Below, piece after piece: positions 1 through 28,397 of a stretch of DNA of 28,397 bases. The notes beneath the pieces are model-generated. The model searched no databases and was not told the DNA's origin. It saw only the letters and a program-made list of their open reading frames with translations. The DNA lies in the IMG/VR virus record IMGVR_UViG_3300006162_000043, positions 1-28,397 of that record; one strand, given 5' to 3'. The position numbers and the translations under genes are program-made. The stretch's first letter is position 1, and every line of letters starts with the position of its first letter. Source of the DNA: a virus.

Positions 1-174
1 GACAGTATCTACCAACAAGCACCATATCAACCTATCACTAAGGAAGAATATGATAAGTGGTTGGCTAGAACACCTAAGGTAGATTGGAGTAAGTTTAATG
101 TGAATGAATACCAAGACAACACCACAGGTTCACAAACCATGGCATGTTCTGGTAATTCGTGTGAATTGATTTGA
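1..174 (+). CDS. Ribonucleotide reductase large subunit, C-terminal end (partial)
   Basis: An open frame enters from the left edge and stops at 172-174, giving the last 57 residues. The end of the protein reads ACSGNSCELI, a C-x4-C pair two residues before a short hydrophobic tail. A mobile C-terminal tail with two redox cysteines re-reduces the active site of class I and class II ribonucleotide reductases (E. coli NrdA ends with CESGACKI). The segment PITKEEYDKW before it also fits such a tail. Class I or class II cannot be decided from this fragment. The dCMP deaminase at 3650 supports a nucleotide-supply role. The only direct evidence is the tail motif. Confidence 0.6.
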   Translation, partial: DSIYQQAPYQPITKEEYDKWLARTPKVDWSKFNVNEYQDNTTGSQTMACSGNSCELI

Positions 175-213
175 CAGTAATTCTGGTGCCTGCTATGGTG
201 GACACCATTCTGC

Positions 214-259
214 GTCTGTAAACCCATACATTAAGCACATAGCGTCTGGGTTTACAGAC
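214..259 (+). promoter_or_regulatory. 13-bp perfect inverted repeat upstream of gene 44
   Basis: Positions 214-226 (gtctgtaaaccca) are exactly complementary to 247-259, with a 20-nt loop. No U-run follows, so it is not a standard intrinsic terminator. It ends about 10 nt before the GGAGG ribosome binding site of the clamp-loader gene. It may be an mRNA stability or translation-control hairpin, or a weak terminator after the reductase gene. The function is not known. Confidence 0.6.
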
Positions 260-278
260 AATTTATCATGGAGGTATT

Positions 279-1220
279 ATGAGTGACAATGAACAACTTC
301 TCTGGGTTGAGAAGTATCGTCCTACCCGTGTATCCGATTGTATTCTTCCTGATGCACTCAAGACAACATTCCAGGAGTATGTCAACAAGAAGGAGATTCC
401 CAACCTCCTTCTTTCTGGCTCCGCCGGCGTGGGCAAGACAACCATCGCCAAGGCACTATGCAATGAAGTCGGCTGCGATTTCATTGTAATCAACGGATCT
501 GACGAATCTGGAATCGACGTTCTCCGTAACAAGATCAAGAGTTACGCATCATCCGTCAGTCTTGCTGGTGGTCGCAAGGTCATCATCATTGACGAAGCCG
601 ACTACCTGAATCCCAACTCCACTCAGCCAGCCCTTCGCGGAGCCATCGAGGAATTCGCATCCAACTGCTCGTTCATCTTCACCTGCAACTTCAAGAATCG
701 AATCATCGATCCTATCCATTCGCGTTGCACCGTGATCGATTTCAAGATCAACGGATCCAAGGCGAAGATGGCATCCGCATTCTTCAAGCGTGTCGAATGG
801 ATCCTCAACAAAGAAGCGGTTACATATGACAAGGAAGTAGTGGCAGCAGTTATCACCAAGCACTTCCCTGACAATCGCCGCATCCTCAACGAACTTCAGC
901 GATACGCCGTTTCAGGATCAATCGACAAGGGAATCCTTGCACAAGTCTCTGATATTCAGATCAAGGAATTGATTCAAGGTCTGAAGGAGAAGGACTTCAC
1001 CTCGGCTCGTAAGTGGTGCACCAACAACCTTGATAATGATCCCGTTCGAATCTACAGAAAACTCTATGATTCAATGAACGAACATCTGAAGCCCAATTCG
1101 ATTCCTCAGATGGTCCTGATCCTCGCCAGGTATCAGTATCAGGCAGCCTTCGTTGCCGATCAAGAAATCAACTTGGTTGCCTGCCTCACAGAGATTATGG
1201 TGGAATGTGAGTTCGTATAA
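279..1220 (+). CDS. 44: Clamp loader large subunit gp44 (AAA+ ATPase)
   Basis: This is the 313-residue ATPase subunit of the phage sliding-clamp loader. With gp62 it opens the gp45 clamp and loads it at primer-template junctions. Visible motifs are Walker A GSAGVGKT (about 47-54), Walker B VIIIDEAD (about 101-108) and the AAA+ SRC box (148-150). The N-terminus LLWVEKYRPTRVSDC is typical of clamp-loader ATPases. The length matches T4 gp44 (about 319 aa). The start ATG has GGAGG about 6 nt upstream. The stop overlaps the next start by one base (TAATG), which indicates translational coupling to gp62, as in T4. Confidence 0.97.
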   Translation: MSDNEQLLWVEKYRPTRVSDCILPDALKTTFQEYVNKKEIPNLLLSGSAGVGKTTIAKALCNEVGCDFIVINGSDESGIDVLRNKIKSYASSVSLAGGRKVIIIDEADYLNPNSTQPALRGAIEEFASNCSFIFTCNFKNRIIDPIHSRCTVIDFKINGSKAKMASAFFKRVEWILNKEAVTYDKEVVAAVITKHFPDNRRILNELQRYAVSGSIDKGILAQVSDIQIKELIQGLKEKDFTSARKWCTNNLDNDPVRIYRKLYDSMNEHLKPNSIPQMVLILARYQYQAAFVADQEINLVACLTEIMVECEFV

Positions 1221-1615
1221 TGGCGGACCTATTCAAAGAAGTCATTCCGTCCATCATGCAATCCAAGAAGGACGTATTGAGGGACGAGGTTGACGAGAAG
1301 GAATATCAGCCTTTCCTTGTCAACCGTGCCTTGTCCTATCATGTGGATTGCGTATTGTACGCGAATCAGATGAACCTGTGCCCCCAGGTCGATAAGAGAC
1401 TACAATACCAGTATCTTCTCAACACAATCCGTCCAATGAAACGGAAGTTTCAACCATGGCAGAAAGCCAAGGCATTGAAAGATTTGGATAGCGTAAAGAT
1501 GTATTTCGGTTACTCAGATCAAAAAGCCAAAGAAGCGATGAGGATTCTTTCCCAGGAACAAATAGATGAGATTGTTCGGTCGACTAACACTGGAGGAATG
1601 AAAAAGAGACCTTGA
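1220..1615 (+). CDS. 62: Clamp loader small subunit gp62
   Basis: This 131-residue protein starts inside the stop codon of gene 44. It contains EYQPFLVNRALSYHVDCVLYANQMN and later RKFQPWQKAKALKDLDSVKMYFGYS (described here as two conserved blocks at about 29-53 and 75-98), which are typical of the gp62 family. gp62 is the single non-ATPase subunit of the 4:1 gp44/gp62 clamp loader. T4 gp62 is longer (about 187 aa), so this is a compact version, as seen in distant T4 relatives. The order 44-62 is conserved in the superfamily. In T4 regA follows directly; here an HNH gene intervenes. Confidence 0.93.
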   Translation: MADLFKEVIPSIMQSKKDVLRDEVDEKEYQPFLVNRALSYHVDCVLYANQMNLCPQVDKRLQYQYLLNTIRPMKRKFQPWQKAKALKDLDSVKMYFGYSDQKAKEAMRILSQEQIDEIVRSTNTGGMKKRP

Positions 1616-1622
1616 AATGATT

Positions 1623-1640
1623 TTCCTTATAAATAAGGAA
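1623..1640 (+). promoter_or_regulatory. T4-type late promoter box inside a perfect hairpin
   Basis: TATAAATA, the T4 late-promoter consensus recognised by gp55-RNA polymerase, lies at 1628-1635. It is enclosed by a 7-bp perfect inverted repeat (ttcctta 1623-1629 with taaggaa 1634-1640, loop taaa). Late initiation would start near 1641, about 20 nt before the HNH gene at 1661. T4 I-TevI has a comparable arrangement, where a hairpin limits early translation and a late promoter allows late expression. The parallel is inferred. Confidence 0.6.
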
Positions 1641-1660
1641 GTATATATCAAGGAACTATT

Positions 1661-2254
1661 ATGTGTAACATGATAAAGAAAAATCAATATCCAGATAAGT
1701 CAGAGTTCGAATCATTATATGCCAAAATGTCGCAGATTGAATTGGCAAAATATTATCAGTGTAACAAAAAAAGAATTCATAAATGGATATTACATTTTGG
1801 ACTCGAACTAAGAACTCCGGGAGGAGGTAACAATAGGAAATATTCACTGAACAAGGACGTATTACAAGAACTTGTTGAGAAGCATTATACAAACGAGGAT
1901 ATCATCAAAATTCTTGGTATAAGAGGAAAATCATCACTCAATAAATGGCTCAAGAAGTATGGAATAAAAAGAGTATATAATAAAACTGAATACCAAAAAT
2001 ACAAAAGGAGAGTCAGGTATCTGACAGAATCGGAATATTCTAAATACCATGTGGAAATCAATCCAAAAAATCACCCACGAACTTTATGCGGTGTTGATGG
2101 TGGATATCAGTTGGATCACATAATGGGAGTTTTTGAATGTTTTTATGGAGGAATTTCTGCTGAAAAGTGCGCTTCCAAAGATAACCTACAAATGTTGCCC
2201 TGGTCTGTGAACCTCAAAAAGAGGGTGTATTCAAAATATAATAATAAGGAATGA
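1661..2254 (+). CDS. Free-standing HNH homing endonuclease
   Basis: A 197-residue protein, clearly more AT-rich than its neighbours. The C-terminal half carries an HNH-type nuclease signature: DH at 152-153 (YQLDHIMGVFECFYGG), then N175 in DNLQMLPWSVN and KK at 186-187. The N-terminal half has two helix-turn-helix-like stretches (about 24-48 and 75-102), probably DNA-recognition modules. SD AAGGA precedes the ATG by about 6 nt. The stop overlaps the ATG triplets at the start of regA. Insertion between 62 and regA, adjacent in T4, together with the foreign base composition, fits a mobile homing gene. Its target would be the uninterrupted 62-regA junction (inference). Confidence 0.85.
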   Translation: MCNMIKKNQYPDKSEFESLYAKMSQIELAKYYQCNKKRIHKWILHFGLELRTPGGGNNRKYSLNKDVLQELVEKHYTNEDIIKILGIRGKSSLNKWLKKYGIKRVYNKTEYQKYKRRVRYLTESEYSKYHVEINPKNHPRTLCGVDGGYQLDHIMGVFECFYGGISAEKCASKDNLQMLPWSVNLKKRVYSKYNNKE

Positions 2255-2256
2255 TG

Positions 2257-2664
2257 ATGGATAACCGATTTGAACTTGATGTTGAGGTAACATTGGTTAC
2301 CAAGGATGACTTCCTGAAGATCAAGGAAACTCTCACCCGCGTAGGTGTAGCATCCAAGAAAGAGAAAGTCCTATACCAATCCTGCCATATCCTCCACAAG
2401 CAAGGTCGCTATTTCATCGTCCACTTCAAACAATTGTTCGCCCTTGATGGTAAGCCAACCAATATTACCGAAAATGACCTTGCCCGCCGAAACACCATCG
2501 CTATACTCCTTGAGGACTGGGGCTTGCTGAAACTGGTCCATCCCGAAAAGATTGAACAACTTCAGGTAAGTTTGTCTCAGATCAAGATCCTGGGTTACAA
2601 GGAAAAAGAGGATTGGATGTTAGAGAGCAAGTATACCATTGGTAAGAAACTGAAGAAAGATTGA
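2257..2664 (+). CDS. regA: RegA translational repressor
   Basis: RegA binds the initiation regions of many early phage mRNAs and blocks ribosome binding; in T4 it also represses gene 44 and itself. The stretch ETLTRVGVASKKEKVLYQSC with HILHKQGRYFIVHFK after it is almost the same as T4 RegA, and the later LLEDWGLLKLV and KYTIGKK also match. Three in-frame ATGs lie in tandem (2251, 2254, 2257). The SD AAGGA ends at 2250, so only the third has normal spacing (6 nt), giving 135 residues. The first two ATGs overlap the stop of the HNH gene. Confidence 0.95.
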   Translation: MDNRFELDVEVTLVTKDDFLKIKETLTRVGVASKKEKVLYQSCHILHKQGRYFIVHFKQLFALDGKPTNITENDLARRNTIAILLEDWGLLKLVHPEKIEQLQVSLSQIKILGYKEKEDWMLESKYTIGKKLKKD

Positions 2665-2689
2665 CACTAAGTATAAGTTGTGTCATAAT
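2661..2689 (+). promoter_or_regulatory. Sigma70-like promoter TTGACA-17-CATAAT
   Basis: A perfect -35 hexamer at 2661-2666 overlaps the regA stop codon, and CATAAT lies at 2684-2689 with a 17-bp spacer. Initiation would fall near 2696. This makes it the likely early promoter for the small ORF, tRNA-Arg and lipoprotein genes downstream. Confidence 0.65.
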
Positions 2690-2738
2690 CAATACTATGA
2701 ATAATTTGAAGAGATACCCCCAAAAAGAGAAGCCTGTC

Positions 2739-2906
2739 ATGCTGAAGGTGCGCAACCGCATCAATCATGATGACGTGTTCTATACACTTTCGACTTGGGA
2801 TGCCCGTGAGATTGACGGAGTATTTTTCGTGCCTGTCATCAAGAAGCCTGGCATCCGTGAAATTCCGCGCCTCATGCGCAAAGACATTCTCGAATATATA
2901 AAGTAA
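2739..2906 (+). CDS. Small hypothetical protein (55 aa)
   Basis: The ORF reads MLKVRNRINHDDVFYTLSTW and continues through VFFVPVIKKPGIREIPRLMR. I do not recognise a family. It is a small, mixed-charge soluble protein without signal peptide or membrane segment. I chose the ATG at 2739 because the upstream sigma70-like promoter would start transcription at about 2696, and a purine-rich stretch (aaagagaag) sits about 7 nt before it. An in-frame ATG at 2697 would add 14 residues but lacks a ribosome binding site and would be nearly leaderless. Confidence 0.6.
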   Translation: MLKVRNRINHDDVFYTLSTWDAREIDGVFFVPVIKKPGIREIPRLMRKDILEYIK

Positions 2907-2916
2907 CAACAGATAC

Positions 2917-2988
2917 ACGTCCGCCGATGGCCCGGCGCCGAGTTTCCTAAACTTGGCCGCGAAGGTTCGATTCCTTCCGGACGTACCA
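2917..2988 (+). tRNA. tRNA-Arg(CCT)
   Basis: The acceptor acgtccg/cggacgt pairs perfectly, CCA is encoded, and the T arm is perfect (gaagg-ttcgatt-ccttc). The anticodon arm is cgagt-ttcctaa-acttg, giving anticodon CCT. The D arm is poor (about 2 bp) and position 8 is C instead of U, so the gene is somewhat degenerate. It stands alone, far from the main tRNA block, and its CCA directly precedes the GGAG of the lipoprotein gene. Confidence 0.72.
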
Positions 2989-2998
2989 TGGAGACATT

Positions 2999-3388
2999 AT
3001 GAAAAAACTTGCGTTTGCTTTATTGTTTACACTTGGAGGATGTTCCACTCTGGGTGATATCTGGAACCCACCCAAGTTCGACAATCAGGAATATGCAGCG
3101 ATTGTGACCTTGCGCCAAGCCGTTCAACACAAGGAAATGTGCGCAGCCGAAGAACAAGCCGGCTTCGCCAAACTTCTCATGTTCAAGTTCGAATGGCTCC
3201 AAGAATACTCCGAATTCACTTCGCACAATTCGGACGTATACAAGATTTCCACGACCATGAAGCAGGAGTCCGAGGCACTTCTTTCCCGTGCTGAAACGAA
3301 TCCGAGTGAAATGTATTGTGAGGGCAAACTGAAGGTCATGGAACAACAACTAATCATTCTCCAAAAAGCCGTTGCGACAAAGGGATAA
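2999..3388 (+). CDS. Small predicted lipoprotein
   Basis: The 129-residue product begins MKKLAFALLFTLGGC: a basic N-region, a hydrophobic core and a lipobox LGGC with Cys15 as the predicted lipidated residue. Maturation would leave a 115-residue periplasmic protein with further cysteines at about 48 and 107 and a helical, charged C-terminal half. Phage lipoproteins often act in superinfection exclusion or as spanin outer-membrane components, but no family signature is visible. The SD GGAG overlaps the end of tRNA-Arg. The stop is followed at once by the next gene. Confidence 0.75.
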   Translation: MKKLAFALLFTLGGCSTLGDIWNPPKFDNQEYAAIVTLRQAVQHKEMCAAEEQAGFAKLLMFKFEWLQEYSEFTSHNSDVYKISTTMKQESEALLSRAETNPSEMYCEGKLKVMEQQLIILQKAVATKG

Positions 3389-3389
3389 C

Positions 3390-3647
3390 ATGAACGTACT
3401 CCAAGAAATCAACACGCTGGACGGAAACAATGATCCTGTCATCGCTGATACCGTAAAGCAGTCGAATGAATTCCTTGCCCAATTCAAGGCAGGTCAACTC
3501 ACTGAGGATGAATATCGTGACCTCATGCGTGACCTGAAGAATACATTCGATATCAATTCACTTGCTTCCGACCTTGCGTTGAAGAATCAACTTGGTGCTT
3601 TGCTTGACCAAGCCATTCTGCTAGGTCAAAACCTGTTGACACTGTAA
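3390..3647 (+). CDS. Hypothetical protein (85 aa)
   Basis: The protein starts MNVLQEINTLDGNNDPVIAD and looks mostly alpha-helical; the end (LKNQLGALLDQAILLGQNLL) is amphipathic. A start at 3372 is possible, but the ATG at 3390 has AAGGGA about 5 nt upstream and lies immediately after the lipoprotein stop, so the two genes are probably co-translated. No family is recognised. Confidence 0.7.
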   Translation: MNVLQEINTLDGNNDPVIADTVKQSNEFLAQFKAGQLTEDEYRDLMRDLKNTFDINSLASDLALKNQLGALLDQAILLGQNLLTL

Positions 3648-3649
3648 TC

Positions 3650-4096
3650 ATGAGAATGTCCTGGGATGAGCATTACCTGGTGTTGGCGAAGCAGATGGCT
3701 TCAAGGTCCAAAGATCCAAGCACACAGACTGGTGCTGTTATCGTTGGGCCAGACAAGCGTGTAGTTTCAATGGGCTTCAATGGATTCCCATCCAAGATGC
3801 CCGACAATCCAGAATACTATGCCAACCGAGAAGAAAAGTATTCACGCATCGTTCATTGTGAAATGAATGCGCTGTTATTTGCAGGGAAGAGTGTCGAGGG
3901 ATGCACGTTGTATACATGGCCTTTCATATCATGTGACCGTTGCATGGTTCATATGATTCAAGCCGGCATCACCCGATTTGTAGCACCAGCACCTACCGCC
4001 GAACAGTTGACAAGATGGGGTCCAGCATTTGAAAGAACACGTAGATACGCTGCGGAATGCGGTGTAGAACTCGTGGAACTGGAAATTTCGTTGTAA
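3650..4096 (+). CDS. cd: dCMP deaminase
   Basis: This enzyme converts dCMP to dUMP, the substrate for thymidylate synthesis during phage DNA replication. The zinc and catalytic signature is clear: HCEMNALL with His69 and the proton-shuttling Glu71, followed by PFISCDRC with Cys95 and Cys98. The 148-residue length is in the usual range for bacterial dCMP/ComE-type deaminases, and the N-terminus MSWDEHYLVLAKQMASRSKD is typical. A start at the second ATG (3656) is possible. The gene follows the previous stop by 2 nt. It fits with the ribonucleotide reductase fragment at the left edge. Confidence 0.94.
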   Translation: MRMSWDEHYLVLAKQMASRSKDPSTQTGAVIVGPDKRVVSMGFNGFPSKMPDNPEYYANREEKYSRIVHCEMNALLFAGKSVEGCTLYTWPFISCDRCMVHMIQAGITRFVAPAPTAEQLTRWGPAFERTRRYAAECGVELVELEISL

Positions 4097-4171
4097 ATCA
4101 ACGAATTATACACGAATATCGTCCATCCTAAATAAAAGAGGGGTAGCAAACGAACCAAGGGGGAGGACCCT

Positions 4172-4627
4172 ATGGAAATAAAGGTAGCCAATTGTAAGGA
4201 TAAACGGCTTGAGAATCTATCTCGTAATGCATTGAAGTATTTCACCAAAGAACTAATAACCAACACCAGAATCAGAAACAACTGCTCCGTCACCCTAGAT
4301 TACACGAAGGATGTCCGAGAAGAAGGATTGTATGATGGAGATTGCGGCATCGTCTCCTGCAACACCCGTAAGAAGCCACGCAAGTTTTTCATCCGTGTGT
4401 ATCCATATGCCCGCGTCAACGACCTTCATTACCTGGGCGTTATTGCACACGAAACTGTCCACATGAAGCAATTCGCGTATGACGAACTGGACGACGACCT
4501 GACTCGCTGGAAGAGCCGCAAGGTCAATATTGAACGTGTCAGATATGAAGATTGTCCGTGGGAAATTGAGGCCAACCGCCTCCAGGATGAACTGGTAGTC
4601 GCATTCCTGAATTCCCTGAACGAATAA
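4172..4627 (+). CDS. HExxH metallopeptidase-like phage protein
   Basis: A 151-residue protein with GVIAHETVHMKQF: the HETVH zinc motif at 93-97 and acidic candidates downstream (PWEIEANRLQDE, Glu131/Glu133) for a third ligand. This pattern is seen in small zincin-like proteins common in T4-like phages, often called putative metallopeptidases. The substrate is unknown. The SD is GGGGGAGG before the ATG. It is the last protein gene before a long noncoding stretch. The 75 nt before it hold only a weak late-promoter-like CCTAAATA (4127-4134). Confidence 0.75.
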   Translation: MEIKVANCKDKRLENLSRNALKYFTKELITNTRIRNNCSVTLDYTKDVREEGLYDGDCGIVSCNTRKKPRKFFIRVYPYARVNDLHYLGVIAHETVHMKQFAYDELDDDLTRWKSRKVNIERVRYEDCPWEIEANRLQDELVVAFLNSLNE

Positions 4628-4691
4628 GTCATTGATCCATAAAAGAAAAATACACTTTTCGGTAAAGTTACAAATTGTTACACTTTAGGTC

Positions 4692-4719
4692 TTGACCTTC
4701 TCCGGCAGACCTGTATTAT
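4692..4719 (+). promoter_or_regulatory. Sigma70-like promoter TTGACC-16-TATTAT for the large RNA
   Basis: The -35 TTGACC is at 4692-4697 and the -10 TATTAT at 4714-4719, with a 16-bp spacer. The expected start at about 4725 coincides with the first base of the long terminal helix of the downstream RNA. A second TATTAT occurs at 4753-4758 and a TATAAT at 4914-4919 inside the RNA; either could be a secondary start. Confidence 0.6.
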
Positions 4720-4724
4720 GTGCG

Positions 4725-5396
4725 TTGTCGGTTGCTCTAAAGAACTGACCTGTATTATAGGTGTCAATAAGGATGCATTTCGTGGGTGGCGCCACCTTCG
4801 ACCGCACGCTGGCTGGAAACCAGCAATCCGAATAGACCGCCTCTTCCAGGAGGAATCAGGGATGATGCCGTTACCGGCCCCTGGCAGGTCAGGTCTTTAG
4901 AGCAACTGGCTCATATAATGAGGGGTCTTTGGAGATAGATATGCGATGTAGCTAATTGACTATGATGAATAAATTAGATTAGTGTAGGAGTATCGGTTCA
5001 TGCCCTATGATCTTGGACGTATGTGCCATGCAGGCAAATGAACTGACAGCCTCCAAAAGATATAGAGTAGTTTTGGTATAGTGTTACGGGTTTCGGTGGG
5101 TTGGCCTGATAGAGCAGTATCAACCCACCACAAAATTTCACGGTAATCATGAAAAAAGTGGTTGCCAAGGTGTCAAAACGCATATATAGTGGATGAACGT
5201 AATTTCAACGCACAAGGATATACAGGTACTCAAAATGTTTTCGATACATAAACCCGCCACAATTAGTCTGCCATCGGAGTATCGCCAATCAGGCGATATG
5301 AATTGGCTCACCACGGGGGTTAGTGTCTAACAGATAGTACCACACCAACACAAGACACCAAACCCCCGAAATCGAAAGAAATCGGGGGTTTTGTTT
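4725..5396 (+). ncRNA. Candidate large structured noncoding RNA (about 670 nt)
   Basis: No protein gene can be supported here. The 5' domain is closed by a long helix: 4731-4752 pairs with 4885-4906 (one A-G mismatch) and extends through wobbles to 4727/4910, about 26 bp. Inside it lie a palindrome at 4785-4796, gctgg-aaa-ccagc at 4812-4824, cctc/gagg at 4840-4853, and caggg/ccctg (4857-4861/4879-4883) enclosing gccg-ttac-cggc. Further 3' are gttcat/atgaac (about 4996-5043), ccaaaa/ttttgg (5053-5058/5071-5076), ggtgggttg/caacccacc (5095-5103/5121-5129) and tatcgcc/ggcgata (5280-5286/5292-5298). A strong intrinsic terminator ends it. Size, ornateness and position beside phage tRNAs recall GOLLD and ROOL RNAs. 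Identity with either is not shown. Confidence 0.7.
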
Positions 5397-5397
5397 T
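5361..5397 (+). terminator. Intrinsic terminator of the large RNA
   Basis: The stem aacccccga (5361-5369) / tcgggggtt (5382-5390) is perfect, 9 bp, with a 12-nt A-rich loop. It is followed by a T-rich run (tttgttttt). This is the clearest rho-independent terminator in the window, and it separates the large RNA from the tRNA block. Confidence 0.9.
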
Positions 5398-5410
5398 TGT
5401 AGGGTTGTAT

Positions 5411-5481
5411 CGGGAGATTCGCGGAGGCCGGCAGTGTCCGGTAAGCCCGCCCAATCTCAAACGACAGAGAATCGCGTCCCG
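5411..5481 (+). ncRNA. Structured spacer element with alternative folds
   Basis: gagatt (5414-5419) pairs with aatctc (5453-5458), and gcgg (5421-5424) with ccgc (5447-5450), around a ccgg/ccgg hairpin (5428-5441). In a competing fold cggga-gattc (5411-5420) pairs with gaatc...tcccg (5469-5481) with a 3-nt bulge. It lies between the terminator and the tRNA promoter; no ORF fits. The function is unknown. Confidence 0.4.
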
Positions 5482-5497
5482 AGTAGTAAAGATTTCG

Positions 5498-5526
5498 TTG
5501 CCATGCGGCGAAATTTGCAGTATGCT
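5498..5526 (+). promoter_or_regulatory. Sigma70-like promoter of the tRNA block
   Basis: TTGCCA (5498-5503), a 17-bp spacer and TATGCT (5521-5526). Initiation would fall near 5532, about 19 nt before the first tRNA of the array. It is the best promoter candidate between the terminator and tRNA-Gln. Confidence 0.5.
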
Positions 5527-5550
5527 CATTACACAATTTGGAGTTTTTGC

Positions 5551-5624
5551 TGCCTCATGGTGAAATGGTATCATGACGGACTTTGAATCCGCGGTTCTCC
5601 GTTCGACTCGGAGTGGGGCTGCCA
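5551..5624 (+). tRNA. tRNA-Gln(TTG)
   Basis: The anticodon loop is ctttgaa (TTG). The acceptor pairs except position 1-72 (T-T). Discriminator G and CCA are encoded, as in bacterial tRNA-Gln. The T arm ctccg-ttcgact-cggag is perfect. This is the first tRNA of the array. Confidence 0.88.
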
Positions 5625-5699
5625 TATAAATGGTTACTACCCGGTCGCGTGGGCCGACTGGGAGGGACGTGTATACGCTCCGTTAGTGACCATCTATAT
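5624..5699 (+). ncRNA. Candidate stable RNA between the two Gln tRNAs
   Basis: Positions 5624-5638 pair with 5685-5699 (15 bp with one mismatch and one G-U). Inside, cccggtc (from 5640) pairs with gactggg (5656-5662) and a second stretch contains gtatac palindrome pairing. The size (about 76 nt) and position recall the non-tRNA stable RNAs (C and D) of the T4 tRNA cluster. There is no anticodon and no CCA. Confidence 0.5.
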
Positions 5700-5709
5700 G
5701 GCGACATGT

Positions 5710-5783
5710 TGGGGTGTCGGATAATGGCAATCTGCCTGGCTCTGAACCAGGAAACGAAGGTTCGATTCCTTCCACCCCTGCCA
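5710..5783 (+). tRNA. tRNA-Gln(CTG)
   Basis: The anticodon arm cctgg-ctctgaa-ccagg is perfect (CTG). The acceptor is ggggtg/cacccc with a T-T at 1-72, discriminator G and encoded CCA. The T arm is gaagg-ttcgatt-ccttc. With Gln(TTG) it reads both glutamine codons. Confidence 0.92.
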
Positions 5784-5791
5784 AAAGATTT

Positions 5792-5883
5792 GGAAGGTGA
5801 TGCAGTGGCGTTGGTGCCGCGACCAGCCTTGAAAACTGGGTCCTGCGAAAGCGGGTGGGGTTCGACTCCTCCTCCTTCCTCCA
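5792..5883 (+). tRNA. tRNA-Ser(TGA)
   Basis: A 92-nt type II tRNA with a long variable arm (cctgcgaaagcggg). The anticodon loop cttgaaa gives TGA. The acceptor is ggaaggt/tccttcc, with position 7-66 mispaired, and CCA is encoded. The T stem has one end mismatch. Confidence 0.85.
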
Positions 5884-5892
5884 GTCCACAAA

Positions 5893-5986
5893 CTTTGGGT
5901 GGTGCCTCAGTATCGCACTGAGTACATATCTCAAAGCGTAAGACAAGACTGAAAATCTCCGAGGAGATTAGAAGTCATAGCCCACC
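5893..5986 (+). ncRNA. Candidate cloverleaf-like RNA between the Ser tRNAs
   Basis: tgggtgg (5893-5899) pairs with ccaccca at the 3' end. It encloses ctcagt-atcgc-actgag and a long arm in which gact/agtc surrounds aatctc-cgag-gagatt. It has neither anticodon loop, TTC loop nor CCA. Three stacked perfect helices in about 94 nt suggest a real RNA. Confidence 0.5.
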
Positions 5987-6028
5987 CAACGATATGGGGT
6001 GCCTGTATACGGTAAGCAGGACGAATTT

Positions 6029-6119
6029 AGAGGACGGGCAGTGCGGCAAATGCAATGACCTGCTAAGTCATAGGTTTACGAAAGTAGGCCGCTGGGTTCG
6101 ACTCCCAGGTCCTCTGCCA
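6029..6119 (+). tRNA. tRNA-Ser(GCT)
   Basis: Type II, 91 nt. The anticodon arm atgac-ctgctaa-gtcat is perfect (GCT). The acceptor agaggac/gtcctct is perfect, with discriminator G and CCA. The T arm is ctggg-ttcgact-cccag. The long variable arm fits serine. Confidence 0.92.
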
Positions 6120-6125
6120 AGTTTT

Positions 6126-6209
6126 GGAGTGTACGCCTTATGGAGGGCCTCCGCCTGTAAAGCGACAGGATGCACAGCATAGTTGGTTCGATTCCAGCAC
6201 ACTCCACCA
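6126..6209 (+). tRNA. tRNA-Tyr(GTA)
   Basis: Type II with a variable-arm hairpin atgc/gcat. The anticodon loop ctgtaaa gives GTA. The anticodon stem has only three good pairs. The acceptor ggagtgt/acactcc is perfect and CCA is encoded. Confidence 0.87.
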
Positions 6210-6214
6210 GTTTC

Positions 6215-6288
6215 GCTCGGTTAGTTAAATGGTATAACAATCGACCGATAATCGATCATCGCAAGTTCGATTCTTGCACCGAGTACCA
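6215..6288 (+). tRNA. tRNA-Ile(GAT), with C33
   Basis: The anticodon arm atcga-ccgataa-tcgat is perfect and places GAT as anticodon, but position 33 is C rather than the near-universal U. The T arm gcaag-ttcgatt-cttgc is perfect. The acceptor has a G-U first pair. CCA is encoded. Confidence 0.85.
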
Positions 6289-6299
6289 GTAAAGTTTTT

Positions 6300-6384
6300 T
6301 GCGTGTGTGGCTGAAAAGCATGGGAAGTCCAGGGCCGGTGCACCGGGTTCCTTGGAAGAGGTTCGAGTCCTCAACACGCAGCCA
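6300..6384 (+). tRNA. tRNA-like element without a recognisable anticodon loop
   Basis: The acceptor tgcgtgt/acacgca is perfect, with discriminator G, encoded CCA and a T arm with the ttcgagt loop. The D-like stem is ggct/agtc. No 7-nt loop with U33 can be placed in the middle. Instead 6328-6334 pairs with 6349-6356 (one bulge), continuing into the palindrome ccggtgcaccgg (6335-6346), a long arm with a 4-nt loop. Its 85-nt size resembles a type II tRNA, but the decoding arm is replaced. Confidence 0.6.
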
Positions 6385-6391
6385 AGTTTTT

Positions 6392-6486
6392 GCTCCCATA
6401 GTTTAATGGCAAAACACCCGGCTTATAACCGGCACATGGCTCTAGATGAGGGCACGTTCTAGGTTCGAATCCTAGTGGGAGTACCA
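6392..6486 (+). tRNA. tRNA-Ile(TAT) with an expanded variable arm
   Basis: The anticodon loop cttataa gives TAT, which would read AUA. The acceptor is gctccca/tgggagt and the T arm ctagg-ttcgaat-cctag, with CCA. The region between anticodon stem and T stem is about 25 nt, unlike normal type I isoleucine tRNAs. It contains two similar pieces (ggcac..tctag at about 6431 and 6451), suggesting an internal tandem duplication. Confidence 0.8.
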
Positions 6487-6494
6487 GAATACAT

Positions 6495-6572
6495 GTTGGT
6501 GTGCCCGAGAGGCCCAAGGGAACAGTCTGCAAAACTGTCAAACCGTCGGTTCGAATCCGACCGCCAACTCCA
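6495..6572 (+). tRNA. tRNA-Cys(GCA)
   Basis: The anticodon arm acagt-ctgcaaa-actgt is perfect (GCA). The acceptor is gttggtg/cgccaac with discriminator T, as usual for bacterial tRNA-Cys, and CCA. The T arm is gtcgg-ttcgaat-ccgac. Confidence 0.93.
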
Positions 6573-6580
6573 AGTTTTTA

Positions 6581-6788
6581 GTAGTGTTCTTTAGGCTGTA
6601 AAGTTGCTGCTTTTCAGCAGGCGAAGTTTAGTCAGGATATGCAAGATATGGAATCCAGCAAGATTCCCGAGACCCTTGCCGTGACCCCTGATAGGATGTA
6701 GTATAATGGGAGTACGCCGGCATCGTAGCCGGAAGCGAAGGTTCGATTCCTTCCATCTTCTCGTAAACTATAGCCTAAAGAACATTAT
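6581..6788 (+). ncRNA. Composite RNA: 17-bp closing helix around a tRNA-like domain
   Basis: 6581-6597 pairs with 6772-6788 (17 bp, two G-U pairs). Within it are ctgc/gcag (about 6608-6623), ggaatc-cagcaa-gattcc (6651-6668), agttta/taaact (6627-6632/6763-6768, long range), and at about 6697-6760 a tRNA-like fold. That fold has a gta/tac D arm, a ccggc/gccgg arm with an unusual 6-nt loop, a perfect T arm gaagg-ttcgatt-ccttc and a partial acceptor, but no CCA. The element ends one base before tRNA-Glu. No ORF is plausible. Confidence 0.6.
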
Positions 6789-6863
6789 ACTCCGTTGGAT
6801 TTCTGGTGAGATCCTTGGCCCTTCAAGCCAATGAGGTCGGTTCGATTCCGTCACGGAGTACCA
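6789..6863 (+). tRNA. tRNA-Glu(TTC), with C33
   Basis: The acceptor actccgt/acggagt is perfect and the anticodon arm is ttggc-ccttcaa-gccaa. The anticodon is TTC, but position 33 is C, as in the Ile(GAT) gene. The T arm has one mismatch. CCA is encoded. Confidence 0.85.
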
Positions 6864-6869
6864 GTATTT

Positions 6870-6943
6870 CAGGGTCTATGATAGTGGTAGTCGCCGGGTT
6901 TTGGAAGCCCGTAGTCCGAGTTCGATTCTCGGGTCCCTGACCA
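6870..6943 (+). tRNA. tRNA-Pro(TGG), first copy
   Basis: The anticodon arm cgggt-tttggaa-gcccg gives TGG. The acceptor cagggtc/gtccctg has one mismatch. The T arm is ccgag-ttcgatt-ctcgg, with CCA. It differs strongly from the second Pro(TGG) at 8971. Confidence 0.9.
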
Positions 6944-6951
6944 GTTTTTCA

Positions 6952-7001
6952 GTCTTTCAGTGCATTTCAACGGGCGCTGAAAGACGCAGGTAGAATGAAA
7001 T
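6952..7001 (+). ncRNA. Candidate H-type pseudoknot after tRNA-Pro
   Basis: gtctttcagtgc (6952-6963) pairs with 6974-6985 over 12 bp (one G-U). The loop atttca (6964-6969) is complementary to tgaaat at 6996-7001, giving pseudoknot topology. It fills the whole Pro-Leu spacer. Confidence 0.45.
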
Positions 7002-7004
7002 TTT

Positions 7005-7082
7005 GCCCCCATGGACAAATTGGCAAAGTCGTTTCGCTTAGAACGAAAAGTTGTGTAGGTTCGAATCCTACTGGGGGCACCA
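7005..7082 (+). tRNA. tRNA-Leu(TAG) with a short variable region
   Basis: The anticodon arm is tttcg-cttagaa-cgaaa (TAG), the acceptor gccccca/tgggggc is perfect, the T arm is gtagg-ttcgaat-cctac, and CCA is encoded. The variable region is only about 6 nt, whereas bacterial leucine tRNAs have a long variable arm. Confidence 0.85.
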
Positions 7083-7095
7083 AACATGGTAACTT

Positions 7096-7129
7096 ACCAC
7101 TTCTCTGGTTCTTTACCGAAGAAAGTGGT
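7096..7129 (+). other. Hairpin in the Leu-Lys spacer
   Basis: accactt (7096-7102) pairs with aagtggt (7123-7129), with an inner ggt/acc. The 3' base lies at the start of the -35 element of the next promoter. No T-run follows. It may be a processing or stability hairpin. Confidence 0.4.
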
Positions 7130-7156
7130 TGACAAGGAGTAAGGAAGGCGTAAGAT
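7129..7156 (+). promoter_or_regulatory. Sigma70-like promoter TTGACA-16-TAAGAT
   Basis: A perfect -35 at 7129-7134, a 16-bp spacer and TAAGAT at 7151-7156. Initiation near 7163 would be just ahead of tRNA-Lys and the DUF2061 gene. It is probably an internal promoter of the array. Confidence 0.55.
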
Positions 7157-7168
7157 ACGAGTTCGAGA

Positions 7169-7243
7169 GGGGATATGGCGTAGTGGTAACGCAGCGGACT
7201 TTTAATCCGTCAGTCTAGGGTTCGAACCCCTATGTCCCTACCA
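7169..7243 (+). tRNA. tRNA-Lys(TTT)
   Basis: The anticodon arm gcgga-cttttaa-tccgt gives TTT. The acceptor ggggata/tgtccct pairs fully when the gene starts at 7169. The T arm taggg-ttcgaac-cccta is perfect and CCA is encoded. Confidence 0.92.
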
Positions 7244-7260
7244 TAAACAAGGAGACCATG

Positions 7261-7500
7261 ATGGGAGTGGAAGATATATTGAGTGTGCGAGGCATTGTCA
7301 AAGCAATCACCTACAGAATTCTCGCAACGATATCGACCTTCTTCATTTCGTGGATCCTGACAGGACACTGGATCGTGGCATCCAGTATCGCCCTCCTAGA
7401 AATCGTCATCAATACAGTGATCTTCTATTTCCATGAACGAGCGTGGAAGAAGATTAGGTGGTTCAAAAAGAAGGATGTGAATTCACAGATTTTCAAGTAG
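7261..7500 (+). CDS. DUF2061-like small membrane protein
   Basis: 79 residues. VKAITYRILATISTFFISWI, the following TGHWIVASSIALLEIVINTV and the segment FYFHERAWKKIRWF match the DUF2061 pattern: a KxxTYR start, two transmembrane segments and a YYxHERxW end. The biochemical role of the family is unknown. I prefer the second ATG (7261) because AAGGAG at 7249-7254 then has a 6-nt spacing; the first ATG at 7258 leaves only 3 nt. The gene lies between tRNA-Lys and tRNA-Asn and is probably co-transcribed with them. It is an inner-membrane protein. Confidence 0.8.
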   Translation: MGVEDILSVRGIVKAITYRILATISTFFISWILTGHWIVASSIALLEIVINTVIFYFHERAWKKIRWFKKKDVNSQIFK

Positions 7501-7505
7501 TATAT

Positions 7506-7581
7506 TCCGGGGTAACTCAGCAGGTAGAGTAGCGCACTGTTAATGCGTTTGTCGGGAGTTCGAGCCTCTCCCTCGGAGCCA
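7506..7581 (+). tRNA. tRNA-Asn(GTT)
   Basis: The anticodon arm gcgca-ctgttaa-tgcgt gives GTT. The acceptor tccgggg/cctcgga is fully paired with one G-U. Discriminator G and CCA are as in bacterial tRNA-Asn. It starts 5 nt after the DUF2061 stop. Confidence 0.92.
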
Positions 7582-7594
7582 AACATATGTCTTA

Positions 7595-7602
7595 CATAAA
7601 TA
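7595..7602 (+). promoter_or_regulatory. Possible late promoter CATAAATA
   Basis: One mismatch from the T4 late box TATAAATA, 45 nt upstream of the ceramidase-like gene. The motif is weak on its own. Confidence 0.35.
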
Positions 7603-7646
7603 TCATGTGGTTTTTCGATTGAAATGACACTGTAGGACGCGCGCCA

Positions 7647-8270
7647 ATGAAAACTCAAAAGACAGGACTCGACCTCTACAAAGAACGAGGCGAGAATACG
7701 GCACTATTCGCAGAGCCTACGAATGTCTTGAGTAACATATCATTTTTCGCGGCAGGGTTGACAGCACTACCATTTTGTAACGGATGGGTTTCAGGACTAC
7801 TAGCAGCAGGTTGCATCCTTGTCGGCATCGGATCAACGTTGTATCATGCATATCCCAAGCCCCTCACGAAACTTTGCGATGTTTCTGCAATCGTCGCCTG
7901 GGTTCTGTTCTATCTGTTTTGTTGGTCGCACTATTTCATGGGTTTGAACTTCCTGTATTCAGGAGGAATCATTATAGGATTTGTTCTGGCTTCTTTGCTG
8001 TTTCTCCGCAAGTATTCAGGACTACTGAACGGCTCTTCGGATTATTTGCCTGTCATCGCAGTCCTTCTTTTCAGCGGTGCAGCAGGTTGGTATAAGACGG
8101 GACACCCGCACCTGATTATTGCGTGTATCATCGCAGCAATCTCGCTGGTGTTCCGAGTCATCGACAATGATGTGAAGTTGAGTAGCGGCACACATTTTCT
8201 TTGGCATATCATGAATGGTTTTCTGATGGCGCAGTTGACAATCTTCATCGCCATCAATGTGTTGAACTAA
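7647..8270 (+). CDS. Alkaline-ceramidase-like (CREST family) membrane hydrolase
   Basis: 207 residues with about seven hydrophobic spans. The zinc-site pattern of alkaline ceramidases is complete and correctly spaced: Ser63-x3-His67 in GSTLYHAYP, Asp78 eleven residues later, and His183-x3-His187 in GTHFLWH. In human ACER3 the equivalents are S77, H81, D92, H217 and H221. The N-terminus (YKERGENTALFAEPTNVLSN) resembles the N-terminal calcium-site region of the family and its bacterial members. Known members cleave amide bonds in ceramides; other CREST proteins act on other lipids or as receptors. The substrate here is unknown. No close SD is obvious before the ATG at 7647. It is flanked by tRNA-Asn and tRNA-Asp. 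Confidence 0.85.
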   Translation: MKTQKTGLDLYKERGENTALFAEPTNVLSNISFFAAGLTALPFCNGWVSGLLAAGCILVGIGSTLYHAYPKPLTKLCDVSAIVAWVLFYLFCWSHYFMGLNFLYSGGIIIGFVLASLLFLRKYSGLLNGSSDYLPVIAVLLFSGAAGWYKTGHPHLIIACIIAAISLVFRVIDNDVKLSSGTHFLWHIMNGFLMAQLTIFIAINVLN

Positions 8271-8273
8271 TTT

Positions 8274-8348
8274 GGTCCTATAGTATATCGGCAAGTACGG
8301 CGCCCTGTCACGGCGTTAAGATGGGTTCGATTCCCATTAGGACCGCCA
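8274..8348 (+). tRNA. tRNA-Asp(GTC)
   Basis: The anticodon arm is gcgcc-ctgtcac-ggcgt (GTC). The acceptor ggtccta/taggacc is perfect, with discriminator G and CCA, and the T arm is atggg-ttcgatt-cccat. It starts 3 nt after the ceramidase-like stop codon. Confidence 0.93.
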
Positions 8349-8373
8349 GTTTTTCGTAGCGTCACATGGAGCC

Positions 8374-8420
8374 TGGTCCTCTGTGATTGCGAATATATGC
8401 CAGGACCAATGCATCGCAAT
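8374..8420 (+). ncRNA. Candidate pseudoknot in the Asp-Ala spacer
   Basis: Stem 1 is tggtcct (8374-8380) with aggacca (8402-8408). Stem 2 is attgcga (8386-8392) with tcgcaat (8414-8420). The strands interleave as 1-2-1'-2', an H-type pseudoknot with two 7-bp stems. The remaining spacer to 8495 holds ctctt/aagag and a weak CTGACA-17-AAGAAT promoter-like pair; no ORF is credible. Confidence 0.5.
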
Positions 8421-8495
8421 GGGAATGTTCGCGTAGACTCTTCCCTGACGAGGTGAAAGAGCGCCTGACAGATCGGAGAGTACGGTCAAGAATTT

Positions 8496-8570
8496 GGGCT
8501 GCTAGTATAACGAGTATTACTTCCCGCTTGCACCGGGAGAATCAGGGTTTGACTCCCTGGCGGTCCACCA
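8496..8570 (+). tRNA. tRNA-Ala(TGC)
   Basis: The anticodon arm tcccg-cttgcac-cggga is perfect (TGC). The acceptor gggctgc/gcggtcc includes G-U pairs, the T loop is tttgact, and CCA is encoded. The acceptor lacks a clear G3-U70-only pattern, but G3 does face T70, the alanine identity pair. Confidence 0.9.
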
Positions 8571-8576
8571 AGTTTT

Positions 8577-8652
8577 GGGTTCATCGTATAGAGGCCATTA
8601 TATCAGACTCTTAATCTGCATGACGTAGGTTCGACTCCTACTGGACCCACCA
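8577..8652 (+). tRNA. tRNA-Lys(CTT)
   Basis: The anticodon loop ctcttaa gives CTT. The acceptor is gggttca/tggaccc and the T arm gtagg-ttcgact-cctac, with CCA. It is the second lysine isoacceptor. Confidence 0.9.
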
Positions 8653-8658
8653 AGTTTT

Positions 8659-8731
8659 GCTGGCTGTCAAGTGGTGTACGTTTGGCCTTCCAAGCCGAAA
8701 GAGGCGAGTTCGAATCTCGCAGCCCGCTCCA
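8659..8731 (+). tRNA. tRNA-Gly(TCC), first copy
   Basis: The anticodon arm is ttggc-cttccaa-gccga (TCC). The acceptor gctggct/agcccgc has one mismatch. Discriminator T and CCA are present. The T arm is gcgag-ttcgaat-ctcgc. Confidence 0.9.
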
Positions 8732-8736
8732 GTTTT

Positions 8737-8807
8737 GCCTGAGGCTGAATCGACGGATTCTTGACGGAGAACGTAACTCGCCGGTCCATTCCGGCCCTCG
8801 GACACCA
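8737..8807 (+). tRNA. CCA-ended tRNA-like element, non-canonical
   Basis: The acceptor gcctgag/ctcggac (one mismatch, one G-U) is followed by A and CCA. The interior has gaatc-gacg-gattc (8747-8760), a possible ttct/agaa arm with a 6-nt loop that overlaps it, and gccgg-tccatt-ccggc in the T-arm position with a 6-nt loop lacking TTC. No anticodon can be assigned. It has the same CCA plus AGTTTT spacer as the real tRNAs, so it is probably processed with them. Confidence 0.5.
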
Positions 8808-8811
8808 ATTT

Positions 8812-8885
8812 GCCTCTTTAGTTCAGTGATAGAACATCGCCCTCGTAACGCGGAGACGACGATTTGATTCCGTCAAGAGGCACCA
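8812..8885 (+). tRNA. tRNA-Thr(CGT)
   Basis: The acceptor gcctctt/aagaggc is perfect with CCA. The anticodon loop ctcgtaa gives CGT, but stem position 31-39 is C-C. The T loop is tttgatt and pair 53-61 is lost, so the gene is slightly degenerate. Confidence 0.8.
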
Positions 8886-8891
8886 AGATTT

Positions 8892-8965
8892 GCCCTTATA
8901 GTATAGTGGTATTACGATGGATTTGTAACCCATCTACAGAGGTTCGATTCCTCTTGAGGGCACCA
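8892..8965 (+). tRNA. tRNA-Thr(TGT)
   Basis: The anticodon loop tttgtaa gives TGT (pair 31-39 mismatched). The acceptor is gccctta/tgagggc, the T arm agagg-ttcgatt-cctct is perfect, and CCA is encoded. Confidence 0.88.
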
Positions 8966-8970
8966 GAATT

Positions 8971-9047
8971 CGGAGTGTAGCGCAGCCCGGTAGCGCATCT
9001 GCTTTGGGAGCAGAGGGTCCAAGGTTCGAATCCTTGTACTCCGACCA
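8971..9047 (+). tRNA. tRNA-Pro(TGG), second copy, bacterial-like
   Basis: The anticodon arm is tctgc-tttggga-gcaga (TGG). The D arm gtagcgcagcccggtagcgc closely resembles E. coli tRNA-Pro. The acceptor is cggagtg/tactccg with CCA. It looks like a different lineage from the Pro(TGG) at 6870. Confidence 0.93.
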
Positions 9048-9052
9048 AGTTT

Positions 9053-9124
9053 TGCGGGGGAGTGTGGTGGTGCATTTCAGGCTCATAACCTGGAGGACCG
9101 GTTCGATTCCGGCGACCGCAACCA
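9053..9124 (+). tRNA. tRNA-Met(CAT), initiator-like acceptor end
   Basis: The anticodon arm is tcagg-ctcataa-cctgg (CAT). The 3' end ccgcaacca and 5' tgcgggg resemble the acceptor of bacterial initiator tRNA, but 1-72 is T-A rather than the C-A mismatch, and the three consecutive G-C pairs of initiator anticodon stems are absent. Elongator use is therefore also possible. Confidence 0.8.
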
Positions 9125-9129
9125 AATAA

Positions 9130-9205
9130 GGTGATATGGCAGAGCGATTTATGCACCTCGCTCATAACGAGGGCCAGAGTGGTTTGACTCCACTTATCAC
9201 CACCA
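9130..9205 (+). tRNA. tRNA-Met(CAT) or tRNA-Ile(CAT)
   Basis: The anticodon arm cctcg-ctcataa-cgagg is perfect (CAT). The acceptor ggtgata/tatcacc is perfect, with CCA. A CAT anticodon can also be lysidine-modified to read AUA; the sequence alone does not decide. Confidence 0.88.
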
Positions 9206-9209
9206 GAAT

Positions 9210-9284
9210 CCGTCCGTAGTTCAACGAATAGAACCAGTGGCTTCGAACCACAAAACGCGGGTTTGACTCCTGCCGGACGGTCCA
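9210..9284 (+). tRNA. tRNA-Arg(TCG)
   Basis: The anticodon loop cttcgaa gives TCG. The acceptor ccgtccg/cggacgg is perfect, the T arm is gcggg-tttgact-cctgc, with discriminator T and CCA. It shares its 5' half with the next Arg tRNA, so the pair probably arose by duplication. Confidence 0.9.
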
Positions 9285-9299
9285 AATGAAAGAATACAT

Positions 9300-9377
9300 A
9301 CGTCCGTCGTTCAATGAATAGGACATAGCCCTGCGAAGGCTAAGACGGTTTGGGTTTGATTCCCCCCGGACGTGCCA
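9300..9377 (+). tRNA. tRNA-Arg(GCG)
   Basis: The anticodon arm tagcc-ctgcgaa-ggcta is perfect (GCG). The acceptor is acgtccg/cggacgt with discriminator G and CCA. GCG is unusual for arginine in many bacteria, which use inosine-modified ACG for CGU/CGC codons. Confidence 0.88.
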
Positions 9378-9382
9378 GATTT

Positions 9383-9454
9383 ACCTCCACCGATGGAACG
9401 GCAGCGAGACTTCTAATCTTGCGTGTGAGGGTTCGATTCCTTCTGGAGGTGCCA
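9383..9454 (+). tRNA. tRNA-Arg(TCT)
   Basis: The anticodon arm cgaga-cttctaa-tcttg gives TCT. The acceptor acctcca/tggaggt is perfect, the T arm is gaggg-ttcgatt-ccttc, and CCA is encoded. With CCT at 2917 it covers AGA/AGG codons. Confidence 0.92.
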
Positions 9455-9468
9455 AATAGGAGATTGTT

Positions 9469-9618
9469 ATGGGAAAAGGAAGTAAAGCAAGACCCTACAG
9501 TATTCCCAAAGAAGAATTCGATTCCAACTGGGAACGAATCTTCGGTAATAAAGAGAAAAAAGAGGTTGACAAACCTCAGGAAGTAGACGATAATACCAAT
9601 AATATCTCGGTGGTGTAA
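9469..9618 (+). CDS. Small basic/acidic phage protein (49 aa)
   Basis: The ORF starts MGKGSKARPYSIPKEEFDSN, continues NWERIFGNK and ends with an acidic tail (EVDDNTNNISVV). Tiny proteins starting MxKGSKxRP with a following NWxxIFG are common in T4-like and other phages, but no function is known to me. AGGAGA lies about 6 nt before the ATG. The last 15 nt, including the stop, overlap the start of tRNA-Trp, so processing of the tRNA would truncate the mRNA. Confidence 0.75.
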   Translation: MGKGSKARPYSIPKEEFDSNWERIFGNKEKKEVDKPQEVDDNTNNISVV

Positions 9619-9678
9619 TGGTAACATGCCGGCCTCCAAATCCGTGCGATTAGGGTTCGAATCCTTACCGGGGTGCCA
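9604..9678 (+). tRNA. tRNA-Trp(CCA)
   Basis: The anticodon loop ctccaaa gives CCA; the stem keeps only three central pairs. The acceptor atctcgg/ccggggt pairs with G-U. Discriminator G and CCA fit tryptophan. The T arm is taggg-ttcgaat-cctta. It overlaps the small ORF before it. Confidence 0.82.
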
Positions 9679-9684
9679 TAAATA
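9677..9684 (+). promoter_or_regulatory. Possible late promoter CATAAATA
   Basis: One mismatch from TATAAATA. It overlaps the CCA end of tRNA-Trp and lies 16 nt before the YkuK-like gene. The evidence is the motif alone. Confidence 0.35.
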
Positions 9685-9699
9685 TGAAAGGAGTCTGAA

Positions 9700-10191
9700 A
9701 TGACTGAATCACGTAAGATGGATATCGATGCGGTTCGCGCCTTCATCATTGAACAGAGCGAAGAAACGCGAATCTATCTTGGCGCGGACTCCGAAAGATA
9801 CAAGTTGGCCGGCGTATGGTATGCCGACTACGCCGTGGTTGTAGTGGTTCACAAGGACGGAAACAAGGGTTGTAAGGTATTCGGTGAAATCACGACCGAA
9901 CGCGACTACGACCAACGCAAGGACAAGCCTGCACTCCGCCTGATGAATGAAACATATCGCGTAGTTGAGTTGTTCCAGAAGTTGAAGGATGTTCTGGAAG
10001 ACCGTTATGTTGAGATTCACCTTGACTTGAACCCTAACAAGATGCACGGTTCATCATGTGTAGTTGAACAAGCAATTGGTTATGTGAAGGGAACATGCAA
10101 TGTCGTTCCTATGGTGAAGCCCAAGGCTCCGGCTGCATCTTTCGGTGCAGACCACCTGAGCCAAATCATCAGCCACCAAAAAGCAGCATAA
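9700..10191 (+). CDS. YkuK/DUF458-like RNase H-fold protein
   Basis: 163 residues. IYLGADSERYKLAGVWYADYA near the N-terminus, the central acidic EIHLDLN and the end GTCNVVPMVKPKAPAASFGADHLS follow the pattern of the DUF458/YkuK family, which has a predicted RNase H-like fold. Asp30 of GADS and Asp in HLDLN (about 108-110) are candidate metal ligands. The activity of the family is not established as far as I know. AAAGGAG gives a good start at 9700. Its position among tRNAs suggests RNA metabolism (inference). Confidence 0.75.
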   Translation: MTESRKMDIDAVRAFIIEQSEETRIYLGADSERYKLAGVWYADYAVVVVVHKDGNKGCKVFGEITTERDYDQRKDKPALRLMNETYRVVELFQKLKDVLEDRYVEIHLDLNPNKMHGSSCVVEQAIGYVKGTCNVVPMVKPKAPAASFGADHLSQIISHQKAA

Positions 10192-10201
10192 GGAGACATA
10201 A

Positions 10202-10423
10202 ATGTTTTTTCTATCACTCGATTTTTGGCTAGGTGTTGTTCTCGGAGCCGCTTTTGCTCCTCTTTGGATGAAGTTGTTCAATTTCGTATGGAGCAAGTTC
10301 GCCAAGAAGAACCCAGTTGTAGCCGCCGAAGTTGCCACCGCAGCCAAGGTTGTTGAAGCTGTAGCAGCACCAGTAGTAGCCGTTGCCGAAGCAGCAGTTC
10401 CTTCTGCCAACACGGCACAGTAA
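10202..10423 (+). CDS. Small single-span membrane protein with Ala/Val-rich tail
   Basis: 73 residues: a hydrophobic N-terminal span (FFLSLDFWLGVVLGAAFAPL, about 2-21), a basic stretch (KLFNFVWSKFAKK) and a low-complexity Ala/Val tail. The positive side suggests N-out/C-in orientation. It follows the YkuK-like gene with an AGGAGA site 4 nt before the ATG. No family is recognised. Confidence 0.7.
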   Translation: MFFLSLDFWLGVVLGAAFAPLWMKLFNFVWSKFAKKNPVVAAEVATAAKVVEAVAAPVVAVAEAAVPSANTAQ

Positions 10424-10430
10424 TAGTTTC

Positions 10431-10504
10431 GCGGGATTAGTTTAGTGGTAAAACCGGACCTTGCCAAGGTTCAGTTGAGGGTTCGATTCCCTCATCCCGC
10501 TCCA
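10431..10504 (+). tRNA. tRNA-Gly(GCC)
   Basis: The anticodon arm is ggacc-ttgccaa-ggttc (GCC). The acceptor gcgggat/atcccgc is perfect, with discriminator T and CCA, and the T arm is gaggg-ttcgatt-ccctc. It is nearly identical, outside the anticodon arm, to Gly(TCC) at 12725. Confidence 0.93.
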
Positions 10505-10513
10505 GATTCCTCT

Positions 10514-10557
10514 CGCGCTCAATTACCAGTCTGACGCGCGGTTGTATAATGACTGGT
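10514..10557 (+). ncRNA. Candidate pseudoknot after tRNA-Gly
   Basis: cgcgc (10514-10518) pairs with gcgcg (10536-10540), and accagt (10525-10530) with actggt (10552-10557); the strands interleave as in an H-type pseudoknot. A TATAAT at 10545-10550 lies within it and could instead be a promoter element with a poor -35 (attacc). Confidence 0.35.
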
Positions 10558-10562
10558 CGCGG

Positions 10563-10615
10563 CTCCCGTGGCGGTCGAATCTACCTTTCGGTGTAAGCGT
10601 AGAATGAATCGGGAG
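10563..10615 (+). ncRNA. Two-helix structured spacer before tRNA-His
   Basis: ctcccg (10563-10568) pairs with cgggag (10610-10615). Inside, tctac (10580-10584) pairs with gtaga (10599-10603). It occupies the Gly-His spacer and no ORF fits. Confidence 0.4.
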
Positions 10616-10633
10616 AGACACCCCAATTTCTAT

Positions 10634-10709
10634 GGTGACCATAGTGTAGTGGTCTGCACCGTCGGCTGTGAACCTTCTAGTGAGAGTTCGATCCTCTCTG
10701 GTCACCCCA
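10634..10709 (+). tRNA. tRNA-His(GTG) with encoded G-1
   Basis: The anticodon loop ctgtgaa gives GTG. The acceptor gtgacca/tggtcac is perfect, the discriminator is C73 and a G at 10634 can be the histidine-specific G-1 facing it. CCA is encoded. The T arm is gagag-ttcgatc-ctctc. The outer anticodon stem has two mismatches. Confidence 0.88.
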
Positions 10710-10719
10710 AGGATATATC

Positions 10720-11082
10720 ATGAAAGAGCCTCTATTTTCCATCACCGCCAAGGACTGCGATTGGTCCTACACCAAGGGCACCGGTTCTGGCGGACAAAAG
10801 AAGAACAAAACCTCTTCAGCAGTACATTGTATGCACCGCCCAAGCGGAGCCCATGGTTATTCTGAGGCATCAAGAAGCCAACACGATAACAAGAAAGAGG
10901 CTTTCGACAAGATGGTTGCGACGAATGAATTCCAAACATGGTTGAAGATGGAAATCATGCGACGTTCCGGCGATAAGGCTCAGATTGAAGCCTATGTGGA
11001 ACGAGAATTGCGCAACATCAAGATTGAAGTAAAGAAGGAAGGTGTTTGGACGCCAGTTTCGGAAATTGAATTGACACACTAA
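10720..11082 (+). CDS. Stand-alone GGQ peptidyl-tRNA hydrolase domain (release-factor-like)
   Basis: 120 residues. GTGSGGQKKNKT (20-31) is the GGQ loop of class-I release factors, which triggers hydrolysis of peptidyl-tRNA in the ribosomal P site. The next block (HRPSGAHGYSEASRSQHDNK) is also typical of the RF-1 domain. The codon-recognition domains of RF1/RF2 are absent, so it resembles ArfB/PrfH-type rescue factors. Unlike ArfB, the C-terminus is not strongly basic. The start at 10720 is about 10 nt after tRNA-His. It probably frees stalled ribosomes during infection (inference). Confidence 0.88.
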   Translation: MKEPLFSITAKDCDWSYTKGTGSGGQKKNKTSSAVHCMHRPSGAHGYSEASRSQHDNKKEAFDKMVATNEFQTWLKMEIMRRSGDKAQIEAYVERELRNIKIEVKKEGVWTPVSEIELTH

Positions 11083-11091
11083 GGAGTTATC

Positions 11092-11334
11092 ATGCATCTA
11101 CGCCCAATGAACAAGAATGTGGTTGTTGAACGAATCGCGTCCGAGAAGGTCACAGAATCAGGAATTATCCTGAAGTCTGCACAAGGTCCAGATTTCGCCA
11201 AGGTTCTCCATCACGGAAATGTCACCGATGTAAAGGCTGGTGAAAAGGTTCTATTGGATTGGAACAAGGCAACCAAGATTGAAGGTGATCGTTATCTCAT
11301 CAGCGTAGATAGCATCATCGGCGTTATTGAATAA
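11092..11334 (+). CDS. Cpn10/GroES-like co-chaperonin
   Basis: 80 residues: LRPMNKNVVVERIASEKVTE then SGIILKSAQGPDFAKVLHHG and later VKAGEKVLLDW fit the Cpn10 beta-barrel. The mobile loop (about 17-32) contains IIL, comparable to the GroES IVL tripeptide that docks on GroEL. It is shorter than GroES (97 aa). T4 uses gp31 for the same purpose, folding the capsid protein with host GroEL; this gene probably replaces it. AAGGAG precedes the ATG by 6 nt, and it is 9 nt after the GGQ gene, so the two form an operon. Confidence 0.88.
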   Translation: MHLRPMNKNVVVERIASEKVTESGIILKSAQGPDFAKVLHHGNVTDVKAGEKVLLDWNKATKIEGDRYLISVDSIIGVIE

Positions 11335-11339
11335 TATTT

Positions 11340-11415
11340 GCCCCGGTAGCTGAGAGGTTCAAGCGCCCTCCTTACAAGTGGGAGCATACTGGTTCGAGTC
11401 CAGTACGGGGTACCA
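11340..11415 (+). tRNA. tRNA-Val(TAC)
   Basis: The anticodon loop cttacaa gives TAC (stem ccctc/gtggg, one mismatch). The acceptor gccccgg/acggggt has a G-U first pair and a mismatch at 7-66. The T arm is actgg-ttcgagt-ccagt, with CCA. It starts 5 nt after the Cpn10 stop and is the only valine tRNA. Confidence 0.88.
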
Positions 11416-11418
11416 ACT

Positions 11419-11766
11419 ATGATTCGAGTCTGTGTCTGCGGTGGTCGTGATTACATGAACGAGGAGAAAGTCTTTGTGACTCTCGATAAACTCCTCAACA
11501 TACGAAGCGATTTCACCATCATACAAGGGGGTGCCAGGGGTGCGGATGCTGCGGCATTTCGCTGGGCAGCCCTTCGTAATATTCCATGCGAAACATTTCA
11601 CGCAGATTGGAATAAATATAAACATGCAGCAGGACCGATTCGCAACAAACAGATGATTGACTCCGGAATTGATTTGCTGGTCGCCTTCCCTGGAGGGAAA
11701 GGAACCACGAACATGATTGAACAGTGTATATATCATGAAATTCGAACAATGATTATTGCCGACTAA
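11419..11766 (+). CDS. DUF2493-like SLOG-family protein
   Basis: 115 residues. MIRVCVCGGRDYMNEEKVFV, then IIQGGARGADAAAFRWAA and AGPIRNKQMI followed by AFPGGKGTTNMI are typical of DUF2493, a Rossmann-like member of the SLOG superfamily that binds nucleotides or their derivatives. Loops GGRDY (8-12), GGARGAD (37-43) and PGGKGT (90-95) would form the ligand pocket. SLOG proteins are linked to nucleotide signalling, including in anti-phage defence; a role in a phage would be signal sensing or removal (inference). It starts 3 nt after tRNA-Val, and its last 9 nt form the 5' acceptor strand of the next tRNA. Confidence 0.8.
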   Translation: MIRVCVCGGRDYMNEEKVFVTLDKLLNIRSDFTIIQGGARGADAAAFRWAALRNIPCETFHADWNKYKHAAGPIRNKQMIDSGIDLLVAFPGGKGTTNMIEQCIYHEIRTMIIAD

Positions 11767-11833
11767 ACTAATCTAGTGAAAGTGCGGGTCTGAAAAGCCC
11801 GAAAGGTTGGAGCGTAACCAACAGTCGGCACCA
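11758..11833 (+). tRNA. tRNA-Phe(GAA), lacking normal D- and T-loop motifs
   Basis: The acceptor gccgact/agtcggc and the anticodon arm cgggt-ctgaaaa-gcccg are perfect; the anticodon is GAA, discriminator A, with encoded CCA. Length is 76 nt. The T arm is gttgg-agcgtaa-ccaac, without TTC, and the D loop (aatctagtgaa, stem act/agt) lacks GG, so the usual D-T loop contacts are missing. The 5' end overlaps the SLOG gene stop. It is the only phenylalanine tRNA found. Confidence 0.7.
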
Positions 11834-11838
11834 GTTTC

Positions 11839-11913
11839 GCCCCTATAGTATAGTGGTTATTACATTGCTTTGGTAAAGCAGTAACACAAGTTCGATTCTT
11901 GTTGGGGGCACCA
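11839..11913 (+). tRNA. tRNA-Thr(GGT)
   Basis: The anticodon arm is ttgct-ttggtaa-agcag (GGT). The acceptor gccccta/tgggggc is paired throughout, the T arm is acaag-ttcgatt-cttgt, and CCA is encoded. It is the third threonine isoacceptor. Confidence 0.92.
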
Positions 11914-11922
11914 AGGACAAAC

Positions 11923-12456
11923 ATGCGTAGAGTATTCCTATATTCTGATCCCCATTTCTATCACAAGGGTATGACCGTTTTCACCGATGATGACGGTAAG
12001 AAGATTCGCCCGTGGACCGATCCTGAGGAAATGACGGAAGACCTTATTCGGTGGTATAACGAAACCGTTACCCCCGAAGATAAGGTATATTTCCTAGGTG
12101 ATGTTTGCATGACCAAGCCGCAACTGAACAAGGTCATGCCGAGACTGATGGGAGATAAGGTCCTCATCAAGGGAAACCACGATACTCTGGAACTGAAAGA
12201 GTATGTCAAGTATTTCCGAGACATTCGAGCCTACCACATCATGGATAAGGTGTTACTGTCTCACATGCCAGTTTCGTTCGATTCCCGCGCTCGTTTCATT
12301 GCAAATGTCCATGGGCACACACATACCAATGATGTGAGGGATGAACACCGACACCTGGTTCCTTGGTATATCAACGTATGTGTAGAAAAGACGAATTACC
12401 GCCCAATCCTTTGGAACGATGTTCGTAAGATGGTTGACAGCAGAATCAAAACTTGA
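11923..12456 (+). CDS. Calcineurin-like metallophosphoesterase
   Basis: 177 residues from the ATG at 11923, which has AAGGA about 6 nt upstream; an in-frame start at 11899 lies inside tRNA-Thr and is unlikely. The metal-site motifs appear in order: SDPHFYH (8-14), GDVC (about 58-61), GNHD (about 85-88), SHMPV (about 112) and HGHTHT (about 128-133). This is a complete small phosphoesterase related to YfcE-like enzymes. The natural substrate (phosphodiester, nucleotide or RNA end) is unknown. It ends 6 nt before tRNA-Leu(TAA). Confidence 0.88.
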   Translation: MRRVFLYSDPHFYHKGMTVFTDDDGKKIRPWTDPEEMTEDLIRWYNETVTPEDKVYFLGDVCMTKPQLNKVMPRLMGDKVLIKGNHDTLELKEYVKYFRDIRAYHIMDKVLLSHMPVSFDSRARFIANVHGHTHTNDVRDEHRHLVPWYINVCVEKTNYRPILWNDVRKMVDSRIKT

Positions 12457-12462
12457 TACAAT
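12434..12462 (+). promoter_or_regulatory. TTGACA-17-TACAAT motif abutting tRNA-Leu(TAA)
   Basis: A perfect -35 at 12434-12439 and TACAAT at 12457-12462. The -10 ends at the base before the tRNA, so initiation would normally fall inside the tRNA. It would serve downstream genes better than this tRNA. It may also be fortuitous, since it lies in the phosphoesterase coding end. Confidence 0.4.
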
Positions 12463-12539
12463 GCCCTCTTGGTGCAATAGGTAGTCGCAAAGGTCTTAAA
12501 CACCTTACAGTGTGGGTTCGAATCCCACAGAGGGCACCA
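12463..12539 (+). tRNA. tRNA-Leu(TAA) with a short variable region
   Basis: The anticodon arm aaggt-cttaaac-acctt is perfect (TAA). The acceptor is gccctct/agagggc, the T arm gtggg-ttcgaat-cccac, with CCA. The variable region is 5 nt (acagt), so it is type I, unlike bacterial leucine tRNAs. Confidence 0.88.
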
Positions 12540-12548
12540 AATATTACC

Positions 12549-12625
12549 GCCCCATTGACGCAATTGGTAGTCGTGCTACTCTCAAAAGGTAGATGTTGAA
12601 GGTTCGAGTCCTTCATGGGGCACCA
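12549..12625 (+). tRNA. tRNA-Leu(CAA) with a short variable region
   Basis: The anticodon arm is ctact-ctcaaaa-ggtag (CAA). The acceptor gccccat/atggggc is perfect, the T arm is gaagg-ttcgagt-ccttc, with CCA. The variable region is 5 nt (atgtt). It is closely related in plan to the Leu(TAA) gene before it. Confidence 0.88.
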
Positions 12626-12643
12626 AAGGCTATATAAGGATAT

Positions 12644-12718
12644 GCTGCCGTAGTTTAATGGTTCAAAACATTCAGGTCCACTGAAAGATGTTGGCTGCCA
12701 ACCCAACCGGTCGCTCCA
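12644..12718 (+). tRNA. tRNA-like element with aberrant anticodon and T loops
   Basis: The D arm (tagtttaatggttcaaaaca) is typical of this array. The acceptor is gctgccg/cggtcgc (one mismatch, one G-T), then T and CCA. The middle arm is ttca-ggtccac-tgaa: a 7-nt loop without U33 (a formal TCC anticodon). The T-position arm is gttgg/ccaac around ctgccaac, lacking TTC. It may be a decayed or specialised tRNA. Confidence 0.5.
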
Positions 12719-12724
12719 GAATTC

Positions 12725-12798
12725 GCGGGATTAGTTTAATGGTAAAACCAGTGCCTTCCAAGCATTAGTTGAGAGTTCGATTCTCTCATCCCGCTCCA
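12725..12798 (+). tRNA. tRNA-Gly(TCC), second copy
   Basis: The anticodon arm is agtgc-cttccaa-gcatt (TCC). The acceptor gcgggat/atcccgc and CCA are identical to Gly(GCC) at 10431; differences cluster in the anticodon arm. This is the last tRNA of the array. Confidence 0.92.
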
Positions 12799-12821
12799 AA
12801 CACCATTATCATGGAGTCACT

Positions 12822-13136
12822 ATGAACGTTCAAGCATTCAAGCTAATCACCGGTGAAGATATCATTGCGGACCTTGAGTCCGAATCCGAAACCGAATTCG
12901 TATTATCCAATCCCCTCGGCATCGCCGTCATGCGCAACCCACAAACGGGTCAGCCGCAAATCGGCTTCGCACCTTTCCCTATTCATGGGCAAGAAGATCC
13001 CCAAAAGACAATGATGTTTTCCAAGAAGCATGTGGTGTATAGCTATACGCCTGGCGACGATTTCGTCCATAACTACGACAAAATCTTTGGTGCGGGACTC
13101 ATTGTGCCCAAGGCAAAGCAAATTCTCGTAGGATAA
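12822..13136 (+). CDS. Hypothetical protein upstream of DNA polymerase
   Basis: 104 residues starting MNVQAFKLITGEDIIADLES. The pattern of a short beta strand, GEDIIADL, and several further strands (EFVLSNPLGIAVMRN, HVVYSYTP) suggests a small all-beta, possibly Sm/Lsm-like barrel; proteins with this start occur in T4-like marine phages. The function is unknown. GGAG precedes the ATG by about 6 nt. The stop is 3 nt before the polymerase start, so the genes are coupled. Confidence 0.75.
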   Translation: MNVQAFKLITGEDIIADLESESETEFVLSNPLGIAVMRNPQTGQPQIGFAPFPIHGQEDPQKTMMFSKKHVVYSYTPGDDFVHNYDKIFGAGLIVPKAKQILVG

Positions 13137-13139
13137 ACA

Positions 13140-15674
13140 TTGTCATTCTATACAAACGTACTTGTATTCGGCAATCACATACTGTATCGTGGAATTGATG
13201 ATAAGGGAAAGAGAATCAAGGAGAAGTTCGATTATGCTCCTTCCCTTTACGTCAAAGCCAAGCGTGTAACGAATACGACCTCACTCGATGGTGAATACCT
13301 TGAGCAAAAAGAATTCAAGGACATTCGCCACGCCAAAGACTTCATCAAAAAGTATGATGGAGTATCCAACGCGCCTAAACTCTATGGCAACAATCGATTC
13401 GAATATGCCTTCATAGCCGATAATTTCAAAGGCATGGTGGAATGGGAACAAGACAAAATTCTCATCGCCGCAATCGATATTGAAGTTGGTTCCGAAAACG
13501 GATTTCCCGATCCGTATCTTGCAAATGAACCCATCACCGCAATCACGATTCGATACTTCGGTGGTCGAACCGTAGTTTTTGGTTGCGGAGATTATTCACT
13601 GAAAGGTGATGAGACTTACATCAAGTGTAAGGATGAATGGACTCTCTGTAAGAAATTCCTAGACCTGTGGGTCCGCAAGTGTCCCGATATCATAACAGGT
13701 TGGAACATCAAGTTCTTTGATATTCCATATCTCCATAACCGCATGAAGAAGATTCTTGGTGACGATGATGTTGCCAAGCTATCGCCATGGCATTATGTGT
13801 CTGAACACAAGACGAATTACAATAACAAGGAACTGACCGTATATTCCATGCTTGGTGTGTCTACGCTGGATTATATGGAACTGTATCAATGGTATGCTCC
13901 TGCCGGCAAGTCACAGGAGTCCTATCGTCTGGACAACATCACCAACATCGAACTTGGTGAACGCAAGTTGTCCTATGATGAATACGATTCCTTGCATGAC
14001 CTATACAAGAAAAACTTCCAGCTATTCATAGAGTATAACATACGCGACGTTGACCTCATCTTCAAACTTGAGGACAAGTTGAAGTTGATTGAATTGGCTC
14101 TCACTCTCGCGTATGATACGAAATCGAATTACGAGGACGTATTCGCCCAGACTCGTATGTGGGACTCGATGACGTATTCATACCTCTTCGAAAAAAACAT
14201 CATCGTTCCTCCTCGCATCGTACAACACAAGGACGAGGCATTCGAAGGTGCATACGTAAAGGACCCTCAAGTAGGCAAGCACGATTGGGTCGCCTCGTTC
14301 GACTTGAATTCCCTATATCCTCACCTGATGATGCAGTATAATATCTCACCCGAAGCACTCATCGAACCCGAAAACTATTCAGATGAAATGCGTGAAATCA
14401 TTTCGAATGGTGTTTCCGTGGAGAAGTTGCTGGATAAAAGCATTGATACCTCAAAACTCCAAAATTGCACCCTTACCCCTAACGGACAATTCTTCCGCAC
14501 GGATATTCGCGGTTTCCTTCCACAGATGTTGGAGGAAATGTATATTGACCGAAAGAAATACAAGAAGTTGATGTTGAAAGCCCAACAGGAACTTGAAAAC
14601 GAAACAGATGAGGACAAGAAAACCGAAATCCAAAAGAAGGTTGCACGATACAATAATCTTCAGTTGGCGAAGAAGGTGTCCCTGAATTCCGCATACGGCG
14701 CCTTGGGTTCACAGTATTTCCGTTTCTATGACCTGCGCCAAGCCCTTGCCGTTACGCAAACGGGCAAACTATCCATTCGCTGGATCGAAGCCAAGATCAA
14801 CGAGTTCATGAATAAGACTCTGGGCACCAAGGAGGACTATGTTATCGCCTCTGATACGGATTCGATCTATCTGAAATTGGGTCCGTATGTGAACCGTATG
14901 TGCCCCGATAAGTCCGATACGAAGAAGGTCATAGAGTTCATGGATCGATTCTGTGAAGATAAGATGCAGCCGTTCATCGATAAGAGTTATCAGGAATTGG
15001 CAGAGTATGTCCATGCATATGAACAAAAGATGCAGATGAAGCGCGAAGCCCTCGCAGACAAGGGCATATGGACAGCCAAGAAACGATATATCCTGAACGT
15101 CTATAACAACGAAGGCGTCCAATATCACGAACCCCACATGAAGGTCATGGGACTGGAAATGATTAAGTCCTCTACGCCATCCCTTGTTCGCGGTAAGATG
15201 GAAGAGGCAATCAAGATCATGCTCCGTGGAACCGAAGATGACGTTCAGGAATTCATCCGAGTATTCAAGGAAGAGTTCTGTAAGGCCGCACCGGAAGATA
15301 TCTCGTTTCCTCGTGGTGTGAAAGGTATCAGGAAATACATGGACGACAAGATGACATATGCGAAGGGAACGCCGATCCACGTTCGCGGAGCCATCACCTA
15401 TAACAAACTCATCAAGGAACTGGGTCTAGAGAAGAAGTATCCTCTCATCAACGAAGGCGAGAAGATCAAGTTTACCTACCTTCGTGTTCCTAATCCACAT
15501 AAGCAGGACGTTATCTCGTTTCCTGGTAGACTGCCACCGGAGTTTGACATGGACCGATATATAGATTATGATACACAGTATTCGAAAACCTTCATTGAGC
15601 CGATCAAGGTCATTCTCGATTGTATGGGCTGGTCGACCGAAAAACAAAGCACACTAGACGAATTTTTTGTATAG
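13140..15674 (+). CDS. 43: Family B DNA polymerase gp43
   Basis: 844 residues (T4 gp43 has 898). The 3'-5' exonuclease begins with AIDIEVGS (Asp113, Glu115). Polymerase motif A is SFDLNSLYPHL (about 387-397), motif B KKVSLNSAYGALGS (about 511-524) and motif C SDTDSIYL with catalytic Asp (about 572-579); KKRYILNVY (about 646) is the thumb-side motif. The C-terminus QSTLDEFFV is a clamp-binding peptide for gp45. The start codon is TTG at 13140, with AGGA about 7 nt upstream; no upstream ATG fits. It replicates the phage genome with gp44/62, gp41 and UvsX. Confidence 0.97.
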   Translation: MSFYTNVLVFGNHILYRGIDDKGKRIKEKFDYAPSLYVKAKRVTNTTSLDGEYLEQKEFKDIRHAKDFIKKYDGVSNAPKLYGNNRFEYAFIADNFKGMVEWEQDKILIAAIDIEVGSENGFPDPYLANEPITAITIRYFGGRTVVFGCGDYSLKGDETYIKCKDEWTLCKKFLDLWVRKCPDIITGWNIKFFDIPYLHNRMKKILGDDDVAKLSPWHYVSEHKTNYNNKELTVYSMLGVSTLDYMELYQWYAPAGKSQESYRLDNITNIELGERKLSYDEYDSLHDLYKKNFQLFIEYNIRDVDLIFKLEDKLKLIELALTLAYDTKSNYEDVFAQTRMWDSMTYSYLFEKNIIVPPRIVQHKDEAFEGAYVKDPQVGKHDWVASFDLNSLYPHLMMQYNISPEALIEPENYSDEMREIISNGVSVEKLLDKSIDTSKLQNCTLTPNGQFFRTDIRGFLPQMLEEMYIDRKKYKKLMLKAQQELENETDEDKKTEIQKKVARYNNLQLAKKVSLNSAYGALGSQYFRFYDLRQALAVTQTGKLSIRWIEAKINEFMNKTLGTKEDYVIASDTDSIYLKLGPYVNRMCPDKSDTKKVIEFMDRFCEDKMQPFIDKSYQELAEYVHAYEQKMQMKREALADKGIWTAKKRYILNVYNNEGVQYHEPHMKVMGLEMIKSSTPSLVRGKMEEAIKIMLRGTEDDVQEFIRVFKEEFCKAAPEDISFPRGVKGIRKYMDDKMTYAKGTPIHVRGAITYNKLIKELGLEKKYPLINEGEKIKFTYLRVPNPHKQDVISFPGRLPPEFDMDRYIDYDTQYSKTFIEPIKVILDCMGWSTEKQSTLDEFFV

Positions 15675-15683
15675 GAGATTGTA

Positions 15684-16736
15684 ATGGGGATGCTAGACAA
15701 ACTGAAAAAGAATTCCACCGTGGACGATACGGAAGTTCTTTCGAAATCAAAGTTTTTCACGAAGAAGGACATGATCCAGACACCCGTTCCTATCGTGAAC
15801 GTAGCACTGTCGGGAAAACTCGATGGTGGTCTGACACCAGGTCTGACCATGTGGGCGGGTCCTTCGAAGCACTTCAAGACCGCCTTCGCTCTGTTGATGG
15901 CAAAGTCCTATATGGACAAGTATCCTGATGCTGCTCTGTTGTTCTATGATTCAGAGTTCGGTTCACCCTTGTCCTATTTCGACTCATTCAACATCGACAA
16001 GGAACGAGTTCTCCACGTTCCCATCACCGACGTTGAGCAGTTGAAGTTCGATATCATGGCACAGTTGAAGGAAGTGGAACGAAACGAACACCTTATCATC
16101 GTCCTCGATTCGATTGGAAATCTTGCTTCGAAGAAGGAAGTAGAGGACGCACTGGAGCAAAAGTCGGTAGCTGATATGTCCCGTGCCAAGCAAATCAAGT
16201 CCCTCTTCCGTATGATTACACCTCACCTGAACCTCAAGGATATTCCTATGGTCGTGGTGAATCACACATACAAGGAAATCGGTCTGTATCCGAAGGATAT
16301 CGTTGGCGGTGGCACAGGTTCGTATTACTCCGCCGATAACATCTTCATCATCGGTCGCCAGCAAGAAAAGGAAGGAACCGATATCGTTGGGTATAACTTC
16401 GTCATCAACGTAGAGAAGTCCCGATATGTCAAGGAGAAGTCCAAGCTGTTCGTTGAGGTCACTTATGAAGGTGGTATCTCCGTATGGTCTGGTCTGTTGG
16501 ACATTGCTCTGGAATCTGGTCACGTTATCAAGCCAAGCAATGGTTGGTTCCAGCGTGTAGACGAGGGTGGTGTGATCGAACCCAAGAAGCACCGGGAAGC
16601 AGATACAAACACCAAGGAATTCTGGGAACCCATCCTGGCATTCAAGTCGTTCCAGGAATTCGTGGAAAAGAAGTATTCGGTTTCCAGTAACGACCTTATC
16701 TCCGCATCCGTAGCATTTGATGAGGAAACAAAGTAA
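15684..16736 (+). CDS. uvsX: UvsX RecA-like recombinase
   Basis: 350 residues. The ATPase core has Walker A AGPSKHFKT (58-66), nearly the same as the T4 GPSKSFKS box, and a Walker B strand LIIVLDS (Asp142). VVNHTYKEIGLYPKDIVGGG (about 192-211) is the L2/ATP-sensing area. UvsX forms filaments on single-stranded DNA, catalyses strand exchange and starts recombination-dependent replication. GGAG precedes the ATG; a second in-frame ATG at 15690 is possible. The stop overlaps the next start (TAATG). The order 43-uvsX-40-41 is that of T4. Confidence 0.96.
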   Translation: MGMLDKLKKNSTVDDTEVLSKSKFFTKKDMIQTPVPIVNVALSGKLDGGLTPGLTMWAGPSKHFKTAFALLMAKSYMDKYPDAALLFYDSEFGSPLSYFDSFNIDKERVLHVPITDVEQLKFDIMAQLKEVERNEHLIIVLDSIGNLASKKEVEDALEQKSVADMSRAKQIKSLFRMITPHLNLKDIPMVVVNHTYKEIGLYPKDIVGGGTGSYYSADNIFIIGRQQEKEGTDIVGYNFVINVEKSRYVKEKSKLFVEVTYEGGISVWSGLLDIALESGHVIKPSNGWFQRVDEGGVIEPKKHREADTNTKEFWEPILAFKSFQEFVEKKYSVSSNDLISASVAFDEETK

Positions 16737-17086
16737 TGCTGGTTTTCCTTTACGGTCAAGACTACCAGTTGGTTCCTCCTTCCGACGGTGAAGTAGGAGA
16801 CAAATACAAGCTACTCACCGGTCCTTATGCAGGAACGGTATTTCGTTATGGCGGTATCAAGTTTGAAGAAAGAAACGACCAACTCCATTTACTTTTCAAC
16901 TATAATGTGATAGACTCCGACAAGAAGAAGGGTCTCTTTTCAGCGAAGAAGAAAAACCCTCTTGACAGTGACGCCGAATTCAAGAATTACATTGGCGACC
17001 TTTTATACCAAATGCTTTGTGAAAAATTCGAAACGGAAATAATCGATGAGAACGGAACAGACAATACTGAAGAACCTAGTCTATAA
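16736..17086 (+). CDS. 40: Protein in the gp40 position (putative head-vertex assembly chaperone)
   Basis: 116 residues, close to T4 gp40 (114 aa) in length and in the same place between uvsX and 41. It starts inside the uvsX stop and overlaps gene 41 by 41 nt. The sequence (MLVFLYGQDYQLVPPSDGEV and an acidic C-terminus ETEIIDENGTDNTEEPSL) has no motif I can test. T4 gp40 helps initiate head-vertex assembly. The assignment rests on position and size. Confidence 0.55.
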   Translation: MLVFLYGQDYQLVPPSDGEVGDKYKLLTGPYAGTVFRYGGIKFEERNDQLHLLFNYNVIDSDKKKGLFSAKKKNPLDSDAEFKNYIGDLLYQMLCEKFETEIIDENGTDNTEEPSL

Positions 17087-18446
17087 TGAAAATTTCGCCA
17101 GGAAAGTTCTTCCGTTCCTAAAGAAGGATTACTTCACTGATCGAAACGAGAGACAGTTATTCAACGAAATCGAAAAGTTCATTCTACAATATAACGCCCT
17201 TCCCTCCATCGAGGCGTTGGGTATTGCCATCAAGGATGGAGCCGGAACATCCGATGAGGTTGATCGTAGTATGACTCTACTTGACGAAATCAAGAAGAGT
17301 AAAGACGAAGAAATCAACACCAATGATGAATGGTTGCTCGATCAAACCGAGAAGTTCTGTCAAGAAAAGGCAGTATACAATGCCGTCCTCGAATCGATTC
17401 AGATCCTTGACGGCAAATCCAAAACACAATCCAAAGGTGCCATCCCCCAGATCCTTGCCGATGCCCTTGCCATCGGATTCGACAATAACGTGGGTCACGA
17501 TTATCTACAGGACGCCGAGAGTCGATTCGACTTCTATCACCGCAAAGAGAAGAAGATTCCTTTCGACCTAGACTATTTCAATCGAATCACAAAAGGCGGT
17601 CTTCCTGCCAAGACACTCAATATCGCCCTTGCCGGCACCGGCGTAGGTAAATCCCTTTTCATGTGTCACGTAGCAGCCGGTTGTATGACCCAAGGAAAAA
17701 ATGTCCTCTATATCACCATGGAAATGGCGGAAGAGAAGATTGCGGAGCGTATTGACGCCAACCTTCTCAATGTAGCATTGGATTCCTTGATGGCTCTCCC
17801 GCGCGACCTTTACGAAAAGAAGGTTGAGAAGGTCCGCGCCATGACCCAAGGCAAACTCATTATCAAAGAGTATCCTACTGCCTGCGCGTCCACCACACAC
17901 TTCAAGATGCTGTTGAACGAACTGAATCTGAAACGCAGTTTCATTCCCGATATCATCTTCGTAGACTACCTCAATATTTGCTGTTCAGCAAGGATCAAGC
18001 CAGGAGCAAATATCAATTCCTACACCTATGTCAAGTCCATTGCCGAAGAACTTCGCGGACTTGCGGTAGAGTTCAATGTTCCTATCGTTTCCGCCACCCA
18101 ACTTACACGGTCCGGCTTTACCAATTCTGACCCTGGTCTGGAGGACACCTCCGAATCGTTCGGTCTACCAGCGACCGCCGACCTCATGTTCGCCCTTATC
18201 ACATCCGACGAACTGGAAGCACTAGGACAGATCATGGTGAAGCAATTGAAGAACCGTTACTCTGATCCTACCCTCCATAAGAAATTCGTGGTGGGTGTGG
18301 ACCGTGCGAAAATGAGACTATTTGACGTTGAGCAGGATGCCCAATCAGGTATTGCGGATGCTGGAAAGAAGGATGACAAGCCACTGAACACGTTTGGAAG
18401 TAGAGAAAAACCAGATAAATCGAAGTTTGGAAACCTAAAGGTATAA
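17046..18446 (+). CDS. 41: Replicative DNA helicase gp41 (DnaB-like)
   Basis: 466 residues. The RecA-like helicase core has Walker A AGTGVGKS (196-203), a following ITMEMAEEKIAERI (H1a-like, about 223-236) and Walker B DIIFVDYLN (Asp307). The N-terminal domain (1-150) fits the DnaB-type helical collar. It unwinds DNA 5' to 3' as a hexamer and recruits the gp61 primase. The C-terminal 40 residues are charged and disordered-looking. The ATG lies inside the preceding gene. Confidence 0.96.
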   Translation: MRTEQTILKNLVYNENFARKVLPFLKKDYFTDRNERQLFNEIEKFILQYNALPSIEALGIAIKDGAGTSDEVDRSMTLLDEIKKSKDEEINTNDEWLLDQTEKFCQEKAVYNAVLESIQILDGKSKTQSKGAIPQILADALAIGFDNNVGHDYLQDAESRFDFYHRKEKKIPFDLDYFNRITKGGLPAKTLNIALAGTGVGKSLFMCHVAAGCMTQGKNVLYITMEMAEEKIAERIDANLLNVALDSLMALPRDLYEKKVEKVRAMTQGKLIIKEYPTACASTTHFKMLLNELNLKRSFIPDIIFVDYLNICCSARIKPGANINSYTYVKSIAEELRGLAVEFNVPIVSATQLTRSGFTNSDPGLEDTSESFGLPATADLMFALITSDELEALGQIMVKQLKNRYSDPTLHKKFVVGVDRAKMRLFDVEQDAQSGIADAGKKDDKPLNTFGSREKPDKSKFGNLKV

Positions 18447-18448
18447 GG

Positions 18449-18456
18449 TATAAATA
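18449..18456 (+). promoter_or_regulatory. Late promoter TATAAATA
   Basis: An exact T4 late-promoter octamer right after the gp41 stop. Initiation near 18462 would transcribe the next gene, whose first good ATG is at 18487. It marks a switch from early replication genes to late expression. Confidence 0.65.
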
Positions 18457-18486
18457 TGGGACGCGAACTTGAAACCAAAGACTCCC

Positions 18487-19449
18487 ATGCTGAAGCCCTC
18501 CGACCTGAAAGTAACTGGAAAGTATAGGACACTTGACGAACACGAAAAACTCGTCCTGGCTTCTCTGAATCGTATTCCGAACAAGCTGATTACTAATGCA
18601 TGTAAAGATATATTGAATGCTCACGACGGCACCAAGATCAATGTGACTGGTTTGAATGCTAGTGTGCTAAATGAAATCAAGAACTTCTTTGCTGAAGTGT
18701 CTGGTCCGAAATTGCTGTTGAACGACAAGTTGATTCCAGGAATATCTCCTAATAGCAAGGTATTCTTTTCGGATCTTGATAATGAACGCCTATTCGACTT
18801 CAAGATTGTCATCAATGGCAAAGAACACCTTGTTTCGAATAAGCGAGGAGGTTCGGCAGGAACAAACACACTGAAGCCTGGTGATGTTATTAGCCTGATC
18901 GACAAGGATAAAGAACTAACTAGGAAGTGGAAGAACACGAAGTATTATCGTATCTTCAAGATATTGGATGAAAATAGTGTTGTCGTTGGTCCTCTCAAGG
19001 CACTATCAGAGGAATATCCGACCAAGCACCCCATATCGAAAAGAGATTACGACAAGATCATAAAGCAGTTGGATTCATATGAAGCCGTTATTCCTCCTAA
19101 GGATATTCCCAGAGGACTGATGGACATGATAAAGAGAAATCCCGATGCCTTCGGACACTACAAGAAGAGGGGCGTCGCCGCTGCTACTATGTTGAACTTC
19201 TTGTTCGAACGATCATTAGTCGAAGAATCCGTAAAGGACTCCAAGTATAATGATCTGTTCGTTGATGTGACTTCGGGAAATGTTCTGTTCTTGAAGTTCG
19301 ATATCAACAATAAGGGAGAGGTGCATTTCCATCTTGCCGATCCCAAGAAAGCCTCCAAGAAGGCTATATTACGGTCCAAGCAGGGCGTCGAACGAAGAAG
19401 TTCTTCATCAGGCAGACTGAAACTGGATAAACTAGGATTCCAACCATAA
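18487..19449 (+). CDS. Hypothetical late protein (320 aa)
   Basis: The sequence begins MLKPSDLKVTGKYRTLDEHE. It is soluble, lysine-rich, with mixed alpha/beta appearance and a basic serine-rich end (RRSSSSGRLKLDK). No motif is recognised. The frame is open from a TTG at 18469, but that lacks a ribosome binding site and lies only 7 nt from the expected late transcription start; the ATG at 18487 is better. Its stop overlaps the next ATG (TAATG). Its base composition is slightly more AT-rich than gp41. A structural or scaffold-related role is possible but unsupported. Confidence 0.7.
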   Translation: MLKPSDLKVTGKYRTLDEHEKLVLASLNRIPNKLITNACKDILNAHDGTKINVTGLNASVLNEIKNFFAEVSGPKLLLNDKLIPGISPNSKVFFSDLDNERLFDFKIVINGKEHLVSNKRGGSAGTNTLKPGDVISLIDKDKELTRKWKNTKYYRIFKILDENSVVVGPLKALSEEYPTKHPISKRDYDKIIKQLDSYEAVIPPKDIPRGLMDMIKRNPDAFGHYKKRGVAAATMLNFLFERSLVEESVKDSKYNDLFVDVTSGNVLFLKFDINNKGEVHFHLADPKKASKKAILRSKQGVERRSSSSGRLKLDKLGFQP

Positions 19450-19916
19450 TGAATCTGGACGAAATCGAACAATCAATCTTCCAAGGAACCGAGGGTGTGG
19501 AAAAAGCCCTTTCGGTGATGAAGTCATTCCTCGAAAAGAACAATTTCGGTGCCGACAAGGACACCCGCCTCGTTGTGCAGTATCTTGATATCAAGACGAA
19601 ATCGAAAACTATTCCTCCTTTGTTCATCAACCGCGTCCATGTAAACGAGAAGTTCCGTTTCTATATTCGCTCTGGCATTCCGGTCGCCGGTAAGGTTATC
19701 GATCCCCGCGCCGAAGCCATCCGTATCATCGAGATTGCCCTGGCGGATATCAATACAAGAATTCTTTCCTCTACAGAACCTACGGTTCGCCGTAATCGTG
19801 AGTTCGAAAAGAACGAAATCATGAAGTTCTTCAATGAAAACTCCAACTCCGTGGTTGCTCTATATACTCTATATAACATGATGCTGGACTTCAAGGACAA
19901 TATCAACAATTCGTAA
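19449..19916 (+). CDS. Hypothetical protein (155 aa)
   Basis: The product starts MNLDEIEQSIFQGTEGVEKA and is predominantly helical and charged, with no signal peptide or catalytic motif. It is translationally coupled to the preceding gene by a one-base overlap, so the two are probably partners. The stop lies 12 nt before the glycosyltransferase gene. No family is recognised. Confidence 0.7.
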   Translation: MNLDEIEQSIFQGTEGVEKALSVMKSFLEKNNFGADKDTRLVVQYLDIKTKSKTIPPLFINRVHVNEKFRFYIRSGIPVAGKVIDPRAEAIRIIEIALADINTRILSSTEPTVRRNREFEKNEIMKFFNENSNSVVALYTLYNMMLDFKDNINNS

Positions 19917-19928
19917 GGTGATTTCTAT

Positions 19929-20675
19929 ATGATGCCTCTAGTGACCGTAGTAACTCCCACCGTTTGCACCAAGCACCTCCAACAGGCAATGGATTCTGTT
20001 GCCAACCAGACCTATAAGAACATCCAACACCTTGTCGTAATCGACGGCATCCAGTTGGGTCGCCCTCCTGCCGGTAAAGCCGGTTCCGTAGACATTCTCC
20101 AGTTACCCTACAATACAGGACACAGCCAGTATAATGGTCACCGTATCTACGGCATGGCTCCGTTCCTTGCGAAGGGAGAATATATCTGCTATCTGGATGA
20201 GGACAACTGGATGGATACAGAACACATTGAGAGACTGGTTGAAGTGGTTGGTCCAGGAAAAGCCGATTGGGCATATTCACTTCGCAAGATTGTAGACGAA
20301 GATGGAAACTATATCTGCAATGATGATTGTGAATCTCTCGGCAACTGGTCGTCAGTCCTATCCGGCAATGACAATTTCGTTGACGTGAATTGCTTCTTCC
20401 TTCCTACCAAACTTGCCTTGACTTTCTCGCCAGGTTGGTATCGCCGTGCAAGACACCCCGACGAACAACCAGAGGTAGACCGCCTGCTGTCGTGGTTCCT
20501 TATCCATCAAAACGGTGGCACCAACACCAAGAAACTGAATATCGGCTGGTCAGGAAAATATACAATCAACTATCGTGTTGGATCCCGGGCCGATTCCGTT
20601 CAAGCCCAGTTTTTCTTGAAGGGTAACGCCAAGAAAGCCGAGTGGACCAACAACGAATATCCGTGGAGAAAATAA
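19929..20675 (+). CDS. Family 2 glycosyltransferase (GT-A fold)
   Basis: 248 residues. VTVVTPTVCTKHLQQAMDSV and ANQTYKNIQHLVVIDG form the nucleotide-sugar-binding start of GT2 enzymes. ICYLDEDNWMDTEHIERL (about 94-111) holds the acidic DxD-like metal site. It probably transfers a sugar to a phage or host surface acceptor, or to DNA; the acceptor is unknown. A second ATG at 19932 is possible. AAGGTG is about 9 nt upstream. The stop overlaps the next ATG. Confidence 0.85.
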   Translation: MMPLVTVVTPTVCTKHLQQAMDSVANQTYKNIQHLVVIDGIQLGRPPAGKAGSVDILQLPYNTGHSQYNGHRIYGMAPFLAKGEYICYLDEDNWMDTEHIERLVEVVGPGKADWAYSLRKIVDEDGNYICNDDCESLGNWSSVLSGNDNFVDVNCFFLPTKLALTFSPGWYRRARHPDEQPEVDRLLSWFLIHQNGGTNTKKLNIGWSGKYTINYRVGSRADSVQAQFFLKGNAKKAEWTNNEYPWRK

Positions 20676-21562
20676 TGAAAGACCTCGTGATTGGTGTTTT
20701 TTCAAACTATGGTTTCAATGATGTAAAGCCTTGGATTCAATCCATCAAGCAAACAAGTTTTGAAGGTGACGTGGTTCTCATCGGCATCGACACGAAACCT
20801 GGCACAATGGAACGCATTGCAGAGGAAGGCGTTATCGCCATCCCAACCGAAAAGCAGAAGGGTGCCATGATTCACATGGAGAGATTCCTTCATATCTACA
20901 ACTATCTGAACCAGCACCGTCATGAATACCGTAACGTTGTCTCCACCGATGTTCGTGACGTGATCTTCCAGTTGGATCCCTCTCCATACATGCAGGGTTT
21001 ATTCGACCGAAACGATGGACTTCACCTCATCGCATCAAGCGAAGCCATCCGAATCAAAGATGAAGAATGGAATCGTAACAATATCATCAAAAACTTCGGT
21101 CAGTTTTTCTATGAAGATATCAAGGAACAACTCGTTCTCAATGTTGGCATCCTAGCGGGCGATGCTGGATACATGAAGGACCTATGTTTCTTCCTGTTCC
21201 AAATGTCCATGGGAAGAGCCGACTGGGTTGCCGACCAAGCAGCCTACAATATGATTATGCACCGTGAGGTTTGGGATCTGGTCACCTGGCAGTCTTGGTT
21301 GGAAGATGCATGGGCTATCAATGCACATGTGACTAACTATGAAAAGGATATCGAAAAGTTCAAGCCTTTCCTGGTCGAACCTGCTCCTACAATGAACGAA
21401 GAAGGCATCGTAGTGAACGAAAACGGAACACCTTTCGTCATCGTTCACCAATATGATCGTGTTCGAGATTGGAAGAAGGTCGTTGAAAAACGATTTGACG
21501 TAAAGATCCCTTCACAATACACACCTGATGAAGATGTGTTGATTATGAGGACAGACCAATGA
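20675..21562 (+). CDS. Putative glycosyltransferase (GT-A-like)
   Basis: 295 residues from the ATG overlapping the previous stop (TAATG); a longer frame from 20642 is less likely. MKDLVIGVFSNYGFNDVKPW and NVVSTDVRDVIFQLDP resemble GT-A glycosyltransferases with a DxRD metal-site motif (about 88-91). ADWVADQAAYNMIM fits the acceptor-side segment of such enzymes. The assignment rests on these motifs and on the neighbours. It overlaps the next gene by 4 nt. Confidence 0.7.
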   Translation: MKDLVIGVFSNYGFNDVKPWIQSIKQTSFEGDVVLIGIDTKPGTMERIAEEGVIAIPTEKQKGAMIHMERFLHIYNYLNQHRHEYRNVVSTDVRDVIFQLDPSPYMQGLFDRNDGLHLIASSEAIRIKDEEWNRNNIIKNFGQFFYEDIKEQLVLNVGILAGDAGYMKDLCFFLFQMSMGRADWVADQAAYNMIMHREVWDLVTWQSWLEDAWAINAHVTNYEKDIEKFKPFLVEPAPTMNEEGIVVNENGTPFVIVHQYDRVRDWKKVVEKRFDVKIPSQYTPDEDVLIMRTDQ

Positions 21563-22362
21563 GCAATAATGAAATCTCCATCGTAACTGCATTCTTCGAT
21601 ATTGGAAGAGGCGACTGGACTCCTGACAAGGGACTTCCACACTATCTTCACCGAACCACAGACACCTACATGGAGAGATTTGGCTACCTTGCCAAACTCG
21701 AAAATGAAATGGTCGTATACACGTCCTTGGATCTTGCTGAACGTGTTTTGGAACTTCGAGGAGACCGAAAGACTCAGGTCGTTACAGTCGATTTCGCCAC
21801 CACGACACCTGAACTACGAACCAAGATTCAGACCATACAAAAGGATCCTAAGTTTTTCACCAAGATCAATCCGAGGGAAGTCCGTAATCCTGAATATTGG
21901 TCCGCTGATTATGTCCTTGTGAACTTCCTGAAATCACATTTCGTCGTTGATGCATTCGAGAGGGGGCACATAAACAATGATGTTGCGGCATGGATGGACT
22001 TCGGATATTGCCGTACACCAGAGACATTGAATGGTGTCAAGTTGTGGAAGTATCCGTTCAATCCGAGCAAGATGCATCTATTCAACTATCGTGATCCATC
22101 AAAAGCCGACGATATCATCCAGGTCACCATCAACAATGTCGTGTATATATTGGGTGCCAAGATCATTGGAGGCCGCCATTGCTGGTTCACGCTGCGTGAC
22201 CGCATGAATGAAGCACTTCAGTTGATGATGAATGTTGGTTTCGTTGATGATGACCAAACACTATTGCTAATGTCCTGTAAAATGCAACCTGATATGTTCG
22301 AACTTCATCAGCTCGATGAAAGCAATCCATTCACCGTATTCCGAGACTTCAATGAGGCATGA
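21559..22362 (+). CDS. HtrL/YibB-like glycosyltransferase
   Basis: 267 residues. EISIVTAFFDIGRGDWTPDK, the following YMERFGYLAKLENEMVVYTS and the later WMDFGYCR and GFVDDDQTLL (about 233-242) match the HtrL/YibB (WlaTC) family. Members modify surface polysaccharides in bacteria. It forms the third member of a run of three sugar-transfer genes with overlapping ends. It ends 1 nt before the start of the methyltransferase gene. Confidence 0.82.
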   Translation: MSNNEISIVTAFFDIGRGDWTPDKGLPHYLHRTTDTYMERFGYLAKLENEMVVYTSLDLAERVLELRGDRKTQVVTVDFATTTPELRTKIQTIQKDPKFFTKINPREVRNPEYWSADYVLVNFLKSHFVVDAFERGHINNDVAAWMDFGYCRTPETLNGVKLWKYPFNPSKMHLFNYRDPSKADDIIQVTINNVVYILGAKIIGGRHCWFTLRDRMNEALQLMMNVGFVDDDQTLLLMSCKMQPDMFELHQLDESNPFTVFRDFNEA

Positions 22363-22363
22363 C

Positions 22364-23038
22364 ATGAAAGAACTACTACAAAAATACATGGATGACCGTC
22401 TGTATACGAAGAGAACCGCCATGTGCGACCTCTTCGAAAAGTATAGATCGGACAAAAGTATCTGGCACAACTATACAACACTGTATGACTTCTTGTTTCG
22501 AAGCCTGGACCTTGTAGACAAGCCCATCAACCTTTTCGAACTGGGTCTGGGAACCAACAATGTCCATCTGCCTTCGAACATGGGTGCCAATGGAAACCCT
22601 GGTGCCTCCATGTATGCCTTCTCCGAGTATTTCCCCAATGCCAATATCTACGGAGCCGATATTGACATGTCTATTCTTTTTCAAAAGGACAGAATCAAGA
22701 CATTCTTCTGCAACCAGACCTCTCCTCAAACCATTGCAAATATGTGGGCGAAGATTGATGTGGAATTCGATATCCTTATTGAGGACGGTCTGCATAAGGC
22801 ATTCGCCAACATAATCTTCTTGGACAACTCGTTCCATAAGGTCAAGAAAGGCGGAATCTACATCATTGAAGATATTCTGAACGAGGACATTCAAGCCATT
22901 GTAGACCACCTGCAAACCCCTGCATACGATAACGTGGCATTCAAGGCGGTTGTGACCCTTCCCATGGAAATGGAGTGGACCCGAGGAACTGGTAGGGTAA
23001 ACAGGGTGGACAACACACTTGCAATCCTTGTGAGATAA
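22364..23038 (+). CDS. SAM-dependent methyltransferase (class I)
   Basis: 224 residues from the ATG at 22364, which has GAGG 6 nt upstream; a longer frame begins at 22316 inside the previous gene. INLFELGLGTNNV (about 55-67) is motif I, ANIYGADIDMS (about 93-103) holds the acidic ribose-binding residue, and FDILIEDGLHKAF (about 126-138) is the catalytic strand. Proteins of this type are found in sugar-modification clusters, where they methylate glycans. It is probably the last step of the glycosyltransferase set. Confidence 0.8.
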   Translation: MKELLQKYMDDRLYTKRTAMCDLFEKYRSDKSIWHNYTTLYDFLFRSLDLVDKPINLFELGLGTNNVHLPSNMGANGNPGASMYAFSEYFPNANIYGADIDMSILFQKDRIKTFFCNQTSPQTIANMWAKIDVEFDILIEDGLHKAFANIIFLDNSFHKVKKGGIYIIEDILNEDIQAIVDHLQTPAYDNVAFKAVVTLPMEMEWTRGTGRVNRVDNTLAILVR

Positions 23039-23041
23039 ATA
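23034..23041 (+). promoter_or_regulatory. Possible late promoter GATAAATA
   Basis: One mismatch from TATAAATA, 37 nt before the virion-type gene at 23078. It overlaps the methyltransferase stop codon. Late transcription fits a head-packaged product. Confidence 0.45.
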
Positions 23042-23077
23042 CCATGGCAATCGCAGCGTATTGCTATAGGGGATTCA

Positions 23078-24259
23078 ATGCAGAGTTTCAGAACCTACCT
23101 GGTCGAGGACGATCAAGGTAAAAAGATCAAGCACCTTACCCATATTGAAGATAGACCTCTCCAGACAGGAGAACACGGTCTAAAGCATTCGCTCGCCTCC
23201 CTCCAAAAAGCACACCAACACATCAAGTCTGGAACCCATTCTTCCCAGTTGACCACCAAGTATGACGGTTCTCCTGCTGTAATCTACGGTTACCACCCCC
23301 ATAATGGTAGGTTTTTCGTAGCATCCAAGTCGGCTTTCAACAAGAAACCGAAAATCAACTATACGGAAGCAGATATTGAGAATAACCACGGACATGCCCC
23401 AGGGCTGGTCCATAAACTAAAGGCTGCCCTGCATCATTTACCGAAAATAACACCTCCAAAGGGTGTTTACCAGGGTGACATGATGTTTACCCATGATGAG
23501 GTAAAGCACGATTACAAGAAGGGTTCCGCATCCTTCAATCCTAATCCCTCCGGTCTGACATACACCGCCCACGGTAGAGAAGCCGAACGGGTTCGCAAAG
23601 CCAAGATCGGCATCGTTACCCATACCCAATATCATGGCGGAGACCTTCATAGCATGGTCGCACACCATGGAGTAGACCACCAAAACTTCAAGCCACACGA
23701 AGATGTTTTCACCATGGACCCTCGCCATGACACGCGCCGGGTTCACTATTCAGACCAGGAGCAAGTAGAGTTCGAACGTCACCTTGAAGCAGCCAAGAAG
23801 GCTCATAGCGAAGGTGGCAAGGACATGTATAAGGCCACAGAAACGCACCAGGGGGTCGGTGGACCACTGGAAAATTACATCAACCACACTGTTCGCACTG
23901 GTGAAACACCATCCACCAAGGGATTCATGAAGCATGTCGAGTCCAAGGGTAACGAGGACATTGAAAAGACAAAGAATAAGAAGTTTCAAGAATCCAAGAA
24001 GGCACAACTGGCGCACCACCTCCGTTGGATCGAAGCAAACAAACACCACTATTCTAACCTCTTCAAGATGCACCATCACCTTCAAAAGGCAAAGAACACC
24101 CTGGTCACCGTACTGAACAAACACCAAGACTTCGAACATCATCATGGAGGAACGCTAACTAATCCAGAAGGCTATGTCCACCATTTCGCCGGCGAGTCGG
24201 ATAAACTAATACACCGCCATGAATTCTCGCGCAGAAATCTAATAGGTCGAGCAAGATAA
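23078..24259 (+). CDS. DUF6267-like protein with KxDG nucleotidyltransferase-like motif, probably virion-packaged
   Basis: 393 residues. The leader MQSFRTYLVE resembles the T4 capsid-targeting sequence (MKTYQEFIAE in IPIII), with a possible prohead-protease cut after Glu10. LTTKYDGSPAVIYG has the K61-x-D-G signature seen in ligase/capping nucleotidyltransferases. RFFVASKSAFNKKPKI, GVYQGDMMF and the C-terminal NPEGYVHHF..KLIHRHEFS are further blocks known from this phage family. Catalysis is not proven. The His-rich tail (about 310-360) is notable. The stop overlaps the start of the HNH gene. Confidence 0.75.
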   Translation: MQSFRTYLVEDDQGKKIKHLTHIEDRPLQTGEHGLKHSLASLQKAHQHIKSGTHSSQLTTKYDGSPAVIYGYHPHNGRFFVASKSAFNKKPKINYTEADIENNHGHAPGLVHKLKAALHHLPKITPPKGVYQGDMMFTHDEVKHDYKKGSASFNPNPSGLTYTAHGREAERVRKAKIGIVTHTQYHGGDLHSMVAHHGVDHQNFKPHEDVFTMDPRHDTRRVHYSDQEQVEFERHLEAAKKAHSEGGKDMYKATETHQGVGGPLENYINHTVRTGETPSTKGFMKHVESKGNEDIEKTKNKKFQESKKAQLAHHLRWIEANKHHYSNLFKMHHHLQKAKNTLVTVLNKHQDFEHHHGGTLTNPEGYVHHFAGESDKLIHRHEFSRRNLIGRAR

Positions 24260-24813
24260 TGAAGAAAGTAAACTATAAAAAGATATACGAAGAATATTAC
24301 GGAGTCAAAGTTCTTAAAGGTATGCATATCCACCATAAAGATATGAACCACGAAAACAATGATCCGCTAAATCTGGAAATGCTAACTCCGGACGAACATG
24401 CACAGAAACATGGATTCCTGAACAACTTTATCATGGCGCAAGCCCGAGCATGTGATTTAGCCGTGCAAAGGTTGAAACAACCAGATATGAGAGAAAAGAT
24501 GCGCGCGGCAATGGAAAATAGTCAGGCGCATAAAGATGCAATAAAAAAACGTGGTGAAAATCCGCAATGGCAAGAAAAACAGGCAGAGGTATGCCGAAGT
24601 ATTGTAGAAAAAAGAAGTAAAAATGAGGACTGGAAAAGGAAGGTCAAAGAACATTGTAGGTCTATAGCCCAAAGACCTTGGTCGCAAGAACGGAAGGCCG
24701 AACACGCCAAGGAAAGAGGTATGCGCAAATGGTATAATGATGGGGTAAAAGCATATCATCTTCTCCCAGAACAAGTAGGACCTCAACACCAACCGGGACG
24801 GAAAATCAAATGA
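24259..24813 (+). CDS. HNH homing endonuclease (second)
   Basis: 184 residues, AT-rich compared with its neighbours. The HNH core is MHIHHKDMNHENNDPLNLEM followed by LTPDEHAQKH (about 22-51), with the His-His, Asn and His positions of the family. The middle (about 75-140) has three related charged repeats (NPQWQEKQAEVCRS, NEDWKRKVKEHCRS), resembling NUMOD-type DNA-binding modules, and KWYNDGVKAYHLLPE (about 156-170) resembles the C-terminal module of phage homing enzymes. It overlaps both flanking virion genes by 1-4 nt, so it is a neatly inserted selfish gene. Confidence 0.85.
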   Translation: MKKVNYKKIYEEYYGVKVLKGMHIHHKDMNHENNDPLNLEMLTPDEHAQKHGFLNNFIMAQARACDLAVQRLKQPDMREKMRAAMENSQAHKDAIKKRGENPQWQEKQAEVCRSIVEKRSKNEDWKRKVKEHCRSIAQRPWSQERKAEHAKERGMRKWYNDGVKAYHLLPEQVGPQHQPGRKIK

Positions 24814-25142
24814 AATCATTCAAAGCATTCATAGCCGAAGGGAAGGGTTACGATAGATATAAGGAAAAACACTTTCCTGCTATCCATGGAGACCACCACG
24901 ATCAAGGATATAGCATCAATACACACAGAAACGGAACACATCTTGTAGTAAAAACTCCAAGTAAGGATGGGTTCATGACAAGGTCTGGTCGTTTAGCACA
25001 AGCCTTGAAAGGTCGTTGGGTTCATAGAGAAGGTGGTTACGTAATGTCTCATAATGCTGTAAAGAAGTTCCAAGAACATCATAAGGCTGGTTCTGATGCA
25101 AGTGCAATAACAGGTAAGATAGAGGACAAGAGGACCAAATGA
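24810..25142 (+). CDS. Small virion-type protein with capsid-targeting leader
   Basis: 110 residues. The first ten residues MKSFKAFIAE followed by G match the T4 internal-protein leader MKTYQEFIAE very closely, including the I-x-E|G/A cleavage pattern of T4 prohead protease gp21. The remaining 100 residues are basic and His-rich (HGDHHDQGYSINTHRNG) with no known domain. I infer an internal head protein injected with the DNA. It overlaps the upstream HNH gene and the downstream gene by 4 nt. Confidence 0.75.
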   Translation: MKSFKAFIAEGKGYDRYKEKHFPAIHGDHHDQGYSINTHRNGTHLVVKTPSKDGFMTRSGRLAQALKGRWVHREGGYVMSHNAVKKFQEHHKAGSDASAITGKIEDKRTK

Positions 25143-26866
25143 AATCGTTTCTGGAACTTGTAGAAGAACAAGACCACACACTGAAGCCAGTGGTGATGGC
25201 GTTCGGTCGCATGAATCCTCCTACGATTGGTCATGGAAAGGTCATCGACAAGGTTCATGAGTTGGCAGATAAGCACTCTGCTCCTCACACCGTTGTACTT
25301 TCACACTCACAGGACACCAAGAAGAATCCTCTGTCTCCTGCACAGAAGGTCAAGCACGCCACCCGAGCATTCCCAAACACACATTTCGAAGCGGCATCAA
25401 AAGAGAGTCCTTCCATCCTCCACCACGCCAAGAAACTCTATGACGCCGGACATAGGCACCTAATCATCGTTGCAGGCTCAGATCGCCAAGAGCATTTCCA
25501 AAAACTTCTCCATCAATACAATGGTCACCCAGACCACTATAACTTCAAGAAGATCGAAGTGAAGTCGGCTGGTCCCCGTGACCCTGATGCCGAGGGAGCA
25601 GAAGGAATGTCCGCATCCAAGATGCGCGAACACGCCAAGAATAACAAGTTCCATGAGTTCAAGAAGGGACTCCCATCCCATATGCCTGAACACCACGCAC
25701 AATCACTCTTCAAGGACGTGCGCAAGGGCATGGGTCTCCATGAAGATATTGGTCGTGGTTTATTCAAGGCTATCTTCGTGACCGGCGGACCTGGATCGGG
25801 CAAGGACCTTATCATCCGCGAAGGTGTTCCAGAAGCCCGCGCCGTGGAACTAGATGCCACCCAAGCAATGAACTTCCTGAAGCAAGAAGCCATCCGCGAG
25901 CGCAAGCCACTCATCATCAACACGACAGCCGACAATGCCGAACGTATTTCCCAGATCAAAGAGGAACTGGAAGAACTTGGCTACATGACCATGATGGTCT
26001 ATGTTGACACAACCAACGAAATCAGTCAGCAAAGAAACAAGAACCTGAAGCGCATGATTGAAGAACAGGTTCGTCTTGAAAAGTGGACCAAATCGCAGCA
26101 ATCGAAGGTCTATTTCCATGACCTTTTCGAGGACTTCAACCTCTTCAAGAATAATGACGAACTGGAAGTGGTGGAAGAACACATCACCGATGTATACGAA
26201 CACATCAATGAGTTCTTGGATTGCGATATTGTCAATGAGGTCGCCAAGGATTGGTTGAGAGAACATGGTAAGCTGGATATCAACAAGGAAATCGCAGCAT
26301 TATTTGAAGAACCAGTCAAGAAGCGTAAGGTTCTGAAGGACAACAATAGTCCTGTGGAGCAAATGCTTCGCAAGGCAGGCAAGCAGGATGACGTGCGGGA
26401 TGGCGATGTTCCAGCCAATTCGAGTTACACCTTCAAGACATACGAAGAGAAGGAAGAACCTACATTGACCGTGAACCCTGCTCCGAAGGTTCCAAAGTTC
26501 AGAAAAGACAAGGAAACTGGCAAGGCACAGAGGGCACTCAATGACCCCAACAAGAAAATCCCTGCTACAGGTCTGGGTCCAGAGTATGACACTCGCCAGC
26601 AAGGAACAGCATATCCAGGCGGTCTTGGAAATGTCACCTACAAAGAGGAAACCGATAAATATAAGGGTCCCGAAGAGGGAAAAATCAAGTCCTTCCGAGC
26701 ATTCGTAGAGGCGATAGACAGTCCAGCAGAATCAGGCGGTGATATGGGTGTCGGAGGTGTGCTGAATGGCGCAACAAACTCTGAACCGATACAGACACCA
26801 AAACAAGTTTTCAGAACCGATGTGACCAAAAAGAAGAAAAAGGGAGTTTCAAATGCTAAATCGTAA
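25139..26866 (+). CDS. NMNAT-like nucleotidyltransferase fused to P-loop kinase, with capsid-targeting leader
   Basis: 575 residues. The leader MKSFLELVEE resembles a capsid-targeting sequence. Residues 17-170 form a nucleotidyltransferase of the HxGH type: FGRMNPPTIGHGKVI (T29-IGH) and SASKMR (158-163), equivalent to the ISSTxxR site. Residues 209-330 form a P-loop kinase-like domain with GGPGSGKD (216-223). This domain order resembles the NMN adenylyltransferase/ribosylnicotinamide kinase part of NadR. The C-terminal 200 residues look disordered and contain a second leader-like IKSFRAFVEA (516-525). NAD-related chemistry is inferred; the substrate is unproven. Confidence 0.78.
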   Translation: MKSFLELVEEQDHTLKPVVMAFGRMNPPTIGHGKVIDKVHELADKHSAPHTVVLSHSQDTKKNPLSPAQKVKHATRAFPNTHFEAASKESPSILHHAKKLYDAGHRHLIIVAGSDRQEHFQKLLHQYNGHPDHYNFKKIEVKSAGPRDPDAEGAEGMSASKMREHAKNNKFHEFKKGLPSHMPEHHAQSLFKDVRKGMGLHEDIGRGLFKAIFVTGGPGSGKDLIIREGVPEARAVELDATQAMNFLKQEAIRERKPLIINTTADNAERISQIKEELEELGYMTMMVYVDTTNEISQQRNKNLKRMIEEQVRLEKWTKSQQSKVYFHDLFEDFNLFKNNDELEVVEEHITDVYEHINEFLDCDIVNEVAKDWLREHGKLDINKEIAALFEEPVKKRKVLKDNNSPVEQMLRKAGKQDDVRDGDVPANSSYTFKTYEEKEEPTLTVNPAPKVPKFRKDKETGKAQRALNDPNKKIPATGLGPEYDTRQQGTAYPGGLGNVTYKEETDKYKGPEEGKIKSFRAFVEAIDSPAESGGDMGVGGVLNGATNSEPIQTPKQVFRTDVTKKKKKGVSNAKS

Positions 26867-28397
26867 AGACCCAGTTGCCGATGCTGTCGCAGAAATCCTG
26901 GACGAAGGAATGCAGGGCACCAGCTATGTCGCATTCCATAAAGACACCAAGAAGATTGACTTCGTTGGAAACAAGAAGGCTCGCGACAAGTGGCACCAAG
27001 ACCACAAGGACACCCACCACGTTGGAATGACCATTGGTGCGAAGGTCGGAGATATGTTCGGTCGTTACAATGAAGAAACTGAAACCCATCCTGATGACAA
27101 GAAGGATGAAAAGGAAGATAAGAAACTCATCAAGAAAATGGTGAAGTCTGATTGCCTGAAGAACGAATCCTTCCAACAGAAACTTGATGAACTATCGGAC
27201 AAGGCACTGAAAGGTTATCTTGCCAAGAAAACAACCAATCCTGCCCTGTCCACAAAGAAGGACGAGAAGAATGTCGCCAAGGCTGAACGCAAGTTGGCAG
27301 ATATGCATAAGGAAGAAGTGGAACAAGATGACGACCTGATCGTTGAGGAATACGAAAACGAACAGCAAGAACTGACAGAACGCACGTCCACCGCATATCA
27401 CTTCACCCATACTCCAGGTGACGAAGAAAGCGAAAAGAAGTTGTCGGACCTGAAGGCTAAGGTGAAGGGAAGTGGATACCGTGTTCACTTGAAGGGTCGT
27501 ATCGGAAAAGATAATCCACATGCTGCCGAATACCACAAGGGTGGTTCGCGTAGTGGTTCAAGACACACCCAAACAACCATCCTCAAGAAACACGCCCAGC
27601 GATTCGACGTGTATGTTCATGCCAAGGATTCCCGAAAGGCTGCTGAAGCCAATCGTAAGGCTGGTCTTCCATGGCATCACCAACCAAGTTTCAAGGAAGA
27701 AGTGGAAGACCTTGACGAAGCAGCATCCAAGTTCAAGGAAGGTGATCGCATCACCAAGACCATGGGTGTTCGTATGCACGGACATGTAATCAAACAATTC
27801 GACCGTGGTCAATCAACAGACGGAACCTATGGTTCTGGTTCTTCTCCAAAGCGCGGTGAAGTTCCAGTAAAGTGGGATGATGGTTCGAAGGGCTATGCAC
27901 ACCACTCACACATTGCACTCCATAAGGAAGAAGTTGAGCAAGTCAATGAACTGTCCCACGAAAAACTCGAAGCATACAAGACGGCTGCTCACAAGAAAAG
28001 CATTGAAGCCTACAAGTCAGGTCACTTCAAGAAGGGAGACAAGAGGTCCTTCGGATACATGAAGGCTGTTGAAAAGCAGCACAGAAATGATGAAGAAGTT
28101 CAACTGACAGCCGAAGAAACTGAAGAACTTCTTGGTGAACGCGAAATTGAATCATACAATACGTGGGGTGCAGGAGCAGCAAATCAAGCCAAGGCTCTTG
28201 CCAAGCATTACACGAAGAAAACAGGAGAACTCTGGACACACTTCAAGCATCCAAGAGGCGAAAATAATATGCATGTGGTTATGCCACACAAGCACCTTCC
28301 TGATGTTGAAAAGTCTTTCCATAAGGAAGAAGTGGTTCTTGAAGGTCACACAGACCACGAAGCAATGGCAAAAGAACTTGTCAAGATGCACGGCAAG
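26853..28397 (+). CDS. Virion-type multi-segment protein with repeated KEEV linkers (partial)
   Basis: The frame is open from ATG 26853, overlapping the previous stop by 14 nt, to the window end: 515 codons without a stop. AGGGAG lies about 6 nt upstream. The N-terminus contains AEILDEG, which fits an L-x-E|G prohead-protease site. The protein is made of basic His/Lys-rich segments separated by acidic linkers in which KEEV recurs four times (HKEEVEQ, FKEEVEDL, HKEEVEQV, HKEEVVLE). I do not recognise domains. It is probably a head-core or packaged protein, possibly processed into pieces (inference). Confidence 0.65.
   Translation, partial: MLNRKDPVADAVAEILDEGMQGTSYVAFHKDTKKIDFVGNKKARDKWHQDHKDTHHVGMTIGAKVGDMFGRYNEETETHPDDKKDEKEDKKLIKKMVKSDCLKNESFQQKLDELSDKALKGYLAKKTTNPALSTKKDEKNVAKAERKLADMHKEEVEQDDDLIVEEYENEQQELTERTSTAYHFTHTPGDEESEKKLSDLKAKVKGSGYRVHLKGRIGKDNPHAAEYHKGGSRSGSRHTQTTILKKHAQRFDVYVHAKDSRKAAEANRKAGLPWHHQPSFKEEVEDLDEAASKFKEGDRITKTMGVRMHGHVIKQFDRGQSTDGTYGSGSSPKRGEVPVKWDDGSKGYAHHSHIALHKEEVEQVNELSHEKLEAYKTAAHKKSIEAYKSGHFKKGDKRSFGYMKAVEKQHRNDEEVQLTAEETEELLGEREIESYNTWGAGAANQAKALAKHYTKKTGELWTHFKHPRGENNMHVVMPHKHLPDVEKSFHKEEVVLEGHTDHEAMAKELVKMHGK

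Follow-up and report, generated by a model that had tools for sequence, protein, structure and literature searches.

The region at positions 5162-5397 of the window (the whole stretch of DNA that was analysed, a 28.4-kb IMG/VR virus record from a T4-like phage) is quite probably a ribosome-mediated transcription attenuator of the trp/his type heading a phage tRNA array, and translation of the leader peptide encoded in it appears, from comparison with its relatives, to set whether transcription ends there or continues through the tRNA genes. At the level of sequence, the comparison of homologues shows a conserved promoter, a selected ORF, mutually exclusive covarying hairpins and a fixed site 5' of tRNAs. 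We infer translation of the ORF in infected cells, the role of its Trp codon as the sensor and the physiological signal, and the direction of the switch would follow from co-transcriptional reasoning and from the trp precedent.

The region lies downstream of the genes for the clamp loader, RegA and dCMP deaminase, and is followed by 32 predicted tRNA genes and then by the DNA polymerase (at most 73% identical to other IMG/VR contigs and at most about 50% to cultured phages). The original prediction had taken positions 4692-5396 for a single ornate RNA of 700 nt. These positions divide instead into three parts, 4727-4911, 4913-5155 and 5162-5397 (Table 1): the excess of structure in the 5' part is limited to 4722-4912, and the second promoter, kept in relatives, starts a separate conserved unit.

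Table 1. Features of the attenuator region and of its surroundings in the window
Feature	Positions	Strand	Basis
P0, sigma-70-like promoter preceding the 5' domain, TTGACC-16-TATTAT	4692..4719	+	Consensus scan 10/12; without comparative support
Self-complementary orphan domain with a multi-branched interior closed by a 26-bp basal helix	4727..4911	+	Fold z -6.3 on the plus and -5.4 on the minus strand; GC 0.55; no homologue found
Linker without structure excess	4913..5155	+	Fold z -0.03, like shuffled sequence
P1, putative attenuator promoter TTGCCA-17-TATAGT	5162..5190	+	Homologues: spacing 17 in 70/70 detected
Leader ORF, 31 aa, MFSIHKPATISLPSEYRQSGDMNWLTTGVSV	5235..5330	+	pN/pS and frame controls
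Segment 1, ACATAAACCC, possible partner of segment 2	5246..5255	+	Sequence; 1:2 partner-swap z -3.2
Hairpin A, TATCGCC/GGCGATA, within the ORF	5280..5298	+	Partner-swap z -6.1
Conserved Trp codon, predicted switch point	5304..5306	+	80/83 aligned peptides (among the matches listed); ribosome-position folding
Segment 2, antiterminator 5' arm, overlaps ORF end	5313..5329	+	Partner-swap z -10.2
Segment 3, common to antiterminator and terminator	5352..5369	+	Pairing analysis
Intrinsic terminator (3:4) with T-tract	5360..5397	+	Partner-swap z -16.1; window hairpin -18.4 kcal/mol
P2 promoter TTGCCA-17-TATGCT, before tRNA-Gln	5498..5526	+	Counterparts visible in relatives
Imperfect boxA-like element TGCTCATTACACAATTT	5523..5539	+	4 mismatches in the window copy when aligned ungapped
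tRNA-Gln(ttg), first gene of the array	5551..5624	+	tRNA prediction

Relatives of the conserved unit

The productive routes to syntenic relatives were DNA polymerase loci and an alignment of the metallopeptidase; a scan with a single metallopeptidase sequence was unproductive and dCMP deaminase gave non-syntenic loci. The first weak matches, to the 3' part of positions 4692-5396, lay directly before the first tRNA in two DNA-polymerase relatives (L065 and L082), and the gap between an orthologue of the neighbouring metallopeptidase gene and the tRNA array has an identical layout in L065, L030, L088, L089 and L021. A profile built from seven sequences yielded about 35 more copies, mostly in loci fetched by the metallopeptidase alone, and a motif scan of IMG/VR added at least 120 stretches, the motif including CATGG and part of hairpin A so that L177-L294 were thereby selected for both. 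After iteration there were at least 144 matches below 1e-6 and at least 102 distinct sequences, window included, and a profile made without the window has one significant hit in it, at 5162-5402 with E 6.2e-17.

The copies reside in related T4-like phages, and five records of 170-177 kb each hold a single one. A typical copy consists of a promoter (TTGCCA or TTGACA, 17 nt, TATAAT), a short ORF whose end forms the antiterminator's 5' arm, and a terminator that shares the 3' arm of that antiterminator. Among the matches listed, 92 copies have 350 nt or more of downstream sequence, and all of them have a tRNA no more than 350 nt away, and this is tRNA-Gln(ttg) in 81 of these 92 testable copies. 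DNA and peptide searches of INPHARED for the unit returned nothing convincing, one exact pattern of it had no match in 85,000 prokaryote genomes, and in the cultured phages Cr30 of Caulobacter and DLP6 of Stenotrophomonas, which have a related metallopeptidase, no annotated tRNA adjoins that gene. One locus (L021) holds two attenuator-like copies, at 4655-4805 before a tRNA-Leu and at 5100-5349 before a tRNA-Gln, which suggests, as far as the sequence of this one locus goes, that the unit can duplicate within a tRNA array.

A leader ORF conserved as protein

The original prediction described the region as free of protein and had itself counted a conserved ORF as evidence against it; such an ORF, selected and 31 codons long, lies inside the region and falls below the 50-codon cut-off of the first ORF list. 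Leader ORFs of 20-50 codons can hide in this way in seemingly protein-free phage gaps. In the part before the conserved Tyr, which lay outside the search motif, pN/pS was 0.31 in frame versus 1.50 and 1.45 in the shifted frames, and by this measure the ORF is under purifying selection and evolves as a protein. The whole peptide is strongly conserved (examples from relatives are MTNSIHKPFSQPTYHAITFNCADESWLFGSCVGE and (V)SLISHKPFTLQPEYRTVNCADSSWAITTGFCVDEGWDG), with the codons GAG TAT CGC around hairpin A invariant and the C-terminal codons differing between clades; it has no match in PHROG. The ORF begins at the expected transcript start in some relatives and after an AG-rich stretch in others, and in the window an in-frame ATG at 5193 would lengthen the peptide by 14 aa.

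The candidate control codon is one Trp at the predicted boundary, with no codon run, a pattern that is partly motif-selected and to which L137, without Trp, is an exception. The finding of Trp in 83/83 framed peptides is no independent figure because both the scan motif (CATGG) and the framing step, which required TGG, selected for it; nearly all of the loci that were collected independently of the motif do have Trp.

Mutually exclusive hairpins

RNAalifold applied to a plain MAFFT alignment predicted no pairs, probably because helix registers shift between clades, and we therefore used register-free tests in which the partners of a helix are exchanged between homologues, clades not counting as independent events in these tests. 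Over the homologues the 2:3 pairing reached -19.6 kcal/mol with its own partner versus -14.7 kcal/mol with swapped ones (z -10.2), and for both 2:3 and 3:4 none of 2000 permutations reached the own pairing; the 1:2 pairing was weaker (z -3.2 versus -2.3 for the control pairing). By the partner-swap measure the arms of the antiterminator and of the terminator covary, and the two helices are mutually exclusive because segment 3 is common to both, a result at odds with the one ornate fold that had been proposed. As to the many helices predicted originally, those of 5162-5397 are seen in homologues but those elsewhere are not. In the window the 2:3 duplex amounts to -24.2 kcal/mol. Segment 2 occupies the last codons of the ORF, its first G-run lying a median of 18 nt before the stop codon, and a median of 9 nt separates Trp from segment 2, less than in the trp leader of E. 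coli.

When a ribosome was simulated in the folding, segment 4 being still unmade, 90-100% of homologues formed the antiterminator as long as the A site had not passed Trp; the share dropped to 47%, 30% and 20% for an A site two, three and four codons past it. The Trp codon would therefore be near the last stall site able to open the switch, which is what a control codon should be. With the ribosome at the stop codon the terminator formed in 42/42 full-length folds. At equilibrium the complete leader folds preferentially into the terminator, both without a ribosome and for most of its positions, and the switch must therefore be kinetic.

Predicted switch and its possible signal

In the proposed mechanism RNA polymerase would start at P1 and a ribosome would translate the leader ORF, whose last codons form segment 2. 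A ribosome reaching the stop codon would cover segment 2, leaving 3:4 to pair and transcription to terminate before the tRNAs, and one stalled at or upstream of the conserved Trp would free segment 2 for the 2:3 antiterminator and let transcription enter the tRNA genes. The array would be boosted under impaired translation, for example when charged tRNA-Trp or tRNAs generally are short, and the second promoter with its boxA would provide basal, processive transcription. The unit could act as a gauge of tRNA supply, ribosomes stalling at the Trp codon or earlier when the host's tRNAs run low, are degraded or fall to cleavage by defence nucleases, and the phage then expressing its own array, a proposal that we hold with slightly less than even confidence; that this gauge is a property of a large clade of uncultivated T4-like phages is put forward with the same reserve.

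The reason for tRNA arrays in phages, and the timing of their expression, have been debated for decades, and recent work shows that defences directed against tRNAs can be evaded by means of phage tRNAs (PMC10264068, PMC11555353). If the mechanism is true, tRNA shortage would be linked directly to phage tRNA production in a clade represented by at least some 100 distinct sequences, a tRNA operon would be under ribosome-mediated attenuation, and phages would possess a circuit that senses the loss of translation.

The trp and his leaders of enterobacteria are mechanistically the closest known systems. They have in common with the phage unit a short leader ORF with a conserved Trp codon, the 1:2, 2:3 and 3:4 layout, an intrinsic terminator, an antiterminator sharing its 5' arm and a switch predicted to follow ribosome position. 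They control biosynthetic genes, however, whereas the phage unit precedes a tRNA array, and they carry a run of control codons where usually one candidate is found here. Unlike these leaders, the phage unit has hairpin A inside the ORF and a peptide conserved over its whole length, is followed by a second promoter with boxA, and occurs, among the matches listed, only in phage contigs. In the open literature, with subscription papers and preprints mostly outside its reach, we found neither leader-peptide attenuation nor boxA described for phage tRNA arrays. The unit is apparently undescribed, and would represent a familiar principle of regulation at a new site, with a conserved peptide family of its own.

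The attenuator might answer to a signal other than tRNA charging, either the arrest of the nascent peptide by a small molecule or host factor, in the manner of the TnaC or Erm leaders, or general ribosome availability. We regard this as unlikely, although the conservation of the entire peptide and the invariant codons around hairpin A would suit it, because no arrest motif was identified in the leader peptide and its C-terminal codons vary between clades. The conserved Trp is likewise a feature of the TnaC arrest peptide. TnaC works with Rho and free tryptophan; the phage unit differs from it in having an intrinsic terminator/antiterminator pair.

Second promoter and boxA before the tRNA genes

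In many relatives the gap between the terminator and the first tRNA contains a further promoter-like site, from which transcription would bypass the terminator, and in most relatives this gap carries TGTTCTTTAAAAATTT or similar, close to the rrn boxA of the E. coli consensus. Among the matches listed, boxA with at most 2 mismatches is present in 76 of 81 homologous gaps versus about 0.2 expected from shuffles. The arrangement resembles rrn-type boxA antitermination, which acts via NusB/S10, in that most relatives have TGYTCTTTAAMAATTT after a promoter and before stable RNA genes; it differs in that a phage tRNA array would be driven here and in that the boxA-like copy of the window is imperfect. 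With a second promoter and boxA past the terminator, the attenuator therefore probably modulates the array rather than being its sole control.

The presence of P2 and boxA after the terminator at many loci, like the purifying selection on the peptide, would also agree with the P1 unit being an independent small gene (a micropeptide and/or a stable RNA) of which the terminator is simply the end, the tRNAs being transcribed from P2 alone. We consider this quite improbable, since an antiterminator that served no need would not covary with the terminator arm across clades, nor would it overlap the end of the ORF. Against it stand also five loci (L030, L088, L089, L099 and L216) in which a tRNA begins 1-6 nt past the unit and in which the attenuated promoter is therefore the nearest one. 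The attenuator of the window itself is separated from P2 by about 90 additional bases (5400-5497, plus strand), which are absent in L065 and other relatives.

The orphan 5' domain

Upstream of the linker, the sigma-70-like promoter of the original prediction is present (P0), and so is the 26-bp helix said to begin at its expected transcription start, a 22-nt inverted repeat (4731-4752/4885-4906) extending to that length there. The GGTGGCGCCACC hairpin is part of this domain and is without comparative support. The relatives of the unit were seen without 4727-4911, and their conserved unit usually begins a median of 18 nt after the preceding open frame. No homologue of the domain was found in INPHARED phages, in plasmids or in the 293 collected sequences; exact 17-mers of it occur in four contigs without further similarity, and the ORFs of the 5' part have no PHROG match. 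Judged by these comparisons, 4727-4911 is an orphan insertion separate from the attenuator and found only in the window phage.

Tentatively, and leaning somewhat against it, we read the domain as a stable small RNA, some 185 nt long, that P0 would produce independently of the attenuator. Its compact fold (z -6.3 against shuffles for 4722-4912), a helix that starts where transcription from P0 is expected to, and a GC content of 0.55 versus 0.46 for the window speak for this reading, to which the domain brings no homologue and hence no covariation. The minus strand folds nearly equally well (z -5.4) because of the long inverted repeat, so that an RNA and a DNA palindrome are indistinguishable for 4727-4911.

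No terminator was detected between P0 and 5360, and one long transcript from 4727 joining all parts is therefore possible. Folding of 4722-5400 as a whole exceeds that of shuffles (z -5.3). GOLLD and ROOL are long phage RNAs, often near tRNA genes, whose ornate folds are conserved and which form cages by assembly (PMC12286853); our element is likewise phage-encoded, of undescribed function and next to tRNA genes, but its conserved part is only about 235 nt long, contains a selected ORF and matches none of their models. It has no family match in Rfam at gathering scores, and GOLLD, ROOL and OLE gave none up to E 10. That 4727-5396 in its entirety forms a single giant, ornate RNA like GOLLD or ROOL, as its size, its place by the tRNAs, its overall fold and the possible long transcript had invited one to think, is extremely improbable and was rejected, given the absence of an Rfam match, the middle without excess structure, the 5' part without homologues in relatives and the selected ORF in the 3' part. 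The selection on the ORF, together with the lack of a match to the corresponding Rfam models, also led us to dismiss a T-box and a small-molecule riboswitch.

The conserved unit corrects the giant-RNA reading without discarding all of it. What holds of the undescribed RNA element is its own promoter, the strong terminator at its end, strong structure, covarying homologues (for 5162-5397 but not for the 5' part) and a position at the head of a tRNA array; what does not is the giant size.

Further observations on the tRNA array

By comparison with its relatives the window lineage has gained several inserts here (5400-5497, 4727-4911 and 5193-5234). Within the tRNA array, positions 10720-11082 (plus strand) encode a small protein with a GSGGQ motif that matches the PHROG 'RF-1 domain peptide chain release factor' (E 1e-25); it is likely, from this match, a ribosome-rescue factor, which would suit the theme of stalled translation. 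Two further predicted proteins of the array (7258-7500 and 7647-8270, plus strand) comprise a DUF2061 membrane protein and one with a ceramidase match below cut-off.

Two tRNA-like stretches (5792-5879 and 6291-6386, plus strand) received no ARAGORN call. The first scored 37.3 bits with the Rfam tRNA-Sec model, below the cut-off of 47, and is likely a tRNA-Ser(tga). Between tRNAs of L065 (1457-1571) there is a sub-threshold match to a YrlA Y-RNA-like family (33 bits versus 69). The spacer between both tRNA-Gln genes of the window (5624-5706, plus strand) has CCATATA at its start and TATATGG at its end, and L065 (about 1227-1349) has an identically framed spacer with other sequence inside, so framed a spacer being possibly a conserved structured insert.
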